Shown: one piece after another, positions 1-64,000 of the stretch | Numbering within the stretch: position 1 is the stretch's first letter | Layout: every line of letters begins with the position of its first letter | Assembly: GCF_900128475.1 (NCBI RefSeq) | Contig: NZ_LT635834.1 | Coordinates: 63,333-127,332, forward strand | Length of the DNA: 64,000 bases | Reading direction: 5' to 3' | Source: Mediterranea massiliensis | GTDB lineage: Bacteria > Bacteroidota > Bacteroidia > Bacteroidales > Bacteroidaceae | The notes under the pieces: generated by a model | The model's input: only the letters and a program-made list of their open reading frames with translations | Told to the model about the DNA's origin: nothing | Database searches by the model: none | Translations under genes and position numbers: made by a program

Positions 1-1
1 C

Positions 2-919
2 ATCATGGTCAAATGGATCTGGGGGGTATACCTCATGCTAACGACCTCGGTCACTCTCCTATTATACATCGGTGGCATGAACTGGTTCGATGCCGTCTGT
101 CACGCCTTCGCCACGACCGCTACCGGCGGATATTCGACCAAACAAGCCAGTGTAGCCTATTGGAATTCTCCTTTCATCGAGTATGTGATTTCGTCCTTTA
201 TGATTATTTCCAGCTTCAACTTCGGGCTGTTCTACCTGATAATAAAAGGCAAAGTATCCAAGATGTTCCGCGATGAGGAACTCCGCTGGTTCCTGTCCTC
301 CATCTTCATTCTGACAGGCATCATCACGGTAGCCCTGTTCATCTACAACCAATATGACATTGAGACCGCATTCCGCAAATCCCTGTTCCAAGTGGCCAGT
401 ATTCATACTTCCTGCGGTTTCGGCACCGACGACTATTGCTTGTGGCCTCCGTTCACATGGGTACTGCTCATCTTTGCCATGCTGGCCGGCGGATGCACGG
501 GTTCAACAGCTGGCGGCATCAAGTATATGCGCCTTCTGATGATGGTCAAAGGTATCCGCAACAGTTTCCGACGCATGCTCCACCCCAATGCCGTACTGCC
601 TATCCGCGTAGACCGGCAGGCCATCGCGTCGAATACCGTGCTGTCCGTAGCCTTTTTCATTGTCCTCTACATGATTATCATCCTGATAGGCTGGATAGCA
701 CTCATGTTTTTGGGCGTCGGCTTCGAAGAGTCGCTTAGTACCGTCATCTCGAGTATCGGAAACGTAGGTCCCGGCCTGGGCAACTTCGGACCCGCCTACT
801 CCTGGAATGCTCTGCCCGATGCTGCCAAATGGATTCTTTCCTTCCTGATGCTGGTGGGCCGTCTGGAAATGTTCTGCGTACTGCTGCTTTTCTACCCCAG
901 CTTCTGGAAGAACCGGTAA
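2..919 (+). CDS. trkH: Trk-type potassium uptake membrane subunit TrkH (C-terminal part)
   Basis: The reading frame is open to the left edge, so only about the last 305 codons of a protein usually near 480 residues are present. TrkH is the membrane pore subunit of Trk potassium uptake and works with a cytoplasmic nucleotide-binding TrkA, which is not in the window. Visible family marks are the repeated pore loops: TATGGYST near the start of the fragment, SCGFGTDDY in the middle and GNVGPGLGNFGP near the end, each with the filter glycine, plus GCTGSTAGGIKYMR between the last two. Several hydrophobic membrane spans alternate with these loops. It converges on marC with only 15 bp between the stop codons. 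The family call is secure; the N terminus is off the window. Confidence 0.93.
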   Translation: MMVKWIWGVYLMLTTSVTLLLYIGGMNWFDAVCHAFATTATGGYSTKQASVAYWNSPFIEYVISSFMIISSFNFGLFYLIIKGKVSKMFRDEELRWFLSSIFILTGIITVALFIYNQYDIETAFRKSLFQVASIHTSCGFGTDDYCLWPPFTWVLLIFAMLAGGCTGSTAGGIKYMRLLMMVKGIRNSFRRMLHPNAVLPIRVDRQAIASNTVLSVAFFIVLYMIIILIGWIALMFLGVGFEESLSTVISSIGNVGPGLGNFGPAYSWNALPDAAKWILSFLMLVGRLEMFCVLLLFYPSFWKNR

Positions 920-934
920 AAGGTGTTGTATGGA

Positions 935-1531
935 TTACTTTTGCAGAGCCTCGATGAGGGCGGTGATGTTGACCGTGAACAGGCGGACAGAAACGGCCAA
1001 CAGAATAATTCCAAAGAATTTACGGATAATGTAGATGCCCCCTTTACCGAGAAAACGCTCCACACGTCCCGTCATGCTGACCACAAAATAAACCCAAATC
1101 ATGTTCAGCACCAAGGCGATGATGATGTTGATACTGGCATACTCGGCACGCAGGGTAAGCAAGGTCGTAAAAGCGCCGGCACCGGCCAGCAACGGGAAGA
1201 CCAGCGGCACCAGCGTAGCTTCCTTAATCGGTCCCTGGTTCTTGAAGATTTCGATGTCGAGAATCATTTCGAGCGCCATCAGGAAAATGACCACCGCACC
1301 CGCAATGGCAAACGACTCGATGTCTACATGGAACAGCTGGAGCATCCAGTCGCCCGCATAGAAGAAGCCCAGCAGAAGGGCAAACGATATCAAGGTAGCT
1401 TTCATCGCATTCACATCCTTGCCTTTCTCCTTCAGGTTGATGATGATGGGAATGGCTCCAATGATGTCTATCACAGCAAAAAGTACGATAAATGCACTGA
1501 TCATCTGCTGAAAATTGAATGCTGAAAACAT
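935..1531 (-). CDS. MarC family integral membrane protein
   Basis: A 198-residue protein made almost entirely of hydrophobic segments, about six membrane spans, matching the MarC/UPF0056 family in length and in its N-terminal pattern (FIVLFAVIDIIGAIPI followed by a short basic loop). Members sit in the inner membrane. The name comes from the mar locus but a resistance role is not supported, so no transport substrate is proposed. It is transcribed alone from its own -7 box 23 bp upstream and converges with trkH. The start was chosen as the Met directly before the first span; a longer frame upstream is a shadow. Confidence 0.85.
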   Translation of the reverse strand: MFSAFNFQQMISAFIVLFAVIDIIGAIPIIINLKEKGKDVNAMKATLISFALLLGFFYAGDWMLQLFHVDIESFAIAGAVVIFLMALEMILDIEIFKNQGPIKEATLVPLVFPLLAGAGAFTTLLTLRAEYASINIIIALVLNMIWVYFVVSMTGRVERFLGKGGIYIIRKFFGIILLAVSVRLFTVNITALIEALQK

Positions 1532-1553
1532 GATATATTCCTCCTTTTTTCCG

Positions 1554-1561
1554 CAAAGATA
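1554..1561 (-). promoter_or_regulatory. -7 promoter box of marC
   Basis: TATCTTTG on the minus strand, a match to the Bacteroidetes TAnnTTTG box, 23 bp before the marC start codon. Confidence 0.6.
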
Positions 1562-1795
1562 CTCTATAATCTCCTATTCCACAACAGAAAAATGAACGGA
1601 TTGAACAGTACGCTTAAGAAATAATAAAAAAAATAAAAAGCAATGGTCGCAGCACACCGCCGAAGCCTATTATCACTATTTTTGGATAAGATTAAGATGA
1701 AATTTGACATAGCCCCATGAACGGGACTCCGTTTCCATCGGCCATGAGCACTTCCTTCATCCTTTTTTATTCCAAACCAAAAGCAATTCTTAGCT

Positions 1796-2464
1796 ATGGA
1801 TACGATGTTCGATACGTTACTACAGCTCCCCTTGCTCCAAGGACTGGCTCCGGAGGACTTTACCAGCATACTGGAAAAAGTGAAACTGCATTTCGTCAAA
1901 CTGAAAATCGGCGAAACCATCGCACGGGCAAACACGCCCTGCAATGAACTTATCTTCCTCCTCAACGGAGAAGTGTCCGCCACCACAACCTCCTCTGACG
2001 GAATCTACAGTCTGACGGAATTTGCGCAAGCCCCTTACCTGATAGAGCCCCAATCCCTGTTCGGTATGCGCACCGACTACACGGCCAAATATGTGGCCAC
2101 TACCGAGGTAAACAGTGTACGCGTCAGCAAGACAGCCGTCACGGGACATCTGTTGAAATACGAAATCTTCCGGCTGAACTATCTGAACATTGCCAGCAGC
2201 CAGTCACAGTCCCTGCACAGCAAATTGTGGGGCCAGCCCAGTCCGACCACGCTCGAAGGACGTATCCGCCTTTTCATCCTGAGCCACTTGAGACGGCCGG
2301 AAGGAATGAAACTGCTGAAAATAAAAATGGAGGACCTAGCCACGATTGTCAACGATACACGCAACAATGTGTCGAAGGTCCTCAATGACATGCAGGACAG
2401 GGGGCTGCTGGAGCTTCACCGCGGCGAAATAGCCATTCCTGCTGCCGAGCATCTGCTGCTCTGA
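1796..2464 (+). CDS. Crp/Fnr-family transcription regulator
   Basis: The 222-residue protein has an N-terminal cyclic-nucleotide-binding-like beta domain (about residues 1-120, with the conserved LLNGEVSA turn) and a C-terminal winged helix-turn-helix (about 170-215) around MEDLATIVNDTRNNVSKVLNDM. The helix-turn-helix is Crp-like, with the recognition helix RNNVSKVL. No cysteine cluster for an FeS centre is seen, and the phosphate-binding cassette is not well kept, so the effector is unknown. The gene stands alone: its stop codon abuts the stop codon of the convergent SGNH hydrolase with no gap (2464/2465). No clear TAnnTTTG box was found upstream. Targets cannot be inferred from the sequence. 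Confidence 0.85.
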   Translation: MDTMFDTLLQLPLLQGLAPEDFTSILEKVKLHFVKLKIGETIARANTPCNELIFLLNGEVSATTTSSDGIYSLTEFAQAPYLIEPQSLFGMRTDYTAKYVATTEVNSVRVSKTAVTGHLLKYEIFRLNYLNIASSQSQSLHSKLWGQPSPTTLEGRIRLFILSHLRRPEGMKLLKIKMEDLATIVNDTRNNVSKVLNDMQDRGLLELHRGEIAIPAAEHLLL

Positions 2465-3181
2465 TTACTTGTCGCGTACCTGTTCGATAGCATTCTTTAT
2501 CAGGGGTTCCATCACCCGATAGCCTTCCAGCGTCGGATGAACCCCGTCCTTCGTATAGGCAGCTTTCAACGAACAGCCATCGTCCGCTACCAGTGCCTCG
2601 TAATAGTTCACATAAGGTATCCCCTCTGCCGAGGCATATTCGGCAATGCGTTTGTTCAGCGCCGTTATCTTCTGGGGAGCATCCGCAACGGACGCATTCC
2701 AGCTGAAACGGGCTGCAGGCAATACGGATGTCAGTATCACTTGGATGCCATTCACACTGGCCAGTTCCACCATCGAAACAATATTGCCGAAGGTATAGTC
2801 TTCTACATAAGCTCCCGTATTCTCGGCCACGTCGTTGGTACCGGCATTGATGACTACAATCTCCGGCCGCAACTTGATGACATCCTCACGGAAACGCAAC
2901 AGGAACTGCATCGAGGTCTGACCGCTGATGCCGCGACCCACATATCCGTTCTTTTCAAAGAAAGCGGCATCGGCACGCACCCATCCTTCGGTAATGGAAT
3001 TGCCCATAAACACAACCCTTCCCTTGACCGGTCCCTGCTCCTCCAACACACGATTGTCGGCAGCATAGCGTTTGAAATTGGCGAAATCCTGAGATTGAGC
3101 CTTACATTCTGCCAACCCGAAGGCAGAAGCTACAAGCAAACATGCCAGCATGCTGGCACCTGAAATAAATGTACGTAACAT
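2465..3181 (-). CDS. Secreted SGNH/GDSL-type hydrolase (esterase)
   Basis: A 238-residue protein with an N-terminal signal peptide (hydrophobic residues 8-24) and the four SGNH blocks: GNSITEGW with the nucleophile Ser (Asn replaces the Asp of GDS), GISGQTS with the oxyanion Gly, NAGTNDV with the oxyanion Asn, and DGVHPT near the C terminus with the Asp-His pair. This is a complete catalytic set. Relatives in gut Bacteroidales remove acetyl or other acyl groups from carbohydrates, but the substrate is not visible here. It lies downstream of guaA on the same strand, separated by the guaA terminator, so it is probably transcribed separately. Confidence 0.85.
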   Translation of the reverse strand: MLRTFISGASMLACLLVASAFGLAECKAQSQDFANFKRYAADNRVLEEQGPVKGRVVFMGNSITEGWVRADAAFFEKNGYVGRGISGQTSMQFLLRFREDVIKLRPEIVVINAGTNDVAENTGAYVEDYTFGNIVSMVELASVNGIQVILTSVLPAARFSWNASVADAPQKITALNKRIAEYASAEGIPYVNYYEALVADDGCSLKAAYTKDGVHPTLEGYRVMEPLIKNAIEQVRDK

Positions 3182-3210
3182 AAGCTATGATTTAAGAGTA
3201 AAAAGAGAAA

Positions 3211-3244
3211 GCACGGACTTGAGCCGCCTTTGGCTTGTCCGTGC
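3211..3244 (-). terminator. Terminator downstream of guaA
   Basis: Perfect 8-bp stem GCACGGAC/GTCCGTGC (3211-3218 with 3237-3244) followed on the minus strand by a pyrimidine-rich tract containing TTTTT. It lies 29 bp beyond the guaA stop. Confidence 0.7.
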
Positions 3245-3272
3245 CTTGATTTGATATTGATATAAAGATTTC

Positions 3273-4826
<1,554 letters not shown>

Positions 4827-4873
4827 ATATGTGTCTATTGATAAAATGATTGTTTCAAGTTTTATTGATTGTG

Positions 4874-4881
4874 CAAAAATA
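4874..4881 (-). promoter_or_regulatory. -7 promoter box of guaA (proximal)
   Basis: TATTTTTG on the minus strand, 48 bp before the guaA start. It is part of a roughly 15-bp sequence repeated 79 bp further upstream. Confidence 0.6.
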
Positions 4882-4952
4882 GTGAAAGGCGAAAGCAATA
4901 CAAAATAAGCCCGCTTATTTTTATTGCTGAGCCGCATCCTATTTTCGTGCAA

Positions 4953-4960
4953 CAAAAATA
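4953..4960 (-). promoter_or_regulatory. -7 promoter box of guaA (distal copy)
   Basis: A second TATTTTTG on the minus strand with the same flanking CACTATTTTTG context as the proximal box, 127 bp before guaA. It may be a duplicated promoter. Confidence 0.45.
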
Positions 4961-5057
4961 GTGAAAGGTGAGCGCATAGGCAAATGAAAACGAAGTTTTT
5001 AATTAGCCCATACCCCACCGCCTCTTGTTGCTCAGTTACATTATAGTCCCCAAAACA

Positions 5058-5603
5058 TTACATCGGAGATTTCATTGCTTTCCATTCTTCTTTAGTCAAC
5101 AATGTAAAATGTTCCGTCCGAATGTCTCCTAATGGAGAAGTCTTGCCTTCCTCTGTATGATGAAATTTAAAACCACATTTATCCATCACTCTACGCGATT
5201 TGATATTTCCGTCATAATGACCACACCAAACTCTTTTAATATCAAGTTCATCAAAGCAGCGTATTAACAGACGGTTTACAGCCTCCGGTATGAGTCCCTG
5301 TCCCCAAAAAGGAACACCGATCCAGTATCCAATCTCTGCATCCCCCTCTTCCATCTCTGCACTATGTAAACCATCACTAAACATAATACCTACACTACCA
5401 ATCGGTTCATTGGTTTCCTTCAGTACTACAGCATATGTTTCTGGAGCAGAAAAGATATCACGTATTACCTCTCTACTGTTTTCAATTGACGTATGCGGCG
5501 GCCAACCAGCAATTGGACCTATAGCTGGATTTTGCGCATATTTGTAAAGCGATTCTGCATCATCTTCCGTCCACCGTCGGAGTATAAGTCTCTCAGTTTC
5601 CAT
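5058..5603 (-). CDS. GNAT-family N-acetyltransferase (RimJ/RimL type)
   Basis: 181 residues beginning METERLILRRW, the standard N terminus of RimJ/RimL-like acetyltransferases; the frame extends to 5663 but the extra 20 residues do not fit the family. The acetyl-CoA-binding region is near EIGYWIGVPFWGQGLIPEA and the C-terminal part shows the usual HYDGNIKSRRVMDKCGFK. Such proteins acetylate ribosomal protein N termini, amino acids or antibiotics, and the substrate is not predictable. The gene is clearly more AT-rich than guaA and pfp beside it, which suggests transfer. It stands alone and ends 232 bp upstream of guaA. Confidence 0.85.
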   Translation of the reverse strand: METERLILRRWTEDDAESLYKYAQNPAIGPIAGWPPHTSIENSREVIRDIFSAPETYAVVLKETNEPIGSVGIMFSDGLHSAEMEEGDAEIGYWIGVPFWGQGLIPEAVNRLLIRCFDELDIKRVWCGHYDGNIKSRRVMDKCGFKFHHTEEGKTSPLGDIRTEHFTLLTKEEWKAMKSPM

Positions 5604-5724
5604 AAACCAATCATTTGGAATGTCTTTAAAATATGATTCATTTATGCCCCTAAAGGTAAGCATTTATCTGAAAAAATCTTTCCCCAATAGATTATTTTGT
5701 AATAACACCCACATTGAACCGTCA

Positions 5725-5834
5725 GTACAAAGGCGTTAAACCGACAGTTTAAACGGAGTAAACTGACGGTTTAAACGGATTAAACTGGCAGTTTAAAGCC
5801 ATTAAACTGAGAGTTTATTCCGGATAAACTAAAA
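5725..5834. repeat. 22-bp-period palindromic array (about 5 units)
   Basis: Degenerate direct repeat with exact 22-bp spacing (units begin at 5725, 5747, 5769, 5791 and 5813). Four units contain a hyphenated palindrome of the form TTAAAC-N5-GTTTAA or TAAAC-N5-GTTTA, centred at 5744, 5766, 5788 and 5810, with different 5-base centres (CGACA, TGACG, TGGCA, TGAGA). It fills much of the 361-bp gap between pfp and the acetyltransferase; no gene is seen in that gap. Confidence 0.85.
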
Positions 5835-5964
5835 TAAACTGCAACACATCTGTTTATCAACAACTTACAATTACAGGTTCAGTGAGCGGACAGGCACAAA
5901 AAAAAGATTGCAGGAACACAGCGTCCTGCAATCTCTTGCTTATACCTTATTATATATAGGTTTA

Positions 5965-7611
5965 TTATTTAGCTTGCTCCAGCTGCAATGTCTTGGTAGG
6001 CTGGTCGCAAACTTCCGTAGGACCGAAGTACTGGATAGGACCCGGATATACGTAAGCTGTTTCCATAGCCCACTGCTCGCGCTGTGCGGCGAAAGCCTTG
6101 AAAGGTGCACCATCCAGCTTCACGAGAGCTTTCTGGATAACGGGCTTCATTTCGCCGTGACGACGCTCCATGTTCATCATCATCGTGATGGGCACACCAC
6201 CTGCAATCCACTCTTCGGCAGGAGCCGTCGTGTTGCGTACGGAAGCCATGTAGCCGGTCTTGCCGTTGGCAATCAGGGCAGATGCTGCATAACCCAGCGA
6301 GTAGCAGTAGTCGGCATCAAAGTTCGACGGAGCAGCGCAACGTCCTTCGTAACCGAAGAAGTGGTGCTGGGCGGCAAACTTGCCCACGTACTTGCCTTCT
6401 TCCTTCCAGGCAGCCAGCTTGGTGGCAACCATTTCGGAGAGCAGCTTCTCAGTCTCGATCAGCGAAACCTGTACGTTTCCGTGCGGGTCGCGGTCGAGGG
6501 TCAGCTGACGGGCTACGCCTTCGGGCAGGCTGGCGTAAACAGCCGAGTTGGCCGGAGACAGCTTGCTGATGATGTAGTCGCGCTGGTGAGACTTCTTGAT
6601 GTGGGAGAACTCTTCGGCGTTGGCAGCCAGGAAGTCGTTCAGTTCAGAGATGAGTCGCTTCATAGCCGGGATGAATTCAACCAGACCTTCGGGGATGAGG
6701 ACAGTACCGAAGTTGTTGCCCTGAGCGGCACGGTCGGCCACTACCTTGGCAATGTAAGTAACGATGTCGTCCAGTGACATATCCTTAGCCTCTACTTCCT
6801 CGGAGATGATACAGATGTTGGGCTGTACCTGAAGAGCGCACTCCAATGCGATGTGAGAAGCCGAACGGCCCATCAGCTTGATGAAGTGCCAGTATTTGCG
6901 TGCCGAGTTGCAGTCGCGCTGGATGTTGCCGATTACTTCAGAGTAGGTCTTGCAGGCAGTGTCGAAACCGAAGCTGGTCTCGATCATGTCGTTCTTCAAG
7001 TCGCCGTCGATGGTCTTGGGGCAACCGATAACCTGTACGCCGTAGTTCTTTGCAGCATAGTATTCAGCCAGTACGCAAGCGTTCGTGTTGGAGTCGTCGC
7101 CGCCGATGATAACCAATGCCTTGATGCCCAGCTCCTTCAGGATTTCATAACCTTTCTCGAACTGATCTTCCTTCTCCAGTTTCGTACGGCCCGAGCCGAT
7201 GATGTCGAAACCACCGGTGTTGCGATACTCGTCGATGATGTCGGCCGTCAGCTCCATGTAGTTGTGGTCAACCAAGCCGCCGGGGCCCAGGATAAAGCCG
7301 TAGAGCTTGTTGGCGGGGTTCAGCTTCTTGATGCCGTCGAACAGGCCGGAGATAACGTTGTGTCCGCCGGGAGCCTGACCACCAGAAAGGATAACGCCTA
7401 CGTTCATTACAGGGAATGAAGCAGCCTCAGCAGAAGTTTCGAACTTGATGAGCGGCATGCCATAGGTGTTGGGGAACAGCTTCTGGATAGCTTCCTGGTC
7501 GGCAACCGACTGGGTAGCCTCGCCGGCTACAGCTTTCACATGTCCTTTCAACGCCTTGGGCAACTTGGGCTGGTAAGCAGCCCTTGCGATTTGCAATGCA
7601 CTTTTAGTCAT
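5965..7611 (-). CDS. pfp: Diphosphate--fructose-6-phosphate 1-phosphotransferase (PPi-PFK)
   Basis: 548 residues, the length of the long PFP (beta-subunit-like) class, well above the roughly 320 of ATP-PFK. It reversibly phosphorylates fructose 6-phosphate with pyrophosphate, the glycolytic and gluconeogenic step used by many Bacteroidales. Visible motifs are GGDDSNTNA near residue 165, where Asp replaces the Gly of ATP enzymes and marks PPi use, then [10 protein letters not shown] with the catalytic Asp, and [11 protein letters not shown]. The gene is monocistronic. The region 40-60 bp upstream has GAAATTTG, a poor match to the -7 box, so the promoter is not assigned with confidence. Confidence 0.95.
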
Positions 7612-7731
7612 ATTGTACTATTGTTTAAAGGTGAATATACTTTACCATCTAAAGGTGGTGCAAATTTCGCCTTTTTCCCTTAGACTACATAACTTTTCTA
7701 TGTAAAACCTAAGCAACTATCACATTTTTTA

Positions 7732-7739
7732 TAATTTTG
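7732..7739 (+). promoter_or_regulatory. -7 promoter box of the DUF3667 gene pair
   Basis: TAATTTTG, 27 bp before the first DUF3667 start codon. Confidence 0.6.
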
Positions 7740-7765
7740 TCGCCGAATTACAAACACACCCCTTT

Positions 7766-9127
7766 ATGCTACAAGACTGGAAAGAACATTGGAAAGCCCG
7801 CTCCCGACGCGTGCGCCGCAAGATAGAACTACTCCGCCTGAAGCGGATACGCCAAAAGAAAACACCGAAATACTCCTACTGCAAGAACTGCGGTACCCCG
7901 CTCGAAGGCATGTACTGCTACCGCTGCGGCCAATATGCGCTCGATGCGGAACAGCCTTTCTGGAAGTACGTGCGCCAGTATTTCGAAAACGTCTATCAGT
8001 TCGACACCAAGATATGGCATACCCTGTGGTACCTCTTCACCCGCCCCGGTTTCCTGACCTCCGAATTCAATGCGGGCAAAATAAACTCTTACGTCCACCC
8101 TTTCCGCCTGTACATGTGTATTTCGGTGGTGTTCTTCGCCGTGTTCTTCATGCTGGTGGGCGAACGGGCGAACGACTTCAACGCGCTGAACGACGGACGG
8201 CTGCGCCGCAGCGTCGTGAAACAGCTCGGGACGCCTGCTGCCGGGGCCGACACCACCCTCTACCTCTACCAGGCACCGCGGCTGGTGAAGACCCTCAAGC
8301 TGCGCTTCGGCATGGAGGGAGCCGACAGCCTAGTGCGCTACCAGCCTGTTGACAATCCTTACGGATTGTCGCGCGTCACCCTACCCCGTCTGCTGGCGGA
8401 CTCCTGCTTCAAGCAGACCGACATCCTGCCTGAGGACTGGGACTTCATCCGAAAGGCGCGCGCCTTGAAAAACCTGAACATCGAGAACTGGATAGACGGA
8501 CGTGACTACGGCCCGGACAACGTGGCCGCCATCCGAGCCTTCCACGTGGACAGTACCTACATGCAGACGGCCGAAGGCACAGACAGCCTCGTACTGCGCC
8601 CGCAGCGGGTCTGGCTCTGGACGGACGAAGTGAAGAAGGACGCCGAAACGGACGAACTGCAGAAGCAATTGTTCGTCAACGACATCGTAGGCGGCCTGTC
8701 CAAGTGGACACCCTTCTACATGATGTTCCTCCTGCCGCTGTTTGCCGCCTTGCTGAAACTGTTCTATCGCCGCAAGCAGATGCCCTACATGTGGCACTTC
8801 GTCCACGCCATCCATCTGAATACCGTCTTCCTCATCCTGATCTGCATCCCGCTGGTGCCGCTCTTCGCCTACGGGCTCGACGACCTGATGGCAGCCGGAC
8901 AAACACTGAACACGGCACAACTGAACTCCCTACGCATCACACTGGTAGGTTTTCCAGTTGCCATGTTCCTCTATCTGCTGGTGTCCTTCCGCACGGTTTA
9001 CCGCCAGGGCTGGGGCAAGACCACGGTGAAGGCAGTGCTGTTCTACGTGCTGTTCACCGCCATCGCCACCCTACTGGCCGCCGTACTGCTGCTGTGGCTG
9101 CTGGCGACGGAAGCAGAAGCTATATAA
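7766..9127 (+). CDS. DUF3667 zinc-ribbon membrane protein (copy 1)
   Basis: 453 residues of unknown function. The N terminus is very basic (Arg/Lys-rich, residues 1-33), followed by a zinc ribbon CKNCGTPLEGMYCYRCGQ (about 36-53), the family signature around FENVYQFDTKIW and RPGFLTSEF, and a first membrane span after HPFRLYMCISVVF. A variable, probably extracytoplasmic segment of about 160 residues follows, then KWTPFYMMFLLPLFA and three further C-terminal spans. The closely related copy 2 lies 35 bp downstream, so the pair looks like a tandem duplication transcribed together. No role can be stated; a regulatory or assembly function at the membrane would be a guess. Confidence 0.8.
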   Translation: MLQDWKEHWKARSRRVRRKIELLRLKRIRQKKTPKYSYCKNCGTPLEGMYCYRCGQYALDAEQPFWKYVRQYFENVYQFDTKIWHTLWYLFTRPGFLTSEFNAGKINSYVHPFRLYMCISVVFFAVFFMLVGERANDFNALNDGRLRRSVVKQLGTPAAGADTTLYLYQAPRLVKTLKLRFGMEGADSLVRYQPVDNPYGLSRVTLPRLLADSCFKQTDILPEDWDFIRKARALKNLNIENWIDGRDYGPDNVAAIRAFHVDSTYMQTAEGTDSLVLRPQRVWLWTDEVKKDAETDELQKQLFVNDIVGGLSKWTPFYMMFLLPLFAALLKLFYRRKQMPYMWHFVHAIHLNTVFLILICIPLVPLFAYGLDDLMAAGQTLNTAQLNSLRITLVGFPVAMFLYLLVSFRTVYRQGWGKTTVKAVLFYVLFTAIATLLAAVLLLWLLATEAEAI

Positions 9128-9162
9128 ATGAAGAATGAAGAACGAAGAATAAAGAATAAACG

Positions 9163-10437
9163 ATGAAACTCATAGAAATACTCCGACAACGACGCAGACG
9201 TATCCGACGGAACATCGAGGCCATGCGCCTGCGACGCATCCGCCGCCACACCCGCCCCGGCTACACCCACTGCATGAACTGCGGCACCCGCCTGAAGGGT
9301 ATGTACTGCCACCAGTGCGGCCAGTATGCCCTCGACATCCACCAACCCATGTGGAAATACATCCGTCAGTACTTCGAGAACGTCTATCAGTTTGACGGCA
9401 AGATATGGATGACACTGCGCCTGATGTTCACCCGCCCGGGCTTTCTGACGAACGAATTCAACGACGGCAAGATCAATTCCTACGTGCATCCTTTCCGGCT
9501 GTACATGTGCATCTCCGTCGTCTTCTTCACCCTGTTCTTCATGGCCGCCGAGCGCAGCACGAACCATGCGCTGCTGACGATGGCCGGCGAACAGATACCG
9601 GACACGGTGATGGACGTCCTGCGCCGTGCCAACCCTACCTCCCTGCCGGACACGACAGTCTATGCCTACAACACGGAGACTCTGCTACAGGTGCTCGACG
9701 CCCGCGGAGCCAGCCGCGCCGACCTCCTCGTCCACCTGCACTACAAGGACCGTGGCGATGAGCTGAACCTCGTCACCCTGCCCCGCCTGCTCTTCGACTC
9801 GTGCCTGACGCGTACCGCCGTCCACGAGGAGACACAGACCGAAGTCAACGTCCTCCGCCGTACCGCCCGGCTGGGTATACCCGACGAAGAGGAACAGTTC
9901 AGTCTCACCCTGCCCGTCGACACAGTGACAGGCCGCATCACAGCCGACACGTACGACTGGATGACGAGCCTCGACCAGACTGACCAGCTGCACCAGCAGG
10001 CCACGGCTTCGTTCGTCCTGGGACAGCTGTCCAAGTGGACGCCCCTGTTCCTGATGTTCCTCCTGCCTGTACAGGCTTTGATATTCAAATTCTTCTACCG
10101 CAACCGCCGCTACATGGAGCACTTTGCCCACGCCACACACCTCAGCAGCCTGCTGCTCGTGCTAATGGCCGTACCAGCTTCCATCTTGCTGCGGAGTTTC
10201 AATGCGGGACACGACAACGACCTCTTCACCAACAGCTGGGAGAACGCGATTCTCTTCCTCACGCCCCTCGCCCTGCTGGCCTATCAGTTCGTGTCGATGC
10301 ACACCGTCTACCGTGAGGGCTGGGGCAAAACCACGACGAAATGCCTGCTCACGTTCTTCCTCTTCAACCTGCTGGCTCTCGGCTCCGCAACCGCACTCAT
10401 CCTCTGGCTGGTGCTCAAAGCAATGGGGAGGATCTGA
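9163..10437 (+). CDS. DUF3667 zinc-ribbon membrane protein (copy 2)
   Basis: 424 residues, paralogous to the gene just upstream. The basic N terminus, the zinc ribbon CMNCGTRLKGMYCHQCGQ, the segment from FENVYQFDGKIW through RPGFLTNEF and HPFRLYMCISVVFF, and the KWTPLFLMFLLP span are nearly the same in both. The middle, probably extracytoplasmic domain (about residues 140-290) has diverged strongly. Conserved ends with a diversified middle suggest two partners or ligands served by one membrane scaffold. The 35-bp spacer is AT-rich with GAAGAA/GAATAA words and no promoter box, so co-transcription is likely. Function unknown. Confidence 0.8.
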   Translation: MKLIEILRQRRRRIRRNIEAMRLRRIRRHTRPGYTHCMNCGTRLKGMYCHQCGQYALDIHQPMWKYIRQYFENVYQFDGKIWMTLRLMFTRPGFLTNEFNDGKINSYVHPFRLYMCISVVFFTLFFMAAERSTNHALLTMAGEQIPDTVMDVLRRANPTSLPDTTVYAYNTETLLQVLDARGASRADLLVHLHYKDRGDELNLVTLPRLLFDSCLTRTAVHEETQTEVNVLRRTARLGIPDEEEQFSLTLPVDTVTGRITADTYDWMTSLDQTDQLHQQATASFVLGQLSKWTPLFLMFLLPVQALIFKFFYRNRRYMEHFAHATHLSSLLLVLMAVPASILLRSFNAGHDNDLFTNSWENAILFLTPLALLAYQFVSMHTVYREGWGKTTTKCLLTFFLFNLLALGSATALILWLVLKAMGRI

Positions 10438-10490
10438 CCCTTATTTTCCATAAGAGGATTTTGCGTCATTCTAAGACACAAAAAAAATGC

Positions 10491-10541
10491 GGGTTACGCA
10501 GATTTCACAGCAAATAGCTGCCTGTGAAATCTGCGTAACCC
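10491..10541. terminator. Long bidirectional terminator hairpin
   Basis: Perfect 20-bp stem (10491-10510 with 10522-10541) with an 11-base loop between the convergent DUF3667 copy 2 and the RND outer-membrane gene. An A-run precedes it (10480-10487), giving a T-run on the minus strand. The arm word CGCAGATTT recurs in the hairpin at 38048. Confidence 0.75.
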
Positions 10542-10585
10542 ACATCCAAAAGACTATTTCTTTCCTGAGACAAGAACTTCCGGCC

Positions 10586-11977
10586 CTACTCCCAGCCTCC
10601 GCCGAGGGCCTTGTAGAGGTTGATCATCGTGATGCGCTTGTCGCGCACGGCGTTGCTCAGGCTGAGCTGGGCGTCGAAGTAAGTACGCTGGGCGTCGAGC
10701 AGGTCGATGTAGCCGATGGCACCATTGACATACTGCAACTGAGCCAGTTCGAGCGTCGTCTTGGCCGCCTGTTCCAGTCGGAGGCGGGTATCATAAATGT
10801 CCTTTATCTTGTTGAACTCCGTAATAGCATTATAAGCATCCTTGAAGGCACTGAGCACAGCCTTCTCGTAGGCGTACGTGGCACGCTCGAAAGCGGCCTT
10901 CTGAGCCTTGAGGCGGGCACGGTTCTTGCCCATGGCGAAGATGGGTTCCAGGAGTGTGGCCGAGAAGAGGTGGTAGGGAGACTTCAAGATGTCACCCAGT
11001 TCGCCGCTCTCGCTTCCTGCCGTAGCAGTGAGCGCAATGCGGGGGAAGAGGGCGGTGAAGGCCATGCCCACCTGCGCATTGGCGGCAATGAGTTCCTGTT
11101 CGGCCTGACGCACGTCGGGACGGCGTTCCAGCAGGGTGCTTGGCATACCCACAGGTAGGGCATCAGGCAGCTGTACATCTGCCGCCTGACTGGCACGGGC
11201 GATGCTGTGGGGATATTCACCCGTCAAGAAAGCCAGTTCGTTTTCCTTGAGCGTAATCTTGCGTTCGAGGTCGGGCACGAGGGTCACGGTCTTGGCCAAT
11301 TCCACCTGCGCCTGGCGAAGAGGAATTTCGGAGATAAGTCCGGCTTCGCGACGCAGACGCACCAGATGGAGGCTCTCGCGGCGGGCTTCAACGGTCTGAC
11401 GCACGATGGCCAGCTCGTTGTCCAACGCCACCAGCTCGAAATAAGCTTGCGCCACCTGGGCGATAAGACTCATCTGCAAGGCACGCCGGTTCTCGATGGA
11501 ACCCATGAAGTCGGCCAGGCTCTTGTCGCGCGCCCAGCGCAGGTTGCCCCACAGGTCGAGCTCCCACGTGGCCGATGCCTTGATGCCGAACTCATCGCTG
11601 TTCTTGGGGTTGTCACCGCCGTAATTCTCGCGCTCGGGCTCAAGGTAAACCTTGGCCCCCACTTGCGGGAACATGTTAGCCACATCGATACGCTTCAGTG
11701 CGGCCAGCTCCTTGACGCGGGCGGCCGACATCTGCATGTCCTTGTTATACTCCAGCGTCTTGCGGATGAGCCCCTGCAGCAGGGTATCGGTGTAGAGTTC
11801 CTCCCACGAACGGTCGGCAATAGAGGCCGAATCCTCGGCCGTCTGGCTACCCAGCGTCGTGGGCAGGACCAATTCCGGTCGTGTATAGTGCTTGCCCAGC
11901 TGGCATCCGGCCAATAATAGTACCACAGCGGCCAGCACGCCCGTCATATATATCGTTCGTCTAAGCATCTTCATCAT
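10586..11977 (-). CDS. RND efflux outer-membrane factor (OprM/NodT family lipoprotein)
   Basis: 463 residues with a lipoprotein signal peptide ending at the lipobox LLAGC (Cys near residue 25) and two repeats of the TolC-like outer membrane efflux domain. Family features are RSWEELYTD near the mature N terminus, the long helical stretch with NKDMQMSAARVKEL, and the GYIDLLDAQRTYFDAQLSLS motif near the C terminus. It forms the outer-membrane exit duct of the tripartite pump encoded by the two genes upstream. Its start overlaps the pump stop by 4 bp, so it is translationally coupled in the operon. Drug substrates are not predictable. Confidence 0.93.
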   Translation of the reverse strand: MMKMLRRTIYMTGVLAAVVLLLAGCQLGKHYTRPELVLPTTLGSQTAEDSASIADRSWEELYTDTLLQGLIRKTLEYNKDMQMSAARVKELAALKRIDVANMFPQVGAKVYLEPERENYGGDNPKNSDEFGIKASATWELDLWGNLRWARDKSLADFMGSIENRRALQMSLIAQVAQAYFELVALDNELAIVRQTVEARRESLHLVRLRREAGLISEIPLRQAQVELAKTVTLVPDLERKITLKENELAFLTGEYPHSIARASQAADVQLPDALPVGMPSTLLERRPDVRQAEQELIAANAQVGMAFTALFPRIALTATAGSESGELGDILKSPYHLFSATLLEPIFAMGKNRARLKAQKAAFERATYAYEKAVLSAFKDAYNAITEFNKIKDIYDTRLRLEQAAKTTLELAQLQYVNGAIGYIDLLDAQRTYFDAQLSLSNAVRDKRITMINLYKALGGGWE

Positions 11978-14900
11978 TTTTTTCTTTTAAAGAGTTGTAC
12001 GTTCAGTTTGCGGGTACGCATCCGGGCCTTCACCTTGTAAATCATCACGAAGAAGAAGGGCACCAGCAAAATGCCGACCGTAACGGCCACAATCATACCG
12101 AAGAACACGCCTGTACCGATGGCCTGTCGGCTGGCCGAACCCGGTCCCGAAGCCAACACCATGGGCAGCATACCGAGGATGAAGGCCAGTGACGTCATCA
12201 GGATGGGGCGGAAGCGCAGGTGCGCCGCATGCAGGGCCGACTCTACCAGGTCGCCACCCTTGTCTACCTCGTCCTTGGCAAACTCCACGATAAGGATGGC
12301 ATTCTTGGCAGCCAGACCGATGAGCATCACCAGACCGATCTGGAAATAGGTATCGTTCTCGAGCCCGCAGATGGAAATACCCGCATAGGCACCCAGCACG
12401 GCGATGGGCAGGGAAATGAGCACGGCGATGGGCACGCTCCAGCTTTCATAGAGGGCTGCCAGGAAGAGGAACACAAAGAGGAACACCAGTCCCAGAATGA
12501 GTCCCGTCTGTCCGCCCGCCTGTTTCTCCTGATAGGACAGGCCGCTCCACTCCACGCCGATGTTGTCAGGCAGACGGTCGCGGGCGATGCGCTCGAGCAG
12601 TTCCATCACCTGTCCGGAGCTGGCTCCACTGGCTGCCGTACCACGGATGACGGCGGCGTTGAACATATTGAAACGCTTGATGCTGCCCGGGCCGGTGGTG
12701 TACTCCGTCGTGCCAAGCGAGGTAAGCGGAATCATGTCGCCATCGCTGCCACGCACAAAGTAGAGGCCGATGTTGTCGCGATGCTCACGGTAGGGAGCCT
12801 CAGCCTGCAGGTAGACGCGGTAGACACGGTTGAACATGTTGAAGTCGTTCACGTAAACCGAACCCGTATAGGCCTTCATCGTCGAAAAGACATCGGCCAT
12901 GGGTACACCCGAAAGCTTCACCTTGTCGCGGTCCACGTCGAAGTAGAGTTGCGGGATATCGGCCTGCAACGAGGACGAAAGTCCTTCAATCTCCTTGCAT
13001 TGCGAAGCATAGTACATCAGCGTGTCGGTGGCGCGCACCAGGTCGTCGAAGGTAGCGTCGCCACGTGCCTCGAGCTGCATCTCGAATCCGCCCGACGTAC
13101 CCAAGCCGGGGATGACCGGCGGGGTGGACAGGTAGACCTTGCACTCGGGATATTCACTGATTTCGCGGCGGACGGTCTCCATCACCTCGTCGATAGTGGT
13201 GTTGTCGCGCTCCTCCCAAGGTTTCATAATGACGGTCAGCTGGCTGCGCGCCTGGCTGGTGCCCACACGCGGACTGGAACCTGTCACGTTCTGTACATAC
13301 TCCACTTCAGGCTGTTGCATCAGGAAGGCGATGGCACGCTCGGTCACGTTACGGGTACGCTCCAGCGTAGCGCTCTCGGGCAACTCCAGCTCGACGGTAA
13401 AGTAGCCCTGGTCTTCGACGGGCAGGAAGCTGGTGGGCGTAAAGCGGTGCAGGATGAAGATGCACAACAGGCCGATGCAGAAGTACATGGCGATGCGGCG
13501 CGGATGCTTCACAGTGCTGCCGATAATCTTAACGTATTTTGCGTTGCCAATGGCCAGCCACTTGTTGATAAAGGCAAATACCCGGTTCTTGGGCTTATTG
13601 GAATCCTCGGGTTTCAGGATGAGCGAACACATCACAGGGCTCAGGGTCAATGCCACGACGGTGGACAAGAGTACCGATACTACGATGGTCACCGTGAATT
13701 GGCGATAGAGCTGGCCCGTAATGCCCGGCAAGAAGCTAACCGGCACGAATACCGCCGCCAGCACGAGTGACGTGGCGATGATAGCGCCCACCAGTCCGTT
13801 CATGGCCTTCTTGGTGGCTTCATAAGGACTGAGGTGTTCCTCCTCCATGATGCGCTCCACGTTCTCGACCACCACAATGGCATCGTCCACCACAATACCG
13901 ATGGCCAGTACCAGACCAAGCAAAGTCAGGATGTTCAGCGAGAAGCCGAAGATGAGCATGAAGCCGAAGGTACCGATCAGCGAAATGGGTACTGCCACCA
14001 CGGGAATGAGCGTGGCACGCCAGCTCTGCAACGACAGGTAGACTACCACAATCACGAGGAACAGGGCTTCGAACAGCGTCTTGTACACCTCGTGGATGGA
14101 CTCGTTGATGTAAGTGGTCATGTCGAACGGGATTTCATACTCCAATCCTTCGGGGAAGTTGGCGCTGATTTCCTTCATGGTCTTCTTGACGTTCTCGGCC
14201 ACCTCCATGGCGTTGGCGCCGGGCAGCATGTAGAGCCCCAGCACAGCGGCATTGCCGGCATTGATACCACTCTCGGTATTATAGGACTGCGCTTCCAGCG
14301 AAATGCGGGCCACGTCGCGCAGGCGGATCAGCGAACCGTCGGCATTGGCACGCAATACGATTTCCTCGAACTGGGAAGCCGACGACAGACGTCCCTGCGC
14401 CGTGATGGGGATAGTGATGTCGAGCCCCGTCACAGGCTGCTGCCCCAGGACACCGGCCGCCGACTCGCGGTTCTGGTCCTTCAAGGCATCCTGCACGTCC
14501 TTCACCGTCAGGCCGTAGTTGGCCAGACGGGCGGGGTCTACCCATATCTGCATGGCGTAGTAACGGCTTCCGATGTTGGACACACGCCCCACGCCGGGGA
14601 TACGCCGCAAGAGGTCGAGCACATTCAGGGTGGCAAAGTTACTCAGATAGATTTCATCGAACTTGGGGTCGTCCGACGTCAGGCAGATGGTCATCAGCTG
14701 GCTGGGCGACTGCTTGTCCACCTCGATGCCGTTCTGCACCACTTCGGCGGGCAGACGCGACTCGGCCAGCTTGATGCGGTTCTGTATCTCGACGGCGGCC
14801 AGGTCGGGGTCGGCTGAGATGTCGAAAGTGACGGTAGCCGAGAAGCCTCCCGTGTTGGAACTGGTAGACTCCATGTAGAGCATGCCCGGCGTACCGTTGA

Positions 14901-15108
14901 GTTCCTGCTCGATGGGGGTGGCCACGGCCTGCGACACGGTGACGGCACTGGCGCCCGGATAGGAAGCCGAGATTTTCACCACAGGCGGCGTTATCTGAGG
15001 ATACTGGTCGATGGGGAGCATCATCAGGCCGATGATACCCACAATGACAATCAATATGGAGATGACGGCCGAGAATATCGGTCTGTCTATAAAGAAATTA
15101 ACTTTCAT
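11974..15108 (-). CDS. RND multidrug efflux permease (HAE1/AcrB family)
   Basis: 1044 residues, the full length of AcrB-type pumps: an N-terminal span (FFIDRPIFSAVISILIVIVG), two large periplasmic loops, and twelve spans in two halves. Proton-relay acidic residues are visible in GIVVDDAIVVVENVER (TM4) and the second half has GLAAKNAILIVEFAKD. HAE1 marks in the porter domain include GTPGMLYMESTSSNTGG and, in loop 1, PGANAMEVAENVKKTM. It exports hydrophobic or amphiphilic compounds using the proton gradient. It is the middle gene of the three-gene operon, 48 bp after the adaptor gene. Confidence 0.96.
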   Translation of the reverse strand: MKVNFFIDRPIFSAVISILIVIVGIIGLMMLPIDQYPQITPPVVKISASYPGASAVTVSQAVATPIEQELNGTPGMLYMESTSSNTGGFSATVTFDISADPDLAAVEIQNRIKLAESRLPAEVVQNGIEVDKQSPSQLMTICLTSDDPKFDEIYLSNFATLNVLDLLRRIPGVGRVSNIGSRYYAMQIWVDPARLANYGLTVKDVQDALKDQNRESAAGVLGQQPVTGLDITIPITAQGRLSSASQFEEIVLRANADGSLIRLRDVARISLEAQSYNTESGINAGNAAVLGLYMLPGANAMEVAENVKKTMKEISANFPEGLEYEIPFDMTTYINESIHEVYKTLFEALFLVIVVVYLSLQSWRATLIPVVAVPISLIGTFGFMLIFGFSLNILTLLGLVLAIGIVVDDAIVVVENVERIMEEEHLSPYEATKKAMNGLVGAIIATSLVLAAVFVPVSFLPGITGQLYRQFTVTIVVSVLLSTVVALTLSPVMCSLILKPEDSNKPKNRVFAFINKWLAIGNAKYVKIIGSTVKHPRRIAMYFCIGLLCIFILHRFTPTSFLPVEDQGYFTVELELPESATLERTRNVTERAIAFLMQQPEVEYVQNVTGSSPRVGTSQARSQLTVIMKPWEERDNTTIDEVMETVRREISEYPECKVYLSTPPVIPGLGTSGGFEMQLEARGDATFDDLVRATDTLMYYASQCKEIEGLSSSLQADIPQLYFDVDRDKVKLSGVPMADVFSTMKAYTGSVYVNDFNMFNRVYRVYLQAEAPYREHRDNIGLYFVRGSDGDMIPLTSLGTTEYTTGPGSIKRFNMFNAAVIRGTAASGASSGQVMELLERIARDRLPDNIGVEWSGLSYQEKQAGGQTGLILGLVFLFVFLFLAALYESWSVPIAVLISLPIAVLGAYAGISICGLENDTYFQIGLVMLIGLAAKNAILIVEFAKDEVDKGGDLVESALHAAHLRFRPILMTSLAFILGMLPMVLASGPGSASRQAIGTGVFFGMIVAVTVGILLVPFFFVMIYKVKARMRTRKLNVQLFKRKK

Positions 15109-15156
15109 AAGCGGGATAGGTTTCTGATGTTAGACTTCTGTGATGGCAACACGCCG

Positions 15157-16341
15157 TTATTCTTCTGTACCCTCTACTTCGGTCGGCTTGCCCACCCGCA
15201 CCTTCATGCCAGGGGTCAGCTTGTGGTAACCTTCGGTCACGATGTTCTCGCCGGGCACGATACCACGTTCCACCACGACGTTGTTGCCAAACTCGGGACC
15301 CAGCTCGATGAAGCGGCGCTCCACGGTAGAGTCGCGGCGCATGACGTAGACGTGCGCACCACCTTTCTCAATCATCAGAGCCTTCTGGGGTACGACGGTG
15401 GCATGCTCACGCACGTCGAGCAGTACACGTACCTTGGTGAACTGGCCAGGCAAAAGCACGCGGTCGGGGTTGGGCATCTCGGCACGAACGGAGAAAGTTC
15501 CCGTCTTGGGATTGACCTGCGGCTCGGCAAAATCCACTATACCTTTATATATATACTGGCTGTTGTCGGGCAGGGTGATGGTAACCGTAGGCTGCCAAGA
15601 ACGGGTCGAGTCCTTCTGGCCAATGACCACGTTGCGTTCCTTGCCCTTCAGATAATCGAGGGCCGTCATGCTGAAGTCCACCAGCACCGTGTCGCTCTTG
15701 ACAATGGTGGCCAGCAACGACTTTCCGCTGGTACCCACCAGCGTACCGAGGTCGACGTGACGTTCGCTGATGTGGCCCGAAATCGGAGAACGCACCCACG
15801 TGTAGCCCAGTTCCTGTTCAGCCTGGTCAAGGTCAGCCTGGCTCATGCCCATGCTGGCCACAGCCGTCTCGTAGGCAGCAATGGCGTTATCCCGGTCGAG
15901 CTGGCTGGCCGCGTTCTGCTCAAACAAGGGACGGATACGCTCCAGGTCGCGTTTGGTCTTGCGCACCTGAGCCGAGTCCTTGCGAAGCTGGGCACGTGCC
16001 TTGTCGGCCTTGGCGCGGTACTGCTTCTGGTCGATGACGAACAACACCTGATTCTTCGTCACATACGTACCCTCTTCGAAAGCCATGCTCTCCAGAAAGC
16101 CTTCGACACGCGCACGCACTTCGACGAACTGCTGGGCACGGATGCGGCCCACATAGTCGCCGTATATCTCGACATCGTCCTGGCCGACGGGTTCCACCAC
16201 CACTACGGGAGGGATGGGCTCGACCTTCTTCGGCCAAGTCACCACGATATAGATGCCCAGCAGCACTGCCATGCATACCACCATCGTCACCAGTCTTTTC
16301 TTTCTCAGCTTTAATTCCTTCTTCGTAAAAAATAGTCTCAT
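15157..16341 (-). CDS. RND periplasmic adaptor (membrane fusion protein, AcrA/MexA family)
   Basis: 394 residues with an N-terminal membrane anchor (about residues 16-36) and the family order: beta-barrel and lipoyl half-domains, a helical hairpin with alternating charged residues (about 110-175), the second lipoyl half YTWVRSPISGHISERHVDLGTLV, then the beta-barrel and membrane-proximal domains. The first span is not followed by a lipobox, so it is anchored by the span itself. It is the first gene of the operon and bridges the pump to the outer-membrane duct. No adjacent regulator gene is present; the Crp-family gene is 14 kb away and not linked. Confidence 0.93.
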   Translation of the reverse strand: MRLFFTKKELKLRKKRLVTMVVCMAVLLGIYIVVTWPKKVEPIPPVVVVEPVGQDDVEIYGDYVGRIRAQQFVEVRARVEGFLESMAFEEGTYVTKNQVLFVIDQKQYRAKADKARAQLRKDSAQVRKTKRDLERIRPLFEQNAASQLDRDNAIAAYETAVASMGMSQADLDQAEQELGYTWVRSPISGHISERHVDLGTLVGTSGKSLLATIVKSDTVLVDFSMTALDYLKGKERNVVIGQKDSTRSWQPTVTITLPDNSQYIYKGIVDFAEPQVNPKTGTFSVRAEMPNPDRVLLPGQFTKVRVLLDVREHATVVPQKALMIEKGGAHVYVMRRDSTVERRFIELGPEFGNNVVVERGIVPGENIVTEGYHKLTPGMKVRVGKPTEVEGTEE

Positions 16342-16387
16342 GTCTGTTTGTTTAGCTAATTAAACCCTGTTTTTAGGAATGAGGGTG

Positions 16388-16395
16388 CAAAGATA
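16388..16395 (-). promoter_or_regulatory. -7 promoter box of the RND operon
   Basis: TATCTTTG on the minus strand, 47 bp before the adaptor start codon. Confidence 0.6.
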
Positions 16396-16579
16396 ATACC
16401 ATTTTTCCAATTTTCCACCATAAACCGGCGTAACCGTTTAATTTTCAATAGAAAAACTTTCCCGTCTGCAATCTCGCGGAAGCCCTTCAGACGGCCCGCC
16501 CTGTAGAAAGCATCTACAAACTTGTAGAAATATTCCACACCCTCGGCCCGCCGCACTTCCCCAACGCCCTGCCGACAAA

Positions 16580-16943
16580 ATGACACTTTGATTTTCCAAC
16601 CGCCCGAGAATCGCTTCTTTCCGCCCCAAGTCAAGGCCGATGGGAAAGAACGAAGAGCCGGAAGGCTTACACGCTCGCACACAGCCGGATAGCGAAATCC
16701 TTACATTTGAAATAGAAGTTTCATCCTCCCCAAACGAAGAAAAAACCGCGGGAAACCGATGAAAAACCGACAAAGCGACCCTTCGTCGAACGAAAAGCAG
16801 GCACTTTCCGAGCGAAAAGCGGCGTTTTTCCCAAAGAAAACCTACGTTCTGACGACTGGATACCTACGATCTGACGACAGAAAACCTACAATCAGGCAGC
16901 AAAAAGCCTGCTTTTTAACCCCTCAGAAGCCGGCATTTCCTCC
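16580..16943. repeat. Composite dispersed element, copy A
   Basis: A conserved block of about 43 bp (from 16580, TGACACTTTGATTTTCCAA onward) is followed at +108 by the word ATAGCGAAAT and at +187 by a 22-bp array. Copy B at 62907 has the same parts at +108 and +189. Most of the 1021-bp gap between the RND operon and gapA is this element plus the gapA leader; short frames in it have no recognisable product. Confidence 0.75.
16768..16943. repeat. 22-bp-period array in dispersed element copy A (8 units)
   Basis: Units begin at 16768, 16790, 16812, 16834, 16856, 16878, 16900 and 16922, each exactly 22 bp apart, with related words such as CGAAAAGC, AGAAAACCTACG and CTGACGAC. ATCTGACGACAGAAAACCTA is shared exactly with the array at 63.2 kb. 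Confidence 0.85.
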
Positions 16944-17269
16944 GTTTCCGCCTCCAGTTTCTTCCTTTCATGCAAGGAGCCTGTCAGCAAAAACAGCCCA
17001 TTTACATCTATCTGTCAACAAAACCAAGAAAACAGACAACAGAATGACAATCCGCCCTTCCGGCTATTCTTCGCCAGAAGGCCCCGTTCATCGGCTTCCC
17101 AAGCATACATATATATAAAGGTGAAAAAGGAGTAATACACTCCCCTTCCACACGCTATGGATGTTCCGACAAGCCTCTTTTAACGATAAATAACCCTAAC
17201 GGGGGCCTTGGAATGAAAAAAAAGGAAAAATTAAACCTACACGATATACCAACATACAAAACAATTTCG

Positions 17270-17277
17270 TACTTTTG
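17270..17277 (+). promoter_or_regulatory. -7 promoter box of gapA
   Basis: TACTTTTG, 86 bp before the gapA start, leaving an AT-rich leader of about 75 bases. Confidence 0.65.
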
Positions 17278-17341
17278 CAGCGCATTTGGAAAACAAACGC
17301 AATTAGGTTAAAGAGAGATATTCAAGATAAATATTTATTGA

Positions 17342-18373
<1,032 letters not shown>

Positions 18374-18398
18374 TTGACAGTTAGAAAATATTAAAGTA

Positions 18399-18432
18399 TA
18401 GGCGGCTTCTGCGGAAGTCGCCTATTTTTTTT
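18399..18432 (+). terminator. Terminator of gapA
   Basis: Stem TAGGCGGCTTC/GAAGTCGCCTA (18399-18409 with 18414-18424, one G-T mismatch) with loop TGCG, followed by eight T residues. Confidence 0.85.
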
Positions 18433-18511
18433 GCATTTTTGCGTAATGTTTGAGAAAGGCCTTATCTCGATGAAAATCAGAGAGGCCGTTGTTTTACTTT
18501 GCATATTGAAT

Positions 18512-20563
18512 ATGACAGAAGCTCAGAATCCTTTTTTTGAAAATATCCATACACCCCACGGCACCGTCCCCTTCGACCGCATCGCCGTGGAGCACTACGC
18601 CCCCGCCATCCGCCGGGGCATCGAATGCCAGAACGAGGAGATAGACGCCATCGTCCGCAATCCCCAGCCTGCCGACTTCCACAACACCATCCTGGCTTTG
18701 GAAAAGTCGGGCCAACTGTTGCATCGCGTGGAAGTGGTGTTCGACAACCTGCTCAGCGCCGAAACCAACGATGCCATGCAGGAGCTCGCCAAGGAACTGA
18801 TGCCCCTGCTGAGCGAACATGCCAACAACATTACGCTGAACGAACGCCTCTTCGAACGGGTCAAGACGGCCTACGAGCACCGCAACGACGAACCTCTGAC
18901 CGCCGAACAACGGAAACTGACGGAAGATACCTACGAAGGATTTGTACGCAGCGGAGCCAACCTGCAGGGAGCCGACAAGGAGAAATACCGTGAACTCTCT
19001 CGCCAGCTGAGCCTGCTGACCTTGCAATTCAGTGAGAACAACCTGAAGGAAACCAACGACTACCAGCTGGTGCTGACCGACGAAGCCCAACTGAAGGGCC
19101 TGCCGCAGAGCGCCATCGACGCCGCTGCCGAAACAGCTCGCGAGAAACAGCAGGAGGGCTGGGTCTTCACCCTGCATGCCCCCAGCTACGTGCCTTTCCT
19201 GACCTATGCCGCCGACCGCAATCTGCGCAAGGAAATCTACATGGCCTACAACACCAAGTGTACGCACGCCAACGCCTGCAACAACCTCGACATCGTGAAG
19301 CAGCTGGTCAACACCCGTCTGGCCCTTGCCCAGCTGTTGGGATATAAAGATTATGCCACCTACAAGCTGGAACGCCGCATGGCACAGAACAGTGCCAACG
19401 TCTATCACCTGCTCGACCAGTTGCTCGAAGCCTATAAGCCAACGGCGCAGAAGGAATATGCCGAAGTACAGGCACTGGCCCGCGAGGAGCAGGGAGCTGA
19501 CTTCACCCTGATGCCCTGGGACTGGAGCTACTACTCGCAGAAGCTCAAAGACCGCAAGTTCAACCTCAACGACGAGATGCTCCGCCCTTACTTCGAGCTG
19601 GGAAACGTCAAGAAAGGCGTATTCGGCCTGGCCACCCGCCTCTATGGAATCACTTTCCAAAAGAACTCCGACATTCCCGTCTATCACAAGGACGTGGAAG
19701 CCTTCGATGTATTCGATCAGGATGGCAGCTTCCTCGCTGTACTCTATACTGACTTCCACCCGCGCGAAGGCAAGCGTTCGGGTGCCTGGATGACCAGCTA
19801 CAAGGAACAATGGATTGACGAAAAGACAGGCGAGAACAGCCGTCCGCACGTGTCGCTGGTGATGAACTTCACCAAACCCACGCAGGACAAGCCAGCCCTC
19901 CTCACCTTCGGCGAAGTGGAAACCTTCCTACACGAGTTCGGCCACAGCCTGCACGGCATGTTCGCCAACACGACCTACGCCAGCCTGAGCGGCACCAATG
20001 TCTATTGGGACTTTGTGGAACTTCCCTCGCAATTCATGGAGAACTTTGCCGTCGAAAAGGAATTTCTGCATACCTTTGCCCGCCACTACCAGACGGGCGA
20101 ACTGATACCCGACGAGCTGGTACAACGCATCGTGGACTCGCGCAACTTCAACGCCGCCTATGCCTGCCTGCGCCAGGTCAGCTTCGGTCTGCTGGACATG
20201 GCATGGTACACCCGCACCACGCCCTTCGAAGGCGACGTGATGGCCTACGAGAAGCAAGCCTGGACCCGTGCCCAAATACTGCCACCCGTTGAAGGCACCT
20301 GCATGAGCACCCAGTTCTCGCACATCTTTGCCGGAGGCTATTCGGCCGGCTATTACAGCTACAAATGGGCCGAAGTGCTGGACGCCGACGCCTTCTCGCT
20401 CTTCAAGCAAAAGGGCATCTTCAATCGGGAGGTGGCCGAATCTTTCCGTGAGAACATCCTGTCCAAGGGTGGAACTGAACACCCGATGATGCTCTACAAG
20501 CGCTTCCGCGGACAAGAGCCCACCATCGACGCATTATTGATCAGAAACGGAATAAAGAAATAA
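18512..20563 (+). CDS. dcp: Peptidyl-dipeptidase Dcp (M3 metallopeptidase)
   Basis: 683 residues from MTEAQNPFFENI, the usual Dcp length and N terminus. The frame extends to 18431, but a near-consensus promoter box (TTACTTTG at about 18495) lies just before 18512, which favours the shorter form without a signal peptide. The zinc motif HEFGHSLH (about residue 473) has the two His ligands and the catalytic Glu, and the downstream Glu ligand is in the FVELPSQFMENF region. M3 enzymes of this type remove C-terminal dipeptides from short peptides in peptide recycling. It heads a probable five-gene operon; the next gene starts 4 bp after its stop. Confidence 0.93.
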   Translation: MTEAQNPFFENIHTPHGTVPFDRIAVEHYAPAIRRGIECQNEEIDAIVRNPQPADFHNTILALEKSGQLLHRVEVVFDNLLSAETNDAMQELAKELMPLLSEHANNITLNERLFERVKTAYEHRNDEPLTAEQRKLTEDTYEGFVRSGANLQGADKEKYRELSRQLSLLTLQFSENNLKETNDYQLVLTDEAQLKGLPQSAIDAAAETAREKQQEGWVFTLHAPSYVPFLTYAADRNLRKEIYMAYNTKCTHANACNNLDIVKQLVNTRLALAQLLGYKDYATYKLERRMAQNSANVYHLLDQLLEAYKPTAQKEYAEVQALAREEQGADFTLMPWDWSYYSQKLKDRKFNLNDEMLRPYFELGNVKKGVFGLATRLYGITFQKNSDIPVYHKDVEAFDVFDQDGSFLAVLYTDFHPREGKRSGAWMTSYKEQWIDEKTGENSRPHVSLVMNFTKPTQDKPALLTFGEVETFLHEFGHSLHGMFANTTYASLSGTNVYWDFVELPSQFMENFAVEKEFLHTFARHYQTGELIPDELVQRIVDSRNFNAAYACLRQVSFGLLDMAWYTRTTPFEGDVMAYEKQAWTRAQILPPVEGTCMSTQFSHIFAGGYSAGYYSYKWAEVLDADAFSLFKQKGIFNREVAESFRENILSKGGTEHPMMLYKRFRGQEPTIDALLIRNGIKK

Positions 20564-20567
20564 AAAT

Positions 20568-21062
20568 ATGATGAAATATAAATTGTTTGCCTTATTGGCC
20601 GCCATCCTGCTGCTGGCCGGATGCAACAACGAAGACGATGTGCTGGAGATCTTCACCGGCAAGACCTGGAAGCTGACCTACATTGCAGCCGAGAACTCGC
20701 ACGAGCAATACAACTTCTGGAGCAACGACAAGGAATCCGAACAGAGCTTCAGCGCCCTCAAGCAGGAGGGTACCTTCATCGTGACCTTCGAAGGCACCAA
20801 TCTGAACAACGCAGTCGGAGGAACCTTCAACGCCAAAGGTATCAACGCAACCATAGACGGAGAGTGGAACGCCAACGGCGGAAGCCACGAGATGAGTACG
20901 GCCAAGACTCACGTCAGCATCTCCGAGAGAGACAAGCTGGCACAAGCCTTTGTCACAGGACTACAGAATGCCATCAGATATGGAGGCGACGACAGCAACC
21001 TCTACATCTATTACGAAGACAAGGACGGCACCGTCAAACGAATGAACTTCAAAGCACAATAA
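20568..21062 (+). CDS. Lipoprotein, lipocalin-like (DUF4847 type)
   Basis: 164 residues with a lipoprotein signal peptide ending LLAGC (Cys about residue 19) followed by an Asn/Glu/Asp-rich export signal NNEDDV. The rest looks like a single beta-barrel domain starting ITGKTWKL-like (IFTGKTWKLTYI). It resembles the family I know as DUF4847 in Bacteroides; this match was not checked by search. The gene follows dcp by 4 bp and precedes dCMP deaminase by 15 bp, so it is co-transcribed, but nothing in the sequence says what it binds. Confidence 0.7.
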   Translation: MMKYKLFALLAAILLLAGCNNEDDVLEIFTGKTWKLTYIAAENSHEQYNFWSNDKESEQSFSALKQEGTFIVTFEGTNLNNAVGGTFNAKGINATIDGEWNANGGSHEMSTAKTHVSISERDKLAQAFVTGLQNAIRYGGDDSNLYIYYEDKDGTVKRMNFKAQ

Positions 21063-21077
21063 AATCAGAATACAGCC

Positions 21078-21509
21078 ATGGACCACGAAGCCAAACAAGA
21101 AGCATTGGACAAACGCTACATACGCATGGCCGGCATTTGGGCAGAGAATTCCTACTGCAAACGCCGCCAGGTGGGCGCGCTCATCGTCAAAGACAAGATG
21201 ATTATTTCGGACGGATACAACGGCACTCCTTCGGGATTCGAAAACGTATGCGAGGACGAGAACAACCTGACCAAACCCTACGTTCTCCACGCCGAAGCCA
21301 ACGCCATTACCAAGATAGCCCGCTCGAACAACAGCAGCGACGGAGCCACGATGTATGTCACCGCCTCGCCCTGCATTGAATGTGCCAAACTGATTATCCA
21401 GGCCGGCATCAAACGGGTGGTCTACTCCGAGAAATACCGGCTGGAAGACGGCCTGAACCTGCTGAGACGGGCCGGCATCGAAGTGGTATACATCTCGGCC
21501 AACGAATAA
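21078..21509 (+). CDS. Deoxycytidylate (dCMP) deaminase
   Basis: 143 residues. The zinc-binding deaminase motifs are complete: HAEANAI (His ligand and catalytic Glu) and SPCIECAK (two Cys ligands). ENSYCKRRQVGALIV and ISDGYNGTPSGFENVCED are typical of the dCMP deaminase/ComEB branch. The enzyme makes dUMP for thymidylate synthesis in the cytoplasm. It lies within the dcp operon, 28 bp before the S41 protease gene. The gene sequence does not show whether it is regulated by dCTP/dTTP as in other members. Confidence 0.92.
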   Translation: MDHEAKQEALDKRYIRMAGIWAENSYCKRRQVGALIVKDKMIISDGYNGTPSGFENVCEDENNLTKPYVLHAEANAITKIARSNNSSDGATMYVTASPCIECAKLIIQAGIKRVVYSEKYRLEDGLNLLRRAGIEVVYISANE

Positions 21510-21537
21510 ACGGAAATGATTAAAACAGAATAACGAT

Positions 21538-23271
21538 ATGAGTACAAAAAACTCTTCCCGCTTCCCCCCCCTTATCATTGCCATCAGTGTGGTGGTGGGA
21601 ATATTGATCGGCACATTCTATGCCAAACATTATGGAGGAAACCGGCTGGGCATCATCAACGGCTCATCCAACAAGCTGAATGCCCTGCTGCATGTCATCG
21701 ACGACCAGTACGTAGACACCGTAGACATGAGCCAACTGGTAGAAAAGGCCATGCCGCAGATACTGGCCGAACTGGACCCCCACTCCACGTACATTCCTGC
21801 CCAGAAACTGGAGGAAGTCAATTCTGAGCTGGAAGGCAGCTTCAGCGGTGTGGGCATCCAGTTCACCATTCAGGAAGACACCATCCACGTCAACAGCGTC
21901 GTATCGGGCGGCCCTGCCGAAAAGGTGGGCATCATGGCCGGCGACCGCATCGTGACCGTGGACGACAGCCTGTTCGTCGGCAAGGACCTGACCAACGAGA
22001 AGGCCATGCGCCACCTGAAGGGTCCCAAGGGCAGCCAGGTGAAACTGGGCATCAAGCGCATGACCGAGAAAAATCTGCTCGACTTCGTGGTGACCCGAGG
22101 CGACATTCCCCAAAACACCATCGATGCCGCTTATATGCTGAGCCAGGACTTTGGCTACATACAAGTGAGCAAGTTCGGCCGTACCACCCATGTCGAACTG
22201 CTGAATGCCATCGCCCAGCTGAGCCACCAGAACTGCAAGGGCATCATCATCGACCTGCGCGAGAATACGGGAGGCTATATGGAAGCCGCCATCCGCATGG
22301 TCAACGAATTCCTGCCCGAAGGCAAGCTGATTGTCTATACCCAAGGACGCAAATATCCGCGTATGGAGGAATATGCCAACGGTACGGGCAGCTGCCAGAA
22401 CACTCCGCTCGTCGTACTGATTGACCAGGGTTCTGCCTCGGCCAGCGAGATTTTTGCCGGTGCTATCCAGGACAACGACCGCGGCACCATCGTCGGCCTC
22501 CGTTCGTTCGGCAAGGGACTCGTACAGCAGCCCATCGACTTCAGCGACGGTTCGGCCATCCGCCTCACCATTGCCCGCTACTACACCCCGTCGGGCCGCT
22601 GCATCCAGCGTCCTTACGAAAGCGGCAACGACAGCAAGTACGAAATGGATTGGCTGGACCGCTACGAACACGGCGAATTCTTCTCCAAAGACAGCGTGAA
22701 GCTGGACAAGAGCACCAGCTATTACACTTCCCTCGGACGTCCAGTCTATGGTGGAGGAGGCATCATGCCCGATGTGTTCGTGCCACGAGATACAACCGGC
22801 GTAACCTCCTACCTGATCGATGTCAGCAACAAGGGCCTGCTCATCCAATTCAGCTTCCAGTACACCGACCGTAACCGTTCCAAACTGAACGAATATACGA
22901 CCGAAGAAGATTTGCTGAACTACCTGAAGAAACAGAACATCACAGAACAGTTTGTCCGCTTTGCTGCAGAAAAGGGCGTGAAGAGACGCAACCTGCTCAT
23001 CAACAAGTCACACAAGCTGCTGGAAAGGAATCTCTACGGTAATATCATTTACAACATGCTGGGTAAGGAAGCCTATATCCGCTACATCAACCGCGACGAT
23101 GCCACCGTCCTGAAGGCACTGGAAATCCTGGAACGCGGTGAAGCGTTCCCCAAAGCTCCTGAAACCGTAACAGACAATAAAGACAATGAAAACAGGAAAA
23201 AAAGAACTGCGCAAGTATATAGCAGAACTGAAAACCCTGCACGCCACTTCCGCTACGCAGTTGTCGGCTGA
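21538..23271 (+). CDS. S41 family C-terminal processing peptidase (Ctp/Prc type)
   Basis: 577 residues. An N-terminal anchor (about residues 11-30) is followed by a helical segment, a PDZ domain (about 90-175, opening FSGVGIQF) and the S41 tail-specific protease domain. The catalytic Ser is in DQGSASASEIFAGAIQ and the Lys in SFGKGLVQ, so a full Ser-Lys dyad is present. It acts in the periplasm on protein C termini. The C-terminal 28 codons overlap the start of the next gene in another frame; the last residues (RTAQVYSRTENPARHF) do not look like a conserved terminus, so a recent stop-codon shift is possible. Confidence 0.9.
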   Translation: MSTKNSSRFPPLIIAISVVVGILIGTFYAKHYGGNRLGIINGSSNKLNALLHVIDDQYVDTVDMSQLVEKAMPQILAELDPHSTYIPAQKLEEVNSELEGSFSGVGIQFTIQEDTIHVNSVVSGGPAEKVGIMAGDRIVTVDDSLFVGKDLTNEKAMRHLKGPKGSQVKLGIKRMTEKNLLDFVVTRGDIPQNTIDAAYMLSQDFGYIQVSKFGRTTHVELLNAIAQLSHQNCKGIIIDLRENTGGYMEAAIRMVNEFLPEGKLIVYTQGRKYPRMEEYANGTGSCQNTPLVVLIDQGSASASEIFAGAIQDNDRGTIVGLRSFGKGLVQQPIDFSDGSAIRLTIARYYTPSGRCIQRPYESGNDSKYEMDWLDRYEHGEFFSKDSVKLDKSTSYYTSLGRPVYGGGGIMPDVFVPRDTTGVTSYLIDVSNKGLLIQFSFQYTDRNRSKLNEYTTEEDLLNYLKKQNITEQFVRFAAEKGVKRRNLLINKSHKLLERNLYGNIIYNMLGKEAYIRYINRDDATVLKALEILERGEAFPKAPETVTDNKDNENRKKRTAQVYSRTENPARHFRYAVVG

Positions 23272-23716
23272 AATCATGGCACGTCTGGAGACTCATCCCC
23301 AGTTCCAGCAGGCCAAAACAGTTCTGATGTACCACTCCCTTGCGGATGAAGTCAACACGCACGACTTCATCCGCAAGTGGTATGCCTCCAAACGCATCCT
23401 GCTGCCTGTGGTCAAAGGAGAATGGCTCGAGCTGTATACCTATAACGGTCCCGACCGGATGAAGATTGGAGCTTATGGGATAGAAGAACCGACGGAAGGC
23501 AAGTTTACCGACCTGATGCAGATAGACCTGGCCGTCATACCGGGTGTGGCCTTCGACCGCCGTGGCAACCGCCTCGGACGCGGGAAAGGATATTACGACC
23601 GCCTGCTCCCTTTCCTGGCTACCACGTATAAACTGGGTATCTGCTTTCCCTACCAATTACTGGAAAACATTCCTACCGAACCTTTCGACATACGTATGGA
23701 CGAAGTACTCTGCTAA
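23186..23716 (+). CDS. 5-formyltetrahydrofolate cyclo-ligase
   Basis: 176 residues. The N-terminal basic helix (KKELRKYIAELK) and the C-terminal ATP-binding motif GNRLGRGKGYYDRLL identify the family, which converts 5-formyl-THF to 5,10-methenyl-THF with ATP in folate salvage. The start at 23186 gives the expected N terminus, so the gene overlaps the S41 protease gene by 86 bp in a different frame. It is the last gene of the dcp operon and converges with the DUF721 gene 22 bp away. Confidence 0.92.
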   Translation: MKTGKKELRKYIAELKTLHATSATQLSAEIMARLETHPQFQQAKTVLMYHSLADEVNTHDFIRKWYASKRILLPVVKGEWLELYTYNGPDRMKIGAYGIEEPTEGKFTDLMQIDLAVIPGVAFDRRGNRLGRGKGYYDRLLPFLATTYKLGICFPYQLLENIPTEPFDIRMDEVLC

Positions 23717-23738
23717 GCATCAGCCGGGCGGAAAACGC

Positions 23739-24029
23739 TTATCGGAAAATAATGTTGGTGATGACCTGAGCCCCGACATGCTGGTTCAGGTTACGCACAA
23801 GCAGCTCGCGCCCCATCATCAGCTCCTGACGCAGGGCAGCCGATGTGAGCGAGACGTACAGCACCTGATTTTTGATGAAAAGGTCACGCGTATAGGAAGC
23901 GATGACCGGCCCCAACACTTCGGGCCACGCATTGATGAGACGGCGTTCGTTCAACGGCGACTCCAGACTCTCCTGCCGCAAGAAATTGCGTATCAGCACT
24001 CCTATCTGTTCGGCATTGTTTCTTTTCAT
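23739..24029 (-). CDS. DUF721 (DciA-like) protein
   Basis: 96 residues, the compact form found in Bacteroidetes. The family core is NAWPEVLGPVIASYTRDLFIKNQVLYVSLTSAALRQEL (read in two parts around residues 27-65). In other bacteria the DUF721 protein DciA loads the replicative helicase, and this gene is often next to recF or gyrB. Here its start overlaps the recF stop by 4 bp, so the two are coupled, which fits a role in DNA replication or repair. The helicase-loading role is inferred from the family, not shown here. Confidence 0.8.
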   Translation of the reverse strand: MKRNNAEQIGVLIRNFLRQESLESPLNERRLINAWPEVLGPVIASYTRDLFIKNQVLYVSLTSAALRQELMMGRELLVRNLNQHVGAQVITNIIFR

Positions 24030-25138
24030 ACCTCACCCTCCTGCATTTCCGTCACCGCCCCCTGCTCCACCCGGAACATCCGATAGTCTCCGCCTACCTT
24101 GTGCAGGATGTTGTCCAGATGGCTGCGGTTGGTGTCTGTAATGAAAATCTGCCCGAAGCGGTCGCCCGCCACCAGCTTGACGATCTGCTCCACACGCGAA
24201 GCATCCAGTTTGTCGAAGATGTCGTCCAGCAACAGCAGCGGAACGGTGGTACCCGTACGGCGAAGGAAGTCGAACTGGGCCAGTTTCAACGCCACAAGGT
24301 AAGTCTTGTTCTGCCCTTGCGACCCCTCGCGCTTGATGGGAAAATCGCCGAGCAACATTTCCAGATCGTCCTTATGGATACCGCGCAACGAAAAGCCCAT
24401 GATACGGTCGCGCTCACGGCTTTCCTTCAGCACCTCCAGCAGGGATGCTCCCCGTGCATGCGAGCGGTAGCTCAGTCCTACCTGTTCCCGGTCCTGTGAT
24501 ATGAACGAATAGAAGGACTGAAAAATAGGAATAAACTCGTTGACAAACGCTTCCCGCTTGCGGAACACCACTTCACCCGCCTGGGCCATCATCTCCTCCC
24601 ACACCAGGAAAAGCTCTTCCTCGACCGGCTGTTCACTCTTCAGCAGCGTGTTGCGCTGGGTCAAGGCCTTGTTGTAACGAATCAGCGCATCGAGATACTC
24701 TTTGTCGTATTGCGAAACGACCACATCCATGAAGCGGCGGCGTTCGTCGCTTCCGCCGGCAATCAGTTCCGTATCCGCCGGCGACACCATCACCAACGGC
24801 AGGAAGCCGATGTGGTCCGACAGACGGGTGTATTCCTTCTTGTTGCGCTTGAACTGCTTCTTCTGCCTGCGCTTCATGCCGCAATACACCTCTTCCGGCG
24901 TGCCGTCCTCCGCCTCGTAAAATCCCTGGATGACAAAGAAGTCGGCCTCGTGGCGGATGTTCTGCGAGTCGATGGGGTTGCCCGCACTCTTGCAGAACGA
25001 AAGGAAATACACCGCATCCAGCAAGTTCGTCTTCCCCATGCCGTTCTGCCCGAAAAAGCAGTTCAGCTTCGGCGAGAAAGACAGTTCCACCTGCTCTAAG
25101 TTCTTATAATTGAGTATAGAAATGCGTCTCAGTATCAT
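24026..25138 (-). CDS. recF: DNA replication and repair protein RecF
   Basis: 370 residues beginning MILRRISILNYKNL, the family N terminus; a 19-codon upstream extension was rejected because it would run through the promoter box. This SMC-like ATPase shows the Walker A motif GQNGMGKTN, the ABC signature region GSQGQNKTY and the Walker B motif LLLLDDIFDKLD. RecF helps load RecA at single-strand gaps with RecO and RecR. It is the first gene of a two-gene unit with the DUF721 gene. Confidence 0.95.
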   Translation of the reverse strand: MILRRISILNYKNLEQVELSFSPKLNCFFGQNGMGKTNLLDAVYFLSFCKSAGNPIDSQNIRHEADFFVIQGFYEAEDGTPEEVYCGMKRRQKKQFKRNKKEYTRLSDHIGFLPLVMVSPADTELIAGGSDERRRFMDVVVSQYDKEYLDALIRYNKALTQRNTLLKSEQPVEEELFLVWEEMMAQAGEVVFRKREAFVNEFIPIFQSFYSFISQDREQVGLSYRSHARGASLLEVLKESRERDRIMGFSLRGIHKDDLEMLLGDFPIKREGSQGQNKTYLVALKLAQFDFLRRTGTTVPLLLLDDIFDKLDASRVEQIVKLVAGDRFGQIFITDTNRSHLDNILHKVGGDYRMFRVEQGAVTEMQEGEV

Positions 25139-25159
25139 AATTGTCACTCCATTCACCTG

Positions 25160-25167
25160 CAAAAATA
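25160..25167 (-). promoter_or_regulatory. -7 promoter box of recF
   Basis: TATTTTTG on the minus strand, 22 bp before the recF start. Confidence 0.6.
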
Positions 25168-25241
25168 GGAAGATTTTCGGGCTTTTCCGGCACAAAGTAA
25201 AAAAAGATGCCGTGAAATTTCGCCAAAACCTATAAAAAACT

Positions 25242-25249
25242 TACTTTTG
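25242..25249 (+). promoter_or_regulatory. -7 promoter box of the TPR gene
   Basis: TACTTTTG, 50 bp before the start codon. Confidence 0.6.
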
Positions 25250-25298
25250 CCATTCGAAATCTCAAAGACCGAATAATAACAAAAAAGAATCTATAAAA

Positions 25299-25982
25299 AT
25301 GGCAGAACAAAAGAAAACAAACGAAGCCCTGAATGTGGAAGAGGCACTTACGCAGTCGGAAGCATTCCTCATCAAGTACAAAAAAGCAATTATCGGTGCC
25401 GTAGTGGCAGTCATCGTCATCGTGGCCGGTGTAGTGATGTACAAGCACCTCTATGCCGAACCCCGCGAACAAAAGGCACAGGCCGCCCTGTTCAAAGGAG
25501 AAGAATATCTGGGAGCCGACGCCTACGAACTGGCCCTGAACGGCGACAGCATCGGTTATGCAGGATTCCTGAAAGTAGCCGAAGAATTCAGCGGAACCGA
25601 CGCAGCCAATCTGGCCCACGCCTATGCAGGCATCTGCTATGCTCACCTGGGCAAATATGAAGAAGCCATCAAAGCCTTCGAAAGTTTCGACGGAAACGAC
25701 CAGATGGTTTCTCCGGCCATGAAGGGTGCCATGGGCAACTGCTACGCTTCCCTCGGTCAGCTGGACAAGGCAGCCGACATGCTCCTCAAGGCAGCCAAAG
25801 AAGCCGACAACAACACCTTGAGCCCCATCTATCTGCAGCAGGCAGGTGAGATTCTTGTGAAGCAAGGCAAGTACGACCAGGCTATCGAGGCCTACACGAC
25901 CATCAAGGACAAATACTTCCGCTCCTACCAGGCCATGCAGGCAGACAAGTTCATCGAGCAGGCCAAGCTGATGAAGAAATAA
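25299..25982 (+). CDS. Membrane-anchored tetratricopeptide repeat protein
   Basis: 227 residues. One membrane span (about residues 29-50, AIIGAVVAVIVIVAGVVMY) follows a short cytoplasmic N terminus, and the remainder holds four or five TPR-like helix pairs, for example AHAYAGICYAHLGKYEEAIKA and GNCYASLGQLDKAADML. The layout (one span, then periplasmic TPRs) resembles YfgM-type proteins, which act with secretion or outer-membrane assembly factors, but that role is only an analogy. The last 18 bp of the gene are duplicated directly after its stop. RibH follows 160 bp downstream behind a hairpin. Confidence 0.8.
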   Translation: MAEQKKTNEALNVEEALTQSEAFLIKYKKAIIGAVVAVIVIVAGVVMYKHLYAEPREQKAQAALFKGEEYLGADAYELALNGDSIGYAGFLKVAEEFSGTDAANLAHAYAGICYAHLGKYEEAIKAFESFDGNDQMVSPAMKGAMGNCYASLGQLDKAADMLLKAAKEADNNTLSPIYLQQAGEILVKQGKYDQAIEAYTTIKDKYFRSYQAMQADKFIEQAKLMKK

Positions 25983-26036
25983 AAGCTGATGAAGAAATAA
26001 ACCGCTACACCTTATTATAATAAGTGACGGTCCCCG

Positions 26037-26108
26037 GTCACGGATTAAACGGGAAACACGGTCCATCCACAGGAATACCGTGAAGTTCGTGTAATCCGTG
26101 ACTTTTTT
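26037..26108 (+). terminator. Two-level hairpin between the TPR gene and ribH
   Basis: Outer stem GTCACGGATTA/TAATCCGTGAC (26037-26047 with 26092-26102), inner stem CACGGT/ACCGTG (26057-26062 with 26077-26082), then TTTTTT. It looks like a terminator of the TPR gene, but ribH has no clear TAnnTTTG box after it, so partial read-through is possible. Confidence 0.6.
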
Positions 26109-26145
26109 ATCTACGATGTTCAACCCCATAAAAACCATCCACACT

Positions 26146-26640
26146 ATGGCAACAGCTTATCACAACCTGTCCGAATACGATTTCAACTCAGTACCCGATG
26201 CCGCAAGCATGAAGTTCGGCATTGTCGTATCCGAATGGAACTATAACATCACCGGCGCCCTGCTGAGAGGAGCCGTAGAGACTTTGAAGAAACATGGAGC
26301 CAAAGACGAAAACATTCTGATAAAGACCGTCCCCGGCAGTTTCGAACTGACTTTCGGATCCTGCCAGCTGATCAGGCAAACCGATGTCGATGCCGTCATC
26401 GCCCTGGGCTGCGTGGTACGTGGAGATACCCCTCATTTTGACTATGTTTGCATGGGAGCCACCCAAGGTATCGCCCAATTGAACGCAAACGGCGATGTAC
26501 CAGTTATTTACGGCCTCATTACGACCAATACAATGGAACAGGCAGAAGACCGTGCCGGCGGCCGGCTGGGCAACAAAGGTGACGAATGTGCAATTACTGC
26601 AATAAAAATGATAGATTTCGCTTGCAGTTTACGAAAATAG
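26146..26640 (+). CDS. ribH: 6,7-dimethyl-8-ribityllumazine synthase
   Basis: 164 residues from [14 protein letters not shown]; the frame extends 16 codons upstream but that part would run into the T-run of the preceding hairpin. Lumazine synthase makes the last riboflavin precursor and normally assembles as an icosahedral or pentameric shell. The substrate-binding and catalytic segment [16 protein letters not shown] with the active-site His is intact, as is the [12 protein letters not shown] loop. No FMN riboswitch is visible upstream. A -7 box for the tRNA genes begins 4 bp after its stop codon. Confidence 0.93.
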
Positions 26641-26643
26641 TCG

Positions 26644-26651
26644 TATCTTTG
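26644..26651 (+). promoter_or_regulatory. -7 promoter box of the tRNA-Tyr/tRNA-Gly unit
   Basis: TATCTTTG, 51 bp before tRNA-Tyr and directly after the ribH stop. Confidence 0.6.
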
Positions 26652-26701
26652 CACCGCAATTGAGAAACAAAGGTGCTTCACCGAGTGAATCAAGAGCGAT
26701 T

Positions 26702-26784
26702 GGGCAAATACCAGAGTGGCCAAATGGGGCAGACTGTAAATCTGCTGGCTTACGCCTTCGGTGGTTCGAATCCATCTTTGCCCA
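26702..26784 (+). tRNA. tRNA-Tyr (anticodon GTA)
   Basis: 83 nt with the long variable arm of a class II tRNA. The acceptor stem GGGCAAA/TTTGCCC is perfect, the anticodon loop is CTGTAAA and the T-loop is GGTTCGAATCC. CCA is not encoded. Confidence 0.95.
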
Positions 26785-26792
26785 CTAAATTT

Positions 26793-26865
26793 GCGGAAGT
26801 AGCTCAGTTGATAGAGCATTAGCCTTCCAAGCTGAGGGTCGCGGGTTTGAGTCCCGTCTTCCGCT
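26793..26865 (+). tRNA. tRNA-Gly (anticodon TCC)
   Basis: 73 nt. Acceptor GCGGAAG/CTTCCGC is perfect, the D-arm is AGCTCAGTTGATAGAGC, the anticodon is TCC and the T-loop is GGGTTTGAGTCCC. It lies 8 bp after tRNA-Tyr and is probably on the same transcript. Confidence 0.95.
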
Positions 26866-26871
26866 CTTAAG

Positions 26872-26910
26872 AAAATCAGATAGTTATCGAAAGATTTCTA
26901 TCTGATTTTT
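26872..26910 (+). terminator. Terminator of the tRNA unit
   Basis: Stem AAAATCAGATAG/CTATCTGATTTT (26872-26883 with 26898-26909) ending in a T-run. Confidence 0.8.
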
Positions 26911-26952
26911 GTTTTAACATTGTTCAGCCTTCCCCTAAAAGACAGAGATACC

Positions 26953-27164
26953 ATGAACGTTTATAGCCAGCACATCATCAAGACCCCTGACGACAACACC
27001 CAAGAACTATATCCTTTCCACTATCTCGAATTCTACGAAGCCAACATCCATCCTTACGACGAATTTCTAATCAACGAAAAGCCCGAACGTATCTATCAAG
27101 GCTGTACGGCCCAAAATTTCTTTCAGTCACACAAAGACGGCTTCCAAAAAATCATCCCCCTCAT
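26953..27164 (+). pseudogene. Unknown gene, 5' fragment (cut by an IS110-family element)
   Basis: About 70 codons from MNVYSQHIIKTPDD to near GFQKIIPLILF, where the reading frame passes into the insertion sequence. It contains a hydrophilic region rich in aromatic and acidic residues (YPFHYLEFYEANIHPYDEF). The continuation lies after the element at 28469-29162. I do not recognise the family. An upstream in-frame Met at 26920 is possible but would start inside the sequence following the tRNA terminator. The exact insertion point is uncertain by about 20 bp. Confidence 0.6.
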
Positions 27165-27179
27165 TCTGTTTTCTATGAT

Positions 27180-28223
27180 TTACGCAAATGTAACAACATC
27201 TTTTTGCAATAAGTTAACACAACTTGTAGGACTTCCCTTCACATAGTCCCAACAGAAAGGTGTTTTGTTGCGTATGACAGCGAACAGTCGATGTATTGTT
27301 TTATTGCGTATGTTATTGACTATGAATCCGAAGGGTTTTCCTTCCGCTTTTTTTCTCTGTGCATACTCCTTTGTCCGGGGATTATGTGTTAACAACGAGA
27401 GTGCACCTTGTGTGAGCAGGGAATTGACATAACGGTTCGATGCCTTGCTCACTCTGGGCTTCTTGTTGATACTTGTGCCGGATGAATGTTCATGGGGAAC
27501 ACATCCCGTATGGTTGGCATACTGGCGGGCGCTATCGAATCTCGTAAAGTTTCTCGTATCCAGAATGATGGCTGATGCTGTTACCCACGATATGCCGGGG
27601 ACGCTGAGCGCCAGTTCCGTATTTTCCTTGAACTCGTCTTCTTCCATTAGAGTTTCACGTATCTCTTTCTCCAAGGACTTGACGGACTCCATAATGGCTT
27701 TCATCACTTTCCGAAGGGCTTTGGATGCTTCGGAGGAGGCCTTTGACGTACTGCCGGAGAAATTGCGTAATTTGACCTCACATTCCTTCAGCATTCTTCT
27801 TGTCAGATGGAGTTCCCGCAATTTTTTCAGACCTTTGTCGGGAAGGGTGCATCCCTTTGCCTTGTCACGGTGCCGGCAGGCGTATTCGGCAATCATGCGC
27901 GCATCAAGTCTGTCCGTCTTGCTGCGCTGTATGCCGCTGCTCAACTTGATCTGAAGCGGATTCTCCAGCCAAAACAAATATTTCCTTTGGGTGAAGCATT
28001 CAACGACCTCCATGCTGTACATCCCGGTATTTTCACCGCAGAACAGGAAATCGGCCGCTTTCAGCCCCTTGTACAGACTACGTAGGCGGCCTGTCATCTG
28101 GGCACATCCCTTGCGGCTGTTTTCTACCTCGCCTTCCTGAAGGATAGACATACTTTCACTTTCCATGCAGCAGTAATTCATTTTTTCCTTGCTGAAATCA
28201 ATTCCAATGATTAACTTTGCCAT
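27180..28223 (-). CDS. IS110-family transposase (DEDD recombinase)
   Basis: 347 residues. The N-terminal RuvC-like DEDD domain shows GIDFSKE (first Asp), the FCGENTGMY region (Glu) and KTDRLDARMIAEYA (last two Asp). A helical linker with charged heptads follows (about 130-195), and the C-terminal Tnp_20 domain shows SVPGISWVTASAIILDT and HEHSSGTSINKKPRVSKASNR, containing the serine thought to be the strand-exchange nucleophile. In this family the protein is guided by a bridge RNA from the element. All key residues are present and the frame is intact, so it may be active. Confidence 0.93.
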   Translation of the reverse strand: MAKLIIGIDFSKEKMNYCCMESESMSILQEGEVENSRKGCAQMTGRLRSLYKGLKAADFLFCGENTGMYSMEVVECFTQRKYLFWLENPLQIKLSSGIQRSKTDRLDARMIAEYACRHRDKAKGCTLPDKGLKKLRELHLTRRMLKECEVKLRNFSGSTSKASSEASKALRKVMKAIMESVKSLEKEIRETLMEEDEFKENTELALSVPGISWVTASAIILDTRNFTRFDSARQYANHTGCVPHEHSSGTSINKKPRVSKASNRYVNSLLTQGALSLLTHNPRTKEYAQRKKAEGKPFGFIVNNIRNKTIHRLFAVIRNKTPFCWDYVKGSPTSCVNLLQKDVVTFA

Positions 28224-28229
28224 ATTCTT

Positions 28230-28450
28230 TAATTTTTAAACAGGTCAGCTACAACAGCCGTGAGCCATCTCCCTTAACTACCATTACCTTTAGGGTAAAA
28301 AGGCAAAGTTTTCTATGTGGCTTTTTGACTGTTAACTGCAAGGTCCAAAACAGAATATAGATTTTATCTGGAACGAGCATGGTTTACCTTGCAGTTGGCT
28401 GGTCTGTTTCTTTCACACAACAAAAGTAATCATTCCAACCGTATTTCCTT
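28230..28450 (-). ncRNA. Candidate bridge RNA region of the IS110-family element
   Basis: The non-coding stretch before the transposase start is where IS110-group elements encode the bridge RNA that pairs with target and donor DNA. It contains an 11-bp inverted repeat AACTGCAAGGT/ACCTTGCAGTT (28334-28344 with 28386-28396) and smaller hairpins such as TTACC/GGTAA (about 28284-28298). Position and structure support the call; RNA ends and guide loops could not be determined by eye. Confidence 0.45.
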
Positions 28451-28468
28451 TTATTGCGCAAATCTAAG

Positions 28469-29162
28469 GGAACGACTCCAAGCTGAGCAAGCTGCAAAAC
28501 GAACTGGAATCCGAGGGGAAACAGGTCTGCATGTTCAATCTCTTCATCCTCGCCATCTTTCTTGTCATGAGAGGAAAATCCCGCTATGTATTCCTACTGA
28601 AGCCCCGCATACAAGAAACCCTTTCCGCGTTGAATAACGTAACCAAAATCACATTTACCAACGCGGACGGCACCACGACAGAAAGCACCAGTTCTACCCT
28701 GATAAAGGCAATAATGGAAACGCTGAATCACAAAAGACAAGCGACTGCAAATCCTACGAAATAGAAAGAATCGTTTCATGGGACCAGCTTTCCAATAAAT
28801 CTGTCCTGCAAAGCTACTTCGTCCACGATTTGACTGTATTCCTGAACCGATACTTTCCCATGAAGAGAAAGAAAGATGCACAAGTATCCACCAAAGAAGT
28901 AGAGTTGATTCTCTATCTGATGAAACTTGTCGATCTTTCCAAAGAAGAGCTGACCAACAAACGCTACTGGCAGCTGATGGCTGTCTACGAAAAAATCAGC
29001 CATCATACCACCGATATAGGAAAATTCTGCATCAATGGAACCGACAGGCTGATTCCTTTGATTTTCATTCCATACGAAGCATGGAGCAAAGGGAAAATAG
29101 ACTGGACGGAAGAAAATATCCCCCAATTAAACTGCGAAGAAGGCGACATCATTCAATTCTGA
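28469..29162 (+). pseudogene. Unknown gene, 3' fragment with a frameshift
   Basis: Continuation of the gene cut by the IS110-family element. The first part reads NDSKLSKLQNELES, then VCMFNLFILAIFLVMRGKSR (a hydrophobic stretch) to about 28730 in one frame; the second part reads SCKSYEIERIVSWDQLSNKS onward in another frame to the stop at 29162, ending EEGDIIQF. A single frameshift near 28730 joins them. No domain was recognised. Two independent lesions (insertion and frameshift) show that the gene is dead in this genome. Confidence 0.6.
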
Positions 29163-30043
29163 TTATTCCCTCCTCCGTCAGGACACACCACTCTCCAGAA
29201 AAACAGTTAATTATTTTCCCCCGTCCATAACTTACCATTTTTTGTTTCAACAAATCAGTTTCCCCCTCTAACTTTGCGGCAACAAACGGGAAAAGAGATA
29301 TAGTCTCTACCGTTTGTCACAGTAAACAGATTGTCCAATCATGTAATACGAACTGAATATGAAACAAGAAAACAAGTGCCCGAATACCCTGCACACCAGT
29401 CCAAATAACGTTGAAGAAACGACAAATAAAGCTGCAAATAAAATTTATTCGTCTCAAAGCCATTACAATTCAAAACCTTTCGCTAACTTTGCCACAATTT
29501 CAGGAAGCTTGTTGCGTCAAGCCTTGAAAGGACATATGATTAACGAAAGGTGTTATTGAAATTATCTTCTACATTCAAACTTCGCAACTTTGAAAACTAG
29601 CATGAAGATGATAGCAATAGCACCGCACCATTTGATACATACCTGCCTTGTATTGTTATATAAGGTCTTTAGATATTATCAATTTGGTGTGGGCTATTGT
29701 TTTATCCATGCTAGAGGTAATGCGAAGACCTGAATGTAGGATAAAACCAATAAGTTCCCACACCTTTTTTATTTACAGCTTATCAAAGGGAACAGATAAG
29801 CACAACTTATCAAAAGATGAAATTACTAATATCTCTTACCGCTTTAAGCGTTCTTTTTTATTCGGTGGTTGCCATTGCAGACAGAAACAACATACAGAAT
29901 CCCTAAAATATGGAATGAAGTATTCTGCTGATGATATAAATACTGAACTACATACTGAACTACATAAAGCTTATCGTTTAGCACATCATTTAAAAGATTA
30001 CAATTGTATACCAAATTTATATCCTAATTAAAAAACAAAAAAA
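29163..30043. other. AT-rich stretch without a confident gene
   Basis: About 880 bp, distinctly AT-rich. It contains two perfect TAnnTTTG boxes (TAACTTTG at 29269-29276 and 29484-29491) without a convincing product behind them, an imperfect inverted repeat at 29284-29316 (AAACGG...CCGTTT around GAGATATAGTCTC), and a 66-codon frame at 29359-29559 (MKQENKCPNTLHTS...) with low-complexity Asn/Lys/Ser content that I do not trust. A frame at 29648-30031 overlaps the possible broken gene listed separately. Confidence 0.5.
29817..30031 (+). pseudogene. Possible frameshifted small secreted protein
   Basis: The sequence from 29817 encodes a convincing signal peptide, MKLLISLTALSVLFYSVV, then AIADRNNIQNP and a stop at 29906. 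Directly after, another frame continues GMKYSADDINTELHTELHKAYRLAHHLKDYNCI to a stop at 30031. One indel near 29900 would join them into a small exported protein of about 70 residues. It could equally be a 29-codon signal-like peptide or chance. It lies 13 bp before the next lipoprotein gene. Confidence 0.3.
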
Positions 30044-30397
30044 ATGAAAACACTAAGATTATTAACAATTCTATTAGCCGTCGGATTGTGTACAGAGTTA
30101 AGTTCTTGTGGAAATAAATCACAAGATTTAAGCTCCATAATTGGTACTTGGCAAGAGTACAGAGCTGATACAAGTGACGACTACGGACTCTCCACATGGA
30201 AATTTAATAGCGATGGAAGTGGATTATTCATAGTTGAAGGAATAACTAATACACAAAAAGTTGGCTTCACTTGGGAAAGTTCAAATAATTCTACTATCAA
30301 AATAAATATAAATGGAGAAGAATCAACTTTTAAGCAGAACAATGGACTATTAATCGAAAATAGTGTTTTAGGAAGTGTAGTATTTAAGAAGCAATAA
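30044..30397 (+). CDS. Small lipocalin-like lipoprotein
   Basis: 117 residues with a lipoprotein signal peptide ending LSSCGNK (Cys about residue 22) and a short beta-rich domain, IIGTWQEYRADTSDDYG through STWKFNSDGSGLF and GFTWESSNNSTIKI, in the manner of lipocalin-like or META-like lipoproteins common in Bacteroidetes. It opens a compact cluster of small exported and membrane proteins whose AT content is far above that of the surrounding core genes. The next gene starts 1 bp after its stop. Function unknown. Confidence 0.65.
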   Translation: MKTLRLLTILLAVGLCTELSSCGNKSQDLSSIIGTWQEYRADTSDDYGLSTWKFNSDGSGLFIVEGITNTQKVGFTWESSNNSTIKININGEESTFKQNNGLLIENSVLGSVVFKKQ

Positions 30398-30398
30398 T

Positions 30399-30743
30399 AT
30401 GGGAAAAATAATATGGATAATCGTAGGAATCATAATATATTTTGGTGGTGGCTGGATTGCTAAAGATATTGTGTTTTCAATGATAGAAATAACGAATGAA
30501 ACCACCTTAAAGGATTTGGCCTCATATGAATTTATAACCTATTCTATTATTGCAGGAATAGTGTCTTTTATTGCTAGCATATATGAAGATAATGAGATTG
30601 GTTATATCTCATTACTTGCTATTGGAATAACATGTGGAGTTGCTAAAGAAATGCCCTTTTCTATAGGGCTTATCATTTTGTACAATATTATAAATGTAGG
30701 AGGGATAATTTGGGCAATCTGCACAAATAAACATATTAAATAA
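30399..30743 (+). CDS. Small four-span membrane protein
   Basis: 114 residues with about four hydrophobic segments (residues 3-22, 47-64, 69-82 and 87-108) and short polar loops. No motif was recognised. It follows the lipoprotein by 1 bp and precedes another tiny membrane protein by 10 bp, so the three are probably one transcript. AT-rich like the rest of the island. Real but functionally uninformative; a role in an envelope-associated accessory system is only suggested by the company it keeps. Confidence 0.6.
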   Translation: MGKIIWIIVGIIIYFGGGWIAKDIVFSMIEITNETTLKDLASYEFITYSIIAGIVSFIASIYEDNEIGYISLLAIGITCGVAKEMPFSIGLIILYNIINVGGIIWAICTNKHIK

Positions 30744-30753
30744 ATAAAATATT

Positions 30754-30957
30754 ATGTGGATTTGGATTATTATTATTGCAATCATTATTGGTGCTATATG
30801 GGGAGCTTCAAACTCTAAAAACGGAGAAAGAGGCGCTGGTGCTTTTTCTGGCGCCATCATGAGTGGCATGGGATGTGGATATATCCTATTCCAAATATTT
30901 ATATGGGGAGCAGGAATACTACTCATTTTATGGCTATTTGGAAAATTATTTGGATAA
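30754..30957 (+). CDS. Very small two-span membrane protein
   Basis: 67 residues: an N-terminal span MWIWIIIIAIIIGAIWGA, a Gly/Ala/Ser-rich connector (KNGERGAGAFSGAIMSGMG) and a C-terminal span YILFQIFIWGAGILLILWLF. The glycine-rich linker between two helices resembles small membrane peptides that oligomerise. It sits 4 bp before the next gene, within the same cluster. No homologous family was recognised. Confidence 0.5.
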   Translation: MWIWIIIIAIIIGAIWGASNSKNGERGAGAFSGAIMSGMGCGYILFQIFIWGAGILLILWLFGKLFG

Positions 30958-30961
30958 TCTT

Positions 30962-31357
30962 ATGAAGAAGATATTTTTACTAACAATAATGTTGTTTTTG
31001 GTTTGTTCATTAAAAGCGCAAACCTACAAATATTATACTAACAGTTTTGCTTACAAATTTTATGAAAACAGCAGATGGACAAACTGGAGCGATTGGCAGG
31101 AATCTCATATGCTTGTAGTCATTAGTTTAGACAGAAATATCATAAACATATATAGTGAAACAATGCAAGAATATGATATATATGAATATACAGGAGAAGA
31201 AAAAGATAATGACGGAGGTACTTCCTTTTTATTTCAATGCGTAAACAAAGATGGGTTACGTTGCCAAATACGACTTAGAGTACAATCTGATGGAAGCAAA
31301 CAGCTTTACGTTGATTTCAATGATCTCATGTGGGTTTATGGATTACAAGAACGATAA
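30962..31357 (+). CDS. Secreted protein of unknown function
   Basis: 131 residues from MKKIFLLTIMLFLVCSLKAQ, a standard signal peptide ending in the Bacteroidetes-type KAQ cleavage site. The frame is open 33 codons further upstream but that part overlaps the previous gene. The mature protein is rich in aromatic and acidic residues (YKYYTNSFAYKFYENSRWTN) and predicted beta-rich. It has no Cys lipobox. Its last 20 bp overlap the start of the following lipoprotein gene, so the two are translationally linked. Confidence 0.6.
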   Translation: MKKIFLLTIMLFLVCSLKAQTYKYYTNSFAYKFYENSRWTNWSDWQESHMLVVISLDRNIINIYSETMQEYDIYEYTGEEKDNDGGTSFLFQCVNKDGLRCQIRLRVQSDGSKQLYVDFNDLMWVYGLQER

Positions 31358-32249
31358 ATATATAAAACAGATTATTAGTTGTTTACTAATTTTATTTTAT
31401 TTGACAGCCTCCTGCCAATTCAAACCGCAAGGAGTTAAAAGAGACGTAGCTATAGACAGCATATTACAAACAAACGCAACCTTTATCTTAAAACACAATC
31501 TATCAGAATTAAATGCCCTATCTGGACAAGCTATCATTATGGAAGTTCAGACAGGGCAGATTAAAGCGATGGTTGGACTTGAGAGGAAGGATAGTGCAAA
31601 CTACCAGCCAAGTGAGAATCTACCTCAAACACAAACAGAGGGGTTGATACAACCCATATCCATATTGGCTGCATTAGAAACAGGGAAAGTCAAACTGTCT
31701 GATACGGTAAACGTTGGAAATGGTATTTATTCAGCAAATGGAATGGAGATAAAAGACCATAACTGGCATAGAGGTGGATATAGTGCAATCACCATCCAGC
31801 AGGGATTGGCGGTCAGTTCAAATGTCGCTACTTATAAAACGATAGAAAAAGCTTTCGGCAATGAACAGGCATATCAAGCCCAGTTAAAGAAAATGGGAGT
31901 TGATTTAGATAGTTTGACTACTATTAAGATGCTTACCTTATATAACGAGATTGCTAAGAATGGAGATATAGCAAGCAAGGCAAATACAGACAGTTTGAAA
32001 CAGGCGTTAAAATATGTGGTTACTGATGGACTGGGGCAATCGGCTAAATCAGACAAGGTACAAATTGCAGGAAAGACAGGAGCTTTGCAACTGGAAGATG
32101 GCAGTCACATAATAGAGTTTTGTGGTTATTTCCCCGCTGAAGATCCTCAATATTCCATTATTATTTCTATCCACAAGGAGAAAGTCCCTGCAAGTGGAAT
32201 GATGGCAGGTGAAGTGTTTAAGCAAATAGTAGCTAATATGGTTAAATAG
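31338..32249 (+). CDS. Penicillin-binding-protein-like lipoprotein lacking catalytic Ser and Lys
   Basis: 303 residues from MDYKNDKYIKQ. A signal peptide ends at the lipobox LTASCQF (Cys about residue 25). The rest aligns with the transpeptidase domain of class B PBPs: MEVQTGQIKAMVGLE, then the position of the active-site SxxK reads GLIQP (Gly for Ser, Gln for Lys), followed by ISILAALETGKVKLSDTV, the second motif SSNVAT, and the third motif AGKTGAL with a normal C terminus. Motifs two and three are kept while the nucleophile and its Lys are gone, so it is probably a non-catalytic decoy or binding protein. Length is that of a transpeptidase domain alone. Confidence 0.75.
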   Translation: MDYKNDKYIKQIISCLLILFYLTASCQFKPQGVKRDVAIDSILQTNATFILKHNLSELNALSGQAIIMEVQTGQIKAMVGLERKDSANYQPSENLPQTQTEGLIQPISILAALETGKVKLSDTVNVGNGIYSANGMEIKDHNWHRGGYSAITIQQGLAVSSNVATYKTIEKAFGNEQAYQAQLKKMGVDLDSLTTIKMLTLYNEIAKNGDIASKANTDSLKQALKYVVTDGLGQSAKSDKVQIAGKTGALQLEDGSHIIEFCGYFPAEDPQYSIIISIHKEKVPASGMMAGEVFKQIVANMVK

Positions 32250-32318
32250 GCCCGTAGAATTATATGAAAGGCCAATTTAAAAATTACTTTTCCATTTGCC
32301 ACTCCACAAGCTTTTCCG

Positions 32319-32326
32319 TACCTTTG
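32319..32326 (+). promoter_or_regulatory. -7 promoter box of the DUF6078 gene
   Basis: TACCTTTG, 30 bp before the start codon. Confidence 0.6.
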
Positions 32327-32355
32327 GAACAAATAGAAAACCAATCGTACAAACC

Positions 32356-32787
32356 ATGGAAAATTTCGATTACTCTGTAGTACCCCGCGGATTCGGCCAT
32401 TGCATGGCCAGCTGCCCGCAGGCTGCGACCTGCCTGCGCCACATCGCCTATGAACACCTGCCTGCCGACAAGGCTTTCGTCTGGATGCTGGTGCCACACA
32501 TGGCCGGGCAGGCGCAGGGAAAATGCAAATACTATTGCCCCAACACCAAGGTGCGCTATGCCAAAGGATTTGCCCGAATCATCGACGAGCTGTCAGTGAA
32601 GCAGGCGGCTGCTTTCCGCGAACGGATGATAGGAAAGATGGGAAGAAAGAACTATTACGCCTCGCGCAAGGGAGACCGGCTGCTCCCGCCCGCCGAACAG
32701 AAGCAGGTACGTTCCGTGCTCCGCTCGCTGGGAGCACCGGACGAGAACTGTTTCGACGGTTACACCGACTGCTTTGTCTGGGAATAA
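32356..32787 (+). CDS. DUF6078 family protein
   Basis: 143 residues from MENFDYSVVPRGFGHC; a 20-codon extension upstream crosses the promoter box and was rejected. The protein has a Cys/His pattern (HCMASCPQAATCLRH and later KCKYYCP) that could hold a metal, then a helical C-terminal half ending DCFVWE. It resembles the Bacteroidales family I know as DUF6078, which has no assigned role. It is transcribed alone and converges with the beta-galactosidase gene across a 22-bp-period array. Confidence 0.75.
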   Translation: MENFDYSVVPRGFGHCMASCPQAATCLRHIAYEHLPADKAFVWMLVPHMAGQAQGKCKYYCPNTKVRYAKGFARIIDELSVKQAAAFRERMIGKMGRKNYYASRKGDRLLPPAEQKQVRSVLRSLGAPDENCFDGYTDCFVWE

Positions 32788-32837
32788 ACGACGGACTCCC
32801 CTGCCCTCGCGGCATGTTTCCGCGTATTTCCGCAGGG

Positions 32838-32956
32838 GGAACTCCGTTTCCCCTATAAGGAAACGGTCGTTACCATTGAAGGGAACGACCGTTACCATTG
32901 AAAGGGAACGCCTGTTTCCTTATAGGGGAACGGGCGTTTCCTCGCACAGGAAACGG
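32838..32956. repeat. About 22-bp-period palindromic array (6 units)
   Basis: GGAA-starting units begin at 32838, 32859, 32882, 32905, 32927 and 32949 (spacing 21-23). Most contain a hyphenated palindrome GGRAAC-N3/4-GTTTCC or GTTACC, with centres TCC, GACC, GCCT and GGGC. It occupies the 291-bp gap between two convergent genes and no gene is seen there. Confidence 0.75.
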
Positions 32957-33078
32957 GGAAAGGCTGCCGCATTCCGGGTTTCCAAGACTATCTGCTTTTC
33001 AAACAAAGCGAAGCCGGCAGCGATACGCACCTTCGCCCGTATCCGACTGCCGGCTTCGAATATCACCTACATTCTTTC

Positions 33079-36468
<3,390 letters not shown>

Positions 36469-36612
36469 TCATCCAACGTTCTCAATCATTGATTTCTTAC
36501 CTTGAACTCTTGTGGCAGTCGGCCAGCACATTTTTCAAACCAATATCAGCAGCCCTTTCAACTACCGCATACGTTTCTGCAATCCGCCGGACGCAACGCT
36601 TACAAACATATG

Positions 36613-36620
36613 CAAATATA
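36613..36620 (-). promoter_or_regulatory. -7 promoter box of the beta-galactosidase gene
   Basis: TATATTTG on the minus strand, 166 bp before the start codon, implying a long leader. Nothing else is seen in this 250-bp gap. Confidence 0.5.
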
Positions 36621-36661
36621 GCCTTTATTCCTTATCTATACACTTTGATGTCACCACAAAC

Positions 36662-36693
36662 AAAAAAAACCGCTGACAATCAGCGGATTTTTT
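36662..36693. terminator. Bidirectional terminator after tRNA-Arg
   Basis: Stem CCGCTGA/TCAGCGG (36670-36676 with 36680-36686), flanked by an A-run on the left and a T-run on the right. It terminates the minus-strand tRNA-Arg. Confidence 0.8.
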
Positions 36694-36698
36694 GTCGG

Positions 36699-36771
36699 TG
36701 ACCCGGGTGGGACTCAAACCCACGACCTTCAGAACCGGAATCTGACGCTCTATTCACTAAGCTACCAGGCC
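36699..36771 (-). tRNA. tRNA-Arg (anticodon CCG)
   Basis: 73 nt on the minus strand. Acceptor GGCCTGG/CCGGGTC (with two G-U pairs), D-arm TAGCTTAGTGAATAGAGC, anticodon loop TTCCGGT, T-arm GTGGGTTTGAGTCCCAC. CCA is not encoded. Confidence 0.93.
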
Positions 36772-36783
36772 TCAATTGCGAGG

Positions 36784-36791
36784 CAAAAGTA
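36784..36791 (-). promoter_or_regulatory. -7 promoter box of tRNA-Arg
   Basis: TACTTTTG on the minus strand, 13 bp upstream of the tRNA 5' end. Confidence 0.6.
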
Positions 36792-36952
36792 TAAAAAATA
36801 TCAGCATCCTCCTAATGTATGCCCGCTTTTTTCAAGTAATTTTTCCTTTGGGAGGCTTCGACCAGCACTATTAAAATGAAACACAAATGCAAAATTTATG
36901 GTCATATTGATATTTTATTCACAAAATATCATTCAACAATCAATATTTTGTC

Positions 36953-36960
36953 TATATTTG
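36953..36960 (+). promoter_or_regulatory. -7 promoter box of asnA
   Basis: TATATTTG, 40 bp before the asnA start. Confidence 0.6.
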
Positions 36961-36999
36961 CCGGACATATTAACAACCCCATAACAAAAACATAACCGC

Positions 37000-38037
37000 A
37001 TGAGTTACCTGATAACCCCAAAAAACTATAAGCCCCTGCTGGACTTGAAGCAGACCGAGCTGGGCATCAAGCAGATCAAAGAGTTCTTCCAGATGAACCT
37101 ATCGTCCGAACTCCGTCTGCGGCGTGTCACGGCTCCGCTGTTCGTACTGAAAGGCATGGGTATCAACGACGACCTGAACGGCGTGGAGCGACCCGTATCC
37201 TTCCCTATCAAGGACCTGGGCGACGCCCAGGCCGAAGTGGTGCACTCGCTGGCCAAGTGGAAACGACTGACGCTGGCCGAATACAACATCGAGCCCGGCT
37301 ACGGCATCTATACGGACATGAACGCCATCCGTGCCGACGAAGAGCTGGGCAACCTGCACTCGCTCTACGTGGACCAGTGGGACTGGGAGCGCGTCATCAC
37401 CGCCGCAGACCGCAACGTGGATTTCCTGAAGGAAATCGTGACCCGCATCTATGCCGCCATGGTACGCACGGAATACATGGTATATGAAATGTATCCCCAG
37501 ATCAAGCCCTGCCTGCCGGACAAGCTGCACTTCATCCACGCCGAAGAACTGCGCCAGCTTTATCCGCACCTCACTCCCAAAGAACGCGAGAATACCATCA
37601 CCCAACGGTATGGCGCCGTGTTCATCGTAGGCATCGGATGCAAACTGGGCGACGGGAAGAAGCACGACGGCCGCGCTCCGGACTATGACGACTACACCAC
37701 TCCGGGACTGAATGGCCTGCCAGGACTGAACGGCGACCTGCTCCTGTGGGACGAGCCCCTGCAGCGCAGCATCGAACTGTCGTCGATGGGTATCCGCGTG
37801 GACAAGGAAGCCCTGCTCAGACAACTGAAGCTGGAGGGAGAAGAAAAACGGCTGGAACTCTACTTCCACAAACGGCTGATGGACGACACCCTGCCCCTGT
37901 CCATCGGAGGCGGTATCGGGCAGTCGCGCCTCTGCATGTACTACCTCCGCAAGGCACACATCGGCGAGATACAGGCCAGCATCTGGCCCGAAAGCATGCG
38001 CGAGGAATGCCTCAAGCATAACATCCACCTCATCTGA
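37000..38037 (+). CDS. asnA: Aspartate--ammonia ligase (asparagine synthetase A)
   Basis: 345 residues, slightly longer than the roughly 330 of E. coli AsnA. It makes asparagine from aspartate, ammonia and ATP and belongs to the class II aminoacyl-tRNA synthetase fold. Diagnostic stretches are VTAPLFVLKGMGINDDLNG near the N terminus, ADEELGNLHSLYVDQWDWE, and the C-terminal ATP-binding segment SIGGGIGQSRLCMYYLRKAHIGE. It is followed by a two-level hairpin, so it is probably monocistronic, and the uracil-DNA glycosylase gene starts 114 bp later. Confidence 0.95.
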   Translation: MSYLITPKNYKPLLDLKQTELGIKQIKEFFQMNLSSELRLRRVTAPLFVLKGMGINDDLNGVERPVSFPIKDLGDAQAEVVHSLAKWKRLTLAEYNIEPGYGIYTDMNAIRADEELGNLHSLYVDQWDWERVITAADRNVDFLKEIVTRIYAAMVRTEYMVYEMYPQIKPCLPDKLHFIHAEELRQLYPHLTPKERENTITQRYGAVFIVGIGCKLGDGKKHDGRAPDYDDYTTPGLNGLPGLNGDLLLWDEPLQRSIELSSMGIRVDKEALLRQLKLEGEEKRLELYFHKRLMDDTLPLSIGGGIGQSRLCMYYLRKAHIGEIQASIWPESMREECLKHNIHLI

Positions 38038-38047
38038 ACATTCGGCA

Positions 38048-38106
38048 AACGCAGATTTTTGCAAAATATAGGGGCACAAGTTTCCCTATGTGCAGAAATC
38101 TGCGTT
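38048..38106. terminator. Two-level hairpin after asnA
   Basis: Outer stem AACGCAGATTTTTGC/GCAGAAATCTGCGTT (38048-38062 with 38092-38106, one mismatch), inner stem ATAGGG/CCCTAT (38068-38073 with 38084-38089). The arms share CGCAGATTT with the hairpin at 10491. Confidence 0.6.
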
Positions 38107-38151
38107 ATTTTGCAGGCTGAAGTCTAACCCATAATGCGCACAACGAAAACC

Positions 38152-38814
38152 ATGAATGTTCAGATAGAAGAGAGCTGGAAGAAACGCTTGCAACCCGAAT
38201 TCGACAAAGAATACTTCAAGACACTGACCGACTTCGTGCGGGATGAATATGCCAAAGGCCCCGTCTACCCGCCGGGCAGGCTGATATTCAATGCCTTCAA
38301 CCTCTGCCCCTTCGACCGCGTAAAGGTGGTCATCATCGGGCAGGACCCGTACCATGGCCCGGGACAGGCTCACGGCCTCTGCTTCTCGGTGAACGACGGC
38401 GTAGCCTTTCCGCCTTCGCTGGTCAACATCTTCAAGGAAATCAAAAGCGACATCGGCACTGACATGCCCGCCAGCGGCAACTTGACCCGCTGGGCACAAC
38501 AAGGCGTCCTCCTGCTGAACGCTACGCTGACCGTACGCGCCCATCAGGCCGGATCGCACCAGAATCACGGCTGGGAGACCTTTACCGACGCTGCCATCCG
38601 AGTGCTGGCCGAGGAGAAAGAACACCTGGTATTCATCCTCTGGGGAGCATACGCACAGCGTAAAGGCGCCTTCATCGACCGCAACCGCCATCTGGTACTG
38701 ACTTCGGCCCATCCGTCTCCCCTCTCGGCCTACAACGGATTCTTCGGCAACAAGCACTTCAGCCGCACCAACGAATACCTCACCGCCCATGGGGAAACTC
38801 CCATCGTGTGGTAA
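38152..38814 (+). CDS. ung: Uracil-DNA glycosylase (family 1)
   Basis: 220 residues from [11 protein letters not shown]; a start at 38134 is possible but adds residues not seen in the family. It removes uracil from DNA at the start of base-excision repair. The catalytic water-activating Asp is in [14 protein letters not shown] and the His of the uracil pocket in [22 protein letters not shown] lies between. All are intact. The folB gene follows after 21 bp, so these two are probably co-transcribed. Confidence 0.96.
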
Positions 38815-38835
38815 AACCCTATTGACAAACGACAT

Positions 38836-39195
38836 ATGGAAAGCTACATCCTGCTCGAAAATCTCCGCTTCTATGCCTATCACGGGGTAGCCCCTCAGGA
38901 AACGACCGTAGGCAATGAATACACCGTATCCCTACGGCTGAAGACCGACATCGCCCGTGCCATGGAGAGCGACGACATGACAGACACCGTGAACTATGCG
39001 GAAATCTACCAGGCTGTAAAGACGGAAATGGACGTTCCGTCCAAACTGCTGGAACACGTGGCCGGCCGCATCATCCGCCGCCTGCTCGACGACTTCCCCG
39101 CCATCGAGCACATCGACCTGAAGCTCTCCAAGCGCAATCCGCCCATGGGTGCCGACATCGAAACGGCGGGGGTGGAGGTACACGAAGGGAGATGA
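38836..39195 (+). CDS. folB: Dihydroneopterin aldolase
   Basis: 119 residues, the usual length. It cleaves 7,8-dihydroneopterin to 6-hydroxymethyl-dihydropterin in folate synthesis. Family segments are LENLRFYAYHGVAPQET (with the catalytic-site Tyr/His region), DTVNYAEIYQAV, LLEHVAGRIIRRLL and the C-terminal LSKRNPPMGADIETAGVEV with the Lys of the active site. It ends 10 bp from the convergent glycosyltransferase gene. Confidence 0.93.
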   Translation: MESYILLENLRFYAYHGVAPQETTVGNEYTVSLRLKTDIARAMESDDMTDTVNYAEIYQAVKTEMDVPSKLLEHVAGRIIRRLLDDFPAIEHIDLKLSKRNPPMGADIETAGVEVHEGR

Positions 39196-39204
39196 TGCCC
39201 CCCT

Positions 39205-40221
39205 CTACAAATCAGCAAACCGCTTCTTCCCTTTCAAATAATAGCGGAGCAACAAACTATAGCCTGTACGTTCGGGAATGACCGGAGTGCAGGCTTTTTC
39301 CATGTTCTCCTCACGCGAAGGTCGGAAAGACGGACGAAGCCGGCGGAACTCCCTGCGGGCGCGCCAGACGGCACGGGCATTGGGCCACTGCCCTTTCAGC
39401 AGGAAGACAAGGGCCGCCACCTGGTCGAGCAGCCAACGGACGCGCATCACGCCCTTCAGTTCTCCTTCCGGCAGGTTCTTGTAAAGCATCAGAAGGTTGT
39501 TGCGGAAGTTGAGAAAGGTCTTGCGCGGATTTTCTTTCTTCAGCGTGGCACCGCCGACGTGATAGACCACACTCTGGGGCACACACACCAGCAGCCGGCC
39601 GCGGGCACGTAGCCGCCAGCACAGGTCAATCTCTTCCATGTGGGCAAAGAAGCGACCGTCCAGCCCACCGGCCTTCCAATAATCTTCGAGCCGGATGAAC
39701 AAGGCAGCCCCCGTAGCCCAAAAGACCGGCGCCACCGCGTCGTATTGCCCATCATCCTGCTCCACCGTACTCATGATACGCCCCCGGCAGAAAGGGTAGC
39801 CGTAACGGTCGATGAACCCACCTGCCGCTCCGGCATACTCAAAGGCGCTTCTGTCTCTCCAACTGAGCAGCTTGGGCTGGCAGCCCGCCACTTCCAGATG
39901 GGCATCCATATAGGCCGCCAACGGATGCAGCCAGCGGCCGGTCACTTCGACATCGGAATTGAGCAGCACGACATACTCGGCCTCCACCTGCCGCAAAGCC
40001 CGGTTGTACCCGTCGGCAAAACCGTAATTCCGGTCCAGCAGTATGAGGCGGACCGAAGGGAACTCGCGGCGGAGCATCTCTACCGAATCGTCCGTCGACC
40101 CGTTGTCGGCCACGTATACCACCGCCCCGTCGGCCCCGGAACAGGTTACGACGGAAGGCAGAAACGAACGGAGCATATCGCATCCGTTCCAGTTCAGAAT
40201 GACTACAGCTATCTTATCCAT
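39205..40221 (-). CDS. Family 2 glycosyltransferase
   Basis: 338 residues from MDKIAVVILNWNGC. The GT-A fold is shown by VILNWNG, VADNGSTDDS and the metal-binding VVLLNSDVEV, with the acceptor-side EEIDLCWRLRARG and WxG region following. The C-terminal part (about 240-338) carries a hydrophobic helix near QVAALVFLLKG and a basic tail, as in rhamnosyltransferase-like enzymes of surface polysaccharide synthesis. It overlaps the acyltransferase gene by 8 bp, which suggests joint action on the cell envelope. Donor and acceptor cannot be inferred. Confidence 0.88.
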   Translation of the reverse strand: MDKIAVVILNWNGCDMLRSFLPSVVTCSGADGAVVYVADNGSTDDSVEMLRREFPSVRLILLDRNYGFADGYNRALRQVEAEYVVLLNSDVEVTGRWLHPLAAYMDAHLEVAGCQPKLLSWRDRSAFEYAGAAGGFIDRYGYPFCRGRIMSTVEQDDGQYDAVAPVFWATGAALFIRLEDYWKAGGLDGRFFAHMEEIDLCWRLRARGRLLVCVPQSVVYHVGGATLKKENPRKTFLNFRNNLLMLYKNLPEGELKGVMRVRWLLDQVAALVFLLKGQWPNARAVWRARREFRRLRPSFRPSREENMEKACTPVIPERTGYSLLLRYYLKGKKRFADL

Positions 40222-41116
40222 GATGGGCAACAATGTTTTCGGGTTTCAGTTTCCAGCGCTTGTGCGACCAGAACCAGTAAGGAGGATTGTCGCAGATAGT
40301 CTTCTCCAGCCTGCGGGCAAACATTTCGGTAATCTCGCCGTCGGCCGTCTGCTTGGGGTGTTCCACCAGCAGATCGAAGTTCACCCGGCAATATCCGCGC
40401 GACACGCGGTGCAGGTCACAGTAGAAGACGGGGAAATCCATCAGCTTGGCTATCCGCTCCGCCCCGTCCATGAATACAGTCGGCTGGTGCAGGAAGGTGG
40501 TCCAGTAATGGGCCTCTATCACATTGGGCGACTGGTCGGTAATCAGTCCCACAGCCATCCGCTTGCCGGCCCGGCGGAGCTTGACCAGTTCGCGTGCCGT
40601 GGCATGTTTGGGCACATTGTATCCGCCGAACCTCGACCGGATGCGCTGGAACAGTTCGTCCAGATAGGGATTGCGCAAAGGCTTGTAGACCTGTACCGGC
40701 ACGTCTTCGGGACGCATGATGGAACTCATGCCCGTTATCCACTCGAAATTGGCATAATGGGGAATGAGCAGCACGATGCCTCCCCGCTTCTCGATCATTT
40801 CCAGATAAAGTTCCTTGTTGACATATTCCATGCGCCCCGTCAGTTCACGAAACGACATGCGCATCATCTTGACTTCCTCGAGCATGTAGTCGCAAAGGTA
40901 ATGGTAGAACTCCCGTTCTATCTCCTTCAGCTCTCCGGCAGACTTTTCGGGGAAGGAGTTCCGTAAATTTTGCCGGACCACCTTCCGACGGTAGTGAAAC
41001 ACGTGACGCATCAGCAGGTACAGCCCGTCCGAAAGGATATACAGCAGGCTGAAAGGCAAAGAGGCCAGCAGCCACATGCCCGCGTACGTCAGTCCATAGA
41101 TAATGCGATGTTTCAT
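40214..41116 (-). CDS. Lipid A biosynthesis acyltransferase (LpxL/HtrB family)
   Basis: 300 residues from MKHRIIYGLTYAGMW; longer in-frame starts run through the mtaB gene and were rejected. One N-terminal span anchors it in the inner membrane. The catalytic motif, usually HX4D, reads HYANFE, that is HX4E. Conserved family stretches NLRNSFPEKSAGE and GLITDQSPN are present. It transfers a secondary acyl chain to a lipid A precursor. It sits between mtaB (4-bp overlap) and the glycosyltransferase (8-bp overlap), so all three are one coupled operon. Confidence 0.9.
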   Translation of the reverse strand: MKHRIIYGLTYAGMWLLASLPFSLLYILSDGLYLLMRHVFHYRRKVVRQNLRNSFPEKSAGELKEIEREFYHYLCDYMLEEVKMMRMSFRELTGRMEYVNKELYLEMIEKRGGIVLLIPHYANFEWITGMSSIMRPEDVPVQVYKPLRNPYLDELFQRIRSRFGGYNVPKHATARELVKLRRAGKRMAVGLITDQSPNVIEAHYWTTFLHQPTVFMDGAERIAKLMDFPVFYCDLHRVSRGYCRVNFDLLVEHPKQTADGEITEMFARRLEKTICDNPPYWFWSHKRWKLKPENIVAHHG

Positions 41117-42429
41117 ATCCGTTCTCCCTTCAGGGCCGTCCCGTCGTCGTTCCATTCCTTCAGGCGGAGCGTGACCACACAGTTGTCCAAGGCATCGTCG
41201 TGCGGCACTTCCACCCGGATGTAGTTGGGCGTAAAGCCGTGCATGGGCGTACCGGGCTTGGATTTCTCCAGCAGCACCGGCAGACACTGGCCGATATGCT
41301 TCTCATAAAACGCCTTGGTTTTCCGGTCGGACAGCTCCAGCAACCGCTGGCTGCGGCGGTGCTTTTCCTCGGGCGCCACCACATGGTCTATCTTCAACGC
41401 CTGCGTACCCGGACGTTCCGAATAGCTGAACACATGCAGCTGGGTGACGTCCAGACTTTCGATAAAGCGGTAGGCCTCCTCAAAATAGTCTTCCGTCTCG
41501 CCGCGCGTCCCCACGATGACATCCACACCGATAAAGGCATCGGGCATCACCTCCTTGATTTTGTGCACCTTGGCTGCAAACAGGGCCGTGTCGTAGCGGC
41601 GGCGCATCAGCTTCAGCACCGCGTCGGAGCCCGACTGCAACGGGATGTGGAAATGGGGCATGAACCGCTTGGACCGCGACACGAAGTCTATGATTTCGTC
41701 GGTCAGCAGATTGGGTTCGATGGAGGAAATGCGGTAACGTTCGATGCCCTCCACCTCGTCCAGCGCCTTGACCAGGTCGAAGAAGGTTTCTCCCGTCGAC
41801 TTGCCGAAGTCGCCAATGTTGACACCCGTCAGCACAATCTCCTTTCCGCCTTCGGCGGCTGCCTGGCGGGCCTGCTCTACCAGCGAAACGATGCTGCCGT
41901 TGCGGCTGTGCCCGCGGGCAAAGGGAATAGTACAATAGGAACAGTAGTAATCGCAACCGTCCTGCACCTTCAGGAAGAAGCGGGTGCGGTCACCCCGCGA
42001 ACACGACGGAGCAAACGAACGGATATCCTTCAACGCCGAAGTAAAGGCCTCGCCCGATTCATGTTTCTGCAAATCGCCCAGGTATTGCAGGATATCCTTT
42101 TTCTGCTCGGCTCCCAACACCAGGTCCACCCCTTCGATGTGGGCCACCGTGTCGGGCTTCAGCTGTGCATAGCATCCTGTCACTACCACAAAGGCACCCG
42201 GATGCTGTTTCACCAGCCGATGGATGGTCTGGCGGCACTTCTTGTCGGCCACCTCGGTCACCGAGCAGGTATTCACCACACAGATGTCCGCCTTCTCGCC
42301 CTTCCGGGCCGTACGCACTCCCGCTTCCCGCAGCGTCCGGCCGATGGTAGACGTCTCCGAGAAGTTCAGCTTGCAGCCCAACGTATAATAAACCGCTGTC
42401 TTGTTCTGGAATATATTGGTATCAATCAT
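41113..42429 (-). CDS. mtaB: tRNA (t6A37)-C2 methylthiotransferase MtaB
   Basis: 438 residues from MIDTNIFQNKTAVYYTLGCKLN. The N-terminal domain has the first cluster Cys residues (GCKLNFSET, VNTCSVT, GCYAQ), the radical-SAM core has CDYYCSYC (CxxxCxxC), and a C-terminal TRAM-like domain follows (about residues 370-438). It adds a methylthio group to t6A at position 37 of tRNAs reading ANN codons. It is the first gene of the operon with the acyltransferase and glycosyltransferase. Confidence 0.93.
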   Translation of the reverse strand: MIDTNIFQNKTAVYYTLGCKLNFSETSTIGRTLREAGVRTARKGEKADICVVNTCSVTEVADKKCRQTIHRLVKQHPGAFVVVTGCYAQLKPDTVAHIEGVDLVLGAEQKKDILQYLGDLQKHESGEAFTSALKDIRSFAPSCSRGDRTRFFLKVQDGCDYYCSYCTIPFARGHSRNGSIVSLVEQARQAAAEGGKEIVLTGVNIGDFGKSTGETFFDLVKALDEVEGIERYRISSIEPNLLTDEIIDFVSRSKRFMPHFHIPLQSGSDAVLKLMRRRYDTALFAAKVHKIKEVMPDAFIGVDVIVGTRGETEDYFEEAYRFIESLDVTQLHVFSYSERPGTQALKIDHVVAPEEKHRRSQRLLELSDRKTKAFYEKHIGQCLPVLLEKSKPGTPMHGFTPNYIRVEVPHDDALDNCVVTLRLKEWNDDGTALKGERI

Positions 42430-42455
42430 AAATCTTCCTATAGCTGTATCGGGCA

Positions 42456-42463
42456 CAAAGGTA
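42456..42463 (-). promoter_or_regulatory. -7 promoter box of the mtaB operon
   Basis: TACCTTTG on the minus strand, 27 bp before the mtaB start. Confidence 0.6.
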
Positions 42464-42600
42464 CACATTATTATTCGAATTCCCTACTTTCGGTCCATCT
42501 TCCCCGTTTCCCGCCCCTCTTTGCAGGCCTTCTGAGGAGAAGACACAAAAAAAACATAAAAAAAGTTGGGGTTTCGAGAACAACGTATCCAAAAAGTCTA

Positions 42601-42608
42601 TACCTTTG
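42601..42608 (+). promoter_or_regulatory. -7 promoter box of the small lipoprotein gene
   Basis: TACCTTTG, 54 bp before the start codon. Confidence 0.65.
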
Positions 42609-42661
42609 CAGCGTTTTAATAAAGCAATTGATTGTATTACGTTTTTAAAAGTAAAAAGAAA

Positions 42662-42865
42662 ATGAAAAAATTAGTTTTGATGGCAGCAGCTATCGTAGCA
42701 GTATCTTTCGCATCTTGTGGTAACAAAGCAGCTAACGCTGAACAAGCAGCAGCTGATTCTATCCGTATCGCTGACTCTATCGCAGCTGTTGAAGCAGCCG
42801 CAGCCGAGGCAGCAGCTCAGGCAGCTGATACTGTAGTAGCTGACAGCGCTGTTGTAGCTGAATAA
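42662..42865 (+). CDS. Small Ala-rich lipoprotein, probably abundant
   Basis: 67 residues: MKKLVLMAAAIVAVSFASCG is a lipoprotein signal with the acylated Cys near residue 19, and the mature part is an almost pure Ala/Glu/Asp/Ser helix (ADSIRIADSIAAVEAAAAEA) that should form a long amphipathic helix. Codon use is strongly skewed to GCT, GTA and CTG like gapA, and promoter and terminator are both strong, so the protein is probably abundant. A structural envelope role, in the manner of Braun-type lipoproteins, is an inference from size and composition; no C-terminal Lys for peptidoglycan attachment is present. Confidence 0.75.
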   Translation: MKKLVLMAAAIVAVSFASCGNKAANAEQAAADSIRIADSIAAVEAAAAEAAAQAADTVVADSAVVAE

Positions 42866-42892
42866 TATTCAGGACAACACCAGAGAGAATTG

Positions 42893-42928
42893 AAAGTCTG
42901 ACGTGCGAAAGCACACCAGACTTTTTTT
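42893..42928 (+). terminator. Terminator of the small lipoprotein gene
   Basis: Stem AAAGTCTG...CAGACTTT with the inner pair CGTGC/GCAC(A) and loop GAAA, followed by seven T residues. Confidence 0.85.
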
Positions 42929-42993
42929 ATGCCCGTACGGTTCGTATTTCCTTCCCCTATAGGGGTTCATTTCCATACCTTTCATCCTACCTC

Positions 42994-43106
42994 CCTCACG
43001 AAGCACTGCGTGAGGGTCTGACGAAGCACTTCCTTACCTCCTCACGAAGCACTGCGTGAGGGGGTAAGGAAGCACTGTGTCGGACTCTGACAAAGCACTG
43101 TGTCAG
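42994..43106. repeat. 23-bp-period array of stem-loops (5 units)
   Basis: AAGCACT recurs at 43001, 43024, 43047, 43070 and 43093, exactly 23 bp apart. It forms the loop of local hairpins such as CCTCACG-AAGCACTG-CGTGAGG and CTGACA-AAGCACTG-TGTCAG. A larger stem pairs CTTCCTTACC with GGTAAGGAAG around the central unit. It lies between two convergent genes. Confidence 0.85.
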
Positions 43107-43115
43107 GGAGCGTGA

Positions 43116-45797
43116 TTACAGTCCTTTCACAGTCTGCATCAGTTGTTCGCCCAAACCGATGGTATAGCCCTGCGATACAAACACTACGCGGTTGAACGTG
43201 TCGGCAATCACGAATACCGGCAACGTATCCTTGTGCTTCAGCTTCATGTTCTCTATAATCTGGGCGGCAATGCCGTGGCTGTCAATGCCATAGACAATGG
43301 TGGTAGGCAGGCCGGGGAAGTCCTGTGGACGGAACTTGCCGTATTTCTCGGCATCGGGGAAGAGCAGTACGATCTTGCGTCCCCACTTCTCCAGTTCCTT
43401 GCTCAGTTTGGCCATATCCTTCAAGGCATGGTTGGTAGGCTCCTGTCCCACGCCCAGCACACCGACCACAAAGTAACCGCGCCCGCAAGCCGTCAGCAGG
43501 CTGATGGGGTCGGCGGCCACCGTACCCTCCGTAATGGGTGTGAAGAGCGATTCGGAGTTGAAGTTACCGATGACCTGCACCTGGTCCGAGCTTTCGCGCA
43601 TCGTCAAGGTGGTTTCCAGTGTCTTACCGGCCTCCACATTCAGGCCGCTCATGTGTACCAGCACCCCGCCGCTGGCCAGACGCGTGCCGCTCACCAGCAC
43701 ATAATAGCCGGCCGGCATCTGCAGGGGCGAGCGGAGCAGCGTGTTCCACGAAGCGCCGTTCTCGTCGTAGCTCTGCAGGCGGAGCACACCGTCTTCACAG
43801 CGCGACAGTGTGAAGTGGCTGTAGTATTTGGGATTGTCGTTGAACTTGGTCGGCTGGAAGGCTGCCACCAGACTGCCCACAGGCGCAACGCCTTGTGCCC
43901 GGCCCTCGCTGAAGTCCACGTCGAACGTCTTTCCGCCTTCGGCCAGATTCTGATAGCGCACGCGGCCCGTCACTTCGTCTATCCATGCCGGGATGCCCAA
44001 GCTGCGGGCAACGGCCACAAAGAAAATGTCGCGCGAATACGTGTCGGCCATGCGGGCGTTCCACACACCTTCGGGCGACATGGGGATGCGCTGCGAGTTC
44101 AAGGTATCGTTCAGCACAATGTTCTCGCGGCACCAGTCTACCAGCTTCTGCGGCTGGGCCCGGTAGTCTTCGGCCGTCTGTTCGTCCAGGGTCTGCTGGA
44201 AGAAAGACTTGTAGGCGGTCAGCTCTTCGGTGGCGATACGCGGATTCAGCACTGCCGGCACGCTCCGTTCGCAAGATACCGAGGGCGTATTCAGCAGGTG
44301 GTCTTTCAGAATGGAGAAGCGCGCATCACGCAAGTCTTTGGCAGACACGGCTCCCAGCAATTCCACGGCCCGGCTGCCCTGCCCCTGTTCCAATGCAAAG
44401 GTGACAAGCGCCTTGATGGCAGCATGATTGCCGCGCGAGGCAACCAGGAAGTCGGCCACACGCTGTTGCTCCGCCTCGTTCAGGCCCTTCTGGGAGGAAG
44501 CCCAGGCACGGGCCGTCTCGGGTGTCATCATCGTAGCCACATAGGCACGGCGGATGGAGTCTTCCACAGCCATGCGGCGGTCGTTCTCGGCCCGCTGTTC
44601 GGGCGTAACGGCCGGCAGGTTGGCCGACTCGACAGGCGGAACGATATCCAAATCCAACTCAAACGGATCACCGTCGCGACGGTCGAGCTTCACGGTCAGG
44701 GCCTCCTGCTTGCCGAACGACAGCTTCTGGAAGCCGAACCGCCCGTCTTTCGACGCCCACACCAGCATGTCACCCTTTCCGGCGGTCAGTGAGGCCTGTC
44801 CCGATGCATCGGTTTGCTTGCGGGCTACGGTATAGAACTCGGCATAGTTATAGAGCTTGAACTCCACCAGTGCCCCGCCGACGGGTTGTCCGGCCTCATC
44901 GGTCACGGTCACCGTGGCCTGCGCGGTGGGAGCATAGTTGTCAATGACGTTGATTTCGGTATAGTTGGGTGTGACGGACATCACCTCCTCCGGTCCCTCA
45001 TAGCGGCCGAACACCTTGGTGTGCATCAGCATGCCGCGGCTGGCAGGTGCATTGAACCATCCCAGGTTGAGCACCGGTTCGGGCTCGCAGGCACCGAGGA
45101 AGTACCACTTACCGTCGGCCCAGGCCTCCACCCAGGCATGGTTGTCGTCGGTATGGGCCCAGCGGGGCGTATAGACCTGACGGGCGGGAATGCCCACCGA
45201 GCGCAGGGCGGCCACCAGGAAGGTCGACTCCTCGCCGCAACGTCCGTAGGCCGTGCGGACCGTAGCCAGCGGCGCGCTGGTGCGGGCGTCACTGGGCTGA
45301 TAGACAGCCTTCTCGTGACACCAGTGGTTCACCTCCAGAATGGCGTTGCGCATGGAGAGGTTCTGCACCCGTGGCTTCAGCTCCTCGTAGAACACCACGC
45401 GGGCACTGTCCAGCGGTTCGTTGTTCACCCGCACGGGGAGGACGAAGTGGCGGAACAGTTCCTCGGACACCATCCGTCCCCAAGGCATCTCCTCGGCCGC
45501 ACGGCGGGCAGCCTGTACGTTCATCAGGTGGAAGCTGCCGGGATAGTCGGTAATGTCGGCCAGCGGCATGTAGGCGTAGAGGAATTCAAGGGCTTCACGC
45601 TCGTAAAGCGTCAGGTCGGTGTCGAAAATAGCAAACAAATTGCCTTTGGACATGACGGCCTGCTTCTGCTGGAAGTCCTGCTCCACATGCGTACGATAAG
45701 TTGAGTCACTGATGAAATGGGCATGTTTGCTGCTACACGAAGCAAGCATGGCTACCAGCCAGCCCAGACAGAGGAGTTGATAGGTGAAATGTTTCAT
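43116..45797 (-). CDS. Transglutaminase-domain lipoprotein with a degenerate second copy
   Basis: 893 residues. A lipoprotein signal ends at LASCSSK (Cys about residue 21). The first transglutaminase-like domain (about 130-260) has a full Cys-His-Asp set: GRCGEESTF, DDNHAWVEAW and GACEPEP. A beta-sandwich of carboxypeptidase-regulatory type follows (about 290-380). Near 570-650 a second copy appears (SRDIFFVAVARSLGIPAWIDEV) in which the Cys and His are absent. The C terminus (about 780-893) looks thioredoxin-like. It is probably a cell-surface or periplasmic protein acting on peptides or glycopeptides; the substrate is unknown. Transcribed alone. Confidence 0.82.
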   Translation of the reverse strand: MKHFTYQLLCLGWLVAMLASCSSKHAHFISDSTYRTHVEQDFQQKQAVMSKGNLFAIFDTDLTLYEREALEFLYAYMPLADITDYPGSFHLMNVQAARRAAEEMPWGRMVSEELFRHFVLPVRVNNEPLDSARVVFYEELKPRVQNLSMRNAILEVNHWCHEKAVYQPSDARTSAPLATVRTAYGRCGEESTFLVAALRSVGIPARQVYTPRWAHTDDNHAWVEAWADGKWYFLGACEPEPVLNLGWFNAPASRGMLMHTKVFGRYEGPEEVMSVTPNYTEINVIDNYAPTAQATVTVTDEAGQPVGGALVEFKLYNYAEFYTVARKQTDASGQASLTAGKGDMLVWASKDGRFGFQKLSFGKQEALTVKLDRRDGDPFELDLDIVPPVESANLPAVTPEQRAENDRRMAVEDSIRRAYVATMMTPETARAWASSQKGLNEAEQQRVADFLVASRGNHAAIKALVTFALEQGQGSRAVELLGAVSAKDLRDARFSILKDHLLNTPSVSCERSVPAVLNPRIATEELTAYKSFFQQTLDEQTAEDYRAQPQKLVDWCRENIVLNDTLNSQRIPMSPEGVWNARMADTYSRDIFFVAVARSLGIPAWIDEVTGRVRYQNLAEGGKTFDVDFSEGRAQGVAPVGSLVAAFQPTKFNDNPKYYSHFTLSRCEDGVLRLQSYDENGASWNTLLRSPLQMPAGYYVLVSGTRLASGGVLVHMSGLNVEAGKTLETTLTMRESSDQVQVIGNFNSESLFTPITEGTVAADPISLLTACGRGYFVVGVLGVGQEPTNHALKDMAKLSKELEKWGRKIVLLFPDAEKYGKFRPQDFPGLPTTIVYGIDSHGIAAQIIENMKLKHKDTLPVFVIADTFNRVVFVSQGYTIGLGEQLMQTVKGL

Positions 45798-45818
45798 ATT
45801 CTATTAGTTGTTGACGGC

Positions 45819-45826
45819 CAAATTTA
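45819..45826 (-). promoter_or_regulatory. -7 promoter box of the transglutaminase gene
   Basis: TAAATTTG on the minus strand, 22 bp before the start codon. Confidence 0.6.
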
Positions 45827-45900
45827 CAACAAGTTTTCCACTCCACCAAACCGGACGCCCACAGAATGTGCTTCTGCCACCATGCCACACCGTCCGCCCG

Positions 45901-46314
45901 TTACCGCAACCGGACGGTCATGGTCGTATCACTCTGCAAGCGGAAACGGCATTTGTCGTAGGACGGCGGCCCCATTACCGCCTCGGCATCGTTGCTGAAG
46001 GCGTATTTTTCTGTCGGAATGCCGAAAGCGGCCGTATCCAGCCGTCCGTTGCCGTTCGTGTCCTGAAAGAGCGCAAAGGTGTACTCGCCCGCCGGAAGTC
46101 CGCGGCAGGGAATGACGAGCGTGGTGTCGGTCACCGCCACGCGGAAACCCGTCAAGGGTTTCTTCAGGAAATCGGCCTCAGAGGCATAAAAGGCAACATA
46201 GAGGTGTCCCTCCGCTTTCGGAATGTCGCGCACGCGGAGGGTCAGCGTTTGCGCGTCGAGCGCGCCGGAAAGGCCCTGAAGGGCCAGCAAGGCAAGCAAA
46301 ATCAAAGTTTTCAT
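45901..46314 (-). CDS. DUF2141 secreted protein
   Basis: 137 residues from MKTLILLALLALQGLSGALDAQ, a signal peptide with an Ala-Gln cleavage site; nine further codons upstream are not needed. The beta-rich domain LTLRVRDIPKAEGHLYVAFY through FALFQDTNGNGRLDTAAFGIPTEKYAFSND is characteristic of DUF2141, a family of small exported proteins, many found beside TonB-dependent receptors. DTNGNGRLD is a calcium-loop-like motif. It follows the receptor gene by 56 bp on the same strand, so the two probably act together. Confidence 0.8.
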   Translation of the reverse strand: MKTLILLALLALQGLSGALDAQTLTLRVRDIPKAEGHLYVAFYASEADFLKKPLTGFRVAVTDTTLVIPCRGLPAGEYTFALFQDTNGNGRLDTAAFGIPTEKYAFSNDAEAVMGPPSYDKCRFRLQSDTTMTVRLR

Positions 46315-46370
46315 ACTCGTTTGTTTTTTAAAATGAATCATCTCGTTTTAATATTTGAAAAAGTAATTGG

Positions 46371-48311
46371 CTAAAAGCTGGAAACGTCGTAGGCCGCATG
46401 CTTTCCCAGCGTCACGAAGATGCCTATGTAGAAGAAGCGGTCCATGGACGCCAGTACCGGCCGCCCGTCTACCCGCCCGAACTCATTGCGGCGGCCCAGC
46501 ACGTTGGTGGCCGAGGCGTGGACAATGACCTTCTTCGAAGGCAGGAAGGTCAGGCCCACGTCGAGGCTGTTGTAGGGCTTCACCTCGTCGTTCATCAGGC
46601 CGGGGCGTTCGGGGTTGTGCCACGGACGCCCGCTGCTGAAGCGGTCGGTCAGGCTCAGAACGGTGCGCAGGCGGGGCAATGACCACTTGACGACGACCGA
46701 TGCGTTGTGGCGCGTGGCATACTGGGGGATGGTCAGCTCGGAGTCGTGATCCGTCCGGCGTCGGGGCAGGTTGTAGGTATAGGACAAGCGGTATTCCAGG
46801 TTTCTGAGCGACACACGGTCGGCCAGGAAGAGATCGATGCCCTTGCTGTAGCCGTAGCCGCCGGAGGTCAGCACCGGCACCGCGCCTTCACTGTCTTCCC
46901 ACAGCGGCAGGCGGCTGTACTTCTTATAATAAGCCTCCACCTTGACCAGGCGGCCGTCGCGGCGATACTGCAGGCCCGCGTTATACTGCCAGCACACTTC
47001 GGGCCTCAGCCCCTCCTGCCTCACCAGCAGGCTGTCTGCCGTCAGCTGGGTGTATCGGCCCGCCACAGCCGTCAGCACGACGTCGCCCTGAAACCAGTTC
47101 AACGCCAGGCGCGGCGACACCTCCGTCGCTCCGCTCTGTCCGTGATGCTCGGCCCGCACGGAAGCCTCCACCTTCAGCTGCTCCAGCGGGAAGTAAGCGC
47201 CTGACAGGAAGGCGGCACCCAGCGAAGGCGACACCCGTTCCTCCGCTTCGCCGTCCGAAGCCGGAAAGCGGTAGCGCGTGGCATAGCTGCGGAAAAAGGC
47301 CTCCACCCCGCCGTCCAGGCGGAAGGCCGGAGACAGATGCCGTCCCAACTTGGCCTTCAGATGCAGTTCCTGCTGGTGTTGCAGCCAGGCGTCTCCCTTG
47401 GCCGCGGCATTGTCCACCGTCCGGCGGTTGTACGACCAGGCCGCCCCCGCAAACCATTCCCATCCGGCATCGGACGTATGGCGCATCGTGGCGTTCAGGT
47501 AAACATTGTGCTCGTTCAGGCCGAAAAGGCGACGGTCGTCACCCTCGTAGGTGGAGAAGTCCGTCCGGTCGTACTGGGCATAGACCTTGGCCACGGTCGA
47601 GTCATCGGGCGTAAAGCGCAGCTGCGTGGCTCCCGACAGCAACTGATAGGGACGGTCGTATTCTTTCCGTCCGGGTTCAATCCGGTTGTGCAACGCCATG
47701 TTCTGATAGTTCAGGTCTACCGAGGCCGAGCCCTTGTCGAACGTGCGCGTCCCTCCTCCGCCTGCCCCCACGATGGAGGCGTTCAGTCCCAGCTTGTTCA
47801 CCGTGCTGTAGTCTTTCGTCTCCAGCGGCAGGACGGCCGAGAGTGCCCCGCCATACTCCAGTGGCGCACCGCCCGAAGCCAGGTTTATCCCGCTAAACAG
47901 AAAGGTGGAATAGCGGCTGCGGGCCGAAGCGCCGATGCCCACCGACGTGTAGGGCACCAGCACATGCATGCCGTCAATGTAGGTCTGCGTCTCGCGGTCG
48001 TCGCCTCCACGCACCAGCAGGCGGCCCGTCTCGCCCTGCACCTGCGTGCCGGGCAGGGTCTGGAGCGCCCGGTAGAGGTCACCGTTTGCCCCGCCCACCG
48101 TCACCAGCTCCACCGGATGCATATCGCTCCACCGGCTGTTGGCCGTCGGCGTGCGTCGGCTCTTCACCACCACTTCGTCCAGCCCCACACTGTCTGTCAC
48201 CGCCAGGCCGCCCAAGGTCAGGCGGATGGTGTCAGTCGCCACGGTCTGCGCATCGGCAGCCGGGCCGCCCGTTCCATAGCACACCATCAGAATAAAGAAT
48301 AACCGTTTCAT
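46371..48311 (-). CDS. TonB-dependent outer-membrane receptor
   Basis: 646 residues from MKRLFFILMVCYGTGG, a signal peptide; the frame extends 47 codons upstream without family resemblance and was cut. The plug domain (about 55-175) shows VGLDEVVVKSRR, DLYRALQTLPGTQ and RGGDDRETQTYIDGMHV; the rest is a 22-strand barrel ending AAYDVSSF with the terminal aromatic. There is no carboxypeptidase-like N-terminal extension and no SusD partner, so it is of the smaller FecA/CirA-like type, for a siderophore, metal complex or cofactor. It pairs with the downstream DUF2141 gene. Confidence 0.88.
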   Translation of the reverse strand: MKRLFFILMVCYGTGGPAADAQTVATDTIRLTLGGLAVTDSVGLDEVVVKSRRTPTANSRWSDMHPVELVTVGGANGDLYRALQTLPGTQVQGETGRLLVRGGDDRETQTYIDGMHVLVPYTSVGIGASARSRYSTFLFSGINLASGGAPLEYGGALSAVLPLETKDYSTVNKLGLNASIVGAGGGGTRTFDKGSASVDLNYQNMALHNRIEPGRKEYDRPYQLLSGATQLRFTPDDSTVAKVYAQYDRTDFSTYEGDDRRLFGLNEHNVYLNATMRHTSDAGWEWFAGAAWSYNRRTVDNAAAKGDAWLQHQQELHLKAKLGRHLSPAFRLDGGVEAFFRSYATRYRFPASDGEAEERVSPSLGAAFLSGAYFPLEQLKVEASVRAEHHGQSGATEVSPRLALNWFQGDVVLTAVAGRYTQLTADSLLVRQEGLRPEVCWQYNAGLQYRRDGRLVKVEAYYKKYSRLPLWEDSEGAVPVLTSGGYGYSKGIDLFLADRVSLRNLEYRLSYTYNLPRRRTDHDSELTIPQYATRHNASVVVKWSLPRLRTVLSLTDRFSSGRPWHNPERPGLMNDEVKPYNSLDVGLTFLPSKKVIVHASATNVLGRRNEFGRVDGRPVLASMDRFFYIGIFVTLGKHAAYDVSSF

Positions 48312-48365
48312 CCTTCCGTTTTTCTTTTCGTTTAGCGGAAGCGAAATTACACGGAGACAAACAGA

Positions 48366-48397
48366 CAAAAAAATATCCGGGACAGACTGCCCGGATA
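48366..48397 (-). terminator. Terminator of the LytTR gene
   Basis: Perfect stem ATATCCGGG/CCCGGATAT (48372-48380 with 48389-48397) followed on the minus strand by a T-run, 57 bp beyond the LytTR stop. Confidence 0.8.
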
Positions 48398-48453
48398 TGT
48401 GACCAGCCGCATCCACGAGGGACGAACGGCAAACGACTGGGACGAACGGCAAG

Positions 48454-49359
48454 CTACCTGATGTCCGCCAACCCCCTTTTCACGCCGGCGGCATAGCTCC
48501 GCGAAACGGGCACTTCCGCCCCGCATCCCTCCAGATGGAGCCGGTAGCCCTGCGCATTGCCCGTCACCTTCGCCACCCGATGCAGGTTGACGAGATAGGC
48601 GCGGTGACACCTTATTATATAGGGATAATCCGAAAACGCCTCCTCTGCCTGCTTCATCGTGAGGCGCAGCAGCTTCACCTTCGGCTGGTCGCTACCGGAG
48701 GCCAGGTAGTTCAGCCGCACGTAGTTGCCCTCCGACTCGGCATACAGCAACCGGACGGGGTCAAGCGCCAGGCTTTCCCTTGTTCCGCTCTCCAGCCGGA
48801 CTTCCGCTCCGGCCTCCGCCGGGACGCACGCCGATGCCGCTTCCGCCCGCATCCTCTCTCCAAGGCGGACATTCATTTCCACCGCCTCCTGCAGATTGCG
48901 GCGCAGTTGCAGGTTACGGTTCCACATCACGAAGAGCACGATGGGGAACGGCCCTATCACCACCATCCACATCAGGCAGATACCCAGCAGACGCATGTCC
49001 AGCTCCAGGCCGAACACCGCAGCCGTATAGCACCAGTTACCCAGCGTGATCAGCACACACAGCAGCAGCGTGGCAATCATTTCCTTCCCCACCGTCCACC
49101 GCTCCTCCCGATACCACGCGGGAAACAGTGCCGGAAGCACATAAACCGACACCGCCAGCATGGCCGACGACACCACGGCATAGCCTGCCAGCACCGGCAA
49201 CTTGTTTTCCCCCATCTTCGAAATGCCGAAAGGCTGAAGGACGTAGAGGATGAAGAACACCAGCAACGAAGGCAGCACCACCGTCTTCCACCGTTGCCGC
49301 AACTCGGGATAAGGGCTGCGGAGCAACGTCACCAACCGTTTGAATGAAGTAACCATCAT
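48454..49359 (-). CDS. Membrane-bound LytTR-family transcription regulator
   Basis: 301 residues from MMVTSFKRLVTLL; 23 upstream codons were rejected because they cross the promoter box. Four membrane spans occupy about residues 24-160 (for example LPSLLVFFILYVLQPF and MWMVVIGPFPIVLFVMW), followed by a coiled linker and a C-terminal LytTR DNA-binding domain (about 200-300: LLYAESEGNYVRLNYL, IRCHRAYLVNLHRV, VPVSRSYAAGVKR). There is no receiver domain and no histidine kinase beside it, so it is a one-component membrane regulator. It lies directly upstream of the receptor/DUF2141 genes, which may be its targets. Confidence 0.85.
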   Translation of the reverse strand: MMVTSFKRLVTLLRSPYPELRQRWKTVVLPSLLVFFILYVLQPFGISKMGENKLPVLAGYAVVSSAMLAVSVYVLPALFPAWYREERWTVGKEMIATLLLCVLITLGNWCYTAAVFGLELDMRLLGICLMWMVVIGPFPIVLFVMWNRNLQLRRNLQEAVEMNVRLGERMRAEAASACVPAEAGAEVRLESGTRESLALDPVRLLYAESEGNYVRLNYLASGSDQPKVKLLRLTMKQAEEAFSDYPYIIRCHRAYLVNLHRVAKVTGNAQGYRLHLEGCGAEVPVSRSYAAGVKRGLADIR

Positions 49360-49380
49360 ATCCGAATCTGAATACAGGGA

Positions 49381-49388
49381 CAAAGATA
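49381..49388 (-). promoter_or_regulatory. -7 promoter box of the LytTR gene
   Basis: TATCTTTG on the minus strand, 22 bp before the start codon. Confidence 0.6.
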
Positions 49389-49497
49389 TGCAATATTTCT
49401 GTAATCTCCATATAGCAAAACAGCCCATATCCAGCCACCCGAAAGAGAAATTAGCAAGATTTTTATGTTGTAGAACATATTTTCAGCAAACAATTCG

Positions 49498-49505
49498 TAT
49501 CTTTG
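49498..49505 (+). promoter_or_regulatory. -7 promoter box of the 42-codon gene
   Basis: TATCTTTG, 79 bp before the start of the small gene. Confidence 0.6.
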
Positions 49506-49583
49506 CAGTGTTATTAATAGAGAATAGAAGAAAAGATGTAGAACCGCTTTCCGAAACGCGGAAAGCACAAAACCAAGACGATT

Positions 49584-49712
49584 ATGAAAAAGAACGTAAA
49601 TGAAATCATGATGTTGCAGTACCGTATCAAACGCTATCAGACGATGAGAAACGGTGCCATGTGCCAAGCCTTGAACGGCCAACTCCAGAAGCTGCTTGCC
49701 CGGCAAGCTTAA
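49584..49712 (+). CDS. Small basic protein of unknown function (42 aa)
   Basis: 42 residues starting MKKNVNEIMMLQYRIKRYQT and ending KLLARQA. It is basic, has no signal peptide or membrane span, and is predicted to be a single helix or helical hairpin with a regular hydrophobic face. It has its own -7 box, an AT-rich leader of about 70 bases, and a terminator 44 bp after its stop. This complete transcription unit makes it likely to be real although it is short. The family is not recognised. A role as an RNA- or ribosome-binding peptide would fit its charge but is only a guess. Confidence 0.6.
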   Translation: MKKNVNEIMMLQYRIKRYQTMRNGAMCQALNGQLQKLLARQA

Positions 49713-49755
49713 TCCGATACAGACCCCAACAACCCTTTAAACAAATATGAAGAAG

Positions 49756-49790
49756 ACGACGGACGACCGGAAGGTCACCCGTCGTTTTTA
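49756..49790 (+). terminator. Terminator of the 42-codon gene
   Basis: Stem ACGACGG/CCGTCGT (49756-49762 with 49779-49785), inner GACC/GGTC, then TTTTT. Confidence 0.75.
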
Positions 49791-49813
49791 TTTTTCCCCC
49801 ACAGCCTCCTCCG

Positions 49814-50188
49814 TCAGGCCGCCACGATATCCTTGCCGAAAGGCATCAGGGCCACGGCCGCCAACTTGAAATGCTGCAGGCCGAAAGGTATGCCGATAAT
49901 CGTGATGCAAAGAAAGGCGCCGAAAAGCAGATGCGACAGACAAATCCAGATTCCGCCCAGCAGAATCCACAGCACATTCATCAACACATACAGGCAGCCG
50001 TCCGAACGGCTTCCGCTCCTCACCTCCTTGCCGAAAGGCCACAAGGCCAGTGAAGCCATCTTCAACGTCTGCATGCCGAACGGTATGCCCACAATGGTTA
50101 GCATCAGCAGCAAGCTGGCCACCAGGTATTCCACTGCCGTCAGAATCCCTCCGAACAGCAGCCACAAGAGGTTCATCAAACAACCCAT
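49814..50188 (-). CDS. YccF domain membrane protein
   Basis: 124 residues made of two copies of the YccF motif: IVGIPFGMQTLKMASLALWPFG in the first half and IIGIPFGLQHFKLAAVALMPFG in the second, each preceded by hydrophobic spans, about four in all. The family is a widespread inner-membrane protein of unknown function. It has its own promoter box 32 bp upstream. The neighbours on either side are unrelated, so the context gives no hint of a role. Confidence 0.88.
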   Translation of the reverse strand: MGCLMNLLWLLFGGILTAVEYLVASLLLMLTIVGIPFGMQTLKMASLALWPFGKEVRSGSRSDGCLYVLMNVLWILLGGIWICLSHLLFGAFLCITIIGIPFGLQHFKLAAVALMPFGKDIVAA

Positions 50189-50219
50189 AGCAATTTATCG
50201 TTTAATTGTTGTCCGGGAG

Positions 50220-50227
50220 CAAAGATA
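50220..50227 (-). promoter_or_regulatory. -7 promoter box of the yccF-like gene
   Basis: TATCTTTG on the minus strand, 32 bp before the start codon. Confidence 0.6.
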
Positions 50228-50269
50228 ACATAAACCGGAGAAAAACAACCCTCTGTCCCTGCCTTTTTC

Positions 50270-51364
50270 CTATTTCCAGTCGCTGAATTCAAAGCTGAGC
50301 TGTTCCCATACGCCATGCCGGTCCGCCTCCTCTTCGCGCGGATTGGACACCGACAGGCCGATGAGCCGTATGGGATGTTCTTCATAGTCCACTTCGCGGA
50401 GCAACCGCTTGGCCAGGGGCAGGATGACAGACAGTTCCTTCAGCTCCTGTCCCTGCTGCGTCAGGCTGCGGGTAATCTGCCGGAAGTCGTGGAACTTGAT
50501 TTTCAGCGTCAGCGTGTTGCCGTGGAAGTCCTTGCGCTTCAGGCGGTCCACCAGCTCCACCGCCACATGATACAGCTCGATGATGACCGAAGACGTACGG
50601 CTGATGTCCCGCTCCAGCGTATGCTCGCACCCGATGGACTTGCGCACGCGCACCGCTTCGACCGGCCGCAGGTCAATGCCCCGGGCAAAGTCGTAGTACA
50701 CCGCCCCCACCTTGCCGAACTCCCGCGTCAGCATCTCCAGCGAGCGTGCCCGGAGCTGCGCCCCGTTGTGTATGCCCAGCAGGTGCATCCGCTTGGCCGT
50801 GACAGGGCCCACGCCCCAGAAGCTCTCGACGGGCAGGCGGGCGATGAAGTCCAGTGCCTGGTCGGGATGGATGGTGCAGAGCCCGTCGGGCTTGCGGTAG
50901 TCCGACGCAATCTTGGCCAGGAACTTGTTGTAGGACACGCCGGCCGATGCCACCAGGTTCAGCTCCGCGCGTATCTTCCGTTTGATTTCGCGGGCGATGT
51001 CCACCGCCAGCGGGATGCCCGGCTTGTTGACGGTCACGTCGAGGAACGCCTCGTCGAGTGAAATCGGCTCGATGAGGTCCGTATATTCGTGGAAAATTTC
51101 ATGTATCTGGCGGGACACCTCTTTATATACCTCCATCCGCCCGGGGATGAAGATGAGCGATGGACACAACCTTCGCGCCTTCTGCGACGACATGGCCGAA
51201 CGCACCCCGTAGCGGCGTGCCTCGTAGCTGGCGGCAGCCACCACACCCCGCTCCTCCGCATGGCCCACGGCGATGGGCTTGCCGCGCAGTTCGGGGTTGT
51301 CGCGCTGCTCCACGGACGCATAGAAAGCATCCATGTCGATGTGAATGATTTTGCGCTCGGTCAT
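50270..51364 (-). CDS. dinB: DNA polymerase IV (Y family)
   Basis: 364 residues, the usual length. This error-prone polymerase bypasses DNA lesions. The palm has IIHIDMDAFYASVEQRD (first metal Asp) and ISLDEAFLDV (the Asp-Glu pair); the thumb contains the helix-hairpin-helix SFWGVGPVTAKRMHLLGI; the little-finger domain occupies about residues 240-350. A YEARRYGVRSAM stretch lies in the fingers. No LexA-like operator was recognised at its promoter. It is monocistronic. Confidence 0.95.
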   Translation of the reverse strand: MTERKIIHIDMDAFYASVEQRDNPELRGKPIAVGHAEERGVVAAASYEARRYGVRSAMSSQKARRLCPSLIFIPGRMEVYKEVSRQIHEIFHEYTDLIEPISLDEAFLDVTVNKPGIPLAVDIAREIKRKIRAELNLVASAGVSYNKFLAKIASDYRKPDGLCTIHPDQALDFIARLPVESFWGVGPVTAKRMHLLGIHNGAQLRARSLEMLTREFGKVGAVYYDFARGIDLRPVEAVRVRKSIGCEHTLERDISRTSSVIIELYHVAVELVDRLKRKDFHGNTLTLKIKFHDFRQITRSLTQQGQELKELSVILPLAKRLLREVDYEEHPIRLIGLSVSNPREEEADRHGVWEQLSFEFSDWK

Positions 51365-51390
51365 TGTTCCGTTCTCCTCCTTCCGGAGGA

Positions 51391-51398
51391 CAAAGATA
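51391..51398 (-). promoter_or_regulatory. -7 promoter box of dinB
   Basis: TATCTTTG on the minus strand, 27 bp before the start codon. Confidence 0.6.
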
Positions 51399-51507
51399 GT
51401 GCAAACCGAGTGAAGTACAAAAGACGAAAAACACGTTTTCAGACTTATTCAATTCATTGACTATCGTTCTCCCATCGTTTCTCCATAAACAATTATTTCC
51501 AACCCAA

Positions 51508-51780
51508 GTCCATAGTTGGCGCGCTGAAGTCCATAGTTAGCACGGAAAACATGCCTTGTCTGGAGGCAAAACATTGCTTGTTTGGGGGCAAAAGGTCGTA
51601 TGTTTTGAAGGAAAAGATTGCCGGAAAAGCGGAAGCAGCCGGCATGCCCGGCCCAAAGCGCCGCTTTGCCCAGCCTAAACAAATGGTTTACCCAGCTTAA
51701 ACGAATGGTTTGCCCAGCCTAAACGAATGGTTTGCCCAGCCTAAACGAATGGTTTGCTCGGCTTAAACGGACGCTCCATC
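51508..51780. repeat. 22-bp-period array (about 12 units)
   Basis: Unit boundaries at 51508, 51529, 51551, 51573, 51595 and 51617 in a diverged left part, then 51649, 51671, 51693, 51715, 51737 and 51759 in a homogeneous right part, with a phase break between them. The right part repeats CAGCCTAAACGAATGGTTTG-type units holding AAAC-N5-GTTT. It fills most of the 439-bp gap between dinB and the MATE gene, and no gene is seen there. Confidence 0.9.
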
Positions 51781-51803
51781 CGGCTGAAAGAAAGAGAAGC
51801 CCG

Positions 51804-53159
51804 TCAGGATACAGCCGTGAAGACCGTCCGCTTCATCCGCCGGTAGACGTAGACAAAGGCGGGAATGAGGAAGGCGTCGGCAAAAATCCAGGCGGTGGGG
51901 TCGCCGAAGCAGACGGCCAGATAGCCCCACGCAGGTACTGCAATGACGCTGACCAGGATACGGGCAATCATCTCGGATACGCCCGAAAGCATGGCCAGGT
52001 TGGTGAAGCCGGAACCCTGAATGGTGTAGCGCAGAATGCAGAGCACGCCCAGCACGGGGAAGAAGCAGACAGCCGTATGGAGGAACAGCACGGCGTCCGC
52101 CAGAATCTCGACCTCGGAGGCATCGACAAACAGCCGGACAAACATGCGCGAACCCGGCATGAGGACACAGAAGGTGAAGACCCAATAGACCATCATCATC
52201 AGCGCACTGGACTTCACGCCCTGCCAGATGCGCTGGGGCTTGCCCGCCCCGTAGTTCTGCCCGGCAAAGGTGGCCATGGCGATGCCCAGACTCTCGAAGG
52301 GACACATGAAGAACATCTTGATGCGGATAGCAGCCGAATAGGCGGCCACGCAGGCGGTGCCCAACGCGTTGTTGGCACTCTGGAGCATGATGCTGCCGAT
52401 GGCGGTGATGGAGAACTGGAGTCCCATGGGCACACCGATGGAAAGCATCGTGCGGGCCAGGCGGCTGTCGAAGCGGCGTTCGGCCGGCATGGTGCGGAGA
52501 ATGTCGAAATGGCGCATCATGTAGAAATAGCAAAGGACGGCAGACACGCCCTGGGCCACCAGCGTGGCAATGGCGGCACCGGCCACGCCCCAGCCCAGCA
52601 CGAGGATGCAGAAGAGGTCGAGCACGATGTTGAGCACGGTGGAGAAGAGCAGGAACCAGAAAGGTGTCTTGCTGTCGCCCAACGCACGGATGATGCTGGA
52701 CAGGAGGTTGTAGAAGAAGGTGCAGGGGATGCCGATGAAGGTAATCAGCAGGTAGTAGTAGGCATCGGTGAAGATATTCTCGGGCGTGCGGATCAGGTGC
52801 AGGATCCAGTTGCAGAGCAGGGCAGTAACCACCGCCAGCGACAGGGACATGAACGCCGCCAGCTTGAGGCTGACCGCCACATAACGGCGCATGGTTACGT
52901 AGTCGCGCGCACCGAACTTCTGGGCCACGGGGATGCCGAAGCCTCCGCAACAGCCGTTGCAGAAACCCAGAATCAGGAAAACCACCGACGTGCTGGCACC
53001 CACCGCCGCCAGCGGATTGATGCCCAGAAACTTTCCGACGATGGCAGCGTCGACCATCGAATAGGTCTGCTGCAACAGGTTGCCCATCAGCAGGGGCAAT
53101 GCAAAATAAAAGATTTGCGGCAGGGTGCGTCCCTCCGTCATTTCCACCGACTTGGCCAT
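51804..53159 (-). CDS. MATE family efflux transporter
   Basis: 451 residues with twelve membrane spans in two homologous halves. Family marks are LPLLMGNLLQQTYSMVDAAI near the N terminus and the equivalent loop GQNYGAGKPQRIW in the second half. Such proteins export cationic drugs or metabolites in exchange for sodium or protons. The gene is monocistronic with its own promoter and runs away from the divergent zinc ATPase gene; 189 bp separate the two starts. Confidence 0.92.
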   Translation of the reverse strand: MAKSVEMTEGRTLPQIFYFALPLLMGNLLQQTYSMVDAAIVGKFLGINPLAAVGASTSVVFLILGFCNGCCGGFGIPVAQKFGARDYVTMRRYVAVSLKLAAFMSLSLAVVTALLCNWILHLIRTPENIFTDAYYYLLITFIGIPCTFFYNLLSSIIRALGDSKTPFWFLLFSTVLNIVLDLFCILVLGWGVAGAAIATLVAQGVSAVLCYFYMMRHFDILRTMPAERRFDSRLARTMLSIGVPMGLQFSITAIGSIMLQSANNALGTACVAAYSAAIRIKMFFMCPFESLGIAMATFAGQNYGAGKPQRIWQGVKSSALMMMVYWVFTFCVLMPGSRMFVRLFVDASEVEILADAVLFLHTAVCFFPVLGVLCILRYTIQGSGFTNLAMLSGVSEMIARILVSVIAVPAWGYLAVCFGDPTAWIFADAFLIPAFVYVYRRMKRTVFTAVS

Positions 53160-53184
53160 GTAAATATCCTCCTGAATTCGGGCG

Positions 53185-53192
53185 CAAAATTA
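53185..53192 (-). promoter_or_regulatory. -7 promoter box of the MATE gene
   Basis: TAATTTTG on the minus strand, 26 bp before the start codon. Confidence 0.6.
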
Positions 53193-53283
53193 GTAAAAAA
53201 AGAGACGCAGGCGAATTGATTTATATCAAATACCACAGACTTCCCGGCATAAAAGGGAGCTGTGACACCCGGCACCCGCAGTT

Positions 53284-53298
53284 TGCAACCCGGTTGCA
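53284..53298. promoter_or_regulatory. Palindromic operator candidate before the zinc ATPase gene
   Basis: TGCAACC-C-GGTTGCA, a perfect 7-bp inverted repeat with a one-base centre, ending 12 bp before the -7 box. Its size and position suit a dimeric repressor such as the Fur-family protein encoded by the same operon. The link is inferred. Confidence 0.5.
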
Positions 53299-53310
53299 TC
53301 CGCAAAGCCT

Positions 53311-53318
53311 TACCTTTG
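53311..53318 (+). promoter_or_regulatory. -7 promoter box of the zinc ATPase / Fur-family operon
   Basis: TACCTTTG, 31 bp before the start codon. Confidence 0.65.
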
Positions 53319-53348
53319 CAGCAGGAAAACAATCAAATCATTACGAAT

Positions 53349-55289
53349 ATGAGTTGCCACTGTTGTTCACACGAGTCTGCACACGCCGCCTGCTGCAGAC
53401 AGAAAAGTTTCATGGAAGAGTATGGACGGATGCTGCTGTCGGCCTTGCTGCTGGCCGCCGGCATGACGCTCCACGCCACGGACGCCGCCTTCTTCGGCCA
53501 TCGGGGCGTGGCCGCCCTGTGGTACCTGGCCGCCTACCTGCCCGTGGCCCTGCCCGTGCTGAAGGAGGCTTGGGAGGGACTGGCCCGGCGGGAATACTTC
53601 AACGAGTTCACGCTGATGTTTATCGCCACCGTCGGCGCCTTTGCCATCGGCGAATATCCCGAAGGCGTGGCGGTGATGCTGTTCTACTCGCTGGGAGAGC
53701 ACTTCCAGGACAAGGCGGTGAGCAAAGCCCGACGGAACATCAGCGCCCTGCTCGACATCCGGCCCGAAAGGGCAGCCGTGGTCCGCAACGGACAGGTCGT
53801 GGAGGTGCCGCCGCAGGACGTCCATCCGGGCGAGGTCATCGAAGTGAAGGCCGGCGGACGGGTGCCGCTCGACGGAACGCTGTGCAACGAAAGCGCTACC
53901 TTCAACACGGCAGCCCTGACGGGCGAAAGCCTGCCCCGCGACATCAACAAGGACGGCGAAGTGCTGGCAGGCATGATTTCGACAGGACGGACGGTACAGA
54001 TCCGCGTCACCCGCCCCTTTACCGACAGTGCCCTGTCGCGCATCCTGCGCATGGTACAGGACGCTTCGGAACGGAAAGCGCCCGCCGAGCTCTTCATCCG
54101 CAAGTTTGCCCGCATCTATACGCCCGCCGTCACCGGACTGGCCGTCCTCATCGTGCTGCTGCCCTGGCTCTGGTCGCTGTACAGCGCGACGTTCACCTAC
54201 CTCTTCAGCGACTGGCTCTACCGCGCACTGGTCTTTCTGGTGGTGTCGTGTCCCTGTGCGCTGGTCATCAGCATCCCGCTGAGCTACTTCGGCGGCATCG
54301 GAGCGGCCTCCCGGCGGGGCATCCTGTTCAAGGGAAGCAACTACCTGGACGCCATCACCCGGGTCAACACGGTCGTCTTCGACAAGACCGGCACCCTGAC
54401 CCGCGGCGAATTTGACGTACAGGCCTGCGTGCCCCAACCGGGCATTGACGAAGAGCGCCTCATCCGCCTGGCCGCCTCGGCCGAGCAGAACAGCACCCAC
54501 CCGCTGGCGGCAGGCCTGAAACGCTATGCACAGGCCCGGCACATAGCACTGCAACCGGTATCGGACGTCGAAGAGCTGGCCGGATGCGGCGTGCAGGCCA
54601 CCGTCGACGGACAGACGGTACTAGTGGGCAACACCCGCCTGCTGGACCGCAAGGGCATCGCCTACCCGGCAGACCTGCACCAGGCTGCGGGCACAACGGT
54701 AGCCTGCGCCGTGGAAGGGAAGTACATCGGCCATCTGCTGCTGGCCGACACCCTGAAAGCGGATGCCCGGCAGGCCATCGACAACCTGAAAGCCTTAAAT
54801 ATCAAAAATATTCAGATACTTTCGGGCGACAAACAGACGATTGTCACTAACTTTGCAAAGCAGCTGGGCATCGACCAAGCCTACGGAGACCTGCTGCCCG
54901 AAGGAAAGGTGCAGCACATGGAGCAGTTGCGGAAGGACGACACCTGCCGGACGGCCTTTGCCGGCGACGGCATCAACGACGCCCCCGCCCTGGCCCTGAG
55001 CCACGTGGGCATCGCCATGGGACAATGGGGAAGCGACGCCGCCATCGAGACGGCCGACGTCGTGATACAGAACGACCAGCCCTCGCGCATCGCCACCGCC
55101 ATCCGGGCCGGAAGGCTGACCAGACGCATCGTCTGGCAGAACATCACCCTGGCTCTGGGCGTGAAGGCAGTGGTACTGGTACTGGGAGCCCTGGGAGCGG
55201 CCACGCTGTGGGAAGCCGTGTTTGCCGACGTAGGCGTAGCCCTGCTGGCCGTGCTGAACGCCATGCGGATACAAAAACTGATGAAATGA
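53349..55289 (+). CDS. Zn/Cd-type P1B ATPase (metal exporter)
   Basis: 646 residues from MSCHCCSHESAHAACC. Instead of the usual GMxCxxC metal-binding domain, the N terminus is a 16-residue Cys/His cluster. The P-type core is complete: the actuator loop TGES, the CPC motif VSCPCALVISIP in the ion path, the phosphorylation site DKTGTLTRG, HPLA and GDGINDAPAL. The last two spans carry NITLALGVKA and ADVGVALLAVLNAM, the Lys and Asp pattern of the zinc/cadmium/lead subgroup. It exports these ions at ATP cost. Its stop overlaps the start of the Fur-family gene by 4 bp (ATGA). Confidence 0.92.
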   Translation: MSCHCCSHESAHAACCRQKSFMEEYGRMLLSALLLAAGMTLHATDAAFFGHRGVAALWYLAAYLPVALPVLKEAWEGLARREYFNEFTLMFIATVGAFAIGEYPEGVAVMLFYSLGEHFQDKAVSKARRNISALLDIRPERAAVVRNGQVVEVPPQDVHPGEVIEVKAGGRVPLDGTLCNESATFNTAALTGESLPRDINKDGEVLAGMISTGRTVQIRVTRPFTDSALSRILRMVQDASERKAPAELFIRKFARIYTPAVTGLAVLIVLLPWLWSLYSATFTYLFSDWLYRALVFLVVSCPCALVISIPLSYFGGIGAASRRGILFKGSNYLDAITRVNTVVFDKTGTLTRGEFDVQACVPQPGIDEERLIRLAASAEQNSTHPLAAGLKRYAQARHIALQPVSDVEELAGCGVQATVDGQTVLVGNTRLLDRKGIAYPADLHQAAGTTVACAVEGKYIGHLLLADTLKADARQAIDNLKALNIKNIQILSGDKQTIVTNFAKQLGIDQAYGDLLPEGKVQHMEQLRKDDTCRTAFAGDGINDAPALALSHVGIAMGQWGSDAAIETADVVIQNDQPSRIATAIRAGRLTRRIVWQNITLALGVKAVVLVLGALGAATLWEAVFADVGVALLAVLNAMRIQKLMK

Positions 55290-55747
55290 AAAAACAAACC
55301 GATATGGAAGACTCCACTTGTCTGGACCTGCTGGCCCAGCGTGAAATACAACCGACAGCCATCCGGCTGCTGGTACTGAAAGCCATGATGCAGGCCAAGC
55401 AGTCGGTTTCGCTGGCCGACCTGGAAGACCGACTCGACACGGTAGACCGGTCGAGCATCTTCCGCACCCTCACCCTCTTTCTGTCGCACCACCTCATCCA
55501 CAGCATCGACGACGGGACGGGGTCGTTCAAGTATGCCGTATGCAGCTCGTCGTGCTCGTGCGAGGTGAACGACCTGCACACCCACTTCCACTGCGAGAAG
55601 TGCAACCGCACCTTCTGCTTCACCAACATACCCACCCCGATGGTGACGCTGCCCGAAGGATTCAGCCTGCACAGCATCAACTATGTGCTGAAAGGCATCT
55701 GTCCGGACTGTGCAGCCCGGGAGAAGGCCCGCAAGGACCGCTCCTGA
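55286..55747 (+). CDS. Fur-family metalloregulator
   Basis: 153 residues from MKKQTDMEDSTC. The N-terminal winged helix (about 15-85) includes IQPTAIRLLVLKAMM and VDRSSIFRTLTLF (recognition helix); the dimerisation domain has the HTHFHCEKCNRTFC metal-site region and a CPDC near the end that makes a structural zinc site. Fur, Zur, PerR and Mur proteins share this fold. Coupling by an ATGA overlap to a zinc exporter suggests zinc as the signal, which would be unusual because Zur proteins normally control uptake. It probably autoregulates through the palindrome at 53284. Confidence 0.88.
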   Translation: MKKQTDMEDSTCLDLLAQREIQPTAIRLLVLKAMMQAKQSVSLADLEDRLDTVDRSSIFRTLTLFLSHHLIHSIDDGTGSFKYAVCSSSCSCEVNDLHTHFHCEKCNRTFCFTNIPTPMVTLPEGFSLHSINYVLKGICPDCAAREKARKDRS

Positions 55748-55789
55748 AAACGGCGCACGTCCAGACAGACGAACCAGCCACCCCGCCGC

Positions 55790-57100
55790 TTACCAACGGT
55801 TCTTCACCGTACGGCGGCCGTAATACACAATCACTACAAAGCAGATGAAAGGCAGGATGAAGGACAGGTTGACCGCTGGGAAACCGGCCACTTCCTTCAT
55901 GTCGATAATCAGGGCCTGCAAGGGAGGCAGCACGGAACCGCCCAGAATGGCCATAATCAGACCGGCAGCTCCGAACTTAGCATCTTCGCCCAGCCCCTTC
56001 AGCGCGATGCCGTAGATGGTGGGGAACATCAGGGACATGCAGGCCGAAACAGCTACCAGCGAATACAGGCCGTAGATGTTCTGCAGGAAGATGGTGCCCA
56101 ACGTGAAGAGGCCGCCCAGCACCGCCAGAATCATCAGCAAACGCCCGGCATTGAGATAGCGGAGCATGAAGGTGCAGACAAAGCGGCTGATGCAGAAGAT
56201 AACCATCGCCACAATGTTGTACTGCTGGGAAAGGACTTCCGCCGCCTTCTCCTCCATGCCCTGCGACATGAAGAGGCGCGTACCATACTGGATGATGAAC
56301 GTCCAGCACATGATTTGCGCGCCCACGTAGAAGAACTGGGCAATGACTCCCTCGCGGTAACGGGGCTTGGTAAAGATGCGCTTCAAGGTTGGGATGAAGT
56401 TGATGTAATGGTTCTCTTCACCGTTCTTGGGCATCCTGACCAGACGGATGACAATCAGCATGAGCAGGATGACCAGGCCAATGGCCAGATAAGGGGCTAT
56501 CAGCACACTGAGGTCGGCCTCCTTGATGGCCTCAAACTCCTGCTCGTTGAGCAGGGCGCGGTCGGCCGTATCCAGGGGATGGAGACGCGCCTGAATGAAA
56601 TTCATGGCCACGAACATGCCCAGCAGGGAGCCCATCGGGTTGAACGACTGGGCCAGGTTCAGACGACGCGTGGCCGTCTCCTCGGTACCCATGGAGAGAA
56701 TGTAGGGGTTACAACTGGTTTCCAGGAAGGAAAGGCCGCAGGTCAGAATGAAATAGGCTATCAGGAAGGGATAATACTCGCCCGTCATCTTGGCCGGAAA
56801 GAAGAGGAAGGCACCGAACGCATACAGTCCCAGCCCCAACAGGACACCGGCCTTGTAGGAAAAGCGGCGGATAAACATGGCCGCCGGGAAAGCCATGGCG
56901 AAATAACCGCCGTAAAAGGCTACCTGCACCAACGCCCCGTCGGTGGCGCTCATACGGAAAATCTTGGAAAATGCCTTGACCATCGGATTGGTAATGTCGT
57001 TGGCAAACCCCCAAAGGGCAAAACAGGAGGTTATCAGAATAAAAGGAATCAAATAGTTGACTCCGTCCTTCGACAAGATGGACTCTTTACTGTGTTTCAT
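55790..57100 (-). CDS. fucP: L-fucose:H+ symporter
   Basis: 436 residues, twelve spans, of the FucP branch of the major facilitator superfamily: LITSCFALWGFANDITNPMV at the start with the Asn/Asp pair of the sugar path, FLETSCNPYIL in TM4-5, and YGIALKGLGEDAKFGAAGL in the second half. It carries fucose from the periplasm. The gene has its own promoter box 72 bp upstream, so it can be expressed apart from the fucIAK genes, although it follows them. Confidence 0.93.
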   Translation of the reverse strand: MKHSKESILSKDGVNYLIPFILITSCFALWGFANDITNPMVKAFSKIFRMSATDGALVQVAFYGGYFAMAFPAAMFIRRFSYKAGVLLGLGLYAFGAFLFFPAKMTGEYYPFLIAYFILTCGLSFLETSCNPYILSMGTEETATRRLNLAQSFNPMGSLLGMFVAMNFIQARLHPLDTADRALLNEQEFEAIKEADLSVLIAPYLAIGLVILLMLIVIRLVRMPKNGEENHYINFIPTLKRIFTKPRYREGVIAQFFYVGAQIMCWTFIIQYGTRLFMSQGMEEKAAEVLSQQYNIVAMVIFCISRFVCTFMLRYLNAGRLLMILAVLGGLFTLGTIFLQNIYGLYSLVAVSACMSLMFPTIYGIALKGLGEDAKFGAAGLIMAILGGSVLPPLQALIIDMKEVAGFPAVNLSFILPFICFVVIVYYGRRTVKNRW

Positions 57101-57171
57101 GGTTGCATATTGATATAAACTTCACTTCATAATTGGGTCAGACGATGCTGCCGCCCTTCATTTTGCAGGTA

Positions 57172-57179
57172 CAAATATA
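57172..57179 (-). promoter_or_regulatory. -7 promoter box of fucP
   Basis: TATATTTG on the minus strand, 72 bp before fucP. Confidence 0.55.
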
Positions 57180-57226
57180 GGACAAAAGCAATAGCATCCG
57201 TACAGACATCCGTTATTTTTTTCGAT

Positions 57227-58663
57227 TTATTTCCGGGGATAATACAACTGCGAGGCGAAACTCCGCGCAACGATGCCGCGCAATTCGTCGAGCCCGGCAA
57301 CCTCTCCCTTGGCCATGGCCTGCGTCAGGATGTTGCCGATGGCAGTCGCCTCCACCGGTCCGGCCTGGACGGGGATGCCCAGGGCATCGGCCGTCAGCTG
57401 GTTGAGCAGGCGGTTCTGCGAGCCGCCGCCGATGATGTTCAGCCGACTGACAGGAGCCGGAAGCAGTCGGTTCAGACGGCTGACAGCGTCCTTGTATTTG
57501 AGGGCCAACGACTGCAACACGCACTTCATCATTTCCGCCTTGCCCTGCGGCTGCGGCAACCCATGCTCGCGGCAGTAGCCGAGAATGGCCGCTTCCATAT
57601 TCCCGGGATTCATGAAGCAGGCATCGTCCACCGGAATGCAGGCAGTGACAACGGCAGATTCGGCCTGCGGAATCAGTTCGTCGTAGGTCTGTTCCTCCCC
57701 GCGCTGTTTCCACTCGGCCATCAGGCGCTGTACAATCCACAAGCCTGTAATGTTCTGGAGGAAACAGATGCGGCCTCCTACTCCACCTTCGTTGGTGAAC
57801 GGGGCCAACCGTGCCTCTTCGGTCAGAATGGGTTCGTCGAGCTCCACTCCCAGCAGCGACCAGGTACCCGAACTCAGGAAAGCCACCGTATCGTCGGTTA
57901 CCGGAACGGCTGCCACCGCACTGGCCGTATCGTGCGAGCCGACCGCAATGACATCGACCGCGCCCAGTCCCGTCTCGCGGGCCACTTCGTCCGTCAGCCT
58001 GCCCCGCACGGTGCCGGGCATCACCAGCCGCCCGAACAGATGCTCGGGAAGTCCCAACGCACGGGCTGTATCTACCGACCAGCAGCGTCCGCGGGCATCC
58101 AGCAGTTCGGAAGTGGAAGCAATGCTGTACTCCGTATCGGCGACACCGGTCAGAAAGTAGCTGAACAGGTCGGGCATGAAGAGCAGCTTGTCGGCCACGG
58201 CCAGTTGCGGGTCGCCGGCTTCCTTCATGCTGTAGAGCTGGAACAGGGTATTGATGGGCATCACCTGGATACCGGTAGTCCGGTAATGGTCGCGAGGATC
58301 GAGCTGCCGGAAAACCTTGTCGGGCACTCCGTCCGTACGGCTGTCGCGGTAACACACCGGATTGCCCAGCAGGTTGCCGTTCTTGTCTATCAGCCCGAAA
58401 TCAACACCCCAGGTATCTATTCCTATGCCTTTTACGGCATATCCCCTGCGGGCCGCCTCTTTCAACCCGTTCATCATCTCGGCAAACAGCGCCGGGAAAT
58501 CCCAGTAAAGATGTTTCCCCAGCTTCACCTGACGGTTGGGAAAACGGTACACTTCCTCCAGCTCCAGTTTCCCCTGGAAGAGGGAACCGGCCATAACACG
58601 GCCACTCCCCCCTCCAAAGTCCACTGCCAGATAAGTGTTCTTGACAACGGTGTTATTTTTCAT
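57227..58663 (-). CDS. fucK: L-fuculokinase (RhaB-like FGGY kinase)
   Basis: 478 residues. FGGY-kinase marks are VDFGGGSGR (first phosphate loop), DTWGVDFGLID, the VGSHDTASAVAAVP phosphate-2 segment and IIGGGSQNRLLNQLTADALG (adenosine loop). The sequence is closer to rhamnulokinases than to E. coli FucK, as is usual for Bacteroides fucose clusters; its place between fucA and fucP sets the substrate as L-fuculose. It makes L-fuculose 1-phosphate for the aldolase. The gap to fucA is 18 bp, so they are co-transcribed. Confidence 0.9.
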   Translation of the reverse strand: MKNNTVVKNTYLAVDFGGGSGRVMAGSLFQGKLELEEVYRFPNRQVKLGKHLYWDFPALFAEMMNGLKEAARRGYAVKGIGIDTWGVDFGLIDKNGNLLGNPVCYRDSRTDGVPDKVFRQLDPRDHYRTTGIQVMPINTLFQLYSMKEAGDPQLAVADKLLFMPDLFSYFLTGVADTEYSIASTSELLDARGRCWSVDTARALGLPEHLFGRLVMPGTVRGRLTDEVARETGLGAVDVIAVGSHDTASAVAAVPVTDDTVAFLSSGTWSLLGVELDEPILTEEARLAPFTNEGGVGGRICFLQNITGLWIVQRLMAEWKQRGEEQTYDELIPQAESAVVTACIPVDDACFMNPGNMEAAILGYCREHGLPQPQGKAEMMKCVLQSLALKYKDAVSRLNRLLPAPVSRLNIIGGGSQNRLLNQLTADALGIPVQAGPVEATAIGNILTQAMAKGEVAGLDELRGIVARSFASQLYYPRK

Positions 58664-58681
58664 GGTATCGGTTTCTTGAAC

Positions 58682-59320
58682 TTATTTGGTCTTTTTGCCC
58701 AGTACATACACTTCCAGGTCGTCTATCTCGGCAGGCGACAGCACCTCATAGGCACCGCCCGACTGAATGATGATACGGCAGGCCATTTCAAAGAACATGG
58801 CCCGTTCGAAGACTTCATCGAAGTCCTTGCCGCAGACCACCTGGCCATGCTTGGCCAGCAGGATGGAATTATGGTCGCGCATGGCGGCCACCACAGCGGC
58901 GGCCAGTTCCTTGGAACCGGGACGATAGTAAGGGATCAACGGGATTTCGGAACCTACGTGACAAGGTATTTCGGCCGTTACGTTGAAGTTGGTCGGCCGG
59001 TTCTTCATGCAGGACACCACCGTGGCATATTCCGACTGGAAGTGGAACACCACATTCACATCGGGACGCTCCCGAAGGATGCCCAGATGGAAACCGCTCT
59101 CCATCGAGGGTTTCACGCCGTTGACCGATGTTCCGTCGGCAATATTGCAGACGGCCACATTCTCCCGCTTCAAGGACGGTACCCACGAACCGGTACCGGA
59201 AACCAGGGCCTGGTCGCCGATGCGCCACGACAGGTTGCCACTGCTGCAAATGGTCAGCCGGGCATCGCCACAGCGATGGGCCTGGGCTATAAACTGTTGG
59301 ATTTGTTCTTCTGTTATCAT
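58682..59320 (-). CDS. fucA: L-fuculose-1-phosphate aldolase
   Basis: 212 residues of the class II aldolase/adducin family. Substrate-phosphate contacts are in SSGNLSWR and the zinc site is formed by a Glu/His set, with SILLAKHGQVVCG supplying the His motif. It splits L-fuculose 1-phosphate into dihydroxyacetone phosphate and lactaldehyde. The gene sits 17 bp after fucI in the operon. No gene for lactaldehyde reduction (fucO) is present in the window. Confidence 0.92.
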   Translation of the reverse strand: MITEEQIQQFIAQAHRCGDARLTICSSGNLSWRIGDQALVSGTGSWVPSLKRENVAVCNIADGTSVNGVKPSMESGFHLGILRERPDVNVVFHFQSEYATVVSCMKNRPTNFNVTAEIPCHVGSEIPLIPYYRPGSKELAAAVVAAMRDHNSILLAKHGQVVCGKDFDEVFERAMFFEMACRIIIQSGGAYEVLSPAEIDDLEVYVLGKKTK

Positions 59321-59337
59321 AGCTGTTGACGGTTGAA

Positions 59338-61119
59338 TTATTTGTAAATGGGACCATAGGTAGCGCAGGCACGGTAATCGGCACCTTCCTTGTCCATGCC
59401 GAAGGCGTTCCAGGCAGCCGGACGGAAAATCTTCTCATCGTCCACATTGTGCATGCAGACCGGAATGCGGAGGATGGAAGCCATCGTTATCAGATCCTGA
59501 CCGATGTGGCCGTAACTGATGGCACCGTGGTTGGCTCCCCAGTTGTTCATCACGGAATAGACGTCCTTGAAAGCCGGCTTGTCGCACAGACGGGGCACGA
59601 ACCAGGTAGTGGGCCAAGTGGGATCGGTACGCATGTTCAGCTTTTCGTGGATTTCGGGATCGATGGTCACGGTCCAGCCTTCGGCTATCTGAAGCACGGG
59701 GCCGAGGCCTTTCACCAGGTTCAGACGCATCATCGTGACAGGCATGCCGCCTTTGGAAAGGAAGTTGGACGAGAAGCCGCCTCCACGGAAGTAGTCGCGG
59801 TCGGCCGGATACCAGGTCGTAGCCTTCAGGCAGTTGTCCACGTCGGCCTGGGTCAGGTTCCAAGGCTCCTTCATCACGGGGTTTCCGGCTTCGTCGACCG
59901 ACTGGCCCGAACCGTCGAGCGTCGTGGCGCCGGAGTTGATGAGGTGGATGATGCCGTTGGCAGCCAGGCCGGTCAGCTCCTTGCCTGTGACACGCTTCAC
60001 GGCTTCGGGACTCCAATAGGTACGCACGTCGGAGAAAATCTGGGCACGATTGGTCAACAGATGGCCGAAGAGCATGGCCACGCCGTTGCAGGCATCGTTC
60101 TCGGTAGCCACCACATAGGCTTCACGGATGCCGTTCCAGTCGAAAGAGGTATTGAGCAGCGCTTCGGGATAGTCGCCGTTGGGATAGAAGTCGGTCCACT
60201 GGCGCTGTCCCTGGAAGCCGGCGGCAATGGCATTGTGTCCCAGCGCCTCTTCCTTGAAGCCCATCTCACGCAGCTTGGGGTTGCCCTGCATCAGGTCGCG
60301 CATGATGATCATCATCTTCACGATGAACTCCCAGTCGGCATCCTTCTGTTCGCGGGTCTTGCGCTTCTCGGGACGGTTCTTGAAGTCCTCGCCTTCGTTC
60401 ACCTTGCAATATTTCTCGGTCCAGGCCATTGCCTTGGCATATTCTTCCTTGTCGTAGATGCCCTCCGTCATGCGGCGTATGATTTCGGTCAGGTCGACCG
60501 ACTCGTTGCGCATGCCCAGGTATTCCTGGAAGAAGTCGGGATTGACAATGGAGCCGGCAATACCCATCGACACGCTGCCCATCGACAGGTAGGACTTGCC
60601 GCGCATGGTGGCTACGGCCTGGGCGGCACGGGCAAAGCGGAGAATCTTCTCGGCCACGTCGGCGGGAATGCTGTTGTCGTCCAGGTCCTGCACGTCATGG
60701 CCATAGATGCCGAAAGCGGGCAACCCCTTCTGGGCATGTCCGGCCAAGACGGCGGCCAGATAAACGGCGCCCGGACGCTCCGTACCGTTAAAACCCCAGA
60801 CGGCCTTCGGATAATACGGGTTCATGTCCATGGTCTCGGCACCATAGCACCAGCAGGAGGTCACGGTAATGGTGGAACCTACACCCTCGCGCTCGAACTT
60901 CTCGGCACAGGCCGCGCTCTCGGCCACACGGCCGATGGTGCCGTCGGCTATCACACACTCTACCGGACTGCCGTCGCCGTTCTTCAGGTTGGTGGAAATC
61001 AGCTCGGCCACTGCCTTGGCCAGATTCATGGTCTTTTCTTCCAGACTCTCGCGAACACCGCCCTGACGACCGTCAATGGTGGGGCGGATTCCAATTTTGG
61101 GATACTTTTTCATAATCAC
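59338..61119 (-). CDS. fucI: L-fucose isomerase
   Basis: 593 residues, the normal length. It converts L-fucose to L-fuculose with manganese. Family segments are [20 protein letters not shown] at the N terminus, [26 protein letters not shown], the metal-binding MGSVSMGI region and the C-terminal [25 protein letters not shown]. It is the first enzyme gene after fucR, with an 83-bp gap between the fucR stop and the fucI start that has no perfect -7 box, so a fucRIAK transcript is plausible. Confidence 0.95.
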
Positions 61120-61202
61120 AAATTAATGGGTCTAACAAATTAACTTATCCTTTTACTTTTATCTATCTTTATACTGACCTGTGCTGAATATAGAAAAAAA
61201 AA

Positions 61203-62186
61203 TCAGAGTGAACTGCGCATCCTCACTTCCGTAGGCAGATATTCCTGCACAGACGTGCCGTTCAGAACGAAACCGGCCACCTCGTCGCCCATCCTCTGCC
61301 AGTCGATGGTCAGAGCGGTAATGCCTTCATCAATCACTTCGTAGGACGGTATGTCATTGTAAGCCAGGAGGCCGTAGTCCTTGCCACACTTCAGTCCCTC
61401 CAGACGTCCCTGCTTCACCACCTTGACCACATCCTGCTGCTTGATGGCCAGATAGGCAGTCCCCGCTTCGACCTTCAGATTTTCCACGTCCGATTCGACC
61501 GCCCATTCCAAGCCTTTTTCCTTACAATAACGAATAAAATAGTCCTGGCTGCTCTTGGGATGCTTCAAGCTGCGGGGAAAGAGAAAGACAAACTTGCGAT
61601 AGGCCGACATGCGGTCGTCCAAAGACACCAAGGCACGGTAGAAAGACTCATCAAAATCCTGGCAGACATACGAATAGCGGTCCTTGTCGAACTTGCCGAA
61701 ATCGAGCAGCAACAACCGGGCCGGATTGATCTTGTTCAAGGCCGGGCTGAACTTCTCGTTGTCGAAATTCATCACCACATACTTGCTGTACTTGCCCACC
61801 GACTCGCGGACCAGCGTATTGAACAAGCGTTCGTTGTACTGGTGGAACAGAAGGTCTACCTTATAATGAAGGGGAAGATGTTTCACGAAGCTGTTGTACA
61901 GCGTTTCCTTGAAAGGCGTATACTGGTCGAGCAGCAGAAGGACGTTGGTCACCTGTCCCGTTACGAAATAACCCTTGCGTGGCGTGGAGTCTATCAAGCC
62001 GCGTTCCCGCAGGTCGCGGAAAGCCTTGAAGACCGTGTCTCGGGACACTCCATAACGTCGGCTCAGCTCGTTGATGGAAGGAAGAGAATCTCCTTCCAGA
62101 AACTCCCGCATGGAGATGGCCTGTCCAAGACGGTCTGCCAACTGCGTCACCTTGCTTGCCTGTTGTCCGAATGTATCGTTTCTCAT
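61203..62186 (-). CDS. fucR: GntR-family regulator of fucose use
   Basis: 327 residues from MRNDTFGQQASK; 19 upstream codons were rejected. The N-terminal GntR winged helix (about 18-85) includes LPSINELSRRYGVSRDTVFKAF and ends DSTPRKGYFVTG. The C-terminal domain is a periplasmic-binding-protein fold (about 88-320) of the LacI/AraR kind, with VLLLLDQYTPF and YGLLAYNDIPSYEVI, so the sugar or its phosphate is sensed there. The gene order fucR-I-A-K-P equals that known in Bacteroides thetaiotaomicron, where FucR represses the cluster. Only a near match to the -7 box (TTTCTTTG) lies upstream. Confidence 0.88.
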   Translation of the reverse strand: MRNDTFGQQASKVTQLADRLGQAISMREFLEGDSLPSINELSRRYGVSRDTVFKAFRDLRERGLIDSTPRKGYFVTGQVTNVLLLLDQYTPFKETLYNSFVKHLPLHYKVDLLFHQYNERLFNTLVRESVGKYSKYVVMNFDNEKFSPALNKINPARLLLLDFGKFDKDRYSYVCQDFDESFYRALVSLDDRMSAYRKFVFLFPRSLKHPKSSQDYFIRYCKEKGLEWAVESDVENLKVEAGTAYLAIKQQDVVKVVKQGRLEGLKCGKDYGLLAYNDIPSYEVIDEGITALTIDWQRMGDEVAGFVLNGTSVQEYLPTEVRMRSSL

Positions 62187-62340
62187 GGTGTTTCCAAGTT
62201 TGTCAGTACAGAAGGAATGCTGTGCTGAACTATGCTGGTACAAAGAAACGGTTTTTAGAAATAAAAAGCACTATCCGAAGCGATGTTTTACAACACATAT
62301 TGCAGGAAAACGGGAGAAAGGACAGAATAAAGAAACAGAA

Positions 62341-62362
62341 AAGCCGCTGACATCAGCGGCTT
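62341..62362 (-). terminator. Terminator of ssrA
   Basis: Stem AAGCCGCTGA/TCAGCGGCTT (62341-62350 with 62353-62362), read on the minus strand after the tmRNA 3' end and followed by a pyrimidine-rich tail. Confidence 0.75.
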
Positions 62363-62376
62363 CTAACTCATATCCG

Positions 62377-62771
62377 TGGAGCTGGAGGGAATCGAACCCT
62401 CGTCCAAACGAGGAAATCATAAGCTTTCTACATGCTTATCTCTGCCTTCGGTTTTCGAGCACAGGCAAGACCAGAGCCACCAACCTGCACCTTATCCCCT
62501 AAAATTTCGCAAAGGCCGCGGAGAAAGACCCAAGCTATTCCCGATTTTGCTGTGCCACTTTACCAAACGCTTCGGAACAAGAGCTTTTGAGTGACATCCC
62601 GTTTCCACCACTGTGGCGGAAATAAAGCTAATCTACTGTACTTCGATTAAGCAGCGAGAGCATAATTTTCGTTGCCAGATAATTGTTTGATAACTGAGAT
62701 TAAAGTGGAAATTACCGACCCACTGCATGCTTACCTACCATTTCTGCCCGCTGTCAAATCCAGTCAACCCC
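62377..62771 (-). ncRNA. ssrA: Transfer-messenger RNA (tmRNA)
   Basis: About 395 nt on the minus strand. The tRNA-like ends pair as GGGGTTG (5', ending at 62771) with CAGCTCC (3'), next to the T-arm CGAGGGTTCGATTCCCTC. The tag frame at 62676-62647 reads GNENYALAA followed by TAA. It rescues stalled ribosomes and marks the peptide for proteolysis with SmpB. CCA is not encoded. Pseudoknot regions lie between, and the transcript is continuous rather than two-piece. Confidence 0.95.
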
Positions 62772-62807
62772 GGAATTTTGATGCACGGTTCATGGAAATC
62801 GTGGCTA

Positions 62808-62815
62808 CAAAGATA
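62808..62815 (-). promoter_or_regulatory. -7 promoter box of ssrA
   Basis: TATCTTTG on the minus strand, 37 bp upstream of the mature tmRNA 5' end, consistent with a short leader removed by RNase P. Confidence 0.55.
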
Positions 62816-62906
62816 CGAACTTATTTTCAATTGCACGCCTTCCGGCCCGATTTTTTTGCGCCTGCACCTATCTAAGCTCACTTGCCCTCTAACAGAATGT
62901 CAGTCG

Positions 62907-63250
62907 CTGACACTTTGATTTTCCAAACGCCGGAGAATCGCTTCTTTCGGACCGCAGGCAGAGGCGGACGGAAACGGCAAAGGCGGAAACAGCTTATCCG
63001 TTCACCATCAACAAAATAGCGAAATGTTTACAAACAAACCAGAAAGAAAAAGGAGGGAAAAAGACACGATGAGGGGTGAAAAACGGCACAACTGAGCAGC
63101 GGGAAGGCCTCGCCCGGCAGAAAACATTGCTTTTTCCGACAGAAAGCATACGTTTTCCCGACTCAAAACATACCATCTGACGACAGAAAACCTACGACCA
63201 GCCGCACGAAAACCTGCATTTTTATGCCCAATCTGCTCGTTTTATGCATC
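62907..63250. repeat. Composite dispersed element, copy B
   Basis: Homologous to the element at 16580: the opening block (TGACACTTTGATTTTCCAA and the following GAGAATCGCTTCTTT) is about 90 percent identical over 43 bp, ATAGCGAAAT recurs at +108 exactly as in copy A, and the 22-bp array begins at about +189. It takes up much of the 768-bp gap between ssrA and the GH3 gene; no gene is seen in that gap. Confidence 0.75.
63097..63250. repeat. 22-bp-period array in dispersed element copy B (7 units)
   Basis: Units at 63097, 63119, 63141, 63163, 63185, 63207 and 63229, exactly 22 bp apart, with AGAAAACATT, AGAAAGCATA, TCAAAACATA, AGAAAACCTA and CGAAAACCTG openings. Confidence 0.85.
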
Positions 63251-63508
63251 TATCAGCGTATATTCTTCACTTTCCGTCCTCTATTTCCATGTTTTCAAGA
63301 AAAACGGTTGTCAGCTGCAAGCGGCTTTTCCATCCATTGTGTCAGCCATCTGCCTTGACAAAGGTCAGGATGTCAAAAATCGCCGACAAGACTCCGGACG
63401 CCTCCAAGAAGACCGCCAGACAGACGGAAAACGGACAAAACCATACGTTTTGGAAAATATTGACCAACGAAACGGACGATATTACCTTCCCGTTCAAGGA
63501 AATCTGCG

Positions 63509-63516
63509 TATTTTTG
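63509..63516 (+). promoter_or_regulatory. -7 promoter box of the GH3 gene
   Basis: TATTTTTG, 24 bp before the start codon. Confidence 0.6.
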
Positions 63517-63539
63517 CAAAAAACAAAATCTGATTATTC

Positions 63540-64000
63540 ATGAAGAAACTGACCGCTACCCTCCTGCTGGCCTGCGGGTGCCTGTCCACCTTCAGCGCCA
63601 CGACCGACCGGAAAACACCGAAAACGTACAAACCCGTCCGCACGGACATGTACCACAAAGACTGGATTGACTTCAACAAGAACGGCGTGAAGGACGTCTA
63701 CGAAGACCCCAACGCTCCCATCGACGCACGCATCGAGGACCTGCTCGGGCAGATGACACTCGACGAGAAGACCTGTCAGATGGTGACCCTCTACGGCTAC
63801 CAGCGCGTGCTGAAGGACGACCTGCCCACCCCCGAATGGAAGCAGGCGTTGTGGAAAGACGGCATCGGCGCCATCGACGAGCACCTGAACGGCTTCCGCC
63901 AGTGGGGTCTGCCGCCCTCGGATAACGAGAACGTGTGGCCGGCCTCGCGCCACGCCTGGGCCTTGAACGAAGTGCAGCGCTTCTTTGTCGAAGAGACGCG
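63540..64000 (+). CDS. Secreted GH3-family glycoside hydrolase (N-terminal part)
   Basis: The first 153 codons of a gene that runs off the right edge. A signal peptide (MKKLTATLLLACGCLSTFSA) is followed by DMYHKDWIDFNKNGVKDVY and the GH3 N-terminal segment ARIEDLLGQMTLDEKTCQM, where the barrel begins. Members include beta-glucosidases and beta-xylosidases of about 750-860 residues; the catalytic Asp and acid Glu lie beyond the window, so the sugar specificity cannot be judged. A cysteine at residue 12-14 is not in a clear lipobox, so secretion rather than lipid anchoring is preferred. Confidence 0.88.
   Translation, partial: MKKLTATLLLACGCLSTFSATTDRKTPKTYKPVRTDMYHKDWIDFNKNGVKDVYEDPNAPIDARIEDLLGQMTLDEKTCQMVTLYGYQRVLKDDLPTPEWKQALWKDGIGAIDEHLNGFRQWGLPPSDNENVWPASRHAWALNEVQRFFVEET

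Follow-up and report, generated by a model that had tools for sequence, protein, structure and literature searches.

The window, i.e. the whole stretch of 64,000 nucleotides of Mediterranea massiliensis DNA that was analysed, contains two copies of a modular repeat element (Table 1). Copy A lies between the genes of an RND system and the divergent gapA, all confirmed by Pfam. Copy B lies between the tmRNA gene and an ORF whose first 153 residues gave no Pfam match. A preliminary description had reported the same parts in both copies; its positions were recounted by script and were correct within a base or two. Copy A may extend outwards to another TGACA at 17045-17049. Just upstream of this copy, a dyad block is found which is absent from G023 but retained in the related genomes G079, G087 and G124, including those that lack the element at this site. 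Perhaps it is an operator of the RND operon.

Table 1. Coordinates of both element copies and of neighbouring features in the window.
Feature	Position	Strand	Details
AcrB-type pump gene (RND)	11974-15108	-	
HlyD-type adaptor gene (RND)	15157-16341	-	
Dyad block	16502-16539		TGTAGAAAGC(A/C)TCTACA...TGTAGAA...TTCCACA
Copy A, head	16581..16721	+	TGACACTTTG from 16581, GAGAATCG from 16606 (+25), ATAGCGAAAT from 16689 (+108), TTACA (+120)
Copy A, inner inverted repeat, left arm GAAATAG	16709..16715	+	by eye, in part of the copies only; partner arm CTATTTC decayed in copy A, clear in some other copies
Copy A, array of about seven 22-bp units	16771..16924	+	own consensus AAAACnnnCnTTTTnnCGnnnG; begins at about +190; units from 16771, 16793, 16815, 16837, 16859, 16881, 16903, most with AAAA or AAA; lag 22 on top (0.515); based on unit starts, autocorrelation and unit model
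Copy A, tail	16925..17017	+	GTCAGC at 16983, CTGTCA at 17012-17017; exact right end uncertain
gapA	17363-18373	+	
tmRNA	62374-62771	-	
Copy B, head	62908..63048	+	TGACACTTTG at 62908, ATAGCGAAAT at 63016 (+108)
Copy B, array of five clear 22-bp units	63121..63230	+	units from 63121, 63143, 63165, 63187, 63209; lag 22 on top (0.455)
Copy B, tail	63231..63344	+	CTATTTC at 63281, GTCAGC at 63310, end TGTCA at 63340-63344
ORF right of copy B	from 63540		

Copies and geometry of the family

Copy A was compared with its own genome (3.95 Mb, 25 contigs) using BLAST, which returned 15 matching stretches in 13 places, self included. Copy B was matched with E = 7.5e-13 in the head and 4.0e-13 in the array. 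A search with a head pattern gave 10 places and none with the reversed control. With these BLAST matches and this control, the likeness of the two copies is not due to chance. A head profile built from sequence only using 28 copies (R1) recovered 15 full heads in the own genome, namely the 13 from BLAST plus two more. The element at 16581-17017 therefore has 15 copies, two of them (A and B) within the window. The preliminary description would have been refuted by two copies only, without similarity between +50 and +180. This is not the case: 13 and then all 15 copies could be aligned through the head to about +140, with sparse common positions only between +140 and +180. In the following, the own loci carry separate letters, locus I being copy B of the window.

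The own copies are about 440 bp each and lie between larger ORFs, some of which are mere mechanical calls; they are small, multicopy and intergenic, as MITEs are. Judged on mechanical ORFs and an assumed element end at +450, the tail lies within 0-43 bp of the 3’ end of an opposite-strand ORF at loci B, C, E, G, H and M. At locus D the tail slightly overlaps such an ORF, at locus F it abuts a tRNA, and the copies at loci A, I and O lie in 5’ regions; loci J, K, L and N gave no clear picture on this side.

End-to-end alignment of 13 own copies gave the order of the element: a head of about 140 bp, a variable piece, the 22-bp tandem array and a short tail. The head contains TGACACTTTG, GAGAATCG, TTTC, ATAGCGAAAT and TTACA in this order. 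Own tails contain GTCAGC or GTAAGC followed by an end such as TTTTGTCA or TTTTGATAG, and TGTCAnnnTGACA is common at left ends. By eye, short ends of the type TGTCA...TGACA or TATCA...TGATA were seen in own and G129 copies, the exact ends being uncertain. An inner inverted repeat around the array, also by eye and decayed in several copies, is GAAATAG/CTATTTC in some own copies and ATTCTAG/CTAGAAT in some copies of G024.

TGACA opens 83 of 93 heads (15 own, 78 from relatives); the others begin with TGTCA (4), TAACA (3), TTACA (2) or TGATA (1). GAGAAT (or GACAAT) at +25 was found alignment-free in 15/15 own, 8/10 G079, 6/6 G087, 2/2 G124, 18/20 G129, 16/20 G034, 19/20 G132 and 11/11 G024 copies. 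TTACA is located at +120 in 13 of the 15 own copies and at +119 in two, at +132 in 20/20 G129 and at +122 in 19/20 G132 copies; for 16/20 G034 copies, it was not found between +100 and +150.

Own tail anchors fall at 380-381 (two copies) and 400-403 (seven), with a second series at 389 (two), 411 (one) and 433 (one); steps inside each series are about 22, and no anchor was found in 2/15 copies. The anchor is missing in 8/20 G129, 8/20 G132, 13/20 G034, 4/11 G024, 3/10 G079 and 3/6 G087 copies, and some late matches in other genomes are probably spurious. For the right-end motif, the start is at 407-409 in 14/20 G129 copies (four elsewhere, two without) and at 428-430 in 13/19 G132 copies, one other at 407 being 22 shorter. 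In G034, its start is scattered from 412 to 626 (not found in 6/20). Hence, the elements of G129 and G132 hardly vary in length, and those of G034 do.

Some individual copies and flanks deviate. In one G132 copy (L234), the head continues only to about +62, followed by other sequence which includes a 22-bp array built from a different unit (top lag 22, 0.483). Six further G132 copies (L219, L221, L223, L226, L228, L231) have additional sequence in common past their right ends, as if they travelled together with a second kind of repeat. In G129, GC-rich hairpins ending in GCTAAA (L179, L186, L192) or TTAGCACA microsatellites (L182, L191) precede some copies.

In the averaged array autocorrelation, lags 22, 44 and 66 are the three highest in all five genomes analysed, i.e. 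own (15 copies), G024 (11), G129 (20), G132 (20) and G034 (20). For single copies, of which six from G034 were dropped as short or gapped, lag 22 was the single top in 12/15 own, 6/10 G079, 5/6 G087, 2/2 G124, 14/20 G129, 9/14 G034, 20/20 G132 and 9/11 G024 copies, compared to 0/45 own flank controls. Lag 22 or 44 was among the top three in 15/15, 10/10, 6/6, 2/2, 19/20, 12/14, 20/20 and 11/11 copies, respectively, and in 4/45 controls. The unit consensus differs by genome: AAAACnnnCnTTTTnnCG (own), AAAAGAnTnAnACTTTTG (G024), AAACAGTGAAnTGTTT (G129), AAGAnnGnATGTT (G132) and an ATAT/GC type (G034). A period kept while the unit sequence changes poses the question whether geometry alone is selected.

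Units show mild dyad symmetry in four of the five genomes (p = 0.003, 0.003, 0.003 and 0.013; G132, p = 0.31). One hairpin per unit is not supported, as within-unit covariation is absent in four of five genomes; the excess in G034 (z = 4.8) is probably due to two unit types being mixed. Predicted array curvature, calculated with a wedge table entered by hand, is well above shuffles in the own genome (0.405; +0.262, t = 7.6) and above shuffles in G132 (+0.092, t = 4.4), as would be expected if the element were intrinsically curved DNA with phased A-tracts serving as promoter enhancer or insulator. However, G024, G129 and G034 have no excess despite the kept 22-bp period. Conserved curvature was thus rejected as a common feature, and, the hand-entered wedge table also counting against it, curved DNA is an improbable explanation.

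Distribution and turnover

Plain BLAST of the head matched 9 of 60 genomes of the genus, and the R1 profile matched 68 of 158 at E ≤ 0.01, the own genome included in each case. As 90 of the 158 gave no R1 match under the strict filter, the element is probably dispensable for the genus. At E ≤ 0.001, R1 matches in six chosen genomes numbered 50 (G034), 39 (G148), 24 (G129), 20 (G132), 18 (G056) and 13 (G082). The exact head pattern was found in 34 stretches of titled genomes, all Bacteroides or Caecibacteroides. An order-wide search under the strict filter matched 3 of 295 genomes, own included. In G413, which belongs to another genus of the family, the GAGAATCG block is preceded, with unchanged spacing, by TGACA (two places) or TGCCA (one place), and one of the three places has 22 as its top lag; these places look like real relatives. 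The match in G311 has no 22-bp lag, and no element match was obtained in plasmids or phages by blastn at E ≤ 0.001. No description of this 22-bp repeat family was found in the literature covered, mostly papers accessible without subscription, and 11- and 10-letter pieces of the head used as literature queries gave only unrelated-looking titles among the best 10 of 144. The element is apparently a so far undescribed, non-coding modular repeat of gut Bacteroides.

For turnover, the flanks (about 300 bp left, 450 bp right) of 60 copies (20/24 of G129, 20/20 of G132 and 20/50 of G034) were compared with those of 33 own-clade copies. No flank match at E ≤ 1e-12 was found between the two sets or among the three genomes. 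The closest pairs within a genome are 93% (G129, L184/L188), 92.5% (G034, L203/L208) and 83% (own loci F/J) identical, and own paralogous heads are on average only 65% identical. The left flanks of L184 and L188 differ; to the right, both remain alike for about 75 bp beyond a GATAG motif and then differ, which may place the actual right end further outwards.

The element is present at the RND-gapA site of G079; the site measures about 770-800 bp with the element, and G087, G124 and G023 have 286, 150 and 190 bp instead. Loss in G087 is the simpler reading, since G087 is nearer to G079 by gapA (0.967). Own site J corresponds to about 90 bp without element in G087. Clean insertion borders were not obtained from the empty sites compared, which are too diverged. 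Direct repeats in the flanks of 9 G129 and 13 G132 copies, with approximate borders, were no better than permuted pairings, giving no target-site duplication, and no transposase was noticed among the ORFs ≥ 100 AA beside two cut-off G129 heads. These heads end at about +55 (L236 around 2010-2065, L237 around 2500-2560); one adjoins a helix-turn-helix gene (PF01381), and the following ORF has no Pfam match.

A non-autonomous mobile element had been one proposal of the preliminary description. As a history this is plausible in view of the lineage-unrelated insertion sets, the 93% pair with different left flanks, and presence or absence at syntenic sites; proof by a target duplication or a transposase partner was not obtained.

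The copies at own loci J (C25:307918, +) and B (C25:334166, -) are inverted to each other and about 25 kb apart. The segment between them has the same order in G087 and is inverted in G079. There, an element connects the left flank of J with the right flank of B. Close to the other end, the right flank of J is found in inverted orientation, and about 5 kb unmatched in the own genome lie between it and an element adjoining the left flank of B. Contigs of G124 have the order of G079 without the second element. This association is as expected for recombination between inverted copies, and copies at inversion ends may influence how genomes of a major gut genus are arranged.

Orthologous sites and constraint on the head

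The flanks of the 15 own loci were compared with 18 copies of relatives (10/11 of G079, 6/6 of G087 and 2/3 of G124). An orthologous copy exists at seven loci (A, B, C, D, F, K and O). Both flanks are matched at A, B, D, K and O, and at C with about 1.3 kb extra on the left in the own genome. At F, both flanks are matched in G079e (1.2 kb inserted); in G087c, which supplied the pair for the seven-locus constraint test, the match is limited to the right flank. Loci G, H and J are matched on one flank. For E, I, L, M and N, no counterpart was found among the 18 copies, save a weak 68% match beside I.

In a joint alignment, the choice of 44 core columns (≥ 85% conserved over all) was based solely on 68 heads from G024, G129, G132 and G034. 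In the seven orthologous pairs, 28 of 308 core positions differ, compared to 191 of 679 non-core positions (Fisher’s exact test, p = 2e-12). For all 15 pairs, which are not independent and include one-flank pairs, the values are 66/660 and 408/1455. The multiple alignment of the 15 pairs contains no indels. A gap-permissive aligner introduced 20 gaps vs. 217 mismatches in eight orthologous head pairs. Gaps per 100 mismatches were 9.2 in these heads, 23.4 in arrays, 31.5 in tails and 43.5 in left flanks, and reached 26.9 in own paralogous heads (105 pairs) and 52.8 in unrelated flanks. As this aligner opens gaps everywhere, the statement of no indels rests on the multiple alignment and the fixed anchors. 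With the same aligner, arrays (0.778) are no more alike than flanks (0.777), and unrelated flanks reach 0.742.

Core columns should not be spared if inserted copies decayed neutrally, and purifying selection thus appears to act on the resident heads. Remains of an extinct element which decay neutrally between genes would agree with the low average identity of own paralogous heads and with the absence of copies at syntenic sites of some relatives. The core vs. non-core difference at fixed loci and the anchor spacing, which is fixed despite divergence, make this very unlikely. Gene conversion among copies is a weaker alternative to selection, since orthologues are more alike than paralogues. That copies at orthologous sites keep the key head letters and their spacing suggests that the element is now useful to the host. 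The preliminary description had the element acting as a unit, and the fixed spacing in the 15 own and most of the relatives’ copies, together with the constraint at orthologous sites, speaks for this.

The same constraint bears on a plain MITE, i.e. a parasitic, non-autonomous transposon still mobilised in trans, whose conservation would reflect selection for mobility only. Modular structure with apparent short inverted ends, lineage-specific amplification, the left flanks of the 93% pair and an architecture like that of BrickBuilt (see below) are in its favour. However, core-specific constraint at copies which do not move is unexpected from mobility alone, and neither a target duplication nor, beside the cut-off heads, a transposase was seen. 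We regard the plain MITE as possible, with the odds against it.

Known systems and nature of the element

A non-coding RNA gene, the other proposal of the preliminary description, is not supported by the head. RNAalifold gave a consensus energy of -0.17 kcal/mol with four pairs, none covarying, and head fold z-scores on the two strands (-0.46/-0.52, 15 own copies) are like those of eight own flanks (-0.31/-0.62). Structured RNA was therefore rejected as the nature of the head. Arrays fold better than shuffles (-1.97/-2.41 in 15 own and -4.46/-3.92 in six G129 copies; flanks -0.19/-0.82), which, like the fixed spacing and the directional order of parts, would suit an RNA gene of about 450 nt. 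The excess is, however, similar on both strands, as DNA palindromes would give, and covariation within units is absent in four genomes of five. Rfam, applied at the gathering threshold to the window and the 15 own loci, gave matches to tmRNA, tRNAs and a FopS sRNA, none of them overlapping the element, and no others. Taken together, an RNA gene has little probability. The FopS sRNA (RF04319) is located at L276:691-757, about 1.2 kb before own copy J; this stretch is repeated several times in the vicinity and also at other places in G079, G087 and G124.

According to PMC4596501, the BrickBuilt MITE of Porphyromonas gingivalis (19 copies) has a non-repetitive leader and tail around 23-nt tandem units, IS5-like ends (GAGACCTTTGCA/TGCAAAGGTCTC) and a length of 84 to 991 nt; no default-BLAST DNA match is reported outside P. 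gingivalis, and homologues are reported in P. gulae. The present element shares the leader-array-tail order, apparent small inverted ends, a comparable number of copies (15 own), intergenic location and conservation of some sites in sister species (PMC4596501). It differs in its 22-bp period in all five genomes analysed, its TGTCA/TGACA-type ends and, for G129 and G132 but not for G034, a length that hardly varies. The BrickBuilt TIR GAGACCTTTGCA was found at both ends with ≤ 3 mismatches in none of the 93 copies (15 own, 78 of relatives), and at single ends matches were no better than in shuffled ends.

For BOX of Streptococcus pneumoniae, PMC3049150 describes boxA, a variable number of tandem boxB and boxC, an old proliferation with slow present insertion (about half of the insertions are common to all sequenced strains), a predicted stem-loop RNA, and TIR and TSD. 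The head, array and tail architecture and the proposed history are similar; in contrast, the present element shows neither RNA structure in its head nor a TSD. The P. gingivalis element MITE464/PgRS (PMC4596501) has 41-nt units, repetitive flanks and IS5-like ends; the present element is likewise MITE-like with internal tandem repeats, with units of 22 bp rather than 41 nt. Since it shows neither the IS5-like ends and 23-nt units known from BrickBuilt nor an RNA structure as in BOX, the element was filed as a separate variant of the BrickBuilt/BOX architecture.

We put at about even chances that the element is an old MITE-like or BOX-like repeat which was amplified separately in several lineages and is now largely resident in the own clade, its head being a DNA site for a putative protein. 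Its ends, clusters of TGTCA/TGACA-like boxes, would once have been acted on in trans by a putative recombinase or transposase, and the element would have multiplied separately in different lineages. In the own clade, about half of the copies (7/15, with three more on one flank) are resident at sites orthologous between species, and purifying selection appears to preserve their heads, which show no net change in length. The head would be a putative docking site for a DNA-binding protein, and the array may be a platform of two-turn (22-bp) units which changes by whole units via unequal exchange. Interspersed repeats are usually treated as parasites or markers; resident copies could be deleted one by one, giving a handle on what a domesticated bacterial repeat does.

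A more specific reading is that of a domesticated repeat with the head as conserved docking site and the array as iteron-like platform, where every lineage replaces the letters of the unit but keeps the 22-bp geometry (two helical turns), perhaps in step with an oligomeric binding protein that evolves fast. This we consider unlikely. If it were true, a role in chromosome organisation would fit the clustering of copies around the origin in two complete chromosomes, G056 contig C1 (18 copies, p = 0.012) and G121 contig C1 (13 copies, p = 0.048), where the origins were inferred from ten coarse GC-skew samples each and the genomes, which may share sites, are not independent.
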